64,000 nt of DNA from Kalmusia sp. IMI 367209. Lineage: Eukaryota; Ascomycota; Dothideomycetes; Pleosporales; Didymosphaeriaceae. Below the pieces are notes generated by a model that ran no database searches, was not told the DNA's origin, and saw nothing but the letters and a program-made list of their open reading frames with translations. Location: the NCBI GenBank assembly GCA_027946365.1, contig JAPEUQ010000008.1, positions 1,364,001 to 1,428,000 of the forward strand. Reading direction: 5' to 3'. The first letter of the stretch is position 1. Every line of letters begins with the position of its first letter. Both the position numbers and the translations under genes were made by a program. Shown piece by piece: positions 1-64,000 of the stretch.

Positions 1-348
1 ACTAGGCTTTTGGGTGGCGGCCGGGCTACTCGTCGCACTCCTGCCGCGACTACCACTACAACTACCACGACAAAGACCACCCGTACCACTCACGGAGCTC
101 ACGGAGCTCACGTAGCTCACGGCACCCACGGTGCAACCACCGCTCACCACCACAAGCGCCATGCTACCATGGGCGACAAGGTCTCCGGTGCCCTGATGAA
201 GCTCAGAGGTTCTCTGACTCGCCGTCCTGGCTTGAAGGTAAGCCATGGATTCCATACGAATCACAATAGACTAGTCTAACAACCATAGGCTGCTGGTACC
301 CGCCGCATGCACGGCACTGATGGCCGCAACGCTCGTCGTGTGTACTAA
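1..348 (+). CDS. Small basic conserved fungal protein (5' end outside window)
   Basis: Two exons are visible, 1-237 and 289-348, joined across a 51-nt GTAAG...ATAG intron in phase 0. The reading frame has no ATG before the window edge (the first candidate at 10 is TTG), so the true start lies upstream or behind another intron. The protein begins with a poly-Thr run and a His/Ala/Gly repeat rich in HGA units. It ends in a basic stretch with the pattern GDKVSGALMKLRGSLTRRPG, followed by GTRRMHGTDGR. I recall similar short basic C-termini in small hypothetical ascomycete proteins but know of no function. No membrane segment or catalytic motif is visible. A DNA- or RNA-binding role would only be a guess from its charge. 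Confidence 0.6.
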
Positions 349-971
349 GTGTACACGCATGGAGTGAGATCAACGAGCGATGATTCCTTTTGTTTGTATA
401 ATGTCTTGTCTGTTTGCCAAGATGAAGATGGGAAACTTGTATTGTACGATACTGCCTGATGATACCCTACGTATGAATTAATGCGAGCGATTGTAATGCA
501 TGCACACACTTGTTCGAGCACATTTTCGTGAGGTGAAGTGATTGTGTGTGGATTTAACAATATAATTCCAAGTGTCCATAGAAAAGTAGGAAGCCACGGC
601 CGCTATCATACCTGATCAGCCATGACGACTCGTACTATTTGGAGATATTTTCAGGTTTTCTAAGACGTCATTGGTTGGGACAATTAAACGCTGTCAAATG
701 AGCCAATGAGACTTCTGCATCTCCTAGATAATTGTACAAGTTCTACAAATCAAACGCGGACGCGTGGGGCGTGCGGAATGACCCTTGCGTCCTCACTGGC
801 TCAACCTTGGAACTGACGTCTTGTGTTGTGCTGCTTGCTTTGCACCCCTGTCGCACCTGCCTCTTATATCTTCCACCGCACAGCCACTCCTACCCACCAT
901 ACAAAGCCGCACGTGTCTTTCTTACACGCGGTGCAACACCTTGTGCTATTGAAATCCACTAACATTTAGGT
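349..971. other. Intergenic, 623 bp
   Basis: This holds the 3' UTR of the small basic protein and the promoter of the CRAL-TRIO/RhoGAP gene. A C/T-rich stretch lies around 830-900 just upstream of the next start, as is common in fungal promoters. I see no gene. Confidence 0.6.
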
Positions 972-3416
972 ATGAGCGGCCTACGAGCTCACATCGCCGG
1001 TCGCCTGCGCAGTTCGTCCCTCTCCGCCGTCCCTCCTAGGCCCGAGTCGCAGGACTACTCCCCAGACCTCGCCAGGCATGCTGCCAGCATACTGTTCCAG
1101 TCCCCGATCCCTTCGAGGGATAACAGGCCGGTGTACATACTCAATGCCGCCGCCCTCCCCGACTCGCGCGAGGAAAACTTCGATTCCCTCCTCCCATACG
1201 TACTGGCTCGCCTCCCTGAAGAAGATGAACTAGTGCGGGGCTTCGAATATGAGGTCGTCTTCTTCGCTGGCGACTCAGATGGTTCTGTTACCGCCAAGAA
1301 GAATAGGCCTGGTTGGGGGTGGTTTCTACAGGCGTACCACGTCCTTTCCAGGGCGATGCGCAAGCGGTTGCAGAAGCTGTACATCGTGCACGAGAAGGCG
1401 TGGGTTAGGATCCTCACTGAAGTCTTCTCCACGATCGTCAGTCCCAAGTTTAGAAGGAAAATCATACATGGTACGTCCCCTAGCATCATTAGATGTTCAC
1501 ACCATTGACTCCTCGCAGCATCCGATCTGACCAACCTTGCACTGCACATTCCGATTGAAGACCTGCTGATTCCTCCCTCTACCTACCTTTACGATCGACG
1601 GGTATCTGACGACATCTTCGCACCGTACGCAAGTGGCCGCCGAGCCTTTGGTCCTCGTCAGCCTCTACCCATAAGCAGCCAGGGCACCCCGCGGTTGCCA
1701 AGGGTTTTGCGAGAAACCACAAGTTTTCTCCTCTTGGAGCAGAACATTGTGGCCGAAGGACTATTTCGCGTACCCCCACACTCTAAATTACGAGACGTGC
1801 TCAAAGAAGCGTACGACCGGGGCCAGAAATTCATCGTCTGGAAGGACAACGGCGCTGTGCTCCCGCTTCCTCCATACCCACATGCTGAGCATCAAGACGA
1901 AATTCTCGCCGAAATAGACCCCAAAGATGCTTACTCGGTTTTTATGGCTGCTGCGCTTATCAAGGCTTGGTACGCGAGTCTACGCCAGCCTATCTTCCCG
2001 CAGTCATCATACCACGAGCTGAAGCGGCTATATGGCGATCCTGACGATATCCCCGATATCGACCGACTCAAAGAGCTATTCTCTCCCACCTCTGAATGGT
2101 CGTTTCTCCCTGCTATATCTCGCGAAATCCTTGTCAAGCACTTGCTCCCTACATTGAGTGCTGTCGCAGCCCGTGAGGACCAGAACAAGATGACGGCCGA
2201 GAATTTGGCGGTGTGCATCGCACCTGCTCTATTACACGGTCCGGATCAGCTTGAAGACGCCAAAATGTCTTCCATTGTGCGGAGAATTTTCACTGAGGCA
2301 ATCGAACTATGGTCACAAGGGCTGCGAGAAGCTTGTGGGGAGACCCAGGCTAGTTTCAAAACAGCGTTACAGCTACCCCAGAAACAAGGCGACTGGGAAG
2401 ATCCTCTTGAGCAGCAGAAGGGTACGGAGGAGGGGAAGACGTGGGACGAATTGCAGTCGACTGGGATTGTTCTCCAAGACAATGAGAAGCCGTTAGAGAT
2501 GCCGCCAGTCCTCCCACCACGTGCAGGAGTGTTATCTGGGCAATCATCTAACGATTCTGCCACAAAACGTAAACCAGCTCCTCCCCTTCAAATTCCCCCC
2601 CGATATTCCACAATTGTCACCGATAGCCCCGTAGACGCGTCTCCTGTAACTTACGCTGCGACGACAGACGGATTTGCCCCCCGAAGAGAGAATACCAATC
2701 CCACCGCACAGTTCCCGGATGAGAAGAAATCTGGTACGAAGTCTGGCGATTCCTATGCTCCTCAACTTATTCTTCCGAAGAGGAAAACCCTGACAGCAGA
2801 GCAGATTGATAATGCTGAAAACGCCATCGCACATGCACAGGCGCGGCGATTGTCGGAAGAGAAAGAGACGGGAGTAGCACAGGTCAAAAGGTCGCCGTCG
2901 GAGGTCGGGGGTTTGCCCCTACCAGGCCTGGCGAATCTGTCTATCAGTAAGCCAGGAGCGGGAGCAGCTCCACCCGTAAAGCGTAAAGCAGTATCCGGTA
3001 CATATGCTGCGGAACAAAGATCATCCCCAACGAGTGCCACGTCTACCGAGTCACCCACGATCGCTGTTACTTCACAATTTCCTGAGTTTCGCCGCCCCAG
3101 CCTGCCTGCGTCAGCAAACCGCACACCGAGCATAAACTCACTGGCACGTCCGGTATTCCCAACAAATCCTATCACAAATCGTCCTCCCTCCAAATCGACG
3201 TCTCTACCGGTACCTGGACCCAAGCCACGGACTCCGTCGCCGTCGCTATTGCAACGAATGCCTTCTTTTGAGGCCTCCAAAAGGGAGAATCTCGCACCGC
3301 CTGGCAATCCTCAGAGGCTCAACATGAAGAAGCAGTCCGTCGACGACTTGCGGCGGCTATACGAGGAGAGGGCTGGGACAGCACATGCCCTGGTGGAGGC
3401 GGGGCGCAAACACTGA
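972..3416 (+). CDS. Ecm25-type CRAL-TRIO (Sec14-like) plus RhoGAP protein
   Basis: Exons are 972-1470 and 1519-3416, with a 48-nt GTACGT...CGCAG intron in phase 1, giving 798 aa. Residues about 40-220 fit a divergent CRAL-TRIO domain like that of p50RhoGAP/ARHGAP1 (for example the segment ending KLYIVHEKAWVR, about 135-146). Residues about 223-440 are a RhoGAP domain. The motif EGLFRVPPHSK carries the expected arginine finger at R250, and a later block (NKMTAENLAVCIAPALL) matches the conserved RhoGAP core helix. The remaining C-terminal half is Ser/Pro/Thr-rich and looks disordered. By family, the protein should speed GTP hydrolysis on a Rho/Cdc42-type GTPase and act in polarity or actin control; yeast Ecm25 has the same two-domain layout. 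The target GTPase cannot be read from the sequence. Confidence 0.88.
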
Positions 3417-3743
3417 ATTTCCTTACTATTCTATCCTGGATACCCAAAAATAGGCACAGTAACATCTTTAATCTTTATCTATGAAAACATTTAGTTGAGC
3501 CCATTGTCATGTCTACAGGATTCTGTTGGGGGTATAAGTGGTTTGCTGTGAGCTTGTTCATGCCCGCGACCCCGCCTAGAGGTCCCTGCGGGAATCCTTG
3601 CTCGGCGTCCGACCTCGGCCAGCCGATCAGCTGTGCGCGCTGTCAGCCCAGTCAGCCATTGACGATACAACCCTGCCCGTCTCGAATAAAATTATCGACT
3701 AGTACGTGACTCTTCGACTTGCACCAAACGCAAACCCACCGCG
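3417..3743. other. Short intergenic, 327 bp
   Basis: This contains the 3' UTR of the RhoGAP gene and the compact promoter of ARO2. No other feature is seen. Confidence 0.6.
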
Positions 3744-5101
3744 ATGTCGACTTTCGGCACCCACTTCAAAGTTACGACGTACGTCATGGTGGAAAAACCC
3801 TGACGGCAGCGCAATTGACTGATATTCTGCGCAGCTACGGCGAATCCCACTGCTTGTCGGTGGGATGCATAGTCGATGGCTGCCCGCCGGGCATGGCCCT
3901 CACAGAGGCCGATATCCAGCCCCAGATGACGCGACGACGGCCGGGCCAAAGCGCAATCACGACGCCTCGCAATGAGAAGGACAGGGTGGAGATTCAGTCT
4001 GGCACAGAATTCGGCATCACGCTGGGTACGCCCATTGGCATGCGCGTCATGAACGAGAACCAGCGGAAGCAGGATTATGGTAACCTGACCATGGATATCT
4101 ACCCGAGGCCGAGTCATGCGGACTGGACCTATCTGGAGAAGTATGGAGTCAAGGCGAGCTCTGGCGGTGGCAGGAGTAGTGCGCGCGAGACTATCGGTAA
4201 GTGCCCCGCACTGCAACGCCGCTTGATGCATTGGATTGGACTGATGGTGAATAGGACGAGTTGCTGCGGGCGCAATAGCAGAAAAGTACCTCCGCGAAGC
4301 CTATGGCGTCGAGATCGTCGCCTTCACGAACTCGATAGGCAACGAATTCCTCTTCCCACCCACCCCGAACACCCCACTTGCGCCACGAACCCTGAGTACC
4401 TGAAGCTCATCGACGTCATCACGCGTGAGAAGGTTGATCAGTTCTTGCCGGTACGGTGTCCCGATGAGGAGGTCACAAAGCGCATGGAAAAGCTTGTCGC
4501 AGACTTCAAGGAGCGAGAGGACAGCATTGGCGGCACGGTGACGTGCGTCATCAGGAACAGTCCAACCGGACTGGGCGAGCCATGCTTCGACAAGTTGGAG
4601 GCGACGCTGGCGCATGCTATGCTGAGTATACCTGCGACAAAGGGCTTTGAGATTGGCAGTGGGTTTGGAGGATGCCAGGTCCCGGGCTCGATCCACAACG
4701 ACGCCTTCATCAAGGCGCCTGCCATCCCCGCCGGCTCAATCGGTCACTCCTCTGTCCAGCGCCCGCGCCTCACGACAAAAACGAACAACTCTGGTGGTAT
4801 CCAGGGCGGTATCTCCAATGGTGCGCCCATCTACTTCACGGTCGCGTTCAAGCCTCCGGCGACGATCGGTCAGGCACAGACGACGGCGAACTACGATACG
4901 ACTGAGGGTGTGTTGGAGGCGAAGGGACGGCATGACCCGTGCGTGGTGCCGCGTGCGGTGCCCATTGTTGAGGCAATGGCGGCGCTGGTCATTATGGATG
5001 CAGTGTTGGCGCAGCAGGCGAGGACTGCGGCGAGGAGTCTACTGCCCCCGTTGAAGGGGGTGGTGCCGGTTCACAGCACGCAGAATGGGGTCCAGTCATA
5101 G
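3744..5101 (+). CDS. ARO2: Chorismate synthase, with an apparent 1-nt frameshift in exon 3
   Basis: This enzyme makes chorismate from 5-enolpyruvylshikimate-3-phosphate, the last step of the shikimate pathway, using reduced FMN. Exons are 3744-3778, 3835-4196 and 4255-5101, with introns of 56 and 58 nt. Family signatures are clear: MSTFGTHFKVTT then YGESH at the N-terminus, RRRPGQS, SSGGGRSSARETIG, GLGEPCFDKLEA, TKTNNSGGIQGGISNG and AKGRHDP. In exon 3 the frame is correct through residues ending FLFPPTP at about 4364. The conserved continuation HPTCATNPEYLKL then lies in another frame, and without a 1-nt correction translation stops at a TGA shortly after. The break falls in a C-rich run at about 4356-4372. 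No GT-AG intron fits without deleting conserved residues. With one base added the product would be about 414 aa, normal for the family. Either a sequencing or assembly error or a real null allele is possible. Confidence 0.9.
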
Positions 5102-5908
5102 GGGACGGAGTATATCAGTTTTGCTCGAGACATTAGTTTTCTGGGGGCCCGAGTATTCAAGTCGCATTTCGGCCCTTAAGTTTGTGCCGCCTCGCTACAA
5201 TAAAGGGATAGACGAAGGCGAAGCCAGAGTAGGAGTAGTTGATATAGTTACGCATGTCAATAAGACGTTTAAACATGTCCATTTGCTCCTGAAAAGGTCG
5301 GCACTTGCCAGTGATCTCGATGCCGATCGGCGAATTTAGACTCGTTCGGTTAGTTGATTTTCATTAGTGGGAAGCCTCGCCCTCATGGACCTACCAGAAG
5401 AATAGGTCGCAAATCCGCAGTCCGGAGCAGGCCGGACGTGAATTGGAAAGAATGAGCATTGTCTTGAGATGTATAAACACCTGGAACGCGAGGTGTAGGA
5501 AAATGCGGCCGAACGATCCCGCCCTTCGCGTTCTGGAGCCGCAGTTTTGTCGTTGTTCACGATAACATCATCCATGGCAATTCACCACAATCGCATGCAT
5601 TACTCAGCAATTCCATGCTAACCCTCGAATCGACCGCCGGCACCCTCCCCCCACAGGCTCGCTTCAGGCCGTAGAGCGAACCATTCCGTCGTCGGCAGGC
5701 CGTTTCTGTGCATGGCCAAAGGCGCAGGGCCGATTAACTTCTCGAGACCCTCGGCATCGTGCGCGCTGGAGGGGTTTGAGGGCGTTTTACTTTTTGCTGC
5801 ACGTCACTAATACGTCTGACGAAAGTCGAGTGGCCAAAGCTGCAATTCCTTTTCCTCTGTGTGCAGGCATGAGGTGACAATCTCGCACTCCCTCCGCGCA
5901 GCTACACC
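5102..5908. other. Intergenic, 807 bp
   Basis: This holds the ARO2 3' UTR and the promoter of the Zn2Cys6 regulator. No convincing ORF or RNA gene is seen. Confidence 0.6.
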
Positions 5909-8720
5909 ATGGCCCGCGGCCCAGCCATCAAGGAAGAGGACTCTGGTGCCGGGTCCGCAGGCGAGCCCAAGGCCAGCAAACGGCGGTGCGTGCAGTCGGC
6001 CTGTGTGCCCTGCAGGAAGCGGAAGTCCAAGGTAGGCAATATAAGTGCGTTGTGGTCTGAGGACTGCGTTCGCTCCGCGGACGCGTGCTGCATCCCGGGG
6101 CTGTCAGCTGCGGGCGTGGGCGTGGGCGTGTGGGCTTGGGCTGGGTGAAGTGAGGCTCCGTGTTTCTTATATATGCTGACAGCCCATGACAGTGCGACGG
6201 AGGCACACCCGTATGCGCGACATGCACCGCCGTCTACAAGACTCCCTGCTTCTACGACGCCGAGAGCGAGAGCCGTCGCAGCAAGTCGGGCACGAAGCGC
6301 GACGCCTCGGTCGTGTCGACAGCCGCCGCCGCCAGCGACAACGCCGAGTTCCTTGTAACGTCGATCCGCAACCTGCCTGAGGCCGAGGTCAACGACCTGA
6401 TCCAGCACATCCGCAAGGATGCGCGCCTCGACATCGCTGCCCTCGCCGACTCGTGGCGCAAGACCATCACGCTGTCGCCCACCACCACCCTCGAGCCGCA
6501 ATCGCTGGAGAGCGAGCTGTCCATGCTGCTGGGCAAGCCCGCCATGACCCAGTCCGGCGAGAGCCGCTACTTTGGGCACACCAGCGGCATGTCCCTCGTC
6601 CCCGAAGACGAGAACTATACGCGCGCCATGCCGCGGGCTTCGAGTGTCGAGCGCAAATCGCCGACCTGGACCACCGTCACGCACGACATTGCCTTCGTAG
6701 AGCGCCTGCTGGACTTGTACTTCCGCTGGTCGCATCCTTTCTACGTCGTCTTCTCGCGCGAATGCTTCTACAAGGACTTTAGGAGTGGCCGAGAAAAGTA
6801 CTGCAGCCCGCTGCTGGTGAACGCGATTCTGGCCTATGGATGCCATTTCACAGACGACCCAGCAGGCAGGACTGAGCCGGACAACTTCCGCACGGCAGGG
6901 GACCACTTCTTTCAAGAGGCCCGGCGGTTGCTCTACGAGAATGATACGTCTTCCCTCACGACCGTGCAAGCGCTCTGCGTCATGGCTATGCGGGAGCCAT
7001 CGGCCGGTAGGGATTCGTCCGGATTTGCATACATGGGGAGGTGCATGCGTATGGCCATCGAGATGGGACTGCATCTGAAGAACTCGGCAGCGCCAAGCAT
7101 GGAGCTTACGCCTTCGGAAATCGAAGTGCGCAAGGTTACTTTCTGGGGCTGCTTCACAGTCGATACCGTTTGGTCCATTTGCATAGGTCGTATATCGCAG
7201 CTTCCTAGGGTTGCCATTACTCTTGATAAGCCCATATTAGACGAGCCACCAGATGGACCGCACCCACAAGCCTATCCAGGCGCGTCGAAGGTGCCTCCTG
7301 GCACAGTAACCAGTCGCATGTTTCTCCAAGAATTCAGTACACTCTCGGAGCTGATCAACGACAATAACTACATGTTCTACGCACCAACTTTTCGTTTGAC
7401 AGATATCAGATTGATAAATTGTCATAACAAGTACCTGGAATGGCTCAAGAATCTTCCAACGTCGCTGACGCTTGACGGTATAGGGCAGCCGCTACCTCAT
7501 ATCATTGTGCTTCAGTACGTCTATTTGCGAATATCTCGATTTGCTTTCTACCCGCTAACATCAACAGTATGCTGTACCATACCGCCATTGGTCATCTTTT
7601 TCGCCCTATGCTCAAGATCGATTTGATAAACTTTAAGCTGAAGCCCCGCGATGCTTGCATAAACGCTGCCAACAGTGTTTCTGAACTTCTCCGTCTCTAT
7701 CGGCGGCACTATCCGATGCGTACGTGTCACTTGGTACTTACGCACATCCTTCTATCGAACTGCATTGTACACCTTACCTTTTCGAAGGATTCTACGTTTG
7801 CGTCAAGCTCGTACCGCTACCTTGTAGAAGGACTGCAAGGTCTGGAAGATTTGAGCGAATGCCATTGGTTCGGTGCTCGTGCCTTCAAAATAATTTACGA
7901 GACCTCCAAAGCATGGGATCTAGGATTCCCCGAAGAGTTGAAGAACAGCAAGCTGGTGCCAAAGCCTAAGACTGCACCAGCAGAAACTATGGTGGTTCCG
8001 CAGATTGTGACCAAAGTCCCCAGCCGAGTCCATCCCAGCGTGGAATTCAGCCCCGTGCCTACCTCCGCTCCACCTGTGAGGAGAGAGTCTTTGAGCATGT
8101 TTGCACGTCCGCAGCGCAGGGAATCACAGCAGTTGCCCTCTCACCCGGCCATGTCGCCCAGTCAAAATGGAGGCATGCTTCCAGCCCAATCTCAACATGC
8201 CACCGGATCACTTCCCCACATGGTACCATCCTATTCTCCATCGACATCGACCACCCCACAACAGGATTTGCCCACTTCAAACCCCCCTCAGGTCACCACC
8301 GGTTCCGCCGAAACCCTCTTCTGGAATCCGCTGCCCAACATGGCTGGCATGGGCGTGCCTATCCTTCCTCGGAGCAACTATCCAGTGGGGCCCATGGATC
8401 TGGACCGCATGCTAGGTAATTCTGATGAGTGGGACCGGTTTTCTAGGGATGGATTCAAGATGTCCGAGAGTTGGAACCACGATCATGCAAATGCATATGG
8501 TGGGAGTGGGGAAGAGGGTTATCCGCAGGTCAGTGCGGACAGCAACGGGTATGCCCATGCCGAGGTGGCGCACTTTGCGGGTGGAGGACAGATGGGGCAG
8601 CACGGGGTGCAGCACGGGGCGGGCCGGGGTTCGATGCCAGTTGGTGGAATGGTGAGGGGGCGATGGATCGATAACGAGGAGCGAGGCGGGACGGTGGCCT
8701 GGATAGGCGAGCGTGAGTAG
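5909..8720 (+). CDS. Zn2Cys6 transcription factor, NirA/Nit4-like
   Basis: Exons are 5909-6031, 6193-7514 and 7568-8720 (introns 161 and 53 nt), giving 865 aa. The zinc cluster is complete after splicing: C32, C35, C42, C49, C52 and C60, spacing CX2CX6CX6CX2CX7C. The first intron falls exactly between K41 and C42, so the domain is split across exons. The spacing and the following basic stretch resemble the nitrate regulators NirA (Aspergillus) and NIT4 (Neurospora). The middle region has the fungal-specific transcription factor domain (around LLDLYFRWSHPFYVVF and YMGRCMRMAIEMGLH). The C-terminus is Gln/Pro/Ser-rich and ends in a Gly/His-rich tail. It is a nuclear DNA-binding activator by family. 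No nitrate-assimilation genes are nearby, so the NirA assignment rests on similarity recalled from memory; another member of this large class is possible. Confidence 0.85.
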
Positions 8721-10660
8721 GAGGTCGGGACCGAGATTCTGTAGCTCGAGCGTTGCAGCGGGAGCATTGGTAGGTGGAAGGCACGGTGGTCGACGCTCAT
8801 CGTTTCTGGCGATGTCGGCAAAGAGCTTTCAAGATGGAGTCGTCGCAGCGTCGACGCATTGTACAATCTGACACAAGCGGTAGGGCATCTGCGCGGCGTC
8901 TGGCGTTCTTTCGTTTGGGCATGGGAGGTGTTTTTGGGTGTGTGGAACAAAATGTTCAGCGGAGATGAATTCACTCCGCGGTCATCATAGCATGCATCCT
9001 TCCTGCGATACTAAAATGATGAGAAATTCAAGCAACATTCGTTCATTCATCTATATGATCTGTGTACATGTTAGCTCTTTACGAGTCCCTACTGCATATT
9101 GCAGCTCAGCTTATCAAGCATATCCTCTACGAGATGGAGCGGGAGGCCGTAGCTAAGCACTCCGTACACGAAGCAATAGTCTGAGAGCAAAGATAGTGCT
9201 CGGCCATCGAGTACGACTGTGGACACGAAGTTTGACAGTCGGTTAACTACATGCCGGAGCAGATCCTGGAGGCCTTGTGGAGGATAGGTGCAGCTTGTCG
9301 AGATCATTTTATTTGATTGTGCTGACAGGGTACAGGATCTGTTTATATCACTCGGTCAGTGAGATCAAAACGATATATCAGTCTAATCTGAGAAGATGGC
9401 GATTGCTGTTGCGGAGGAAGAGGGGGTGTAGACAGGGGCTGGTGGGAATATCACAGGAAGCAATGGAGAGATGCTTGGTTGGCATGCGAAATCAGTCCAG
9501 GATATTGAAAAGGCAGTTCAATTTGAAGGACGATTCCAGTTCCATGGAGAGTTGAATGTACGAGAAGCAGTTCAGCGAGGTTAGAAGTAAGGTGCTGGCC
9601 AGGTGCGTCGAACAGTAAAAATTGTTTTTCAATCGGTTGAGATGCAAGATCGACACAGGCAGTTGAATCTCGTGAGTGCTTGATGTAGTTGAAAGCTGAA
9701 CCGAACAAGTAGTTGGATTCAAGGTTTAGATCGAGCGGCTGAGTGCAAGAACTGGTGGAGATGGTTGATAATCATGGGGCAGAAATTTCAGCTCTCTACC
9801 AAGTGTACGTCATGTACCGTAGGGTAACTCAGCTCACAAGAAGTATCCTATCTTTCGGCACAGTACGTAGCTTTCACAAGTATGCTTTCTGCAGATGTAC
9901 TGAGCAGCCCAATCTCCACCGGTCGTTCAGCTGGTGTGCAAGGCAGACTTAGCAGTTGGTTCTCAAGGTAGTCAGCTAGATTCATTAGAATGCATCAAGA
10001 AGCAGACGATGTTTCTAAAATCAGAATGTCCAAGTGAAAGCAGTAGATTCAACCTAGCTGTACATCAACAACCGTCGACGAAAACACACAACTGCATCCA
10101 CGACCGATTCCAGTCCACCCAACGGTGACCACCATGCACCACTACCTGAACCCCCCCCAACCTACCGTCCCCTCTCACCCAACCACCGCACCTTCCCACC
10201 TCCAACCTGCTACATTCAATACAAACGCACGTCAAGCCCACACGAAGCCCTCGCTAAGGCCCGAACCTCCCCATCCTGCACCCCGTTCTATTCCCGCCTC
10301 CCCACCACCTGACCAAGCAGGCGCCCACACCCGTCACGCCACTGTACCCAGCAGCTCGTGCTACTACTGCTCCTCAGCGCCTCAACACGGGCGCTCATCG
10401 CGATCGGCAACGCATCCCGTTTTCTAGACGCATCTCTGACGCCTACAATCCTGGAAAGGACAGAACGAGTCCCTGCCTCTCAACATTTCGTCTCCTCGCT
10501 TAGAGCCAGCGTTTCAGCCCGCGGCGCACAGCAGCAGAAAGGTAGGACAGGGCTTTCTTTTATTTTGGCGTCTGCAAGGCCCACATCGGGCGTAGTTGCT
10601 CAGTGGTGGAAAAGATATACTCGGCCCTTGTACCGGGGCGAGGGGTGTGCGGGTGTAGGC

Positions 10661-10705
10661 GAGAGAGAGAGAGAGATAGAGGGTAGATTGAGAGAGAGGG
10701 GGGGT
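10661..10705. repeat. GA-rich simple-sequence patch
   Basis: A run of GAGAGAGAGAGAG, then ATAGAGGGTAGATTGAGAGAGAG and a G-run. It is simple low-complexity DNA between genes with no coding signal. Confidence 0.6.
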
Positions 10706-11203
10706 AATGCGGTGCGACGCAGGACGGCAGCGGCCGTCATACTTGGACCTGACGCGTTTACGATGCGAAAGGTAGATTGTGTGGCTGGCGAATGGGGGAG
10801 CATGCGTCCCGTCGATCGACGTGTTCTGGACGAGGGCGACGCTATGCACGCAATACACCTTGACTGCACCTTCCATCACGGCATGCGCGGAGACGAAAAC
10901 ACGTACGGGGCAGCATACGGACGGATCTGCGAGTCAACGTGTGCTCTGCTCACGTCAAAAATCCTGTGGCGTGAAAGCTGTGCCCGTACTGCTGGCCAGC
11001 AAGAAAAGCCCGTGACGCCGAAAACCAACCACATGTTTCCGCTTTTGGTCCTTGCAACTGACTCTGCTGTGCGACAGGTGGGAACAAAGCACCATCGTAA
11101 GGCCGCGCCGAACCTCGGAACGCTTTCCACTTCCTTCTCTTCGCAACTGAGACATGGTAACCGCCATGGGCGATATTGCAATTTAGCTCTCTAGCAGATT
11201 AAC

Positions 11204-11896
11204 TCATGTTTTGGGCATCGCCCGCGTGGCTTGCGTGGACGCTGGAGTCATGGATCCCGGGACGGCGGTTGGCAATGAGACACGGCGGCGCCCCCTTGGC
11301 GGCCGCTCGAAGGAAAGAAAGTTGCCATAGTGGGTGGCAGGGACTCTGTGCGGTGGTACTGACACTGACAAGTGACAATCAGGTCGGACGTCGTCCATGC
11401 GCACCTGCGACATGTCTAGACGAGCATGCGACAGCCCGCGCGATGCAGGAGGCAGCATAGCTACAGAGGTTGCAAAGGTGCTGCGCCCCCCCTCTAGGTA
11501 CGCCTGTGTCGCCCTGCCGCGTACGCTACTCGGCCAACCAGCCCCAAGCAGCGCAGCAAGACGAGTGACAACGCTATTGAGCTTCACCTGAGGGAGTAGT
11601 TGGGACCAAACATCATTACTGTATTCTTGGATTTTCTGTCCTATGCTTCCAGAACCTGATTGACGATTACTCGCCATGCCTAGGAAAGCTTTCCGGGCAC
11701 GACGACTGACCTGACCATCATCCCACCTAGAAACCAATAGGTCCCGAAAGATGTCGTCCAGATCTATGTACCCATCAATTCGATAGTCGTACAGGAAGCC
11801 CAGAAACCATTGCTGTTTTTGGGTCGCCACAAAACACACCATGCGTGGCTCGTCGCCTCCGACCCAGGCTGCGCTTGCCCCTACAGTCCCAGACAA
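11204..11896 (-). CDS. Doubtful orphan ORF, 230 codons
   Basis: This is an uninterrupted minus-strand frame starting with ATG. Residues about 35-110 look somewhat protein-like, with alternating hydrophobic and acidic positions (for example IDGYIDLDDIFRDLLVSRWD), but I recognise no family. The C-terminal half becomes Arg/Ser/Pro-rich and resembles random translation of GC-rich DNA. No clear splice sites, signal peptide or membrane segment are seen. It could be a lineage-specific gene, the decayed remnant of one, or chance. Confidence 0.2.
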   Translation of the reverse strand: MSGTVGASAAWVGGDEPRMVCFVATQKQQWFLGFLYDYRIDGYIDLDDIFRDLLVSRWDDGQVSRRARKAFLGMASNRQSGSGSIGQKIQEYSNDVWSQLLPQVKLNSVVTRLAALLGAGWPSSVRGRATQAYLEGGRSTFATSVAMLPPASRGLSHARLDMSQVRMDDVRPDCHLSVSVPPHRVPATHYGNFLSFERPPRGRRRVSLPTAVPGSMTPASTQATRAMPKT

Positions 11897-12350
11897 GGAA
11901 GAGCGGGTATAGCCGCCAAACTGAACAATCCCCTGCTCTTGACTTTGCTTGCCGTAGCAAAAGTAGACAAAAGAGATTAAAGACTAAACACAATACACGT
12001 CGCTACAAGAAAACTTTTGGCTGATGAGCCCGTGACATCGCTGCGTGAACACGCTACATGGTCCGCTGACCCAGATGCATCTTCGTAAACGCCAAACTGC
12101 TCCCTGCGAGGGATGTCCATGTACCATATTGGACCAGTCCGAACATATAAAAAATATCCTCTAAAAACCGTGGAAATATGAACAAAGGAGATTCGTGATA
12201 AGGAGCGGTCGTGGCTCGAATGAGCTACCAAAGACAAGGTCATACAAGTCGTACCTCGTGAGCCGTTGGCGAAAGGGTAATGTTACAAACATCGAATAGA
12301 AGGCTTAATCGGACACAATTATAGACAGGGTAAAATATCGAAAAGGTTCC

Positions 12351-13946
12351 TCAGTGGCCACGCACGCCCGTCGACGATTTGCCAAGGAAGGCGGCTGGGA
12401 ATTTGAAATCGCTGAGGAACTTGAACAAGGCACGCTTCCGCGGTGGCGTGCGTTGGAGAAGTGGTGACGCAATCTGGACCATGGGGCCGACAATGTCCTC
12501 GTCACCGAGCTTTGGAAACTTGCCCTCGCTTTTCGGGTCGTTCAGCGTGGGCATCTTGCTGAGCGGGGCAGGTTCCATGGGCGAGGTCGGTTCGGGTTCC
12601 TCGCCAAGCTCGGTCGCACGGGAGATGGCCAGATCGTTGTTCTTCTTCCACAAAGCGTCGATCTCCTTCCACTTCTGCTCGCAAAGCAAGTAGGCCTTGG
12701 ACGTAGGACCGTTGTGCTCAGCCATCCGCACTTGATGCTTGGTGAAGTTGCAGCGCGCTTGTTCCCAGTCAGCAAACAATTGCCGGAGTGAGGCCGCGTC
12801 GCAAACTTCGGGCACGTAGGGTTCCGGGTGGATGGTAAAGTTGTTGTGGCCTAGCCGCACAGCCCATTTGTCATCCGGATCGGCCAATGCGAGCGAAGGG
12901 ATTTCATTCGAGGGCACCAAGGGACTCATTCGTGACGTCTTGAAGGAAGCGATAGAGGCTTTGGTCGACAACGGTGGAGTGGGATAGGCGCGAACAGCGG
13001 GCGTGTCGACAGGCGTGGAGACCAATGATTGCGCAGGATCATGTTTAGCAATGGCAGGAGATTGGAGAGGTGACTGTGCGGGAGCGTCGTCAAAGCGAGT
13101 CTTGACCAGTAGAGGTGGGAGCAGGGGAGTTGTCGCAAAGCGTTCGCGTTCGATCTCGTCGACGTCCACGTCCAGTGCGTTGGCCTTTGCGATGTCGATG
13201 GGTGAAGAGGCAATAGACTCAGCCAGTTGCTCTCGGCTGGTCGAAGCGGATGTTGATGTGCGAGGAAACAGCTCCATGGGATCATAACCTTGGGCTTGGT
13301 GGATGGAGCTGGTGATTGAGGATGACCGCGTCGACGGCACTCTGGATGGTGTCGTACTCCTCGACTTGCCATTCAGCGTCGACGCTCTCTTGCGCTCCCG
13401 CATCTTGCGCGAGAACGAGGGGAAGCTGCGTTCGAGCTTGTGCGTGACGCTCTGCGCAGAAGACTCGGCCGACCGCCTTCGCTTGGAGTTGGGCGACTCG
13501 TAACCATAACCGCCAAAGTCGTAAGCTTCCGCAACGACATGGTCCTCGGAGGCCTCGTTGCCATCTGCTATCAGAGTCAATGGACGCGCACTCTGCGCAA
13601 GACTTTTGTTCGAACACTTACATTGGCATGGAGCCACGGTCACATAGTCCTCCTCGCGTTCAACATCTTCGGTGAGCTTGGGGAGCTTGCCAGAGGCATT
13701 GGGACCATCGACGGGGTCGTAGGTCGGTGGACTTGAGGATAGCGACGAGGTAGAGCTGGGGAAGCGGAGGTGGCCCCGGTAAAAACTCGGCGTTGGCGGC
13801 GTCGAGCATTCAGAGGCCGAGTAGAAGCCAGAATCCGTGCTGGAGTGGACCGACGAGGTGGGGTCGTAGGGCATGTCGAGAGAGCTTTTGGAAGACTTGC
13901 GCTGAGCAACCAGCTTAGGGAGGATCAGAGGTTTCATTTCGCGCAT
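12351..13946 (-). CDS. Ser/Pro-rich conserved hypothetical protein
   Basis: The frame is open for 531 codons from the ATG at 13946. A consensus 54-nt intron (GTAAGT...GATAG, plus-strand 13568-13621) lies in phase with no stop inside. The spliced protein would be 513 aa and the retained form 531 aa. The first 300 residues are rich in Ser, Thr and Pro with basic patches (SKRRRSAESS, RKMRERKRAS) and look disordered. Residues about 360-450 are the best-ordered part: WAVRLGHNNFTIHPEPY, then a helical segment with WEQARCNFTKHQVRMAEHNG and EQKWKEIDALW. I recall this block in unnamed proteins across Pezizomycotina, without a known role. The C-terminus is basic and aromatic (RKRALFKFLSDFKFP). No transmembrane segment or catalytic motif is visible. 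Confidence 0.72.
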   Translation of the reverse strand: MREMKPLILPKLVAQRKSSKSSLDMPYDPTSSVHSSTDSGFYSASECSTPPTPSFYRGHLRFPSSTSSLSSSPPTYDPVDGPNASGKLPKLTEDVEREEDYVTVAPCQCKCSNKSLAQSARPLTLIADGNEASEDHVVAEAYDFGGYGYESPNSKRRRSAESSAQSVTHKLERSFPSFSRKMRERKRASTLNGKSRSTTPSRVPSTRSSSITSSIHQAQGYDPMELFPRTSTSASTSREQLAESIASSPIDIAKANALDVDVDEIERERFATTPLLPPLLVKTRFDDAPAQSPLQSPAIAKHDPAQSLVSTPVDTPAVRAYPTPPLSTKASIASFKTSRMSPLVPSNEIPSLALADPDDKWAVRLGHNNFTIHPEPYVPEVCDAASLRQLFADWEQARCNFTKHQVRMAEHNGPTSKAYLLCEQKWKEIDALWKKNNDLAISRATELGEEPEPTSPMEPAPLSKMPTLNDPKSEGKFPKLGDEDIVGPMVQIASPLLQRTPPRKRALFKFLSDFKFPAAFLGKSSTGVRGH

Positions 13947-16900
13947 TTTGAACGATGGCAGCGTTGGGGGACGTGTTTTTTTCGTGACGAGCGGCGCTAG
14001 GCCATCACCAGGATGCAGTGCAGCAGCGCAGGCTAATTGAACAATTTGTAGGGTGCTCGGCGACTGCAGGGCTGCGATGTAAATTGATCCTTTTGTGGGA
14101 GGAGTGGCGGTCCGGCGAGGTTTGAGAGCGGTGCCACGACAGTCGAAAACACGTAGGTACCTCTCTGGGTGTTTATCCTGCGCGCGAGGTGTCAGCGCCC
14201 ATCGGCTGTTGCGCCGCTTTGGGGAAGGGCACGTGAGGCGCCGAGGGAAAGTGCACTCACCGGCTAGGGCACAATTGGCAGTGGGGGGGTCTGCGGCGAC
14301 GAGAGCGAGCGACAGCGCAGCAGAAAGCAGAACGGTATGCAGTTGGACAGCGCAAGGTCAACAACGAGCGTGGGCGCGCAAGAGAGGGTTGTCGAGCAGG
14401 ATCGGGGTGGTGGGCGGGCGCCATATGTGTGGGCAGCGCGGGCGCAGGCGTGTGGGCGACTTGGGCCTGCTGCTGCTGCTGGCGTGCGGTCGCAAGGGCA
14501 GGGGTCCGGCAGCCCTAGGCCTTGGCGTTGCTCACAAAACCGGCGCTAGCAGAAAACGACTCGACCCGCCGCTAGGCCCCAAACGCGCCACGGCCTGCCC
14601 ATGGTCTGGCAGCAGCGGCTTCATCAGACGCTCCCCGGCTTTCGTGTCCACCCTCCTCCCCCAGCGAGCGACTCAGCGGCCCGCCGCCGTCACACTGCTG
14701 CCCGTGAGCCCAGGCGCAATGTCGTGTGCACCTCGTGCCCCTGCCGTCGCACGCCCGCGCCGCTGTCTGGAGACGGCACGCGCAGTTGAGAGTTTGTTTG
14801 CACTCGTCGCCGCTCGTTCGCCCACACTGGCACGGGAAGAGGGGGGAAGGAGGCAATGGCGACACGCTGCGGTCTAGGCGCAGAAACTTTGCGTTGCTTA
14901 TTTTTCTGCTTTTGCCAACGCGGATTCAGGATGCTGTTGGTGGGCTCCCACCACCAGCGCTCCACCGCGGTCCACTCTGGTCGATGGAGAATGCCACCCT
15001 GCTGCCCTGAGTAAGCGATGCAGGAACAGCTAAATTCTTCCTTCAGACGCGGCACACTCGGGCGTTTGCCAAATATGCTGAGGCCTCTCGTGGTACTCGT
15101 GAGACCCAGCGGGTTGGTCGTGAAGGATGCCCTCCCATCGACTGATCTCTGACCAGCTGGAAGCCTGGAAAGCCAGGAACAGCCGTGGCTTCAGCACGCT
15201 GCTGCCGGGGGGAGAGGCGGTGCAGGGGACAGCTGGAGCTTGGTCCGACTGCTGTCTCGTCTCTGCCGAGCTCATGGGCGACGAGTGGCTACCGCTGTTG
15301 ATCCGAGTCGTCCGGACGATTGGTCGCGGACACAAGGAGCTTTCCAAACAAACAAACACGGCGGGCCTGTTTCGACGACCACGCAGCGTTCAAACGCTGA
15401 TCGCTCTCCTCCTGTCCTTGTCCATTCACTCTCGCCTCGTGACACACCGAGCTGGGCTCGACAGCGGACACTGAGACGTGACGACACTACGACATGCGGC
15501 AGAAGAGTCAAGCTGCCAGAAAAGAGGTGGTTGGGAAGCAAAGACCAGCAAAAAAAGCTTTCAACCGGGCGGCGAATCGGAGCAGCTAGAGACGAAAACT
15601 AGCCGTTATTCCCATGCTGATTGGCGCGTAGCGCCGGCCCGCCTTCGTCTCCGTGCCCCGTGCACCCTGTTCCCTGTTCCTCTCGCCCCCCTTGCAAGGC
15701 ACCCACAGAGCCTTGCTGTCACCACTCATCATGCCAGGAACCAGAAGACCTCGCCTCGCGCAGCAGCCAGCGCACCGTCGTCGCTAGCCAAACGTCCTCG
15801 CGTTGACTTAACCTTCTGCGGCACACTCATCTTCCCGTCCGCACCGTTGCGCTTGCCAACTTCCTTCCCCTTCCACGTCGTCATGCCGCGAGCCAGCGAC
15901 CTTTACAAAGGGGATCCTGATTCGTGGGTTGGATCACCGTGCCGTGTTCGATCGGCATCCCTGTAGTCTGGAACCGAACCCAAACTTTTTCACTGGAAAC
16001 AAGGATGTGCCGGTACGCTCAGATCAGATCATGACGACAGTGCCCACGACTGGCCCGGACCAGCTTCGTTGCGGTTTCGGCAAGTCGCGCTCCCCAGCGC
16101 GGTGGGGCGGTTGCTGAGCTCACCACCAACGGGTGGCCACGGAGACAGCGCGCTAGGCACACGGGAAGCATGCCTCTCGCCTCGAAGAAGCTATTCGCGG
16201 GACGGCACAGCAACGTTGCCAACGCTGTCAGACTAGCAAACCATAAACGGCTTGCAACGCTCACCTGCATTGATTGCGCTGCCATTCTGAACAGCCGGTG
16301 AGCATTTGCTGATGTCGGCCTCGCAGACCGCTCACTTGCTGCTGTCAGGTACCGTCTCCCACTTGCCGACCCAGAAAAGATCCCACAGTGTGGCATTGCT
16401 CGACCGTCGCTCTTAGTTACCCGATGGAGAAAACGTGGGAGCGGCAGGATTAAAAAGCACCGGACCCAATCACGATATCCACTCGACGCGGTCGAGAACG
16501 TGGTTTGTTGCTTTTTAGCAAATTCGTCCAGTAGCCTACCAAACTTAGGTGCAAACCCCCACCATGTCGCCTCTCTCCCATGGTTGGGCTCCTGAACGCC
16601 TCGTGTGAAAAACGTGTGTCCGGCCAGAAAGTCACTACGCTCAGGGTCGTCCTCCTAGTGACTCATGTTCGCCATTGACGTCGATTCTTTTCGCGTCATG
16701 TTAGCATCAACCTAGTCGGCAGACATTCGTCGAGGAGAAAATATGCCATCAGCCCGCACATCTAAGACATTCATCTTAATCCTGCAGGTCAGCCAGCAGA
16801 TGAGATATTGAAGCGTCGGCGCTGCAAGGCCGGAAATAGGTCGTGTAGTACTACGATATTGAATTCGCGACTGTTGAGAGACGGCTGCATCTCCATACTC

Positions 16901-17181
16901 ACGTGGTCGTGAACTACTAGCCAAACCATGGCTTGTGCTCCCCTCGGGCTGCGCCCACCAATACCGACATCGTACAATGTCGATCACGACTTAGTCGCAG
17001 ATTGCAGGTAGAAGGACGTAGAAAGAGTGTGCGGTCCGAAGGGTTCTATGATGTAGAAAGGCGATGATGATTCTGCAGGGTGTGCTCGGCTGCCTTCCTT
17101 TCCCGCTCATCCCGTCCCGCTGACGACACCATGGTTTGATCAGGCACCGTTGCATTGGCTCTCACCCCGTCTCCAGGCTAC
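13947..17181. other. Long gene-poor interval, 3.2 kb
   Basis: This holds the promoter of the Ser/Pro-rich gene and the 3' side of the PNK gene. Between them is GC-rich DNA (about 14100-15700) whose ORFs are Arg/Ser/Ala-rich translations without family features, then more balanced sequence to 17181. No transposon, RNA gene or conserved ORF is recognised. Confidence 0.5.
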
Positions 17182-19255
17182 TCAGAGCCAGAACATTCTC
17201 CATAATTCCTTCTGCTCCTTGGATCCCTCGAACTAGTGAATGCAGACGTTAGTATTCTGCTGTAGTTCATGTACGTATGGTATGCTTGTGCCAGCATTAT
17301 AGAAGCCAGGAATACGTACCTGAAAATCAACCTTGACAATATCCTGAAAGCCTTCCGAAAGTTTGGGCTCCTTGTATTTTTTCTGGAAAGTCGCAAATGC
17401 GAGTTTGGGGAGGAGTACCCGCTGCTCGGGGTTGGTCTACGGAAAGCAGTAAGTTAGCCAAGATAGCCTCGGAGGTACTTCGCCTGCCTCTGCCGTCCCG
17501 CGTGTGTTGAGGTACTATCCACAGGGAGAGTATGCCCCAGTCGGGGTACATTGCCGTTGAATCTAGAGTGCCTCGTAAAGCACAATGGTCGGATTGCCTT
17601 GCATGCTAAGAAACTTACTTCTGGGCCAATGTTAAGTGCGCGGATTGTATCGTTATGCTGGCAGAGGTCGCTTGAGGCAGTGAACACGATGCAGCGAATT
17701 GGAACCGCCAACCTCTTTGCTAGAGCAGTCCAGTGCGCTCTTGTTTCCGGGTCGGCGTTCGTATTATCTGTATGGCTTGGTCAGGACGCGAATGCACGCT
17801 ACGAGTAGCTGTGGAGCGCGCATTCTCTTACCGACGACTACGCTGGAGCCATCTCCAATCAGCTCTTCAGCAACTTCGATGCATTTTTCACGCTGTTTAG
17901 GTAGTGTTACTCAAAGAGCGGGGATGATGTAGGACAGCACGTGCTGCCCAATCTGCCGAGGAACTCACGGTCCTGAGGATGTCTTGATTGACTCGACCAT
18001 AGCCCAGTGGCTGGAGGTGCCTCCAGTAGAATGAAGATTTGCCTGCTCCTGGACTGCCGGAAAATAAAACAATGTCAAGAGAATTGGCTTTCTCAAACGG
18101 CTTCGGAACTGTGATCACTGAATTTAGTTTCCCAACGGCACACCATTAGCTGTGTGGCTTGCCATCCTGGACTTACTCGCATCTGTTGACTTCACAGTCG
18201 CCTCTTGGAGGATAGTGGCTGGGTCGAAATCTCTGACGAACGGTCTAGGAGTTTCGTGCAGGAAGTACTCCTCGGGCGTGTGAAAAGGTATGCCTACATT
18301 AGCGGCAAAGTTTCTAGACGTCTTTAGTACTCTCAAGCGAGCAGAGATGCGATGCAGTCGGAAAATCAGACCTACCTATCACCGCAGGAGAAGTCCTTCG
18401 CGTTCTTACCAAACGCCTCGCGACCACCTGCATCACCGACGAAAAATGAGTTCTCAAGATCCATAGATCCTGCAGCTTCTAGATCGTGATCTTCGAGTAG
18501 CTCATCCCACATGCCTACTCGAGGTTTGCGATACCGATCGTGACCGGTAGCAGCGTACACAGAGATCGGTAGCTCGAGCTGCTTGAGCACAGCTGACACC
18601 TTCGCTTTGAAATCTCCCAATCGTTTCTTGTCGCTCTTTTCTGTCTTTGGGTTCGGTAATATGTTAATTCCTGCTTGGTTGCTCAACACTGCAACAAGAT
18701 ATCTGTTTAACGCAGGGATTGCGGTTAGTAGGGGCACGCAAATGAACATAGTAACCATAGGACTAGATCCTACCCTTCATTGTGAAGCTTTCGTAACGTT
18801 TGCGGGATGCTGCTGTCCCACCACTTCCAGTCAGTCGCATCGCGGCCAAATTTCTTACCAGAAGCGGGTGTGATTAGCGTCGAGTCCTACAGCATGCATT
18901 ATTAGCAAGCCATCAAGCATGTACCAAATCATTTTCGACGTACAAAATCAAATGCAGCTATCTTTTGCTTTGCTTTGACGCTTCCAGCCACCTGTGTAGC
19001 AGCCTTGACATTATGACGACCGATTAGCAGACTGTCATTCACGATGCGCCACGTCATCTGATCAGGCTCCTTCTTGGACAAAGGCGTGAAGAAGTTCGCA
19101 ACAGCTTTGTCTATGCTTTTATCAGTCTGTGTGTTACCCTTGCAGTGAGATCACTCACTCGTTGTCGTAGATTGCTGTTTCCGCTTGGCAGGAGGTGGGG
19201 AGACCCCCCTCTCGCTGGAGCTTGCGCGTTTTCGTAGACTCGGTCGCTCGGACAT
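17182..19255 (-). CDS. pnk1: Bifunctional polynucleotide 3'-phosphatase/5'-kinase
   Basis: This repairs DNA strand-break ends by removing 3'-phosphates and adding 5'-phosphates. Ten exons (minus strand): 19255-19159, 19110-18944, 18886-18774, 18702-18376, 18313-18177, 18117-17969, 17892-17832, 17767-17619, 17436-17320 and 17232-17182. All phases agree, giving 455 aa. The N-terminus is basic and likely nuclear. The HAD-type phosphatase domain has the catalytic DFDST motif at D87-T91, then SNQAGI, ATGHDRYRKPRVGMWDEL and FFVGDAGGR. The kinase domain has the P-loop GSPGAGKS at 301-308, followed by NQD and NTNADPETR motifs. The size matches fungal Pnk1 and vertebrate PNKP without the FHA domain. 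The last intron has a perfect TACTAAC branch site. The eighth intron (182 nt) is the longest and least certain; a tiny extra exon inside it cannot be excluded. Confidence 0.93.
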
Positions 19256-19899
19256 TATCGTAGTCATTTGTCGCTTTCAATACATGACGGTAGGTCGTGA
19301 GAAAGAGCTGAGCGTTGAGTAGAAGGTTGAACGGGTGGGTCGTTTCGCGCCTGCCCGCGAAACGCGCTTTCGCGATGGCACGTGCACTAATTTTTTTCAA
19401 AGGCAGGTGCGCGCGAGCGACAGGTGTAATAGATGAGGAAATCTGTGTTGCAAAGCAACCTATACTACAATTCAGATTGCCTCCGCCATCCTGAGGTAGA
19501 TCTATTCAGTGAAGGCCCAGATCTGAGGACCGAGTAGTGTACCACTTGACATAGAGATGTCAGGTTATGCGGGACTTAGTCTCATACGGGATAGATGTTC
19601 AATCAAAGATATAGAAAAGTTGTGTCTTGTATTAAGGGTATCATGAATTACTACGACTTCTTCCAGGCCATCACCAGAGTTACATCATTCCCGACCATCC
19701 AACGCATTATCCACTTCAGCTCCATGGCACGTCTATCGGCGCCTTCAGGAACAACTCGACTAAGACGACATTCTTATATCGCACTTGCGACAGATGTATT
19801 CCTGCTTGTTCGAGGCACACAAGCCTGGTGAAATATAGTTTTCTATCCTCCAAAGAATGAGGTAACTCCAAAGAACTTGGCAATACAAGATACTCCACT
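19256..19899. other. Intergenic, 644 bp
   Basis: This is the promoter of pnk1 and the 3' UTR of MED18 (both minus strand). No additional gene is seen. Confidence 0.6.
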
Positions 19900-20773
19900 T
19901 CAACGAGGCCTTTGGACAGCCTGAGTCCCTGGACGTCGGTACCTAACCTGTGTATTGAGAGACAGTCTGTCTGGAATTGCCAGCTCCACGCAGCCTTTCA
20001 TCTGCTTCTGGAAGCCTTTCAGCTCGTTTACACCGCTTTCCAGTACAGCCTGATTATTGTAGTCCTGAACGCGCACCTTGGCTTCCAGGACGTATGCGCC
20101 ACTCGGGTCGAAGGGTTTGAGAGCAGCGAAAGCCGGTGGGTCCACTTTCGGTGCAGTCTCCAAAGACCGAACACCGGGCTCGTGGAGGACGCGGTGTAGG
20201 AATATGACGACGTTTCCGAGGACAAAGCGATGCCCCTCTACGTAGAACTCAGAGACGAACCTGGAGAGACTCAGCAATGTTCGTGTGAGACAACGTGTGC
20301 TTTCCTTACTGGTTAGGACCTGACGCGATCATCCACGCATGCGGATCGCCAGAGAGGAGGTCGGTCGACGCGGTCAGTCGGATAGAGACGCCTCTGTCCC
20401 CGGTATCTGGCTGGTCTTGGAACTCAAACGACCACTTTGGCTCTTCTCCGGACTTAACGTTCGCTGACAAACGCTTGATGTCGGACTGTTGGTCGTCTAC
20501 GCGTCCGAAGTCGCCCTCGACCAGCTTCTGCACAAGCTTGGTGTAGAAGAGGTTCTTCACGCCTGTCTGCTTGGCTTGCTTGCCAGCGACAGTCTGAGAG
20601 CCTCCACCCCGGCCGAGATGTGCGCCAGACTCCTCGGGCTCGCGCACTGGTTTGTATATGATGTGCCTTTCGCGGACACGGCGGGGCTGCATGGCGGCAT
20701 GCCCCGCGAGGATCTTCAGGACCTGCTCATGGCGCGGGGACGGGACCTGCCCGTAGAGCAGGAGCTCGTGCAT
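19900..20773 (-). CDS. MED18: Mediator complex subunit 18
   Basis: This is a head-module subunit of Mediator, which links activators to RNA polymerase II; yeast Srb5 is the counterpart. Exons are 20773-20310 and 20260-19900 with a 49-nt intron in phase 2, giving 274 aa. The N-terminus MHELLLYGQVP followed by LKILAGHAAMQP is the hallmark start of fungal Med18. Conserved later blocks include WSFEFQDQPD, SEFYVEGHRFV, VVIFLHRVL and the C-terminal VELAIPDRLSLNTQV. The reading frame stays open upstream of the chosen ATG, but that extension is Ser/Pro-rich and absent from the family, so I start at MHELLL. It is divergent from KGD4 with about 730 bp between them. Confidence 0.92.
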
Positions 20774-21505
20774 AGGAAGACGGCGAAGTCTTGGTGTTGA
20801 TGAGAAATGCGAATGCGCCCACGTCCCGGATGTGGAATTGCGGTGGGCGGGCTTCGTGGGGTTGTCAGCGTGCGATTGGCGGGGAGGGCCGAGCTCGCAG
20901 AAGCACGGTCGTATACGACTATGGAGCGCTGCGGCCAGAAGGCAGAAAACAGTGGGATGAGGAGCTCCTCCGCATGCGGAGTCCGGGCTGGAGGCAAAAA
21001 GTGTCTCGCAAGTGTCTGCGAGCGCAATGCTCATTCGACCGTCAGTCGATACAGGCTGGCGGCATCCACAATTGCATGACCTGCAGAGTCCGCAAGCTCA
21101 CGATGGAGGGCGACAGCAGTGAAATGTACCTTGTACCAAGACAATCAGCGAATAATCATCGCTTGTCTCGTGGTTCTTGGGGGGATTATTCGTCCGTCAG
21201 AAGCTCCAGATGTCGCGTTCGTGGCCCTGGTGCAGGCCGCGGGCACACGCTGCGGGCCTCGGCCTTAGCGCCTTCCTGCGTAACGTGAATTATTTATCGG
21301 CCGTCCTTGGTGTGTAGCTGCGCGGCTCCCCTCCACGATAACCAAAAAAACCTACTTCTTCCCACCCGCCCTCCATCATCTTTCTCGTTACGACCTGCAA
21401 TCGATTCTTGCTGCCTTCCCCCAGCTTCGCACCATACGATCCCATCGCTGCTGGGACGCTGAACACGCACTTTCGCCTCCGAGACCGCTCTATCACGCCA
21501 TCGCG
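20774..21505. other. Divergent promoter region MED18/KGD4, 732 bp
   Basis: This is shared upstream DNA of two divergently transcribed housekeeping genes. A pyrimidine-rich stretch lies just before the KGD4 start (about 21350-21480). No further gene is seen. Confidence 0.55.
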
Positions 21506-21924
21506 ATGAATGCCACCAAGATCCTCCAGCAGGGCCGTCAACCCATGATCCGCTTCCTGGGCAAGCGCACCACTCCTAGCAGTATGTTAGCTTCTATATA
21601 GGCATCAATGGCATCCACAGCTGACATGCGACTGCAGAGGTCGACCACACTCCTCACGCCCACCCGGCCGCGCCCACGTCGTCTCTTCCTGAGTCGTTTG
21701 CAAGCTATCGTCAGAAGGCCCAGCAGCATGGCCCTCTGAACCAGACCACCAAGTTCTCGACCAGCCATATCGGTGCTACTCCGGGAGGCTCTCTCGGCCC
21801 CGTTGAGGCCGGCAAGGGCTCATTCTTCGACCGCTCCGAGCTTCCCCAGCGCTTCCAGCGGCTGGCATGGACTGAAGCCGAGATCGAAGCCATTGAATCT
21901 GGCGGCGCAAGCCTTCACGCATGA
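21506..21924 (+). CDS. KGD4: Kgd4/Ymr31 (MRPS36-like) 2-oxoglutarate dehydrogenase subunit
   Basis: Exons are 21506-21581 and 21638-21924 (56-nt intron, phase 1), giving 120 aa. The N-terminus (MNATKILQQGRQPMIRFLGKR) is basic and amphipathic like a mitochondrial targeting sequence. It is followed by the family motif KVDHTPHAHPA, then LPESFASYRQKAQQHGPL, and a C-terminus with LPQRFQRLAWTEAEIEAIESGGA. This small protein was first called mitoribosomal protein Ymr31. It is now known as the adaptor that holds the E3 subunit in the mitochondrial 2-oxoglutarate dehydrogenase complex. Length and motif order match the family. Confidence 0.92.
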
Positions 21925-23381
21925 ACGACTATGTGATGGAGCAATGACATCCGTTCCGCCGGAACGTGACGGATAAGACAAAATTTTGATTACACACAGC
22001 ATCGTGATTCTGGGTGAATCACGTCTAGGAATGGAAGGAAAGGCAAGGCTCACCCCCGCCACGGTGATGAATTATGGGATGGGTTTTCACGCTGAGGTAG
22101 ACTGAGCCCGTCATGGCGCCTTATACCCTGTAGACTAGTTTGTGGAAGGCAATATTGCACGGTGTTCGGGGGAGGACGTTTACTGATATCTGGGGAATTG
22201 AACATCTCTACTTTGTTAGCAGATCAATGAAAAAATAATTACACAACACAATCATGAAAGCTTGTTATTCTGGTATGCCCGTGTGCTGAGGATGATACAC
22301 GGCATGTACATTCCTAGAAGACTCGCTGCAGAGCAAATGAAACCTGTCTGCAATGTGCATCAAACTTCATTCCGTTCAACAATACTTGCATAATGATGCA
22401 CCATCTCACTACATTGAATCGTTATTGCGTCAACTATCTACTATTCGCGCGCGTCCGGGCCCGTCCGAGCTCGGCACTCCCCGACTTCCTCCGGACCTCC
22501 AGAATCAGATCACACCATCGCCCGCCTCCACACCTCCAAACGCCTCACACGCGACCCCAAGCCCCCACGAAACTCCAACTTAGACATTCCTTGGTTCACA
22601 CAGTCAATTCAATTACCTGTTATCTATCGGCTGCACTCGCCGGACCTGCCTCTTACGCCAAGCGCTCTGTACCAGCGCCGTCCGAGCCTCCGGCGCGCTC
22701 GTCCTAACAACGTAAAAGCGCCGTACCTGCACCATGGTAACCAAGTGCATAGTAATGATGGTGCCCGTTTCACATTCTCTGGTTATGCTTGCATAGCGCT
22801 GGTGAGTTCGAATTTCGAGAAATCTTTTCCGGGGTGGTGGTTTCGAAGAGGAATGTTCTGGATTGAAGCTGTGGGGTGGAATTGTGGGGTGGTCGGTTTA
22901 GGCTATGGGCTGCTAGTTTTGGACAGCCCTTCTGGTTAGAGCAGAAGGAAGGAAGAAGAGTCGGTAGCATGGATTCCATCATCGACGGGAGACAAGAGAG
23001 GAACGAAAATCATGATCACGTGATGCAATCCTTATGTGGAAATTCCTCTGGTATGCAATTCTCCCAACATGAGGAGCACGATATGGACGAGTAAAGCGAA
23101 AGCATACACGACCATAGTAACATAGATTCGGACCGTAAGACGATATTCACGTTCCGGCGTATGTCATCGTGTCTCTTCAATGACTTGGATCCAACTTGGC
23201 ACACAGTGCAATGCTGGACAAGTATAATACGATTGATTCATTTCCGTTCGCGCCATCTTTACTTCATCTCTGTTGGTTCATAAGTTTTCGTACAGTCCAT
23301 CATCTCGTTTGTCTCAGTACGGTCCCAAGATCATCGCTAGAGATATCGCCCAGCCAGTCGAAGTCACCAGGTTATCCCAAC
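21925..23381. other. Intergenic, 1.5 kb
   Basis: This lies between KGD4 (plus) and the end of the peptide precursor gene (minus), so it is a convergent 3'-3' region. Short ORFs at 22353-22707 are Pro/Thr/Ser-rich translations without features. No RNA gene or repeat is recognised. Confidence 0.55.
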
Positions 23382-23806
23382 CTAAGCTTTGTTGATCTTG
23401 AACCCGAGAGGCACACGATCAGCGCGGACGTAGCTGCCTCCCTCTGCCTCAGGCGCAGGCTCGGCCTTGGCGTCTCTCTTCAATCCACCAACATACCACA
23501 ATGGAGCGTAGGTAGAGGCCTTTGCCTCCTCCTCGGCCTTAGCGTCCCTCTTCAATCCACCAACGTACCACAGAGGGGCATAGGTGGAGGCCTTCACTTC
23601 GTCATCTTTGGCGACGTCCTCGCGTTTGTTAATCTTGAAGCCCAGAGGTACGCCTTCAGTACGGACGTAGCTTCCACCGGTTGTCGCTTCAGGTTTGCCT
23701 ACGCAGAATTAGTGCGTCGCTCAATTCGCTATCAGATGAACGTACTGATCGGGCTTGCTGCCACGGCGGTGGCGACCGAGAGTAGAGCAAGAGCGGAAAA
23801 CTTCAT
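23382..23806 (-). CDS. Secreted kexin-processed repeat peptide precursor (candidate RiPP/KEP)
   Basis: Exons are 23806-23746 and 23698-23382 (47-nt intron, phase 1), giving 125 aa. Residues 1-17 form a signal peptide (MKFSALALLSVATAVAA). The rest is four peptides separated by Lys-Arg kexin sites and acidic/Ala spacers. Peptide A (28-44) is GGSYVRTEGVPLGFKIN, ending at KR46. Peptide B appears twice, at 58-69 and 82-93, as STYAPLWYVGGL, ending at KR71 and KR95. Peptide A' (107-123) ends the protein with KA and needs no last cut. Spacers such as DAKAEEEAKA resemble X-Ala trimming spacers of alpha-factor precursors. The layout matches UstA/PhomA-type precursors of ustiloxins, phomopsins and epichloecyclins, and the divergent UstYa gene supports this. 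An alpha-type mating pheromone is the main alternative, though no W..PGQP-like core is present. Confidence 0.85.
23475..23591 (-). repeat. Tandem coding repeat of peptide B with kexin sites
   Basis: Two copies of the 15-codon segment encoding ASTYAPLWYVGGLKR (23591-23547 and 23519-23475) lie in a 72-nt period with the spacer. The protein copies are identical. The DNA copies differ at seven codons, all silent (Ser, Tyr, Ala, Pro, Leu, Tyr, Arg codons). This pattern indicates selection on the peptide, not a recent duplication. Confidence 0.9.
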
Positions 23807-24863
23807 GGTGCTGGGCTTCGAAGACTTCGGACTGCACTGTGCGGCGAAGAGATGTCTCCCTACTGTGCAAAGGCAGCAAGCTTTATACAAGTCCAATATG
23901 GTCCTGAATACCGCGAAGATCGCTTAGACTCGGTTCTCAGTTCTGGCAACCAACACTGACTGAAAGATATCTTCCCCGCCCTCCCTTTCCCAGACTATGC
24001 CGATAGAACACTTGGCCGACAGGATCTCGTGTGCCATCTACCTTCCTCACTGAGATGCAAATCCGTTCTCGAAGCCGCCCCTTCGGTTTTCTAGCCCGGC
24101 AGGTGCTCTCGTTATCGGGACGGCTACTTTGCACCCACCAAGATGATAGAGGGTCGTATGCCACTTGCACAGCAGTCAGGCTGCCTATCCAAGCTCGTGA
24201 GACCGCATCTCCTTGCCCACGCGTGGAATATGCAACATCTCGACTTCTGTATACTATTCCCGGCATCAAAGCTCGAAGAACGAAGCCATGGCTATCCCAT
24301 TGTGGTGTCTTTGGGTAGGATATACGGCCGTAACGTTTCGAGACGCTCTAAGAAACATACCATAATCGAGCTAAGCTAAACGACAAAAGTTTTCGCCCCA
24401 CACCGTTATACCCTTCTGCAATCCTTCGATAGGTGTTCTATGAGCTCGTTGTCTAGCGTACGCCGCCTCAGCCTTGTGACCTTCCCTATAAAGCGACAGC
24501 GGGATTTGAGAATCCGTCGCCTAGTTAGTCGTCGCTATAGAAACATAATCCTATTGGATAGATCCAAGTACATAGGCGAGACGTACGACATCTCTGGTGC
24601 AATATCTTCGTGTAGAATGCCATTTGGTAGGATTAATGTCTACGCGTGGTAACCGATGATACAAGCGCCAAGAAGTAGTAGCAACAGAAGCCCCAACAAT
24701 CAAGTCGAGAACGATGCATTTGGTTGGCTTAGATAACAGAGGGGCGAAAATAGTCGCGTGAGTGTGACGCCCCTTGGGCTTCGCCAGTGCATACAGTTTC
24801 TCCGGTCTTTTGGTTCAATGCTTGCTCACGACTCCTCTGCTTCCTGCCGTGCACGTAGTAAGA
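23807..24863. promoter_or_regulatory. Shared divergent promoter of precursor and UstYa gene, 1.06 kb
   Basis: Both genes start at the edges of this segment and point away from each other, which would allow co-regulation. Apart from the TATA box near the precursor start I can name no binding site with confidence. Short ORFs at 24031-24318 and 24440-24652 have no protein-like features. Confidence 0.5.
23882..23887 (-). promoter_or_regulatory. TATA box of the peptide precursor gene
   Basis: TATAAA on the minus strand, 76 nt upstream of the ATG, at a normal distance for a fungal TATA element. Strongly expressed or inducible secreted-protein genes often have one. Position and sequence are the only evidence. 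Confidence 0.5.
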
Positions 24864-25824
24864 ATGAGTTGGTTCGCTCGATCTCAACGCTATGAGAAGA
24901 TAGCTCCAGGAGAGTCTTCCGAAGACGTTTCGCAACAATCACGAATACTACCTTTCGCAGCCCAGATACACAGAAATGCCGCTACGCATATCAACCTTCT
25001 CTTTCTTGTTGCGAACATCATCTTCCTAGCCGCAACTCTTTGGACAGCGCAGCACATTAACTCAGCAAATTCGTTACTCAAGAGAACGAACACGTATAGT
25101 ATGCTCTAGTCACGCCTACCCAGATGACTACAGCGGCCAGTGACTTATAAGCACAGCACCTCTTCTCCACCAGTACGACTTCTCATTCCAAAGGGTAAAA
25201 AACAATGCAAGCCTCTTCAACAACCCCTACAGCATCTACAAAGATGACCCATCGCCTGCAGTCGACGACGCCTGGGACGCCATAGCAGACACACCCGTGC
25301 TCGCCATCTCCAAGGACGACGTTTTGAAAATGGGCAAGGACCCCGAGTACGTCGTCGGCGTACCTGAAGAATTCGGTAAAGCCAGAATTCCGGATCATTG
25401 CATAGATGATAAACTAACCATGAGATCGGAAGGCTACGGACCCAACAAATACTTTGCCGTCAACGACGGCCAGCACCTCATCCATTGCCTCAACGAGGTG
25501 CGCAAGTTCGCCTACTACGATTACTACTATCTGCCCGCCTATGGCAACGCTTCAAACCTCCCAAGACTGGTTGCAGCGCATCGGTCGCACTGTGTGGGCG
25601 TGCTGCTGGATGCGCTGACGTGCCAGCCAAGCTTGAACATGGTGGTTTGGGAGTGGATGGAGGGGATGCGCGAGCCATGGCCTGACTTCAATGTGTGGAG
25701 GAAGTGCCAGGACTACGGGCTGTTTTACGAATGGCAGAAGGGGGCGCAGGTAGAGATTGAGAAGATCAAGGGGTGGGACTGGGGAGAGGAAGGGGAAAAG
25801 AGAGGGAGATGCTGGAGGAGTTGA
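24864..25824 (+). CDS. UstYa-family (DUF3328) membrane oxidase
   Basis: Exons are 24864-25098 and 25157-25824 (58-nt intron, phase 1), giving 300 aa. It has a short cytosolic N-terminus, one transmembrane helix at about 43-62 (INLLFLVANIIFLAATLWTA), and a lumenal domain. That domain carries the two family hallmarks, HLIHC at 185-189 (followed by LNEVRK) and HRSHC at 220-224 (followed by a Cys at 234). DUF3328/UstYa proteins install oxidative cross-links, hydroxylations or halogens in fungal peptide products, including macrocyclisation in ustiloxin, phomopsin and asperipin biosynthesis. The His/Cys motifs are thought to bind copper. The gene is divergent from the kexin-processed precursor, with a 1.06-kb shared promoter. 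I see no UstYb, tyrosinase, methyltransferase or P450 gene in the window, so this would be a minimal locus. Some family members act in non-RiPP clusters, which is the main caveat. Confidence 0.9.
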
Positions 25825-27055
25825 AGGGGACAAGGTGGTGGCGAACATGGTCATGGTAGTCATTGGTCGTAGGCCTTATCAAATCATAGAAAGTTCATGT
25901 TCATACATCTATCCTCAGAAAATATCAATGCCCCAGTCACGCGTCCACCCTTCCATGTCTTCATCTCAACTGCACGTTCAGTGAAGCTAGGCCTTACTCG
26001 TTAACTCGTTGCTTCCTCGTCATTATGTCCTACACCTAATCTGCATCAGCCCACTCCTTTGCTACCCTGTTGCGCCACCCTTGTCTCTCTGCAGGTTGAA
26101 AAGCTACCGACAGCGTGCCAAAAGTCAAAATAAAAGCGCGCATGCACTTCGTAGCTCCCCGTCTACAAAACAAGGCCAATCGATGGATAGATATACTTTC
26201 GGGGGAACATCTTTCCACACTTGTACCTTTCCCTTGATCCTTGGCCCCTGGGCTCCGCCTCTCGGCGAAACAGCCGTCCAAACGATGCAAAGATGGATCA
26301 GGCACCATGCACTACGTCGTCACGTTGAGCCGCTGCTTCGCGTTGAAACAGGCATGCGGGTTAGCGCGAACGTTCGGTGGTGCTCAGAAAGCTTGGGGGA
26401 GCGCGGCCCGCTATTGGCGGGTCAGACGGTGGTGTGAAACCGAACGAGGAATGACCCAGTTCGCAACACTGAATTTCTTATTCTGACATTGGGATTGATG
26501 GAGAGTAACCTTTACGTAGGTGATTATTGGATGTCACGTTGGCGGTGGCGGTGAGAAGAAGAAACGGCGCAGGTCTAGATCGCTGCTCAGCCGCAAAACG
26601 CACAGATCAGGGCTGAAAGTGATAACGGGTACGACTGGCACGTCACGGTCACAGACGGGAGAAGAGCAAGTATTGTAGTTGAATGCGCGGTGCATAGTTT
26701 ATTTTATAGGTTAAAGGTTATGTGCAACCCAAGCCTGAGTTCCATATCTAAAACCAGATCCTAACCAACCCCCCAGTCCCTAAAGTGGTATACAAAGAAG
26801 TGTAAAAAGAAGATATCAAGTGAACGACAAGAAGGGGTCAAAGGATAGTACATGTTCTTCAAAAGGGCAATTGAGATGGATACGACTCCCAGAAGATTGA
26901 TCCGCTTGTGTTGTCATGGTTCTCGTAAAAAGCGCTGATCCTGCCGGCGCTAGCAATATGTCTGCAAATGTGGGTATACTATTGAAGCTGCGCTAATGGA
27001 AACTGGGCAAGATGGTTGGAGTCTTCCTATGAAGAAAGGTGGACGTTGAAGTTAT
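25825..27055. other. Intergenic, 1.2 kb
   Basis: A convergent region between the UstYa gene and the RlpA-like gene, holding both 3' UTRs. No gene, repeat or RNA is recognised. Confidence 0.55.
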
Positions 27056-27907
27056 CTATCCGATGACGGTCCAGGACATGCCGCTCTCGAGACGGTCGCC
27101 GGATGCGCCGCCGATGCCGCCGGTGAGGGCCTCCCAGAGAGCGGGAGTGGCATCGAGGCCACCCGTGCCGGTGCAGCCGGAGCAGCGGTCGACGATCTTG
27201 GCGTCCTGAGTCTTGCCGTTGTAGGTGACGCGGATCTTCTTGTTGCACCACTTGTTGGTGGGCAGACCGGTGGCAGGGTCGTAGGTGGAGTCGCCGAAGC
27301 CTTCGACGGCGAGAGCAGCCAACATGTCGGTATCGCTGACTGGGTCACCGCAAGCGCCGAGACCGCCGTTGTAGTAGTTCATGGTAAGGGAACCAGAGTA
27401 GCTCTCACCGCCACCGCTGCCACCAGAGGGTTGAGATGGCTGGGACTCAGCGGGGGCAGTGGAGGAAGGCGCGGGGGCAGCCTCAGAAGATGGCTCGGGG
27501 GCAGGGGTAGGAGTGGGCTCCGGAGTAGGGGTGACGGGCTCAGGAGTGGGAGTTGGGGAAGACTCGACCACGGGCTCAGGAGTGCTTGACGGGACCTCGG
27601 GCACGGGAGTGGAAGAGACAATGGGCTCTGGGGTGGGCTCGACCACAACAGCAGATGACGAAGGAGCAGCAGCAGAGGAGCTGGCTACGGCTGCGGCAGA
27701 GCTGGAGGGCTTGTTCTCGAAGAAGAGAGCCGGAGTGGAAGAAGGAGCGACGGGAGCATCGGTAGCCTGCTGGCCGTCCCAGACAGTGGTGAAGACGACG
27801 ACAGTTTGGATGACAGTGTTCGTCTTGGTGACGTAGGCGCGCTTGTCGACGGGGGCAGCGAGGGCCAGAGAGGCGAAGAGGGCCGAGGCAACGACTGCGG
27901 ACTTCAT
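27056..27907 (-). CDS. Secreted RlpA-like double-psi beta-barrel protein (Asp f 7-like)
   Basis: A single exon of 283 aa. Residues 1-18 form a signal peptide, followed by a probable kexin site at K22-R23 that would yield a mature start at AYVTKTNTV. Residues about 50-165 are a low-complexity linker of Pro, Ser, Thr and Glu with repeated TPEP units, probably O-glycosylated. The C-terminal domain (about 170-283) is an RlpA-like barrel: TMNYYNGGLGACG, a Cys-rich middle (NKWCNKKIRV and VDRCSGCTG), then a helix LDATPALWEAL. This matches expansin/cerato-platanin-related barrels such as Asp f 7. By family it is a cell-wall-associated or secreted carbohydrate-binding protein; no enzymatic activity can be assigned. 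Confidence 0.87.
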   Translation of the reverse strand: MKSAVVASALFASLALAAPVDKRAYVTKTNTVIQTVVVFTTVWDGQQATDAPVAPSSTPALFFENKPSSSAAAVASSSAAAPSSSAVVVEPTPEPIVSSTPVPEVPSSTPEPVVESSPTPTPEPVTPTPEPTPTPAPEPSSEAAPAPSSTAPAESQPSQPSGGSGGGESYSGSLTMNYYNGGLGACGDPVSDTDMLAALAVEGFGDSTYDPATGLPTNKWCNKKIRVTYNGKTQDAKIVDRCSGCTGTGGLDATPALWEALTGGIGGASGDRLESGMSWTVIG

Positions 27908-30900
27908 TTTTGCTTTTGTGGTGTTGTTGACGTGCTGGATAGCAATGTGTAACGTGGGTATGTTGGATAGATGTCCAGAGAGTGTGCGGATCGACTAGCA
28001 ATCCAAAAGGTGATACTTGATGTAAGTGTCTGTCTGTCCTGGTGGTGCAGTAGATGTGCTGTGTGGTAGTCTGTGACTTGCGTCGGTATAGACTGTGTGA
28101 CTGAGAAAGACTGGATGAGATGCTGGATCTCGGGAATCGACAATGAATGTGGGGAGAGAACGAAATGGACAAATGCAAGACCTCAAGCCTGTAGAGAGTG
28201 GACAGGAGGAGGGCAGCGAGTGTCTTTTAAAGATTGACGGAGGTTTAGGTGAGATGGGGGAGTGGAGGAGCCGGACAAAGCGAGAAGGAGCTGCGGACTG
28301 GGTCTTTTGCGCTAGCAACGTGCCCCTGCGCGGCTCGACAGCCACGAACAGCCGCCACGCAACGCCGGCTGGCATTGGCCGCGAGTGTCCGGGGCCCTTG
28401 TCGCCGGTGCCTTTTTTTTTCTTTCTTCTCTTTCGCGCAGTGGGGACCGGCGGCGGCGATTCAACAGCAAAGCGTCGGAACCAGGCGTGCGCCCACGGAC
28501 CCTGAACCAGCGTGGCTCGCCCATCGACTCCTCGTCGCAGTGCGCCGTGTCACTCTCGCGCGTCTGCTTCCCCAGCTCCGACTCCAGTCCCAGCTCCAGC
28601 ACCAGCTCCAGCGCCAGACATAGCGGTCGATCCCATTCCGCTGCCCATCTCCGCCGGCCGGCAGGGCTGTCTCTCGTGTGCACCTAATTCGGGCGGACAG
28701 GCAATTTGCGTGCTGGCTGACGAGTTTCACGCATCCGATTCCAGCTAGGCGCAGCCCGTCTCACAGGCACGCAGCCACTCAGCACCACACGCCGCCGTGA
28801 TCGCCAGGCACACGTCGCCAGTGGCCGCTGCAGACAAGGGGCAACACGAACAGGAACAAAGCCAGCCGCAGCGCGAGTCACAAGCTGCAGTGCGCCGTCT
28901 CCTCCTCCTCCTCCTCGTCCTCCTCCGTCGCATCGCCCAGGGCTTTCACATGGCCGCTCTCCCGAGGTTGCTCCAGCATGGTCCACCGGGGATCCCCCGA
29001 CACGTGGACTGCTCCCTGGCGCGTGCGAATGCGCTGCAGAAACATGTTTTTGTGTTTGCCCAGGCGCGAGCCTTCGTGTTTGCCGCATGTCTCGCCCTTT
29101 CTCGCTCGCTCCAACGCCGGCTGAGCGTGTGCCTGCGTTGGTCTCACTCGCTGGCCTCTGGCCATCCGTCTTACGTTGCGCTGGCCGGTGCGCACCCGCG
29201 TCCCACTCGTCGCACTCTTGCTTGTCCACGCCGTCATCGACGACTGGCCCTGCGTCGCAGCATGCATCCAAGATGAATTGCGGGCCGCCTGCAGCCGCGA
29301 TGGTTTCCTACTGGGTGCCTGCAGCTTCTATGCAGCCTTCTGCGCGCGCCAAAACTCTCTTATCCACTTATCGATAGCGATTGGGAATGCAACGACTCCG
29401 CAATACTCTGGACCACCTTCCATCACACCGCTGAGAGCCCAACTCGCTTCTCTAGGCTGACTGAAAAGTCTTTTGCCGCATAGGGTCGACTTGGTCCTCT
29501 CATCGGCTAATTCAGCCTGTTCACTGCTCCCAGGCGCACACACGGCGAATGTCGCCATGCGCAACTAGAAAACGTCAAACCACACACAAAGACGACTCGA
29601 AGCGGGGTACGCATTTCCATGGTGACCACGATGGCAGTTCCTCGTGGAGTCGCGTGGGCGGAATGGACCTCAAAGTGGAACGAACTGGTTCGGTAACCCG
29701 CTTCCGGCTTCAACGCCTGGTTCCGTAACCGTCATGCAACCGATCGAGCTGTAGACGCCGTCGTCCACGTGATCTCGATCATCGGCAGATGGAATGAAAA
29801 GTCTGTAAAAGCTCTCATGGTCGAGACTCTCAAAGTGGACACTCACAAAGTGAACACCGGCGCATCGTACCGCTCTCTGGCAGATGGCGGTGAAACGCGC
29901 CGACGAGCAGTGACAGTTCACCATGTCCTCGGCCAATGGCTTTGCGCTTAGATCCGTAACACAACTTCGAATTGGACATCATGTGTAATTTCCTCTTGTG
30001 GATTGTGTACGAGCACGAAACAGAGGCTTGCCACTAGATCTGGTCTGACTTTCGACCACAAGATTCGAGGCGTTGGTGGGCGACATCTCGTCCTACCTTC
30101 GCTTCCGCTGTTGGCTTCTCTCAAACCCCAGAATACCCTACCCTAAAAATCAGCTGAGCGACAGAGCATTGCTTGCCAGTTGCGCACCACTGCAACATGG
30201 TCCTTTCACACATGGGCTCACGCTAAGGATGTTGGTGCTGGCCGCATCGAGCGGCATACAGTTCCGCTTACTATTGCGTTGAACACTCAACACTTCCACG
30301 CGGCATATCGGAGCAGATCATGATAAGCGAATACTAATCTCTGTAGGGTATGCTTCTACTCATTGGCTACGATAGATTTGAATTTGTCTTTCTTTTACAC
30401 ATGTCCAAAGCCTCTAAGATTCCACTCGACAAGCCCCACTACTAGTGAAGTGTCGCATACTACGCCAACAATTAGCCACTTCTGATTTCGCACCTTCAAT
30501 TAGTCCAGTTCAACATGTCTCATTCATTTTCGTTACGCAGATGATCGTCGCTGTATCTCGCTTATAGTACGTGGTGATCTGCACCGCATAGTGCACCATG
30601 CACTCGCATGTAACCGAGTCGTCCATGCATATCGCACATCGCAGAATGCTCACTACCTCCGACATGAGATGCTACCTCGTCGGCGCACAGCAGAGGGTAC
30701 TTACATCATTACATCGCTTCACGTTGAGTGGTCAGGCGTCCTCCGATTACGCCTAAGGAAGTCCGAAGCCTCATCTCCGTATTAGGATTATGACTACCAT
30801 GTTGGGAACTTTGCGAGAAACGTATTGTGGCGAAGCAGGTGCCTGAAAACAGGTCTCATTTGGTCGAATTCAATGGTGGGGTGATGTGAGTGTCAATGTC

Positions 30901-31335
30901 GTTGAGCGTCGTGGTTGATGTTGTATGAGCGAGAGTGTACTTCCATGACTTTCGCACCTTTGGCTTGTAGTCTGCTTTTACAAACCTACTTGGTCTCAGC
31001 CTTCTTTGCTCGTTCTGATTGCGTATCCATCAACGTAATGTGCATACATTTCCGTGTGATGGGGTGTAATTCCCTCGACACTTATAGCTCGTTAGATAGA
31101 GTGAACCGATAGCACTCTTTGTCAATCATGATCATGATCAACTTTAGCTGCTCTCTTCTGTGTTCACACTCGTGTCTTGGTTTGCTTCAAACCCTCACTT
31201 GATTGCAAGTATTCCTACGTTTACATCCGTATTCTCCAAACGAAGCAGCAGCATCCACATCATTCTCACTACATTCATCACTAGATCGACCACACTTCTA
31301 CGCGCTCTAGCAAAGGCTACATCACCTCGACCGCT
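27908..31335. other. Long gene-poor interval, 3.4 kb
   Basis: From 27908 to about 29900 the DNA is GC-rich with overlapping Arg/Ser/Cys-rich ORFs on both strands and no family features; the first part is the promoter of the RlpA-like gene. From 29900 to 31335 it is more AT-balanced with no long ORF. A short palindromic TGATCA/ATCATGATCATGATCA stretch lies at about 31125-31141. No transposon or RNA gene is recognised. Confidence 0.5.
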
Positions 31336-32487
31336 CTACTCCAAGAAACCCAACCACTTTTCCCCATCATAGTACCGCTCCTGTCCCCCAGGGTGCCTCT
31401 GCCATGATAAACTCGCATCTTTCTCCGTGCCCCACGGTCCTTGCACCCAGACGTAATTGCTTCCATTCTGATAATACCATCGGCCATGCTTTTCGCTCCA
31501 CTTGAAGGACGGCAAGCTAGGTTCTGATGCCGATTCTGCGGGTGCAGCTGGAGCTGCTTCTGATGCTGGCGTGGTTGCACTAGGCGTTGGCGTGCTTGTA
31601 CCGAGCAGCTGACTGGGGAAGAGTTAGTGGGAGGGGAAAGGAGGAGAAGAAGAAGCAAGATGAATAAGCAGAAAGAAGTCAGAGTACTTACGGTCCGTTG
31701 CCCAGAAGAACCATATTAGACCAATCCTCGCCTGTGAGATCTTCGAATTTCTGCGTGCCTTCCTCAAACTCGATGGTCACTGGGTTTTTGATCTTTAGTT
31801 TCTTATTGTGCGGAGTCCAACTCCAGCCCATCGGATTTGTCCACGGCTGTACAACGGAACAAGTCTTTAGCACAATTCTCTTTCTTTCCTTTCAAGAGTC
31901 CTTCCACGAGACCGAAGTCATTGCAAACCGGAGAGATAGAGGATACATACCTTCTCCGCACTAACGACGAATGCGCCCTGAGCCAACACCACAACCGCCG
32001 CCCTACTAATCTTGAACACCCCGCTCTTCGCCCTCCCATCCTCTTCCATCTGCCAACTCAACTTATCCAGCACTGTACTCCCCTTCTGAACCTTCCTATG
32101 CCCCTGCATCTTCCCGCTATGCAGCTGCGTCCAACTACTCTGCCTTTCCGCGCCGACACTCGTCTCCACGCCCTCCACCATGGGCATGCTCACCGCGACC
32201 TGGCCAGTGCTCTTGTTCACGTGCTCCTCCGAGGTGGGCGCAGACTCGATGTGCACGGGGCCGTAGTCTGTGATTTCAGGGTTGGTGGGGGAGGCAGAGC
32301 CAGGGGCCGAGGCGAAGAGCAGATTGATGGCGGCTTCCATGAAGCGCTGGTCGCGGCCGTACTGGATGTCGAACTGGAAGCGGAGGAGGCAGGCGGGCTT
32401 GGCGTTGAGCGTGCCCCATGAGTGCGATGTGAGCGTAATCGTTATGCCGCGTTGGTCGCCGTCTGGGCGGTAGTAGAGGACGGGCAT
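31336..32487 (-). CDS. Conserved fungal hypothetical protein
   Basis: Exons are 32487-31951, 31846-31692 and 31612-31336 (introns 104 and 79 nt), giving 322 aa with consistent phases. I choose the ATG at 32487 (MPVLYYRPDGDQRG); the frame upstream opens only with GTG. The first 180 residues look like a compact beta-rich domain (ITITLTSHSWGTLN, LLRFQFDIQYGRDQRF). The centre has PWTNPMGWSWTPHNKKL and a segment rich in Lys/Glu. A Pro/Ala/Ser linker follows, and the C-terminus is Trp/Tyr-rich with two similar turns, HGRWYYQNGSNYVWVQGPWG and QERYYDGEKWLGFLE. These aromatic repeats suggest a ligand-binding module, but I do not recognise the family. No signal peptide or transmembrane helix is seen. 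Confidence 0.75.
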
Positions 32488-33980
32488 TGGCTCTCTCTTC
32501 ACGTTTTCTCTTTTGCCTTGCGGTTGATATCTCTTTCTACTTGTTTACTACAGCTTTCTCTGCTGCTGCCTGCTGCAGGAATGTAAGTAGATATCCAGAG
32601 GCTATTTTCCTTTGGAGGTGGTCGTATGTTTTGAGGCGGGGTCTGTTTCTGATTCTGGCTTAGGCCTCATGTGGGATAGTTTATGGGGCCGGATACAAAA
32701 TGCTGACCGGATACATCCTTCCGTAGTGAAAGCATTGCCTGGATCCTGCCAGATGGTTGTATTGTGTTTAAGAACGTCAGATCTTAGCGAATGGGATGGT
32801 TGAGTATAATACACGCTCTTGCTCCATGATGCATGATAAGAACGCAGATTGCGCAGGGACTATGCTGTAAAAGTTTGCTGTTCCTCTCATCGCTGGCCCA
32901 TTCACTCACTGTACTAAAGGTGGTTGAATACGGGGATTATATTATTTTCGTCGAGATATTATGAGATGGGAATGATAACTTCGAATGAGTGTCCCTTCTC
33001 TTTTCGGTTAGTAGGCTTCGTTGGATGGAATCGTTTAACGGCGAATCTTGACAACTGCCCTAAGTGTAGAGCGCAAGAAATAGACACCGCAACTCTATAC
33101 GCAGCGCAGCTGTGTTTGAATCTTTATCTTTCTATCATTTCCGTTGTGGAGATATAGCGACGCCAAAGTTTTCACCATTACGCCTGTCGAACGCCACAGC
33201 ATTCTTCCTCCGCTCCGGTGTGCTTTGTCACGTCAACGTTTGAAGACGCTTCATTAAGAAAAGGCCACTGGCAATTCAATCAAGCACTGTATTAATTATT
33301 ACCCAGAAGCCCAGCTTCAATCTTTTCTGTCAAGGGATGACCTTATATCGAGGTGGTTGGAAAAGGTACTGTGAGAATGAAGCAGCTCCTTCACTAGGCA
33401 CTCATCATATCAGGGAACATAGATCCAGAAACAAGTTCTCATTCATTCTTACATAACAGTTTGAAAAGAAGGAGGCGGCGATGACCCTTAGAAGGTACCT
33501 AGAAACGAGCCCGTTCTTCTACCACAGATCGGGACTCACAAATATGTGCTCCGATCACCACGGCCCACAGCAAGCAGAATAGAATATAGGACATAAGAAA
33601 ATGGGTGGGTACTGGGATGCGTATGCGCATAGTAGGTTGGTCCTGGAGAGTTAGGTGGCAGGTCTCGCATCCCTTGCTCCTCTATCGTAATCGCCCACCT
33701 AGAACATTCCTCTGCCTGCTAACCAGCACAAAATGCAAGGTCCCCCTCTTGACGCGAGCGCGCGTTGAAGACGCGGCTGCCCGAATTCCAGACCTCCAAG
33801 GAAAAGATGGCTGGATTGGACCGAAAGTCCTCATCCTGTCTGCTACCTCCACAATTCTCTCCGACGATCAGCGCATCCCACAGTTGCGCGGTCTGTGAGA
33901 TCTGCAGTAGGTCGCACCTGAGAATCATTCGAATGCTGAAAAGAAATTTAACTTGCTAACATATATCAAGAGTAATTGCC
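32488..33980. other. Divergent intergenic region, 1.5 kb
   Basis: This is promoter DNA of the hypothetical protein (minus) and AXL2 (plus). The ORF at 33605-33898 has no family features. No RNA gene or repeat is recognised. Confidence 0.55.
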
Positions 33981-36900
33981 ATGCAGCTGGCGGCTCTTTT
34001 CTGCCTCCTGGCCACTGCGGTCGCAACATCGCCTCAAGTCAACTTTCCGCTTAGTCTTCAGTTCCCACCAGTCGCGCGGGTTGGTGAAGCATATAGCTTC
34101 CAATTTGCGTCTACTACGTTCCAACCGAACCCAGACGAACTCGTATACTCGATAGCTTATGGACCGTCCTGGCTCCACATTCATGGCGAGAACAGAACGA
34201 TTTGGGGTACTCCAGACGCAAAAGATGTTGGAGTCGCAACATTCACAATCGCTGCAGCTGGTGAGGCAGGGGTAGTAGCCAATATGGAATCAAAACTACC
34301 GGTTGAGAATAGTGATGGGCCAGAGGCGAATGGGAATATCTCTCAAGCACTCTCCAAAGCGGGTCAGCTTTCCGGACCACGAAGTGTTACTCTCCTGCCT
34401 TCCAAGCCTTTCGAAATCGTTTTCGGGCGAGATCTATTCAAAGCCAAAGGGAGGAGTCTAACGTACCACACCACTCTTGCGGATCACACACCGTTGCCTG
34501 GATGGATCAGCTTCGACGCGCAGTCTTTACGATTTGCTGGGACGACACCTCCAGCAGCTAGTCCACAAGTATTCCAAGTTCTTCTCATTGCCTCTGATAC
34601 ACCTGATTATGCGACAGCGTCAATATCTTTCACTCTTGTTGTTAGCAACCATCTATTGCTCTTCAAGCCAATGACGCAGAATATGAATGTATCAAAAGGG
34701 GAACACGTAGAAATTAAAGGCTTGAAAGGTCTACTCTTCCTGGACAATGCCCCAATTCGCATTGAAGACATTCAATCCGCTAGTGCCGATCTCCCTAGTT
34801 GGCTATCTTTCGATACCGGATCATTGGACATCAGTGGAATTCCTCCTTCTGGCCTGATGTCTCAGGATATCTCTGTCACAGTGGAAGACAAGTTCGGGGA
34901 TTCGGCCAAACACTCCATTCACCTCGCATTCTCTTCGCAACTATTTACTGGCGAGGTTGGGAAACTAAATCTCACTGCAGGAGTGTACTTCGAACACCAA
35001 ATACCCAAGTCTATTTTGGCTCAAGAAAACGAGAAGGTATCGCTGGAGTTTGGGAAGCTGAACAAATGGCTGAGCTTTGACCCAGAATCGCTTACTGTCA
35101 AAGGAACCTTGCCAGATGACACGGCGGCTTGTTTGATTGAGGGGTCAATGACCGCAACGTCACCAGACGGGAAAACGAGGGACACACAAACCTTCCAGAT
35201 CGATGTTCTTGGAAATAGATCTACTGGATCCAATAATTCGTCGACAACGAACACTAGTTCCAACAAAGATGAAGGTGACGGAATTGCGAACACGGACGCT
35301 GGCTTGACGCAACGAAAGAAAGCAGGCATCATCGTCGGATCTGTATTGTCAGGAATTTTTGCTGCAGCTATACTCTTAGCTTTTATATTCTTCCTGTGTC
35401 GGCGAAAGAAACACGAAAAGGGCTACATCAGCCCTGCAATCCCTCGCAGTCCACGCAAGACCGATATTTCGCGTCCCATTCCAATTGTCGCAGGATGGGA
35501 AGATATAGACAAAGCAGATGATGCGGATCTCGAGAAAGGGAAACTTGACGATTCGCCCCTTCAAACCTCTGAGCGTCCTCCCCAAGTCCACCTTCCAGCA
35601 CCCACAAAACGCAAATTTCACCATGCGCACGCAATTTCTCTCGATGAAAACGAAGACCACATGCTCACAACCTTTCATAAATCTTTGGCATTCCCAGACG
35701 AATCCGGACCCTCTCATCATCCCCATGACTCGATGAAAATACCAACCGAATCGTTGCGAAGAACATCAGCAAGTTCTAATTCGAAGCAACGAGCACGTAC
35801 TATGAACGTTCACAGAGATAGTTACCATCGAAGCTCGGGAATACCTTACAATCGACGTTTGACTGAACTCGGTTATGGGCGACACACGTATACACCGTCG
35901 CAAAATACCACCCTCACAGGCATGCAGCGAACTTTGAGTTCGAGTTCGCGTTCCACAGCGACACAATCCATGAGCCTAGCATCTACTGTGCCCTCTGCGC
36001 CTCCTCAGCAGTCAAGAGCCCGGCATACCACGCAATTAACAACCCCAATGGAGCATAAACGTAGCGTCCGGCTGATAGCATCATCCACTTGCCATAGTTT
36101 GCTTGACCGCCGAACAATTGACGAAAAGCGCAAGAGCTATATCCGAAAACGTGCCTCAGCTCAATCACCATTTTTTGGCGGCAATTCCCGTGTCTCCTCA
36201 TCCAGCTACAAATCTCCTCCAGACTTCATTGGTGACTCGAGTCCGGCGACAAAGTCCCCTCTAGCTCCTATCTCCCCTAACATTTTGAGATTCAGCGATT
36301 CTGTCCCTAATGAAAATAAAATGGAGCGCGCCATACCTGAAAGTCTACTTATTCGAAAGCCTGCTGATACACCATCTCCGGTCACCTACAGAACCGACTA
36401 CTCCCGAAGTCTCCGAAAGCACAGGCCCACAAGGGCTTTCTTGCGTAGAAATACTGAAGGTTCGTTGGTGACGGACAATGATCGAGCCGAGAATTCTTCT
36501 GCTCGACCCGAGACTATCGTGTACTCACCCCCTAGTCTAGATCCTGGTAAATCAATGTATGGAAACCTTCGTGGTGCAGGACTGAAAATGAACCTCAACA
36601 AGATGACAGGCGAGCCTATCTTTACAGACGAAGAGATGAGCGAAAGCAACTACAGTGGAGAAGAGAATGACATCGAAGAAGCCGAGAAACGCGCCACCCT
36701 CAAACCGAGTAACTCAATAAAATATGCAATAGGGCCCCTCAAATTTGAAAAGAAAGAACAGAACCAAAAGCGTGAGAGCAAGAGGAGCAGCAAAAGGAAC
36801 AGCAAGAGGGAATTGAAACGTACAAGTGAACGTGATCCCACACCCTACCGCGCCTTCGAACACGGTGGAAAGGAGAACCACTCCTCGACTTACAGCCTGG

Positions 36901-37762
36901 TTCCTGCAAACCCCACAACTAATACGACATCTTCTAGACCTAAGCACACATCTACAAGCTCCCCCGAGCGCCCAAAAACAGCAATAGGACCCCGTGTCAA
37001 GCGTAACTCGCGCACCTACTCCCACACCATCACCCGCTCCCCTTCACACCGCACCAGCACCACCCACCCTCTCCCCGCATCCCCTCCGACGACCGCGAAC
37101 GCCACTCCCGCAAATCAATCCACTCACGGCAGCAATCGCGGCTCTCCCTCACTGCTCCCAAGAAACGCCGCGACCGCTCGCGCACGCAGTCCGGCGCGTA
37201 CCCACACTTGAACGACACGTCCGCCCTCATGCAAGAGATCAACAAAGCCACCGAAGGCACGCACAGGCGTCCACGCGGAGACACGGCGGAGTCGAAGACG
37301 GAGCGCGACGGCGCCGGCAACGTGGTGGGATATGGCGAGGGCGAGGCGCCCAAGATCGAGGAGCTAGGGAAGCAGAGTATAGGCGTGAGGACGTCGAATG
37401 GGCACGTGAGCGCGGGCGCGAGATACTCCAAGTTGGCGCAGCTGCATACTTCGCCCTTTTATCACTCCAAGCGCGAGACTGTAATCCCGTCGTCTTCGAC
37501 GCCCACGCAGACACATTACGAGGGCCTGGGCTTGTCGATAGATGTTTTGGATGGTGAGGACAAGACGCTGCGCCCTGAGAGTGCGAGGGAAGGAAGGGAG
37601 CGCACGCCGTTGAGTGTGCTGGATGATGGGAATCGGGGAACTCCTGAGCGCGTGCGGGTGACTGAGGGCAAGGGAAGCGGGTGGTTAGTGGGGAGGTTGA
37701 CGAGAAACGGCCGGGAAGGGAGGATTGGGAGTTTAAGGGGTTGCTGGGGAGGAGCGGGGTAG
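33981..37762 (+). CDS. AXL2: Axl2-like bud-site/polarity membrane protein, apparent frameshift near 37.0 kb
   Basis: The main frame runs 33981-37211 (1076 codons). It has a signal peptide (MQLAALFCLLATAVA), an extracellular half with cadherin/dystroglycan-type repeats (WLHIHGENRTIWGTP, LPGWISFDAQSLRFAGTTP, LPSWLSFDTGSLDISGIPP), one transmembrane helix at 448-473 and a long disordered cytosolic tail with a basic SKR repeat. The expected C-terminal part lies in another frame at about 37082-37762 (SRKSIHSRQQSRLSL, DTSALMQEINK, SAGARYSKLAQLHTSPFY). A +2 shift is needed between about 36996 and 37085. A 62-nt intron 36996-37057 with a weak GTCAAG donor would supply it; a missing base in C-runs would too. 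By family the protein marks sites for polarised growth and septation. Confidence 0.82.
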
Positions 37763-38119
37763 TTTCTGGGGTGGGTCGAAAGCTTTTCTTTGAAGGGTTT
37801 CTTTGGATTTGGACTTTTGACTTCGATTTGACTCATTGATATCCTTGCATTGTGAGTCTTGGGGGGATTCAAGTTGTGGGATCTCTTTCGGGGAGAGTAA
37901 GCAATAATTTTCATAGCTCTTGATGTCTAGATTAGCGTTCGTAGCTTGTTGTATGCAACATATCTATTCTGTCATAGCGCACGACGCGCTCCGTCTAAAG
38001 GTCTCTTGATATGCAATCCCAGATTGCATGCCATCGCAGACTATCGCGCGGCGCCCATTCCGTGCCTAGGCATCATACCAGACCGATATTTGTCTAGTCA
38101 CTCAGCAGGAACGCTTCAC
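37763..38119. other. Convergent intergenic region, 357 bp
   Basis: This holds the 3' UTRs of AXL2 and DRE2. Nothing else is seen. Confidence 0.6.
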
Positions 38120-39100
38120 CTACAGCTGGATATCATTATTCAGCAGTCGCACCTCCTCTCCCGGCTTGAACGCTGGAAGACCGATATATGGACACCCGTC
38201 ACACCTGAAAGCGTCCCCTAGAGCGCAATTTCCGCAGCTGCCGACTTTACCCTGGACAGTGAAGTCCACCTCCGTGAGGTCGTCCGCGCCTAGCTTCATT
38301 GTATTCAGAGCCTTGTCGGCGTTTGCGCGCTTCGCGGCGTCTTCGGCTTCGAGCTTTTCTTTCATGCCGCAGGTGCAGTCTTTGCAGGCGCGGCGTCGCT
38401 TCCCAGCCTTAGGTCTGCATTCAGGTGCTAAGAAGTGTTAGTGCAGTCGCGGAGAAGTGGTACAATTGTAAGGTAGCTTACGCTGAATGATTGGGCGAGC
38501 CATGTCTTCCTCCGTGATCAAATCATCTTCATCGATCAGATCGTCTTCCTCGCCGGTAATGATCTCAGCGTCGAGATCATCGCTGAAGTCGACAAAGCCG
38601 ACCCCGAGGGGCTGCACAGGCGGTGCCTGTTCGCGCTTGCCGTTGACATTGAGGGGCACGGTTCCGTTACCATTTACCGTGCCGTTCGTCTTCTTCCTTA
38701 GCTTGAGAGGTATCGACACGCTCTCTTCCTGCTCAGGCTTCATCATGCCGTCCCCACCATCGATTAGTCCAGCCAAGATGGCCTCCGTCTTTTCTGCGCC
38801 GCCAGTCGAACCAAAAACACCATCCTGACTCCTCAGGAAGCCGCCCACTTTGAGTGCAGCAACAACTTTATTCATGACGTCCCTTCCCAGCAGCTTGTGA
38901 CTTTCGCGCATCGTGCCGTCGGCGTCGGTGAGCAGCAGCACGACATCGTATGTGGAGGATGGTAGCTGAACTAGGCCTGCCGCAAGGCGATCGAGCATCT
39001 GTAAATCGGCAGAGGAGCGGTCGTGTATCTCGTAGACCTTATCGAGCACGTCGGGGCGCGCCGCGATCGAGGGCCCCGCAAGGAGGAGCGTGCGGGTCAT
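38120..39100 (-). CDS. DRE2: Fe-S cluster assembly protein Dre2 (anamorsin/CIAPIN1)
   Basis: Exons are 39100-38482 and 38427-38120 (54-nt intron, phase 1), giving 308 aa. The N-terminal methyltransferase-like domain contains [13 protein letters not shown] and [12 protein letters not shown]. An acidic linker ends with [14 protein letters not shown]. The CIAPIN1 domain has both cysteine clusters: [18 protein letters not shown] (C-X10-C-X2-C-X-C) binding one cluster, and [17 protein letters not shown] (C-X2-C-X7-C-X2-C) binding the second. Dre2 takes electrons from NADPH via Tah18 to support cytosolic iron-sulfur protein assembly. Length and motif spacing are normal. Confidence 0.95.
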
Positions 39101-40062
39101 GGCGGGGTTGTTGCGACTCGGAAACTAAGAAAATATTGCGACTGGAAGATTTCCGACGTGGAACCGTGGAAGTGGGAGGGAGGAAGAGTCGCGGTGGTGT
39201 TTGAGTTTGTGTATCCGCGTCGTGCAACTTTTTTAGAGCGGCCTCGGAGAAGGGCCAGCAAATGGTGGGCTGAGGGGGATCCAATGCGTAAGCAGATGTC
39301 AGGTGATGCATCGGCTGGAGTGGGTCCTCGCCAGGCCGGCCGGCACGAGTCTGGGGTAGAAAACGCCACAACAGCTCAGCTCTAGGCACTTGGATGATTT
39401 CTCGGTAGAGTTGCAGTATCGATTAGGCTGCGTGAAGCATAAGCACTTGAGGCGACGTGCTGTTGTGTCGGAGGCCGCTTCTGGCCAGTTTAAGCAGCCA
39501 TTGTCTATCACAGCATAGCTCGCCTGAGCATCGTGCCCGTAGATGACGTAGCGGCTCCATTCTGAACACTCCCAGGGACCGCAGATCACGGTCACAACAT
39601 CCTCAATTGTAATGCACTGCGTCTCTCGGGTCACAGGGAGCATGCCAGGGGAGCTGAATCTTCCAGGACAGCTGCATTGACCACATCGTCACATCAGCTC
39701 AAACCCCGCTTTGCTCTCGTGCTCCTGTCGCCTCTCGCGCCGCTTTGTCCACCCTACACCCCACCACTCCCCAAACACAAACACCACAGCACAACACATT
39801 GCTCTCAACCATCTCGCAACAAAGCTCTATCTGCTTCATTTGCCTTGAAGCAAGCTAAGCTGCAAGGTACGCAGCCGCTCGCTCGACCGTGGCTCGATCG
39901 GACCGAGATTTGCTGTCATTGGCCAAAGCTCATGTGTCTCGTGATGGCTCACTGACATCCTGCTAGAGCTCTCCCGGCGCTGCTCGACTACTTAACATCC
40001 GACATCCCCCCATCAACTCCGACTTTCGTACATTCATCTCACTACGTTACACACAATCAATC
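39101..40062. other. Divergent intergenic region with 5' UTR of the STF2-like gene, 962 bp
   Basis: This is the promoter of DRE2 and of the STF2-like gene. The transcript leader of the latter probably includes the ACACAATCAATC tract just before 40063. No other gene is seen. Confidence 0.55.
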
Positions 40063-40753
40063 AGTAAGTTTTGCCTTTCCTTCCGAAGGGTGTGACTTCC
40101 ATGTCGAGCCTACTGTTTCCTCGATACGTCGACGATGCGTGTGACGGACTTGCAGAGCTCGATACCATTTGAAGCCATGCCCGTTGTCTGAATGATAACC
40201 AGAACTTGTATGCTGATGTCTGAGCAGTGACTCGCTCCCACAAATTCACTGACCGTGACCATGCTGGCCTCGCCGATGGGTCCGCTCACCCTGACGAGCA
40301 CCTTCCTCGATACTTCGCCAAGTCAGGCCATGTCAACGAGGATCCTAACAAGACGAAGAAGAATGGTGGCGGCAAAGGCAATTGGTAAGCTTATCCCGTC
40401 CTCCATTTCACATCCTCCAGTATTTGAGTGCTCCTCTCTCGCACGCTAGAGAGCCCCACATTACGTCAATTGACCTCTCTTCGTTGTGATCTTTTGAGTC
40501 TTCCTCTAACATCGATAGGGGCCGCGATGGCGAAGAGGTCGAAGACATGGGCTACAACATAGCCAATGCTCGCCGCCGAAGCAATTCTAGCACGAACCCC
40601 ACCAAGGACTTCAAGACTAAGTTCGAGACCATTGAGCCCGAGCCCGTCTTTGAGGAAGAGCTTCATGGCCCAATGGGCGCCGAGCTTGACAAGGAGAGCA
40701 CCACGTCCAGCTCCAACACCGTCGAGGAGGAGGACGCCTCCAAGAAATTCTAG
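40063..40753 (+). CDS. STF2-like hydrophilin, start codon split by an intron
   Basis: The conserved N-terminus MTRSHKFTDRD is encoded only if A40063 is joined to TG at 40228, across a 164-nt GTAAGT...GAGCAG intron. Further exons are 40228-40384 and 40519-40753 (second intron 134 nt), giving 130 aa. The signature HLPRYFAKSGHVNEDPNK then GGGKGNWGRDGEEVEDM matches yeast Stf2/Tfs-type proteins (KGNWGKPGDEIDD). These are small hydrophilic proteins linked to F1Fo-ATPase inhibitor stabilisation and desiccation tolerance. The C-terminal extension is acidic, Ser/Thr-rich and longer than in yeast. No other ATG gives the conserved N-terminus: the nearest downstream in-frame ATG would drop it. Confidence 0.85.
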
Positions 40754-41860
40754 AGCGTGTAGCCAGGGCCCGGACGGGACGGCTGGGGACGAGAGTGACG
40801 GTACAACCCATCTACTACGGCATGAGCATCGTTCACTACGAGTTAACTGGCAAGTTTACTCGTTGAAAGTCTACGGTGTGCATGTTCGCACCATGGTTTC
40901 CATACAGGAACCGGGTTTGAGTTCCGGGCAATGGTTGCAGCTATGTATTATGATTCTGCCTGAGGTCGCTGGTGGCACAGCACCTACAGGCATTTGGGAA
41001 TCGGCGTCTTCTCATCTTTCTTTTATGGGGATTTCTTCGGTCCGGCCCGGGTCTTATGAAGTATGATAATGACCTGAAATGTAAAACAGATAACTCAATG
41101 GATATGTATACTATCCACCAAGGAAAGGCTAGCTATTCGCGCAACCTTTGTGAAGTCCGTAAGCCAAAGCGCCAATAAGAACAAATAGAACAGCGATTTG
41201 GGATGTCTACCTGTTGTGCCCATTCTGTTCTACATACCACATCACGCGACGATATATGATACATGAATGATTTTGAATCTTTCTCATCGTTGTATAGTGA
41301 GGCCTAACGACTTACTGCCACACTTGCCGCCCTATATTGCTTGTGGAAAACGTGATATGAAATTAACTGAGAGGATTCTACAGATTTAGGCCCGAACAAG
41401 CCATCATGCAGATATAGATAACGTTTGTGACACATATTTCATTTGGACTATCTCCTATTTATCTCAAGTAATACCACGTGTATGGCGTCTCAGACCATAC
41501 CTAGGTTTAATTGTGCCCCGGAAAATGATTCTAGCTACTACTGTGTACTTCTTATGAAACGAGCGAAGGCTAAAACGAATGGAAAACAAAGCATCGCGAT
41601 CGCGAAGTGGTGAAGATGGCTCATAGAGTAATATAATGCATTGCACGCAAAGGACCTGGAAAGACAATAGTGAAGCTGAGTCGCACTTGCCCCGATAAGT
41701 CCGCGCCAAGCACGTCGCATCCCTGTCCGAGCTTTCTTTGGCTTCCGAACAACGAAAACATACAGCGCATCGAGTCAACACCCGCACTCGCCCACGCGAT
41801 CGGCGTCAACCTTCAACTCCGGCGCGTGCATCGCGCAGCTCTCCTCTCAGTTCGCGCACC
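40754..41860. other. Intergenic, 1.1 kb
   Basis: This holds the 3' UTR of the STF2-like gene and the promoter of NUP133. No gene or repeat is recognised. Confidence 0.55.
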
Positions 41861-44800
41861 ATGTTCTCGCCCGAAGCCTCGATCGCAAGTGCGCGCAGCT
41901 CGCTGCGTAACCCTCGTCGGCGCCCGCGCAACTCGGACGGGCCCCAGCAGCAGCAGCCTCGACGCAAGCGCAGCAAGTTGGGGGACGAGACCTTCGTCCC
42001 CGTAGGCGAGGATATCCCCAATGGCAATGGGAATGGAAGCATTACCATGAACGGCCATGTGGGTCATGGCAGTGTGGACTCAAGCTTGGTGCTGGTGGAC
42101 ATGCCCGTTCGCGAGAAGAAGGGCGCTACAAAGCGTGTGTTCAAAGAAAACATAGCGCTGTACCTGGTAAGTGCCTCCAAGGGCCGATCGAAACAAGGTC
42201 ATTCTAATGCGTACTTGCATAGAACAAGAACGAGAACTACAGCGTCAAAAAATTGCCTAGTTTCCCAGCAGCCCTCGCCGGCGGATCGAGTACGTTGCAG
42301 CCGTCCCTTTATCCGTTCGATACACCGTCGCTAACTGTGCCATAGCACCGTTTCGCGCCTCCGCTCTCCCCATCGCCGGCCTCGCACTCGCTGTAACCAC
42401 CGATCAAGCCCTCGTATGGGACTACACCGCTGCGACCGGTGCCTCCAAAGTCCTCACTCTACCTCTACCACCAGCCTTGAAGGGCACAGAACCATTACCT
42501 CTGGGCGAGATTGTGCGCAATGGACCCACGAACGATTACGGTGTCGTTGTCGTTGCACCATCTACCGGAAGGATCGTGTTCTGGGAGAATGTCGACAGCG
42601 CAGAGGCACGAAGTCATTTCCCTCAGCGCAAGCAAGGCATAGAAGGCTTCGTGAAACTGTATTCTGGGGAGCGGATAACAAGCCTAGTAGATGTTGATCA
42701 TGCGGGCTATATCCTCATCCTCAGCAGCGGTAGACTCGCTCAGCTCACTTTAAGGGATGCCCAAGGCCGACCGAACATCGCCACGACCGTCCTCAACACT
42801 CCAAATGGGTCCAGCGGCAGTTTTTTCAGCTTCAAAGGTCTTCTCGGCGGTGCAATCCGGAAGACGATTGCATCAGTCAAGGCTCGCCCTTCCGATTCTA
42901 AGGGTCAAATGGAAGTCATTGCCGCAACACGGAATGGCCTGTTCCAGCTATGGGATTTGAGCTGGTCGGGGCAGCAGATATTCAAGCGCGAAATAGATTC
43001 GCGGGAAGATATACTGGCCATAGTACAGCAAGGCAGCCCTCCTGAGATGCGTGGGCAGCAAGATATTCACGTACTGGATTTTGCAATCATGGGCCAACCT
43101 CAGGATTCTGGCGCAACCAGCGTCCTGGCTCTTGTGGCTCTCTTCGGCCGTAACATGCTGGATCATTTTCTCTTAGAAGTGGATCTCACGGAGCGCGCTG
43201 CGACAGTGAGCCGCGCAATTCCTCTACGCAACTACAACCCTGCTGAGCTACCCAAAGAGGCTAGTGGCACACTTCTTCTACCAAGTCCTGGACACACGGC
43301 GCTAGTGCAATTTCCTGATGCTATAGTTGTGGCATCGCTTGCTCAACATGAAGAGAGCCCAGACGCCCAGCTCTTTTCTGACTCTGGAAGCGCTCTTCTA
43401 CCCTTTCAAGACAGCATCTATTTCAAAACAGGTGCCCACGTGCGACCTGTGGGACATGCTTTAGAGCAGACGGGGAGAAAGAACAACACCTGTAGCGCAC
43501 TCGTCTTCATTCAAGACTATGGTATTCTTCAGATCAACGCCTATCCACCTCCAAAAACTGAGGAGCAAGACGGTCATACCAAGGTCACAGCCTTCAGCAA
43601 GTTAGTCCAGGTGACGTTCTTCAGCACCGTCCCTGGTACGATCTTGGATTTCTCTACCAAGGAGAGGTATTCGTTCAGTCTGACCGAAGTGGAAGACGCG
43701 GCCCTCGATATTAGCGCTGGTGTGCTTTCTTCATCCTTTGAGCACCTCGAAGGAAATTCGATAATTTTGGAAGAACAGCTCCGTAAACGCGCCTTCGCTC
43801 TCCAGACTTTGAACTCGCATGTACGATCTGAATACAAACCTCTCTCATATCTAGGTAGATGGCAATTGCTGTGGCATGCTGAGAAACTTGCCGCATCGCT
43901 ACAGCTTTGGAGATGGTACCAGACCAAGCTACGGGAGCAAGAACTTCATCCTGAGGTATACCCCGAGAAGAATATTATGGTCGACATCATCAAGGCACTG
44001 CATGAAAAGTACAAGACGTTGGTCGATGCAACGCGAGGCGAAACCGATCCTATCCGTCAATTCTTTCTCAAGGATATTAATTCGCTCGAAATCTTGCTGC
44101 CATGGACGTGGAATTACTTCAGGGTTTTCTATATTGGCCCCGAAAGTACCAAGAGCTTGCAATCAATCATGCAACGTTTGAGCGAAGCTAACGATGTTCT
44201 GCTCATAGCGCTCGAGACCGGCTATAGCTTTCGACAAGAGAACGTTGAGCGTTACGGCTTAGACCCACATTCCTTGAAGGACGGTATCTTAAAGCCAAGT
44301 CATGGCTACGATCTGCTACCCCAGTTCTGGACATCGACTCACAATATCACCAATTCCGTTCGAAGCGTTGTTGACGCAGGCCGTAAATACGCTGATGATT
44401 GCTACGAAAAGCACGAGGAAGAAGATGTTGCCCAGAAAGTTGCCCAGGATAATCCGCGTCTTGTGAGGATGAGCTGTCAAACTCATATCGAGCGTTTTCA
44501 ATGGGCTCTCGAGCAGAGTGACGAGAAGAAGCGACAGATGGGCAAGAGTTTAAGGGATGAGTGGAATGACAACGTCCGACCAAAACAAATCTATCATCTC
44601 GCGGGTATTGGTCTGGCTACGGAAGGCATGAATCTGGCCGAACAGTACCAGGATATGCATACCTTGGTCGATCTCATATGGGAGGAGACTCATTACCTTG
44701 AGGAGAACCTGCCGGAGACCGTTAGCAAAATGGAACAGGCGGAGATTAACGTGAAGCTAAAGAGGATTCAGGACCGTGTAGAGCGGTACTTCGAACAATA

Positions 44801-46140
44801 CGGTGACGATTGGGCCGAGGCATACTTTTCGAAACACATCGCAGAGAACAAATCGGGGTTGATGCTGAATAACGCATCACAATATCAGAGATCGCTCACT
44901 AGGTATCTTAGGGCAGACGTCTCACGCTCGAGGTTACGTTGGATCAATGAAGTCCGCGGTGAAAAGAATTACGATGCAGCTACACACGCTCTATATATTG
45001 CGGCAACGAAGCAAGAGACCAAAGCCTGGAACAGCAAGGTGGAGCTATCCATGGCGAAGCTAGCTCTCATGGCACATGCTGAAGGGGAGGCAGCGTCACC
45101 AGACCCTGAACCGACGGATGAGAGAGAGCATGTCAAGATACTGAAGGCCAACAACACCAGGAATGCCGTCGCAAAGGATATCAACGGTCGATTGGAACTG
45201 GCGAAAATTCAAGATCAGCTTTACGAACGTTTGCTCCCTACTATCACTCCCGCACTGGATGACGAATCCGCTGTGCAGCTGCTTCTGGCTGAATACGGCC
45301 AGGGACGTTTGACCGAGCGACCTGCTCTACAGTCACTCCTTAAGCAGGGGTTGGACGAGTTGGTCCATCACCGAGTCGTAGATCCGTGCTTGTTGATTGA
45401 CGTCCTGACTCTGATGACCTGTGAAGATGTCGAAGACGGGATGTCTGTTAACGCGTGGAATCAGTTTGCGCTCGCTTTGAAGGTCCTAGCCGTATATTGG
45501 TCGAATTTCCATCGGAACGTTCGACAAGGCTTGGTTGGTCTGATCTGGAAGAGGCTTTTACTGCAGGACAACTGGGTGGACATCAACTCCAACCAGAACA
45601 TCTCGGACCAGACGCTGAGTGACTACCTTGGCCACACAACTGCAGGATGGACGCTGAAGATACTCTGCGGCTGGATATCCGGTAAGCATTTGGGTTTGCA
45701 AAAGAGAAACAGCACATGGCTAACATACAATAGACGACAAAGATGCATTCGGAAGGGTAGGGCCTCCGCGAGTAGAGCAAATGTATGGTGCTGGCTGCAC
45801 CGATGGCGAGCTGTGCACACGGTTCGCATCCGAAGATTTACGACAACCCATCATTCGCGAGAACCTCGTAGATGAAGCCATGGTCAAAGACCTCGCCGAC
45901 AATCATCGTCTAGAGGATTGGCTCGAAGCCGCTTGCAAGGCCGGAAGTCTGCTGCACCGTTCTGAGCAGGAACGAGATGCTCGGGACGAGGGCAACGATG
46001 CGATGGTAGGAGATGTGGGTGTGCTTCTGGCGGACGCGGAGCCGATAGCCGACAGTGTGGAGCCGGGCGTCGGAGAAGCGTTCAAGGACGGCGATGACCA
46101 GGGCTTGGTGGACGACGATGTGGAGATGCAAGGATTGTGA
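41861..46140 (+). CDS. NUP133: Nucleoporin Nup133
   Basis: Exons are 41861-42166, 42223-42289, 42346-45681 and 45734-46140 (introns 56, 56 and 52 nt), giving 1371 aa. The start MFSPEASIASARSSLRNPRRR fits family members; an in-frame ATG 41 codons upstream gives an Arg-rich tail and is less likely. A disordered basic N-terminus is followed by the Nup133-type beta-propeller (GLALAVTTDQALVWDY, VVVVAPSTGRIVFWENV, GQMEVIAATRNGLFQLWDLS). The second half is an alpha-helical stack (LLPWTWNYFRVFYIGPEST, EEDVAQKVAQDNPRLVRM, WDLI-like helices). Nup133 is the membrane-proximal end of the Y (Nup84) complex in the nuclear pore scaffold. Length is slightly above the usual 1150-1300. Confidence 0.92.
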
Positions 46141-47661
46141 GCGAACTGGCTGGGAATCTTTTCCCCAGCAGCAATTGATTGAGATTGCGTTCGGGGGTCA
46201 TGGGTGCGGCATCCGGGTTACTATCAGCATTGGGCATGGCGTTTTTGTTCAAACCAGGACATTGGTAACTTTTTCTCTTTTGTACCATTAGGAGAAGCTT
46301 CAAAGAGGCTCGAATGGCCCGGGCTTGGGAGGCGTTGGAACAGTTCAGATTTGGAACATGGGATTCACCGTACACACGTGTAAATAGCAAGTCGGCAGTT
46401 GTCATGGTGGTGACTGCGAATTCAACGGACCGTGGTTCTAAAGAGAGGTCTGGACCAAGCGATCAAACGTTGTCAAACATGGGGCGGTGAAGACGCTGTG
46501 GCTGAAGCGAGATGAGGTGATAGGCTGAGTTCGGATACTGTGAGATAAATTGCGGTGCGTGTAGGGACGTGATTGGGCTTGTGTTGGACGCCTTTATTTA
46601 TTTCGCAAAGCCAAAGTAAACAAAGCCAGAGCACAAACATGAAGTCATACGTAGGGATGCCCGTCCCGTCCCCTCAGGCGCGATTAAAGGGGGGGGGGAG
46701 GGCAGGAGAGAGTGGAGCAGAGCGAGCGGTTCTCGACCGTTGCAGAGCGCAAAGCCGGGCAGGCACTACGAGGACCGCGGCGCGGAAACGAGCTGGCCAA
46801 TTTATGGCAGAAGCCGTCGCACCAGCTTTGGCGAGCATGCCGTGCATGAGGGCGGTTCTAGTGCTGGAGCGGCAGCGAGGCGTACACACACGGCCAGAAC
46901 GTGATGGTCGCAGAGACGCGGCGCCTCCGACGCATACGCAGCAGAGCCGCCAGGCGTGAAATTGCTGCGTACGTCACGTGCTTCACGTGCTTCATGCGAT
47001 GCGCGCCGGTGCCGAAATAACTAGCACCTGCCGTGTTCGGCCTGGCAAAGGCGCTTGCCGCCAGTAACGCGCAGCCTCAGGCTGAGCTGGCAGCGAGAGC
47101 GAGCAACAGACAGGCGGCGACGCATCCGGGGACGCACGCGCGCCCAGAAGCAGAATCGCGAAGACGCGGGCGCGCGCGTTGCCATGATACATATGATATC
47201 CAGGGCACGCATGCGGCTGGGTCCCTGAGGGCCTGCAGCTCCCGCCTAGGTACTCTAGACAGACTCGGCACCGTGGGTGCGAACCAAGGCGGAGCACCCT
47301 GCGCGAATGCCAATGCCAGCGCCCCGTCCAACCAGCGCACTTAGCGCCTTGACCCGTCTCTCACATCCCAGCCCGCCCCTTCTGCCAAAGCCTTCCACAC
47401 CGACCCCATCACAAGTCCACTCTCATTCTCACTCCCGCCGCATTTTTCACGCCCGTAGCACGAGCAGAGTCTCCTGACTCGCCGCCGTCGCCTACACCCA
47501 CATTCCTGCCTGGCCGCTGCCCGCCCTCCCCAGGACTCGCGACCGCACCCTCTTCATCTCCGCCGTGTCGCCTGCTTAGCCCCCCAAGCATCCGACTCTG
47601 GCTACGCCCCCGGCACCAGCGTCGACACCTCCAGCGCTGAAGACTGAGAACGAGCGTCACA
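46141..47661. other. Intergenic, 1.5 kb
   Basis: This holds the NUP133 3' UTR and the promoter and long leader of the casein kinase gene. The last 300 bp are C/T-rich. A G-run occurs at about 46688-46698. No gene is recognised; 47033-47344 is a low-complexity Ala/Arg ORF. Confidence 0.55.
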
Positions 47662-49221
47662 ATGGCATCCGGCAACAGCTCGTCCAACGTCGTCGGCGTG
47701 CACTACCGCGTTGGCAAGAAGATTGGCGAGGGCTCGTTTGGCGTCATCTTCGAAGGCACCAACCTGCTCAACCAGCAACAGGTCGCCATCAAGTTCGAGC
47801 CGCGCAAGAGCGACGCTCCCCAGCTGCGCGATGAATATCGCACCTACAAGATCCTCGTGGGATGCCGTGAGTAGACCCCTTTCCGTTGCCCTCAGCTGCA
47901 CCCGCAGCTTCGCACTGCCAACGACCTGGACTGGCCCCATCGTGCTAATGCTTATCGTAGCCGGTATCCCTAATGTATACTACTTCGGGCAGGAGGGCCT
48001 CCACAACATACTGGTCATCGACCTGCTGGGACCCAGCTTGGAGGACTTGTTCGACCACTGCAACCGGAAGTTCTCCATCAAGACGGTGGTCATGGTAGCA
48101 AAGCAGATGGTGGGTAACCCGCCACTTCCCCGTCTCTCGCTGTCCTAACATGCCCTAGTTGTCGCGTGTGCAAACGATCCACGAGAAGAATCTGATCTAC
48201 CGAGACATCAAGCCCGACAACTTCCTCATTGGTCGACCCGGGTCTAAAGCTGCCAATGTCATTCACGTTGTCGACTTTGGTATGGCTAAGCAGTACCGTG
48301 ATCCCAAGACGAAGCAGCACATTCCGTACCGGGAACGCAAGTCGCTCTCCGGTACCGCACGATACATGAGTATCAACACCCATCTTGGCAGGGAGCAGTC
48401 ACGACGAGACGATTTGGAAGCCCTTGGTCACGTTTTCATGTACTTCCTCCGGGGCGGACTTCCGTGGCAGGGGCTGAAGGCAGCCACAAACAAGCAGAAA
48501 TACGAGAAGATTGGCGAGAAGAAGCAGACCACACCAATCAAGGATCTGTGCGATGGCTTCCCTGGTGCGTATATTCTTCCATGTCAGTGCCCGAACGGCT
48601 TGCTTACTCATCACAGAGGAATTCAACAAATATCTCAGCTACGTCCGCAATCTGGGCTTCGAGGACACTCCCGACTACGATTACCTGCGCGAGCTGTTTA
48701 CGCAGGCGCTCAAGAGCACCGGCGAAGTGGAAGACGGCGAGTATGATTGGATGAAGCTCAACAATGGCAAGGGCTGGGAACAGATGAAGTCGCATCCCTC
48801 TGCCGTCCAACAGCTTCATCACAGCAATGTGAACCCCAACTCATCCACTGCGGTGAACGTCCACGGCCAGCCCCACGCCAGGGCACAAAAGACACACCTT
48901 CCCATCGACCACCACCGTTTAAACGCGGATCTCCCAAAGCCCGGAGCGACACGGGGCCCGCCCGGAAGAAGCCCAAGAGAGCTGCAACAAGGGAAATATG
49001 GTCATCCGGATGCAGTCAAGAGGAAGAGTGCGGCCGAGCTGGCACCGCCGGAGGGCTCTACGCAAGCCCAGTTCCAGCACAGCCAGCCGAACCTGACGTC
49101 GAACCGAGCAACGCCTGTGCAGAGTCCCAACGCACAACCGCCTCGGCAACAGCAGGCTGAACGGCCTGGTTTCGGAAAGAAACTCATGAACATTTTTTGC
49201 TGTGGCGCCGGCAGTTCTTAG
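47662..49221 (+). CDS. ckiA: Casein kinase I, Yck/CkiA type with C-terminal CysCys
   Basis: Exons are 47662-47866, 47961-48109, 48159-48564 and 48617-49221 (introns 94, 49 and 52 nt), giving 454 aa. The kinase domain shows the glycine loop GEGSFG at 22-27, the ATP-binding lysine K44 in VAIKFEP, the catalytic loop YRDIKPDNF with D134, DFG at 157-159 and the CK1-specific [16 protein letters not shown]. The tail is Gln/Pro-rich and ends FCCGAGSS with Cys 448-449. Yeast Yck1/2 are palmitoylated on such a C-terminal Cys pair and held at the plasma membrane. By family it regulates endocytosis, septins, glucose sensing and growth, and is usually essential. Confidence 0.95.
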
Positions 49222-51613
49222 TGCCGTCTGTGCACATCAGCCTGATTCTACATTTCATTTTCATTGCATTCTGGAGTCCTTCCTGTCCTTGAGCGAAGCC
49301 TTCCCATCGCCATAGTTCTCACCGATCGGCCGCCATGTTCTTTCCCTGTATAGGTATTTTGTAATGATTCATAGACGGGACAGCAAAATCTTGTTTTTCC
49401 GACATCACATCACACTGTTAGTAATGGAACGATCGACGACACGGCCTTGCCTTATCGACCTCGACTCTTCGGTTCTGCAAGTTTCACCATCATCTATCTC
49501 GTGTTTTTTGCTGTTGCGAGTTGCAAAGCGGCTGGCGCTGGATATAGGGGTTTTATTTGCGTGTTGGTGTGCGAGGCGTCAGGGAGTGTGCTTGGCTGGG
49601 GTCCTTTTCTTACGTCTCCTTGAGTTGGATTATTGAGGTTCGAAAATATATAGCATGTGGTGGTGGAGGAGGAGGAGGAGGTAGGGGCGCTCCTTTATAT
49701 TAAGGAGCTGGGGGAAGCAGTCCGTGGTGTGGATAGTGTGCAGGTAGATTTTTGAGGTGGTCAATAGAGAGTTCAAAATTGATGTGCTTGTTGTTGTTGT
49801 TGCTGGGCGTGTGGTGTCTAGTTGATGCCAGCGATCCTGGAATGGGGCCTCTTGCGGAATCTAATCAGCTAGCCTACTTTCGACCTGCTCACATTCCTTG
49901 CTTCACGGGTAGAGATGCGGACTCGACGAGCGTAAATAATACGGTGTGTGCATATCATGATCATCTGAATCCTCGATTGAAGCCAAAAACCTTTCGAAAT
50001 GCAAGGTCTCCAGGAGAATTAACTTCCAACCTCATGAGAGCGTTAGATCTGATGTCTATGAGGACACAGTTTTGTGGACAGTAGAGATGCCGAGTGCATC
50101 GAAGCCAATCATGTAGCACTGTACATGTCCCGCAGGGCGTGAATTCAGCTCCAATGATGGCCGAGCTTGGATATTGCTATGTATCCTGCGCATCCGAGGG
50201 ACGGTGGCAGCTCCAGGTCGAAGGCAGAGTGGAGGGAGGGGAGGTGTGGCTGTGAAAAGGAATGGTACGCGACATGTCTAGCCTTCATCGCATTCGCTGT
50301 TCTCATTTTGTGAACTGTGCCATCCTCTTGTTCTTTGGTAGTTGGAGCCTTGCTTCGGTGAGAGGACATCTTTGAAAATCGTGCAATCTGCTTGTGTGAG
50401 ATCCAACCGTCTATCTAGCACGCTCGGTCGTGAGCATCGCCATCTTGTAGCAAACACGATTGTTGCGTGGGGTAATAGCGTACTATTTGGGCAGAAAGAC
50501 TGCTACGGATCCCGAAAATCTTATTTGAGGATTGATGGAGTGTAGGAAGTCATGTCACGATAGAGTGATCCATATGGACGACAGTACAAACGGTCTTCGA
50601 ATTCATCTTCGGTCTTGATTTTGTATTGGTACTCGATCCCGAGATGTAGGTTGACTGAAGTACCTCGACTTATTTCAAGTGTATATATAGGCTACATTCG
50701 AAAGAATAGATCAACGACGCAGGTAGATAGCTGCATTAGAAAAGGTGCGGTCGATTTGTGGCCATTTTTGAATAAATCGGATCGAGAAGCTCAAAAGCTA
50801 GGCCTAATTATAGTCACCTGGTCAACGTAGGCTAAATCAAGTTCGTGATTGTGTTAGACCGAGTTGTAGTAGGTTGGATGTTCGGAGGTTGAAGGATAGG
50901 TTGAAGCTAGAACGGTTCATTCGGGCGACTTATTCGAAAGCTCTTTGAGAATGAAATGCATGTAAAGAGTTGATAGTAAAGGTTAGTTTGAGTATGAGAA
51001 TGAGATCTAGTCGAAGTGGTCAAACACCATTGGTGTCACTGACACGGTTGAAAAGATCATGATTAAGAACAGAAGAGTGTGGGTGTTAGGCTTCAGTATA
51101 GCGTCATATGTGATGGAACTCATGTATTATAGAATAAGAGTATAGGAGATAGAGAGGAGGTTGTTCTAAATTGGCGGCGATGAGGGGCGGCTAGGAAGAG
51201 GAGGTCAGGGGGTTGATTACGCGAATGGGAATCGAAGATTGAGTGTATGTCTTGAATTCAATGAGATAGAGTACACAAGGTAGGAGAGGGGTACCGCGGT
51301 ATAAATATACAGAAGTAGACTTTCCTCAACTACATTACAGAATACCATGCCGTGACAAAATAACATCACAGACATGACAATGTGTGTTCAAGCCAATGCG
51401 TTTCAAGCATGTCTCACAATTAAATAACAGCACAAGGCAAGGCATTATTGGATTATATATTTCAATTGGTTATTGTTACAATCATGCTGTAATCAGGCCT
51501 CGTAGGGCTCTACATTTCTCATACCATGTCCTCGAAGAAGCAGGCAATTCAATCTATGCCTTAAGGAGATTTTCCTAGAACTTAACATCCGCCGCTAATA
51601 GAGGAGAAGACAT
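49222..51613. other. Gene-poor interval, 2.4 kb
   Basis: This holds the 3' UTR of the kinase gene and a long stretch with only short ORFs. A GGA-rich simple repeat lies at about 49660-49682. From about 50500 the sequence becomes more AT-rich. No transposon ORF, terminal repeat or RNA gene is recognised. Confidence 0.5.
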
Positions 51614-52273
51614 TTAGTCGAAGGGGTTGGTCCTGGTTCCCCAGTAGGTGAGGAAGAGGGAAAGACCGACGGTCTCAAAGACGCGGGCAACGCCACCGAC
51701 GGCGACGGTGTCAAGGGGACGCTTCTCGGTGACGATCTGGGAAACAATCTACACAGAGTTAGCATTCTCTTTACAATGATTGTTGATGGCATGGACATAC
51801 TGAGGGAGCAGCGGAGGCGAAGAAGATCAAAGAACCGAGGTAAGCAGCACCCTTGTAGGTAAGGGTACCGGTAGCGTTGATCAGAGCACCAACACCATAG
51901 GCCTGGATGGCAGAACCAACGAGGCTAGATCCCCATGAGGCAGCGGCGGTGGCAGCCTCCTTGGAGTTGAAGAACTCCTCCTTGCTGTTGGCAGCCTGGG
52001 CGCGGCGGTAGGTCTCGCCGAAGACGGGGCCGAGGACGGCTAGGGAAACAGCGTGGTTAAAGGCAGTGCCAAGGGCAATAGCCGAAGGCTTAACGGGAGG
52101 GAGGTCTGGATATAAATGTTAGAATTGCCTTCGAAGCTCAATTGCGATGCAGAAACGTGTTGTTTCAGTCGAGTGTGGGGAATTTGCGCAATCGGCCATC
52201 ATGACCTCTCGCGCCGCGTTGTTTGACTGCAGAAATCGTGGGGAGAAAGCATCTTACAGTGGAGAGTGGCCAT
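51614..52273 (-). CDS. Small fungal integral membrane protein (DUF1761-like)
   Basis: Exons are 52273-52258, 52105-51801 and 51748-51614 (introns 152 and 52 nt), giving 151 aa with consistent phases. The first exon encodes only five residues plus one base. Hydrophobic stretches at about 14-31, 63-85, 90-105 and 130-143 suggest four membrane helices. They are separated by a loop with GETYRRAQAANSKEEFF and by YKGAAYLG and VTEKRPLDTV. The C-terminus ends WGTRTNPFD. I recall closely similar small proteins throughout Pezizomycotina, often labelled DUF1761, with no established role. It is divergent from the Dabb-domain gene. Confidence 0.8.
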
Positions 52274-52814
52274 TGTGATGGTTTAGGATGTGATGTAGAG
52301 TTGAAAAAAGGTCGAGATGAGTGTGTAGGTGATGGATTGCCAGGGATTGTTGAGGAGAAGGGACGCTTTTGTACCTCCATGCGCGATGGGCTCTTCACCT
52401 GACCCGTCATTTGTTACGTCATAACTACGAGCCTGCCAAGCCGTAGCAGCGCGCTTCCAATGACCGTCAGGTTTGAAGCCCGCAATTTGGTGATCGATGT
52501 GGATTAGCGGCATCTGTGCGTTACCCCAATTGTCCATGATGAAATTGGATGGCCATGGCGAGATCGGTCGGCGGAAGGACGTCATTCCTGTTTTCCTGGA
52601 GGATGCGCGCCTAAGCTCAGTAGCTCGCGAACCGAGGTTAGGCGCCACGCTGTTTTAGGTTAGGGCAACACGTGTGATGTTTGAAAGTTATTACAACCTT
52701 CTCAAGAGGATATCTATTCGCATTGCTGCACGAGGTGTTCCTTTCTGGCGAGTCGCCTGCAAAGCATACGTTTGCATCGATGTTGCTGGAGCGCGCCGTC
52801 TCTTGCGCGCTAAG
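52274..52814. other. Divergent promoter region, 541 bp
   Basis: This is the shared upstream region of the small membrane protein (minus) and the Dabb-domain gene (plus). The frame of the latter is open from an ATG at 52674, so part of this could be coding if that start is used. Confidence 0.5.
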
Positions 52815-53418
52815 ATGATGTTCAGGAACCGCTCTCTCATGGGCGCCGCACTGTGCCTCCTCGTCCTTATCATCTTTCTGCTCACACACGCCCAACCGAA
52901 CTCTCTTAGTTCAGTGATAAAAACTCCGTCATTCAGGAAGAAGCCAAATTCCTCCATTAGTCCGCCCACGACCCATATCGTTCTATTCAAATTCCACGAT
53001 AGCGTGACTCCGGGGGACCTCAAAGACGTAAGAATCCAAAGCCTTGGACGCTATCAGTATTGACAGCGAAACCAGATCACATTAAAGATGCTCGGTCTCC
53101 AGAAGTCATGTATCCACCCAAAGACACAAGTACCCTACGTCAAATCGATTACTGGAGGAGCAGATAATTCACCCGAAGGTCTCCAAGTACTTATTCGACC
53201 TCCATGCTCTAGTACTTTCTTCAAACTAATGAATCTTTCAGGCAGGATTGAGCCATGCTTTCGTTGTGCAGTTCAGCTCTAACGAGGATCGTGATTACTA
53301 CGTTAATGAAGACCCCGCGCATAAGGCCTTCAAGGAGGCAGCAGGACCGTTCATAGAGAAGGCAGTCGTTGTGGATTTCCAGGATGGGCTTTTTATGCGC
53401 ACAGCAACAGGGGCTTGA
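52815..53418 (+). CDS. Membrane-anchored Dabb-domain protein
   Basis: Exons are 52815-53027, 53076-53186 and 53242-53418 (introns 48 and 55 nt), giving 166 aa. The N-terminus has a hydrophobic stretch (SLMGAALCLLVLIIFLL) that could be a signal anchor. The rest is a dimeric alpha/beta-barrel (Dabb, stress-response A/B barrel) domain: THIVLFKFHDSV, MLGLQKSCIHPKT, SITGGADNSPEG, LSHAFVVQFSSNEDRDYY and FKEAAGPFIEKAVVVDFQDG. The order and spacing match the family. Dabb proteins include stress-response proteins and some cyclases, so function is unresolved. An in-frame ATG at 52674 would add 47 residues; I prefer the inner start because it places the hydrophobic segment at the N-terminus. Confidence 0.82.
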
Positions 53419-54015
53419 ATTGGTGAGGTCTTCTTATATAGACAGACGTTAGCTGCGTCTTCTGTCCTGCGGATTTCTCGAGGGCCTCTACACTGTTGGG
53501 GCCATGAGGGAATATATACGAGGGGACTGAACTTTTCGTAGGATTATTTGCGTAGTTGATACCCTGGTGGAATTATGATTAGTTGTTACTACATGTTTTT
53601 GAGTCCCTCTCTTAGATTCAAAGTGGTATGGCTCGAAGTGGTAGCCAGCGTAGTCACAGTATGCTCGATATCGAATGGAAGCAAACCACCACAATGAAGA
53701 ATTTGCATTTCAGCATGAAATCAAATGGTATAAACTCGGCAATCTCTCATGTTTGTATGTCCATAACATCACTTCTCTCCACTACTGTTTCCAATTCCAA
53801 GCCATTACATAATCCGACCCCCTGCTCCTACCATGCCCAAACTTCGCTACCATCACCAATCATCACTCTCAACAACCTAGTCTACTCCGCTTTCGCCCAC
53901 AAACCCAGTTTCCCACCATATATGCTCACAGTTCTATCGTTATTCAACCTTGCAACCATCGCTACGATTAAATGGAGTATATAATCTATATAACATTTGG
54001 AAAAGCTCAACAACA
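53419..54015. other. Intergenic, 597 bp upstream of the tRNA
   Basis: This holds the 3' UTR of the Dabb gene and the 5' flank of the tRNA gene. Nothing else is seen. Confidence 0.55.
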
Positions 54016-54108
54016 TCCTCCGTGGCGCAATTGGCTAGCGCGTCTGACTGTTATACACTCACGTGTACGGCGATCAGGAGGTTCGTGGTTCGAGCCCACG
54101 CGGGGGAG
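54016..54108 (+). tRNA. tRNA-Asn (GTT) with a 19-nt intron
   Basis: The cloverleaf was folded by eye. Acceptor TCCTCCG pairs with CGGGGGA (54101-54107, one T-G pair) and the discriminator is G54108. The D stem is GCGC/GCGC, the anticodon stem TCTGA/TCAGG. The anticodon loop is C-T-GTT-A-A with the intron 54054-54072 after position 37, the standard site for eukaryotic tRNA introns. The variable loop is AGGTT, and the T stem is CGTGG/CCACG with loop TTCGAGC. B-box TTCGAGCCC is intact. Anticodon GTT reads Asn codons. Confidence 0.92.
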
Positions 54109-54513
54109 AGAGTTATTCTTTCTTTTTGGCTTTTTGTCCCTGTCTATCGGTTGATCGAATACGTCGACATGGGTCAACTGTCTTCCCGGCAGGACGCCTG
54201 GTAGTTCCCAAAAAAACGACCGAGAAGTTTTAATGCACACGAAATATCGAAATAACTACCTAGGGCAAAAAAACCCAAGTACGGTATGTAATATTAATCT
54301 TTATAACCTTGGTTCGTGTATGAGAACTAGTTTGGTACATCATGGATGCATATAAAGTAGAATACCGAGAGCAATGGAGCTGTAAGCACAACTCGCAAGT
54401 ATCGGACCTAATGGTATATTTATATTTTGGCAGCGGTATAAGAAACGCAAGGCAATTGTACGCAAGAACTGCGAGCATCCAATTTAGGATTACATTTTCT
54501 CCACCCCGTGCGA
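54109..54513. other. Intergenic, 405 bp
   Basis: This holds the 3' flank of the tRNA (a T-rich Pol III stop, TTCTTTCTTTTTGG, begins at about 54115) and the 3' UTR of the rhodopsin-domain gene. No other gene is seen. Confidence 0.55.
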
Positions 54514-55663
54514 CTAAGTCATAGAATCATGTCTCGTGTCGTGGCTGGATCCGTGTTGCTCGCCAGCTCTGTTTTGCTTGACTGTAGCCGCTGATGGCCG
54601 CTGGGGCAGAATGTGTATTTGGCTGTCACTCCTCTCTACGTCTGACCATGACCCCCGCTCTCCGACTTGGTCGCGGCTTGCTGTTCTATCCCGACCAAGG
54701 TGATGCATCCTAAACGAATGGAATGGTCTTCCTTGGCTCACACTAGAGCTTGCTCTTGTGTTCAAACAAGGGATGTAGCGGAGAAGCGGGCGCCAAGTAG
54801 CGATGCAGGCGGCGATGATACCTAAGGTGATCTCAAGGTTGGAGTAGAAGGCGATGGGGGCGAGTCCATAGAGGAGGTCTTGGGAATTCTGGTAGTTGAA
54901 TAGGTATTGCACCCGAATTATCGTAGCGACTGAGGCGCTGTATTGATTATTAGCAACACTTTTTCTCGAAACGATGGTATCCAGAGGTTTACCCTAGGCC
55001 AAGACATAGCATAATGCAAATGTACAGCTTCGCTTTCGAACAAAGTTGCAAACTCCAGACGATCATCACCGGGACAATGGCGCAGACTAAGTCTGTGAGT
55101 ATGCAGGCAGCACTGAAGAAGATGGTGACATTAGTCAACCACGTTGAAGAGCTGCACTTGCCCTTGTTTTTATTCCACGCGGCATCCAGCGGCCGGCAAC
55201 GAGCAATCCAGACTATGATCCGGATCGAGGAAGTTATGATCGTGGTATGAAAAACACCTTTGAAAATCCAACGGTGCACCTTTTGCCGGGCGATGCGCAG
55301 CATGAGAAAGCAGATGGAAAACTTGACCACCGCAGTATTGATCGTATATAGGATGCCAATATAGAAGTGCCACTTCGTTCCGTCAATGTACTGTGTCTCA
55401 GTCAAGTCCTGATGGTGATGTCCGAGGCGGGAGAAAGGAACTGCGATTGGTTGCAATAGGAATAGAGCCCTACAAAATCAGCGCTGTATTATGTCTCTTG
55501 ATTGCACTCACCATCCAAGGAGTATCAGCCAGTCGTCTGCTCCAAATCCTCGAGTTTCTCGTCTCGCCCATACTCGCAATACAACAGCAACTGCAGACAG
55601 CGCTACGAATACTAGTGTACAGATGAATACGTATCGGTCGGATCCATGAATTATCGGGCCCAT
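54514..55663 (-). CDS. Fungal rhodopsin-domain (PTH11-like) seven-helix membrane protein
   Basis: Exons are 55663-55512, 55469-54993 and 54937-54514 (introns 42 and 55 nt), giving 350 aa. I start at the ATG encoding MGPIIHGSDRY; the open frame further upstream begins with a TTG. Seven hydrophobic segments are seen, with family marks: VWARRETRGFGADDW after helix 1, LGHHHQDLTETQ in the first outer loop, ICFLMLRIA, CRPLDAAWN, and LCLGLGASVATIIRVQYL. The C-terminal 90 residues are polar and Ser/Arg/His-rich. These proteins (often called integral membrane or saf-like, domain PF20684) are numerous in filamentous ascomycetes. The founding PTH11 of the rice blast fungus senses host surfaces, but most members have no known ligand. 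The 42-nt first intron is short, so that boundary is slightly less sure. Confidence 0.83.
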
Positions 55664-57045
55664 CGCGAATAGACAACTCGTGGAAAGAATGAGGAGCAGG
55701 AATGGAGACAAATACGTTCAAGAGAGGTACAAAATTATGTTGACGCGTTCCCACGTGGACAGTCGCCGTGGTGAAGGGGCTTCACTAGTAATTTCGAAAA
55801 GCGAGGTGTACCATATACCAAAGATCGCATCTGTTATCATATTCAATGTACACTATGCTATAACGAGCGACTTAGTGAGAGAGGGTAGCTGCTCCAGCAG
55901 CCGATCCGTTTGTATCGGCGAGCTAGAGGCGGGGGTCAACGGGGTTGTCAAGTTGCCTGATTTCAAAAGCTCGAGCCTGTGAGACATTTTTAGAAGCATT
56001 GCTTTCTATGTCGCTAATAACCTCAAGCATTCGTGCTAAAGTGCGTTTGCATAAAGGTGAATGACGAACTTTGCTGGGTCAGTATAATCGCACCATTCCG
56101 ATGACTCCTCTCCACATCTTATATAGCTACGCTCCATTTTTTTTCCAAACAATAGTCAAAAGCGATCTTGGAAGCCGAGTGAACCGACCCTGTTCAAGTG
56201 AAAGTCTGGCTAGGGTTTTCCTGCTGTCCTGCCTGTTGGGCGACCGACCTACACTTGTACTATGTAGCACTGCATTAAGCCTCTCATGCCGGCATGAAAC
56301 TGCACGTGTACCTGCTCGACTGCTGCGATCAATATATTCTCTATGGTACAGCGCCTGGTATCGCTTTGCCTGGGTCGACGCGTGCTCGCGTGCTTGTGCG
56401 CTTTTCTTTGGGTAGTGTGATCTTTAAGGGGAATTCAACAGGGAGACGGGCTTCTCGTAGTCTCGCCGTTGCGGTGTCGATTTCCGTCGTGGAATGATGA
56501 CCTTACTAGGGGCTGCCGGCCGTGCACAATATCTGCACAAAAGTGATGCAATGCTGAGATGACAGCAGGGATGCAGCCGTGTTTCGAGATGTTTCGACCG
56601 AGTTAGCACAAGTTGAAGCTTCGCAGGTTTAACATGATTATTCAAGAAGATGAAGATGCAGAGAGCGTCGGCAGATGCACGGCAGGTGGCGTTGTCGCAC
56701 GCATGCGTAGATGGGCGTAGGGCTGAAGCGCAACGCCGATCCTTTTCGATGGGCTTCTGCATCATCGCGCCTAGTCAGCAGTACTCGAGCTGGGAAGGCA
56801 CCCCTCCCCAGCCACCAACATCGCCGTCTACCTCTTCTTCCCTGATGCAGCGCACAGAGCTCTTTCGTTGCTATCCTTCGCTTCTCTATTTTTCTGCCCC
56901 CGGCCGTTGAATCTCATCAGCGCGTCCGCGTGCGCATGCAGACAACCCTCGCTGGTCGTGCTCTGTTTCACTTCGTTTACACTCGATACTGCGGTAGCGC
57001 CAGCCGCCCACGACTGTGAGTCCAACTCCGAGTCCACGCGCCTCT
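55664..57045. other. Divergent intergenic region, 1.4 kb
   Basis: Promoters of the rhodopsin-domain gene (minus) and the TCP11-like gene (plus). No gene or repeat is recognised. Confidence 0.55.
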
Positions 57046-59994
57046 ATGGACAACTGCCACGCCGGCATCATGGACGGCTCTTTTTCCGACCCCGAGCTCG
57101 ATCTCGACAACGTCCAGCTCCCTCCAAACGACGACATACCGGAGGAAGCCGAGATGATGCTGTCAGACGGCGCCGAAAGCAGCCAGCCTTTCAGTCCTCC
57201 GCCGCGTATCGCCGCCCGTTTCTATCGTTACTCAAACAACCGCCGGAAATCGTCAGCGGCCTCGTCCCGCCGCAACTCGATATCCTCGACGCATTCGCAC
57301 ACCTCTAACCGCTCATTCCGCAACAACTGCCAGAGCCACCATGTCGCGCAGCATTTGCGACGCGCATCCATCCTCGAGACCCGCAAAGCCAGACTAGCTG
57401 ACCGAGCTGCTCACGCAGAGCAGGTCCGTTTGAGGGCTGCGTTGGCCAAAGCTACCTCCAGGAATAACAACAGTGAAGAGCGAGCGTTGGCAGCTAAACA
57501 GGCCCGCGAACGGCATTTGGCGCAGGTCGCTGCAGCATGCGCTGAGGAGGTCCGGCGCGCGAAGAAGGTTGCTGAAGACATGAAAGAACGCAAGGCTGCC
57601 GAGGAAAGGAGATACAGACAGGAAATGGAAGACAAGCTGGCTGAGGCTGAAAAGAGGAGGCTGGAGTATAAGCGCAACACTCGCAGGCCGAGAACTGCCA
57701 GCTCGCCACCGGCCGATGCAAAGAAGATTATCAGACGCCCGGAAGTCAGTGCTGAAGATGCTGCGAAGCGTATCCAAGCTGCTTGGAGGGCCAGAGCCAG
57801 AAAGACTGCCGTCGATGCATGGTTGGCGTTTGGCTTGTCCATCGACAAGGTGCATGACAATAGCTTCGAGGAGGTGACCGCACTGTTAAATGAGGAGAAG
57901 GTGTTGGAAGCCACAGAACAGATTATGGCCCTCTTCGGGCTTCTCTCTGGTGAGGATGCGGCTTCACGCCGCACAACTGTGCGGACGTTTTTGGCTGCAT
58001 ACTTGATCTTGGGTCATCCTACACATGTCCTGAGCCGCGATGGCGATCAAGAGCAGGACCTTATTCAGAAGGCTAAAGACCTCATTATTTCCTTCGAAGC
58101 CGCACTCAGCAAGCTGACCACGTTCAACTATTATACACCTTCACCCACCCGGCTCGAGACTGTTGCACTCGCTCATGGTACATTCATGACTGCCTTCAAC
58201 TTGTGGAAGGCGCGCGATTCGTCCACCCTCATCGAGACTATGGTGGCTTCCTTCGTAAACCTCGACGCCATCTGGCAAAGCGTAAAAGATGAGACAGTAG
58301 AAGTCGTGGCTGAAGAGTATAAGATTGGCATACGCGACAACCAGGCTATTCTGCTAAGCAAGATCAAACGACTTGCTGGTCCTGATCGAGCCTTGCAGCT
58401 AATCAGAAAAGCCATTCGTGAGTCGAGACGGGCTCGCCCAAAGCGAGGTCCCAGCGGCGAAGTAGCACGTCCTCGTGTCGCCTCACCGACACCAGGCTCT
58501 TCGATTGCGGAAGACCAGGTAGCGTCACAGGCCGCAGCGGCATCGCAACTTGCGGCATCAAGCACCACACAAGCGTCTGCGGGACACCAAGCGAACTCTT
58601 TATCAAAACTGTTCACCTCGATTCCTACCAACAGGGTTCTCGTTCACGAACTGTCCATCGATAAAGAATATCGAATAGACGCTTCACCGACCGCCGATCT
58701 ACGTGATGCGCTGAATCGCGAGCTCTGCGATGCCATGCGTCAGGGCTTCGAAAATGGGGAAGGAGCGATGTGGACGGCTGCCATGGCCGAAAACATCCGT
58801 GCAAAGCTTCTGCGCCTTCTCAAGTCGGGCAATTCGATGTATACGCTGATATCCGACACACTAGACGCCGAACTTATCAGCCGCCAATGCAGTCAGGGGA
58901 TGTTTTCGTATGAGAAGTTCTTTCGGTTCATTGCAAATATTTTGCCAAAACTATGTGCACCTTTCCGCGATGCCGAGGTCAAACTTCTGGTAGACGAACT
59001 ACAAGAGGAAGGCACTTTGCCTGAGATGATAGAGAAGCTGTTCAAACTCCTTCATACTATTGATCTCCTCTCGCTGGACTACTCTAACTTCTTGCTGATG
59101 AGCGCGGCGCCTACGCTGATCAAGGAAGCTCCAGTGTACGAGCAGCGCATGTTTGACGAAGATTTAGAAAAAGGAAACATCACGCTCAAAAGGACAAGGC
59201 GTTGGTGGCGGAGCGCAGCTGTCAACATGCACACCGAGGCTGACCGTCGCGATCCATGGAGCGAACCATCGCCCATGAACCGACCTACACCGCAAAAAAT
59301 CTACGCTCGTGGTCTTGTCGACCTCGCGATAGGCACGCCTCCACTAAAAGATTCGGAACTGCCAGAAACGTTGGAGCTCGATCGAGCTCGCATTATCCGC
59401 ATCCGCGAGGAGGCTCTTCGCATCACTACCATCGGCGGTATCTTGCTTACAGCAAAGAACCTACTCAAACGCGATGTTCGCTCGCAATGGAAGAACGAAG
59501 CGAATCGTATGTGGGAGACGCTCAAAGACGGTTACCTCAAGGACCCCGCAACACCTTCCAAGATCTCATCGCTCCTTGAATCATCCCACGCAATGCCGCC
59601 CTCCACCCGCGCCCAGCTCGCCTCAACTATCACACGTCTCCTCACCCAAGCAGACTCAGGCCGACTTTCCGACCCTGTCATGAAAGTCCTCTTCCAGCGC
59701 CTAAAAACGCACATCTTCAACCGTGTGTCAGCTAGTAGCTCGGGCGAACGGGTCAAGGCTGCTAGTACAGCGACCGAGGGCCTGGCTACCACGGGTCTTC
59801 CCGAATTTGTCTCGCAGGTTGGTGATATCTGCGACCAGCTGGGTAGAATCAGCGAGGTAGACCGCAAGGCGCACGGGAAGTGGTATGAAGAGATTGCAGA
59901 AGAATTGGAGAGGTTGGGTGCCGAAGGATTGGAGCTGGAGAGGACGTATAGTGGGGATTCGGCAGGGAGTGATGGGAGTTGTTCCTCCGAGTAG
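57046..59994 (+). CDS. TCP11/Sok1-like protein with an IQ motif
   Basis: A single exon of 982 aa from the ATG at 57046 (MDNCHAGIMDG); the frame upstream opens only with GTG, though an upstream exon cannot be excluded. The N-terminus is Ser/Arg-rich, then a long charged coiled coil (about 110-225, rich in Ala, Glu, Arg, Lys). An IQ-type motif RIQAAWRARARK lies at about 240-251. The rest is the alpha-helical T-complex protein 11 domain (for example VNLDAIWQSVKDETVEVVAE and FSYEKFFRFIANILPKLCAP). Yeast Sok1, which suppresses loss of protein kinase A, belongs to this family. A cAMP/PKA-linked role is a family inference; the IQ motif suggests calmodulin binding. Confidence 0.9.
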   Translation: MDNCHAGIMDGSFSDPELDLDNVQLPPNDDIPEEAEMMLSDGAESSQPFSPPPRIAARFYRYSNNRRKSSAASSRRNSISSTHSHTSNRSFRNNCQSHHVAQHLRRASILETRKARLADRAAHAEQVRLRAALAKATSRNNNSEERALAAKQARERHLAQVAAACAEEVRRAKKVAEDMKERKAAEERRYRQEMEDKLAEAEKRRLEYKRNTRRPRTASSPPADAKKIIRRPEVSAEDAAKRIQAAWRARARKTAVDAWLAFGLSIDKVHDNSFEEVTALLNEEKVLEATEQIMALFGLLSGEDAASRRTTVRTFLAAYLILGHPTHVLSRDGDQEQDLIQKAKDLIISFEAALSKLTTFNYYTPSPTRLETVALAHGTFMTAFNLWKARDSSTLIETMVASFVNLDAIWQSVKDETVEVVAEEYKIGIRDNQAILLSKIKRLAGPDRALQLIRKAIRESRRARPKRGPSGEVARPRVASPTPGSSIAEDQVASQAAAASQLAASSTTQASAGHQANSLSKLFTSIPTNRVLVHELSIDKEYRIDASPTADLRDALNRELCDAMRQGFENGEGAMWTAAMAENIRAKLLRLLKSGNSMYTLISDTLDAELISRQCSQGMFSYEKFFRFIANILPKLCAPFRDAEVKLLVDELQEEGTLPEMIEKLFKLLHTIDLLSLDYSNFLLMSAAPTLIKEAPVYEQRMFDEDLEKGNITLKRTRRWWRSAAVNMHTEADRRDPWSEPSPMNRPTPQKIYARGLVDLAIGTPPLKDSELPETLELDRARIIRIREEALRITTIGGILLTAKNLLKRDVRSQWKNEANRMWETLKDGYLKDPATPSKISSLLESSHAMPPSTRAQLASTITRLLTQADSGRLSDPVMKVLFQRLKTHIFNRVSASSSGERVKAASTATEGLATTGLPEFVSQVGDICDQLGRISEVDRKAHGKWYEEIAEELERLGAEGLELERTYSGDSAGSDGSCSSE

Positions 59995-60755
59995 GGATGA
60001 CATCTAGGAAGACTGACTGAACATAGCAAGACCTCTCTTCTATTCTTCGTTTGTGGCTTCTGCCTAGCTTTCATACGTCTAGTCCTCGCGTGTATCATGT
60101 AGCTTGGGGCCACCTAGACTGCTATGCGTATCCGGACCTTTCTTCTTCTGGTACTGTATTTCCATTGCTCTGTTTTGCCTTGGTCATTCATTTGGGTTTG
60201 GGTACGGCGTTCCGGTATTGGATAGCCTCTTTTGCATGGATGGCTTCATGATATCAATTTCGTCTCTCGGTTTCATTGTAGCATATAGAGATGACCCTTT
60301 TTCATAGCAGTGCGCGGGTTAGCGACGGATACATTATGCTGGTACTCAAGCAATCTAGTACCTTTACTTTATTTAATTCTGGTGCTGTTGTCTACGTGAT
60401 GTATTTTCAAAGGTATGTTGTTTAAGCGCGTATCAGAGGGTGAAGTAGCACTCGCTAGGATGCGTAAGGAGGCGGACACTTCTATCAATGTATGGACTAT
60501 AGCCATAGCACTACTAGCCTAGATGTACAGAGTCAAGATGGCTACCACAATAGTTCGTAATCGTAAATGACATTTTATATACAAGAATCTACTCCGCTAT
60601 CATGAGATGCAGATAAGTCTGGTATGCGCACAGGGAAGCTAAATAAGAGACCAATCTACCGACGCCTACTAAACACGCGACACCTTCATCGAACCTTTCT
60701 CCTCGAAATTTGAAGATCTGCTCTAATATCTCTCGCTTTCGTGAACGGAGAGCTT
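59995..60755. other. Convergent intergenic region, 761 bp
   Basis: 3' UTRs of the TCP11-like gene and asparagine synthetase. Nothing else is recognised. Confidence 0.6.
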
Positions 60756-62865
60756 TTACTGGGCAGTGTCGTATTTCTGCGCGTGGACTGCAATAGCACT
60801 ACGATGAAGTCAGTTACTAGGATTATGAACAAAGAGAAGGGGATCCACATACCGCCCCGAAGGATCTGTCTGCTTGCTCCACGTCGGCGTCCAGCGCATG
60901 ACCGTGCTCGCACAGTACGACGGGAAATGCTCGTCGAACATGGTCCTATACCAGTAAGCCTCCTTGCTGTCCGGTACATCGCTGCCCCACTCCGGCTTCG
61001 GGTTCTTCATCATCTCGTCTGTGACCTTCTTCTCTGCCTCGTCCTTCAGCGCATCGATCCAGCCATAGCCCACGCCGTCGGAGAACTGCTCTTTCTGGCG
61101 CCACAGGATCTTGTCGGGAAGGTATGCGGGCGTTTCGGGCTCGTCCGAGGTGTCGAATGCTTTGCGTAGGATGTACTTCTCAATGCGGTCTTTTGTGATC
61201 ATTTTCTCCTCGGGGTCGATGTTCATGGCTACGTTGAGAAACTACTTGTCGAGGAAGGGAACGCGGGCTTCGACGCCCCAGGCAGACGTCGACTTGTTAG
61301 CGCGCAGGCAATCCGCGAGGTGCAAGTTTTCGACGCGGCGAGTTGTCTCCTGGTGCAGAGCGGCTTTGTCAGGCGCGTTGTGGAAGTACAAGTAACCCCC
61401 AAAGATCTCGTCGCTGCCCTCACCCGAGAGCACCATCTTGACTCCCATGGCCTTGATCTTGCGGCTGAGCAGGAACATAGGCGTTGAGGCGCGGATGGTG
61501 GTTACGTCAAAGGACTCGAGATGGAAGATGACGTCCGAGAGGGCGTCAAGACCTTCCTCGAGCGTGAAGGTGAAGGTATGGTGGCGGGTGCCGAGGAAGT
61601 TGGCGACTTCTTGGGCAGCGACGCCGTCGGGGGAGCCGGGGAGACCGATGGAGAAGGAGTTGAGTTCGGGGAGCATTTGCACGGTGGCAAGCTCGTTGGT
61701 GTCGTCGATGCCGACGAGGCCGCCTGGAGCGTGTCCGTCGATTGCGTAGCCATTGACTGAACCGTTCTTCGTTTCGGTGGCACGTTTTCGGGCCAGGTCG
61801 TTCAATCGCTGTGTTTCCCGCTGTGCAATCGAAGCTACTAGACTGGAGTCCAGACCACCGGACAGAAGCACACCATATGGCACTTCCGCCATCAATCGCT
61901 TGCGCACTGAGTTCTCCAAAGCTGTCCTCAGTTCCTTATAATCGACGGGCTTGGTGGGGATGTTGTTGGGCTCCACGAGCCACTTCGGGTCGAAGTACCG
62001 GGTGAGTTTATCCGTCTTCGAATCGTAGACATGCCCCGGTGGGAATGAAATGATGTTGTCGCAAACGGGATGCAAGCACTTCAGCTCGGAAGCAAAGAAA
62101 ACGGCGCCGGGCGTCTGGCTTGACCGTCCCATGTAGAATGTGGTGACACCGATGGGATCTCGCGCAGCGATGACTCGGTCCTGGATCTTATCGTGCAAAA
62201 CCCACGAGAACATGCCATCGAGCAGTCTCGGGGCGTCGACATCGTGTTCTAGATACTGCGTCACATCAGCTCCTGCTCGCGTGCCTCATTCAGCATCTGT
62301 TCTCACCAGCGGAATGATAACCTCGCAATCCGAGTGTGTCTTGAAGTTGTATGGGTTCTTGAGGCTCTTTCGGAGGATACGGTGGTTGTAAATCTCGCCA
62401 TTGACGGCCAGCGATACAGTTCCCTCGTCATTGACGAGCGGCTGGGCGCCCGTGTCTATGCCATTGTAAGCTTTCCGGCCCAATTGTGGTCGTGTGGCAA
62501 TGCGTACCGACACCGACGATGCTTAGGCGTTCGTGGACGAGGACTACATAGCAGTATATTAGCACTTATTCAAGGCGCATTGCAACGGGCGTCGTACTTG
62601 TGTCGTTCGCAATCCAGTTGCCACTCCAGTCAGGCCCTCTGTGCCGGACGCTGTCGCAAGTGAGTCAATGACCTCCAAAGGCAAGAACCAGAGGCCAAAC
62701 TCACGCCTTGCCCATCCTTAGGGCCGTCGGCTTGAATTGCTGCACATCAGGGTGCCTTTGAGCGTGTTAGTCACCTATCGACACAAGTAACAGCGACCTC
62801 GGAGGGGTAATGGAGGGGAGAATTGCAACAACTACGTACTTGTAGCAGGCGAAAATACCACACAT
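60756..62865 (-). CDS. ASN1: Asparagine synthetase (glutamine-hydrolysing), in-frame TAG at codon 443
   Basis: This makes asparagine from aspartate, glutamine and ATP. Seven exons (minus strand): 62865-62840, 62755-62705, 62650-62598, 62543-62508, 62455-62307, 62255-60853 and 60798-60756. Phases agree and the full frame would be 586 aa, normal for fungi. The start MCGIF exposes the catalytic Cys2 of the glutaminase domain; [19 protein letters not shown] and DGMFSWVL follow. The synthetase domain has the ATP motif SGGLDSS at 237-243 and [11 protein letters not shown]. After VPFLDK (K442) the next codon is TAG (61242-61244) where the family has Gln, then the frame resumes with [10 protein letters not shown] and is intact to the end. 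No intron explains it: the only GT..AG nearby is 17 nt. As written, the last 143 residues are lost. A base error, a natural null allele or suppression are all possible. Confidence 0.92.
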
Positions 62866-63771
62866 GTTGGGCAGTATTCGATGTAAAGGGCGGAATTAGA
62901 GGGGAACGAAGGTAGCAGGACGTGGGATGCTTATGTAGAGGTCCACAGGTGTATCCGGGCGGCTCAAAGAAATTCGACTGAGTCAATGGATCGCGCCCGT
63001 TCGTCGGCGCAGTGGTGGGGCACGCGCGCACAGCACTAACGTCGCCCATGTCTGTGCAATCATTTTTCAGGTGCTGATAGCGCAGATAACCAGTCCTTTT
63101 CGCGTCGGTAAACCACGGCATGGGGTAGCATCCATCAGTCTTTGCGGAGGGCGTCGTTGTTGGACATGCGCCCAATGATCCCCTCTGCTGGCCCCCCACA
63201 TAAACGAACAGCTGCATCGCAATTGGAAGCCACTTCATTGGCTTGCGCGCGTGACTAAGAGCATACGTAAAGCGATATCGCATATCTTCATACTCACCAA
63301 CTCTTAGCATAAGAAAACATCCAAGGAGTCCGTCTATAACACGTAGGGTGAGTCATCCTATGACACGCATTTTCCACGCACACCCCGGTCGCGCGCAAGA
63401 AGTGTTACGACACATGAGATATGTAGGGATCGTATTACGGGATGTGTTGATACAGGATGGCCGCCATTGCTGTGAATATGCTACTACAATACGCTCCACA
63501 GCTTCCCCCTTCCAGATTACTTCTCGAGGTATTTACCCAAAGAAGACACCTTGGCTAGCCTCCACAGAAAAAGTGATCACGCCAGGGAACGGAAAAAAGG
63601 AATTACCACCTCTACTACGCCATCGCATCACGTACCTAGATTGCTTTTCATGACCGTCATCGAGAGATTCTCATCCGACACTCCACGACCTCCCCTTGCC
63701 CGCTATCGGAGCCGTTGCTGTACCCCAGCAGGTTCGTCTTAATCCGCATGGGATGTTGCGGGGGAGCGAGA
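62866..63771. other. Intergenic, 906 bp
   Basis: Promoter of asparagine synthetase and 3' UTR of the VAP-like gene. The minus-strand ORF 62771-63310 overlaps the first exon of ASN1 and looks like chance. Confidence 0.55.
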
Positions 63772-64000
63772 TCAGAACAAGAAATATGCGAGGAGGAAGC
63801 TCAACAGCGCCACAATGGCCGTGATGTGAATGGGTACGCCACCGGGGGATTGCTGAGTGCTGACAGCCGTCTGCAACTGCTCCTTGGAATCCCGCGCGGG
63901 TTCCGCCTTCCGCTGACGAATTCCCGATTCGAGTTGCTGCCTTAAGTTCGCAATTGTGGCTTTGGCATCGGCAAGCTGGGCTTGTAGGTCTTCGGAGGAC
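63772..64000 (-). CDS. VAP/Scs2-like protein, C-terminal fragment (start outside window)
   Basis: The minus-strand frame is open from the window edge to a TGA at 63774-63772 and encodes the last 75 residues of a larger protein. It has a short coiled coil (LQAQLADAKATIANLRQQLE), a polar linker, the segment SPGGVPIHITAIVALLSF and a hydrophobic tail ending LLAYFLF. A coiled coil followed by one C-terminal helix and almost no lumenal tail is the arrangement of VAMP-associated proteins (Scs2). These are ER tail-anchored proteins whose N-terminal MSP domain binds FFAT motifs at contact sites. The MSP domain itself lies outside the window, so the assignment rests on the tail only. Confidence 0.7.
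   Translation of the reverse strand, partial: SSEDLQAQLADAKATIANLRQQLESGIRQRKAEPARDSKEQLQTAVSTQQSPGGVPIHITAIVALLSFLLAYFLF

What the first reader, a model, noticed from the sequence alone, without database searches (positions are those of the whole stretch)
23382..25824. Compact two-gene RiPP-like locus: repeat precursor divergent from a UstYa oxidase
A DUF3328 protein with intact HLIHC and HRSHC motifs lies head-to-head with the precursor, 1.06 kb apart. UstYa proteins cross-link Tyr-containing cores of kexin-processed precursors, and peptide B has two Tyr and one Trp, peptide A one Tyr. No second UstY, tyrosinase, P450, methyltransferase or transporter is visible nearby, so this could be a minimal dikaritin-type pathway with a new product.
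Basis: partly seen in the sequence, partly recalled or inferred. Interest (0 to 1): 0.92.

Follow-up and report, generated by a model that had tools for sequence, protein, structure and literature searches.

The report
Two-gene fungal cyclic-peptide cassette
A plant-dwelling fungus carries a small repeat protein, predicted to be cut into two kinds of short peptide, back-to-back with one oxidase gene that would likely cross-link them, and the same genome holds about a dozen more precursor-oxidase pairs, so the locus is one member of a large, little-explored peptide repertoire rather than a new kind of system.

Summary
A 125-aa repeat precursor (minus strand, 23382-23806, one intron) reads A-B-B-A', with B = STYAPLWYVGGL and A = GGSYVR...VPLGFKIN, set off by Lys-Arg sites. 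It lies head-to-head, 1,057 bp ATG to ATG, with a UstYa gene (24864-25824; Pfam E 8.5e-42; HLIHC and HRSHC intact). The genome is cf. Kalmusia sp. IMI 367209. The two B copies differ by 8 synonymous and 0 nonsynonymous changes, so the peptide appears to be under selection. A second locus (contig C30) repeats the arrangement: five TYAPL[VY]YTGGL cores divergent from another UstYa; both B tyrosines are kept, the Trp is not. Of 56 UstYa loci I fetched the first 20 in contig order: 8 have a repeat precursor within 1.4 kb (one degenerate), 12 none. With loci picked by similarity, 12 of 14 pairs are head-to-head. The two TYAPL precursors sit beside UstYas of different clades. This is a new member of a known kind (KEP plus UstYa, dikaritin-type). 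Processing, cross-linking and product are untested, and conservation of the pair in other species could not be shown.

The parts
23382..23806 (-). precursor (KEP) gene; exon 1 23806-23746, intron 23745-23699, exon 2 23698-23382
   Evidence: gene model; identical to N0V90_008126
23756..23806 (-). hydrophobic N-terminus MKFSALALLSVATAVAA, read as a signal peptide
   Evidence: sequence; no signal-peptide program was run
23628..23678 (-). peptide A, copy 1: GGSYVRTEGVPLGFKIN, followed by Lys-Arg
23553..23588 (-). peptide B, copy 1: STYAPLWYVGGL, followed by Lys-Arg
23481..23516 (-). peptide B, copy 2: STYAPLWYVGGL, followed by Lys-Arg; 8 synonymous and 0 nonsynonymous differences from copy 1 over the 60-nt unit
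23391..23441 (-). peptide A, copy 2: GGSYVRADRVPLGFKIN, followed by Lys-Ala-stop
23807..24863 (.). 1,057-bp divergent intergenic region, presumed to carry both promoters
   Evidence: shares no exact word longer than 10 bases with the 1,037-bp spacer of the C30 locus
24864..25824 (+). UstYa-family (DUF3328) gene, 281 aa; introns 25099-25156 and 25376-25432
25474..25488 (+). first HxxHC motif, HLIHC
   Evidence: H166, H169 and C170 invariant in the 10-row alignment
25579..25593 (+). second HxxHC motif, HRSHC
   Evidence: H201 and C205 invariant, H204 nearly so, in the 10-row alignment

Best explanation
A 125-residue repeat protein holding two copies each of two peptides, set off by Lys-Arg sites, is encoded head-to-head with a UstYa-family gene; the protein is predicted to be secreted and cut by Kex2, and the UstYa enzyme would likely oxidise the peptide cores, most probably cross-linking them through their tyrosines. 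Shown: both gene structures as models, the A-B-B-A' order, the intact double HxxHC motif, the synonymous-only divergence of the B copies, the paralogous pair, and the recurrence of such pairs in this genome. Inferred: entry into the secretory pathway, cleavage by Kex2 followed by trimming of the Xaa-Ala/Pro-rich spacers and the basic ends by general proteases, action of the adjacent UstYa on the cores, and the chemistry itself. Tyr3 and Tyr8 of STYAPLWYVGGL are the preferred sites because both are kept in the paralogue while Trp7 is not. The expected sign is a loss of 2.016 Da per cross-link from [M+H]+ 1326.673 for STYAPLWYVGGL, or the matching series if trimming differs.
For: Pfam UstYa 8.5e-42 and two HxxHC motifs. 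Repeats with Lys-Arg sites. B copies 8 synonymous to 0 nonsynonymous; A copies 8 to 3; C30 cores 51 to 12 summed over the 10 pairwise comparisons of 5 copies. Paralogue precursor with five TYAPL[VY]YTGGL cores divergent from its own UstYa, start codons 1,037 bp apart. A 75-aa ORF from a 590-base ENA contig ends in SYAPLVYTGGLKN, much as the C30 precursor ends in TYAPLYYTGGLKN (E 0.16). Repeat precursors beside 8 of the 20 UstYa loci taken in contig order, 0.75-1.33 kb away, while no convincing one was seen in the other ~63 kb of the window. Literature: UstYa genes are enriched next to KEP genes, and Tyr is commoner in repeats of such KEPs, 65.6% against 38.2% (PMC7329392, section 7).
Against: No expression, peptide or mass data. 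No precursor orthologue was found in species that hold UstYa orthologues. The best-scoring in-genome relative of the window's UstYa (C25:3386k, 54%) has no repeat precursor in the 7 kb fetched, and 12 of the 20 contig-order loci show none. The two TYAPL precursors stand beside UstYas that are not sisters, so core and enzyme are only loosely tied. Three of the 13 clear pairs have listed cores without Tyr, and one of these has neither Tyr nor Trp. The AlphaFold model of an orthologue is poor (mean pLDDT 57.5), so no active site was modelled.
Confidence: 0.68

Rival explanations
1. The precursor yields linear, unmodified secreted peptides (signalling, pheromone-like or antimicrobial), and the neighbouring UstYa serves something else.
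For: 6,120 of 7,878 surveyed KEPs have no UstYa neighbour, and some linear KEP peptides are functional (PMC7329392). The spacers (DAKAEEEAKA, DAKAEPAPEA) look like dipeptidyl-aminopeptidase spacers of alpha-factor type (recalled).
Against: The divergent pairing recurs at the paralogous locus and elsewhere. A rough chance that a given gene's 5' neighbour is a UstYa gene is 0.5% (73 merged matches over 13,561 genes). The cores match neither alpha-pheromone type described in the passages seen (PMC6339444); another gene, C23:793k, with PNCRFPGQPC repeats, looks more like a pheromone precursor.
Confidence: 0.13
2. The UstYa acts on the cores but does not cross-link them: it hydroxylates, desaturates or otherwise oxidises them, or it needs further enzymes encoded elsewhere.
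For: UstYa homologues are needed for desaturation in phomopsins (PMC10512285) and are linked to hydroxylation and chlorination in cyclochlorotine (PMC12048977). Two different cores would share one enzyme here.
Against: Asperipin-2a is reported with just one DUF3328 protein (PMC7329392). The two Tyr are the retained aromatics of B.
Confidence: 0.14
3. The locus is a decaying or unused pair.
For: The last residues of the UstYa do not align with the orthologues' tails, and no precursor orthologue was found.
Against: Synonymous-only differences between B copies; Pfam domain and both motifs intact; the tail lies beyond the matched domain, which ends at residue 255.
Confidence: 0.05

Closest known systems
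Asperipin-2a pathway (Aspergillus flavus)
   Same: A repeat precursor with Kex2 sites and a single UstYa (DUF3328) protein (PMC7329392).
   Different: Four genes are reported as responsible for asperipin-2a (PMC10512285); here only two are visible. The cores differ, and here one precursor carries two kinds of core.
Ustiloxin and phomopsin pathways
   Same: Kex2-processed repeat precursor plus UstYa proteins; Tyr-containing cores.
   Different: Two and five UstYa proteins respectively, and a tyrosinase; neither a second UstYa nor a tyrosinase is seen here. No YxIx core.
Dikaritin-type clusters of Venturia inaequalis
   Same: A fungus of the same class (recalled) with nine clusters defined as a DUF3328 gene close to a repeat precursor (PMC9632046).
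   Different: Cores and gene orientation are not given in the passages seen, so no closer comparison was possible.
UstYa-associated KEPs surveyed by Umemura 2020 (PMC7329392)
   Same: 1,758 of 7,878 KEPs have a DUF3328 gene among the 15 closest genes, most often at the next position.
   Different: Five pieces of the A and B cores gave no paper; the survey's supplementary lists could not be read, so it is not known whether a relative is among its types.
Alpha-type mating pheromone precursors
   Same: Signal-like N-terminus, repeats, Kex2 sites and Ste13-like spacers (spacers recalled).
   Different: Cores match neither the Pleosporales PYG[LM]P[IV]G type nor the two-Cys type (PMC6339444 passages).

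Membership tests
Kex2-processed repeat protein (KEP) | repeated cores separated by Kex2 (KR/KK/RR) sites | tested here: met
   two A and two B cores, three Lys-Arg sites
Kex2-processed repeat protein (KEP) | N-terminal signal peptide | tested here: inconclusive
   hydrophobic N-terminus read by eye; no signal-peptide program was available
Kex2-processed repeat protein (KEP) | cleavage by Kex2 and release of peptides | not testable with these tools
   needs peptide mass data
UstYa (DUF3328) protein | match to Pfam PF11807 above cut-off | tested here: met
   143.9 bits against 25
UstYa (DUF3328) protein | two HxxHC motifs | tested here: met
   HLIHC and HRSHC; the motif His and Cys columns are invariant in the 10-row alignment except H204, which is nearly so
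Dikaritin, later definition (repeat precursor with UstYa as class-defining enzyme; PMC10512285 and PMC12048977 passages) | repeat precursor with UstYa gene | tested here: met
Dikaritin, later definition | UstYa-cyclised product | not testable with these tools
   no chemistry available; hence filed as a dikaritin-type candidate only
Dikaritin, first five-gene definition (as told in PMC12048977) | tyrosinase, methyltransferase, several DUF3328 proteins, and transporter or peptidase in the cluster | tested here: not met
   30 ORFs of the window scanned with Pfam show none of these; not filed under this definition
Ascomycete alpha mating pheromone | PYG[LM]P[IV]G (Pleosporales) or two-Cys core | tested here: not met
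   core sequences against the passages of PMC6339444

The most novel reading that the evidence does not exclude
The window holds one of a large set of self-contained two-gene cassettes in which a single divergent UstYa cyclises two unrelated cores from one precursor, and in which cores and enzymes have been reassorted: closely similar TYAPL-GGL cores are served by UstYas of separate clades, so the head-to-head cassette, not the enzyme-core pair, is the unit that evolution keeps.
Probability: 0.3. Interest if true: 0.66.

Novelty: new member of a known kind. Interest (0 to 1): 0.45.

Why it matters
If the pair works as predicted it is about as small as a fungal cyclic-peptide pathway can be, easy to move into a laboratory host, and a natural test of how one UstYa copes with two cores. 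The wider pattern, 13 clear precursor-UstYa pairs in one endophyte genome with 12 of the 13 head-to-head, gives a simple search rule (look about 1 kb upstream of each UstYa gene) for precursors that gene finders may miss; the C30 precursor did not come up in the protein database search. A profile of ten UstYa proteins matched no solved structure up to E 1.

Tried and rejected
AlphaFold2 on the orthologue P0006 with 16 relatives gave mean pLDDT 57.5 and pTM 0.41; I ran no fold search on it because a poor model gives meaningless matches. A shared promoter motif between the two divergent spacers was sought: no exact word longer than 10 bases, and blastn-short nothing better than E 0.82. Alpha pheromone was considered and rejected (membership test). 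A recent duplication of the whole pair as the origin of the C30 locus was rejected: the two UstYas are 30-32% identical over the matched parts; among other loci the C30 gene ranks sixth in the window gene's list and the window gene fifth in the C30 gene's list; the data reject them as sisters (p-AU 1.5e-46, under that model and with assembled fragments); and the spacers share nothing. A clean reading of partner swapping is not secure either: the C30 UstYa's nearest relative, C27:873k, sits beside a precursor with TEFAPWYRATNILPASDD cores, whose F-A-P-W-Y resembles Y-A-P-L-W-Y, so an old common core is possible. Papers: no hit for five pieces of the cores. Two searches joined DUF3328, UstYa or ustiloxin with words for divergent or bidirectional arrangement (the best 10 of 448 and 15 of 790 listed); two listed papers that hold both kinds of word use them for other things in the passages shown. 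PMC7533671 (victorin) is not held; one search failed on a short term.

Full report
What the DNA holds. The window lies on contig C29 of a 42.78-Mb, 30-contig genome. The precursor is identical to N0V90_008126 of Kalmusia sp. IMI 367209, and the published assembly of cf. Kalmusia sp. IMI 367209 has 30 contigs, 42.78 Mb and 13,561 genes (PMC10027605, section 5 and passages). That paper describes endophytes and places the strain, with doubt about the genus, in the Didymosphaeriaceae. On the minus strand, 23806-23382, one intron (23745-23699) separates a hydrophobic N-terminus from a repeat exon; the product has 125 residues. It reads A-B-B-A': GGSYVRTEGVPLGFKIN-KR, STYAPLWYVGGL-KR twice, and GGSYVRADRVPLGFKIN-KA-stop. 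The spacers are rich in Xaa-Ala and Xaa-Pro, as in alpha-factor precursors (recalled). On the plus strand, 24864-25824, a UstYa gene with two introns encodes 281 residues, Pfam UstYa E 8.5e-42, with HLIHC and HRSHC. Five orthologues show that the deposited 300-residue model most likely keeps an intron. The start codons are 1,057 bp apart. The splice sites are chosen by hand from GT-AG options, not from transcripts.

Is the peptide real? The two B units of 60 nt differ at eight positions, all synonymous; with 14.3 synonymous and 45.7 nonsynonymous sites that has a chance of about 1e-5 (a simple site-count binomial that ignores mutation bias). The A copies differ by 8 synonymous and 3 nonsynonymous changes over 54 nt (chance about 0.001, same method). 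Such a pattern is hard to explain unless the peptide sequence matters.

A second pair in the same genome. The precursor as query finds one other place, C30:1363396-1363809, minus strand, in two pieces, and a UstYa match from the family search lies at C30:1365087-1365848, plus strand. The locus (L014) carries a 150-residue precursor with an intron in the same place, right after the hydrophobic N-terminus, and five cores TYAPL[YV]YTGGL, divergent from a 307-residue UstYa, start codons 1,037 bp apart. T, Y, A, P, L, Y, G, G and L are shared with B; the residue between L and Y is Trp in the window and Tyr or Val here. Peptide A is absent here. Summed over the ten pairs of the five copies, 51 synonymous and 12 nonsynonymous differences are seen. 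In the protein database (5.8 billion sequences, word-based search) the precursor alone finds only itself up to E 10; with both precursors as a profile, three more appear: a 75-residue ORF from a 590-base ENA contig at E 0.16, whose end, SYAPLVYTGGLKN, resembles the C30 precursor's end, so I take it as a true relative in spite of the E-value, and two at E 0.64 and 0.98 that I did not follow.

The pairing is a habit of this genome. PF11807 gives 102 matches in six frames at E 0.001, which I merged to 73 gene-like groups at 56 loci (exon-split genes make this rough). Scripts looking for repeats before dibasic sites, read by eye, show a clear repeat precursor in 7 of the 20 (L016, L025, L027, L029, L030, L032, L034) and a degenerate one in L026 (not flagged); in 12 of 20 I saw none. 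ORFs flagged by a script that I discarded by eye were those in L013 (97-531), L015, L019, the ankyrin-like and a shifted-frame ORF of L032, antisense or shifted frames of true ones, and two low-complexity ORFs of the window (33960-37208, 40563-41063). Six of the eight are head-to-head, one is tail-to-tail (L032), one in tandem (L026). Five further pairs come from loci chosen by similarity, not at random: C30 (L014), C29:760k (L036), C27:873k (L041), C29:252k (L042) and C27:540k (L039, met at E 0.01 and read; its six cores end in Lys-Glu-Arg, with Lys-Arg only in some spacers, so it is the least typical of those I call clear). With the window that makes 14 pairs, 12 of them head-to-head, with 0.75-1.44 kb between the repeat ORF and the UstYa match. 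One more similarity-chosen locus, C25:3386k (L035), the window UstYa's best-scoring in-genome relative, has no repeat precursor in 7 kb. Under a rough one-in-four null the orientation bias is 3e-6 for the 14 pairs and 0.004 for the eight unselected ones. UstYa-free control DNA was limited to the window and the 10 kb of L013. Of the 13 clear pairs, 10 have a Tyr in the core listed, two more only Trp, and one, C4:29k, neither.

Core and enzyme do not travel together strictly. Pieces of UstYa proteins from 21 loci of this genome were put together; with five database proteins that gave 26 sequences, of which 18 went into one tree and 14 into another, short and long-branched ones being left out. 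The window's gene groups with orthologues from Paraphaeosphaeria, Bimuria and others (P0009, P0010, P0006, P0011; 99/99 and 100/99), then with C25:3386k, P0013 and C29:760k (98/99 and 95/99), whereas the C30 gene groups with C27:873k (99/99 and 89/88). Holding the window's and the C30 gene together is rejected (p-AU 1.5e-46), with the caveat that several rows are pieced together from exon matches and have long branches. Thus related cores (TYAPL-GGL) stand beside enzymes of two clades, and related enzymes stand beside different cores (PQYHGKDVIKI at C29:760k, TEFAPWYRATNILPASDD at C27:873k). The last of these has F-A-P-W-Y, which may be an old relic of Y-A-P-L-W-Y, so either reassortment or descent with drift of the core remains possible.

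Neighbourhood. Pfam scans of 30 ORFs of the window (29 of the 54 picked, plus 21284-21601) match housekeeping-type genes: polynucleotide kinase 3'-phosphatase, Med18 (two ORFs), a He_PIG-domain protein, DRE2, a nucleoporin, Tcp11, chorismate synthase, RhoGAP, asparagine synthase, and a fungal transcription factor domain (6190-7623) about 16 kb away; the other ORFs match nothing at E 0.01. No tyrosinase, P450, methyltransferase, transporter or second UstYa was matched.

How it most likely works. The precursor would enter the secretory pathway, Kex2 would cut after Lys-Arg, and general exopeptidases would trim the spacers; the UstYa, which has a hydrophobic segment near its N-terminus, would act on the cores in the same compartment. 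The chemistry most in keeping with known cases is an oxidative cross-link involving tyrosine; Tyr3 and Tyr8 of B are the candidates. All of this paragraph is inference from the known pathways (PMC7329392: abstract, section 6 part 1 of 2, sections 7 and 9; passages of PMC10512285, PMC12048977 and PMC9632046).

Novelty. KEP-UstYa neighbours are known in numbers: 1,758 of 7,878 KEPs, with the UstYa gene most often next door. The present pair is a new member of that kind, with cores for which five sequence pieces gave no paper. Less usual are that one precursor carries two different cores, and that head-to-head cassettes dominate among the pairs seen in this genome. Two searches of the paper library showed no paper that treats such an arrangement for UstYa genes among those listed (listings, plus passages of two papers), which is weak evidence. 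Interest 0.45.

Noticed in passing
L040 (G000:C23:793458-793565 and flanks), ORF 976-1710 +: A repeat protein with at least seven PNCRFPGQPC units before dibasic sites, which looks like a two-Cys alpha pheromone precursor; the passages of PMC6339444 give Pleosporales another core type, so this would be worth checking.
   Followed up: partly
L042 (G000:C29:249000-252700), 1728-2258 -; L034, 3408-3791 -: Two more UstYa-adjacent precursors that mix two kinds of unit, as the window's does: PAVLYVSSVLPKSE with VDESELACCLI-type units, and DATYTSINW with PDWDYG-type units.
   Followed up: no
window 25376-25432: The deposited UstYa model N0V90_008127 (300 aa) appears to keep this intron; five orthologues lack the 19 residues.
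   Followed up: yes
window 25790-25824: The last residues of the window's UstYa do not align with the tails of its orthologues; the region lies beyond the Pfam domain.
   Followed up: no
L014 1421-1939 -: The C30 precursor did not come up in the protein database search with a profile that contains it, so it is probably unannotated.
   Followed up: partly
L035 95-438: An array of about 11-nt repeats (CAATAATCATT-like) some 3 kb from the best-scoring in-genome relative of the window's UstYa.
   Followed up: no
L026 5987-6379 +: A degenerate precursor with GPHHVDKR-like units in tandem with a UstYa gene, possibly a decaying cassette.
   Followed up: no
window 27059-27994 -: A Ser/Pro-rich protein with a hydrophobic N-terminus and a Cys-containing C-terminal region; no Pfam match at 0.01.
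   Followed up: no
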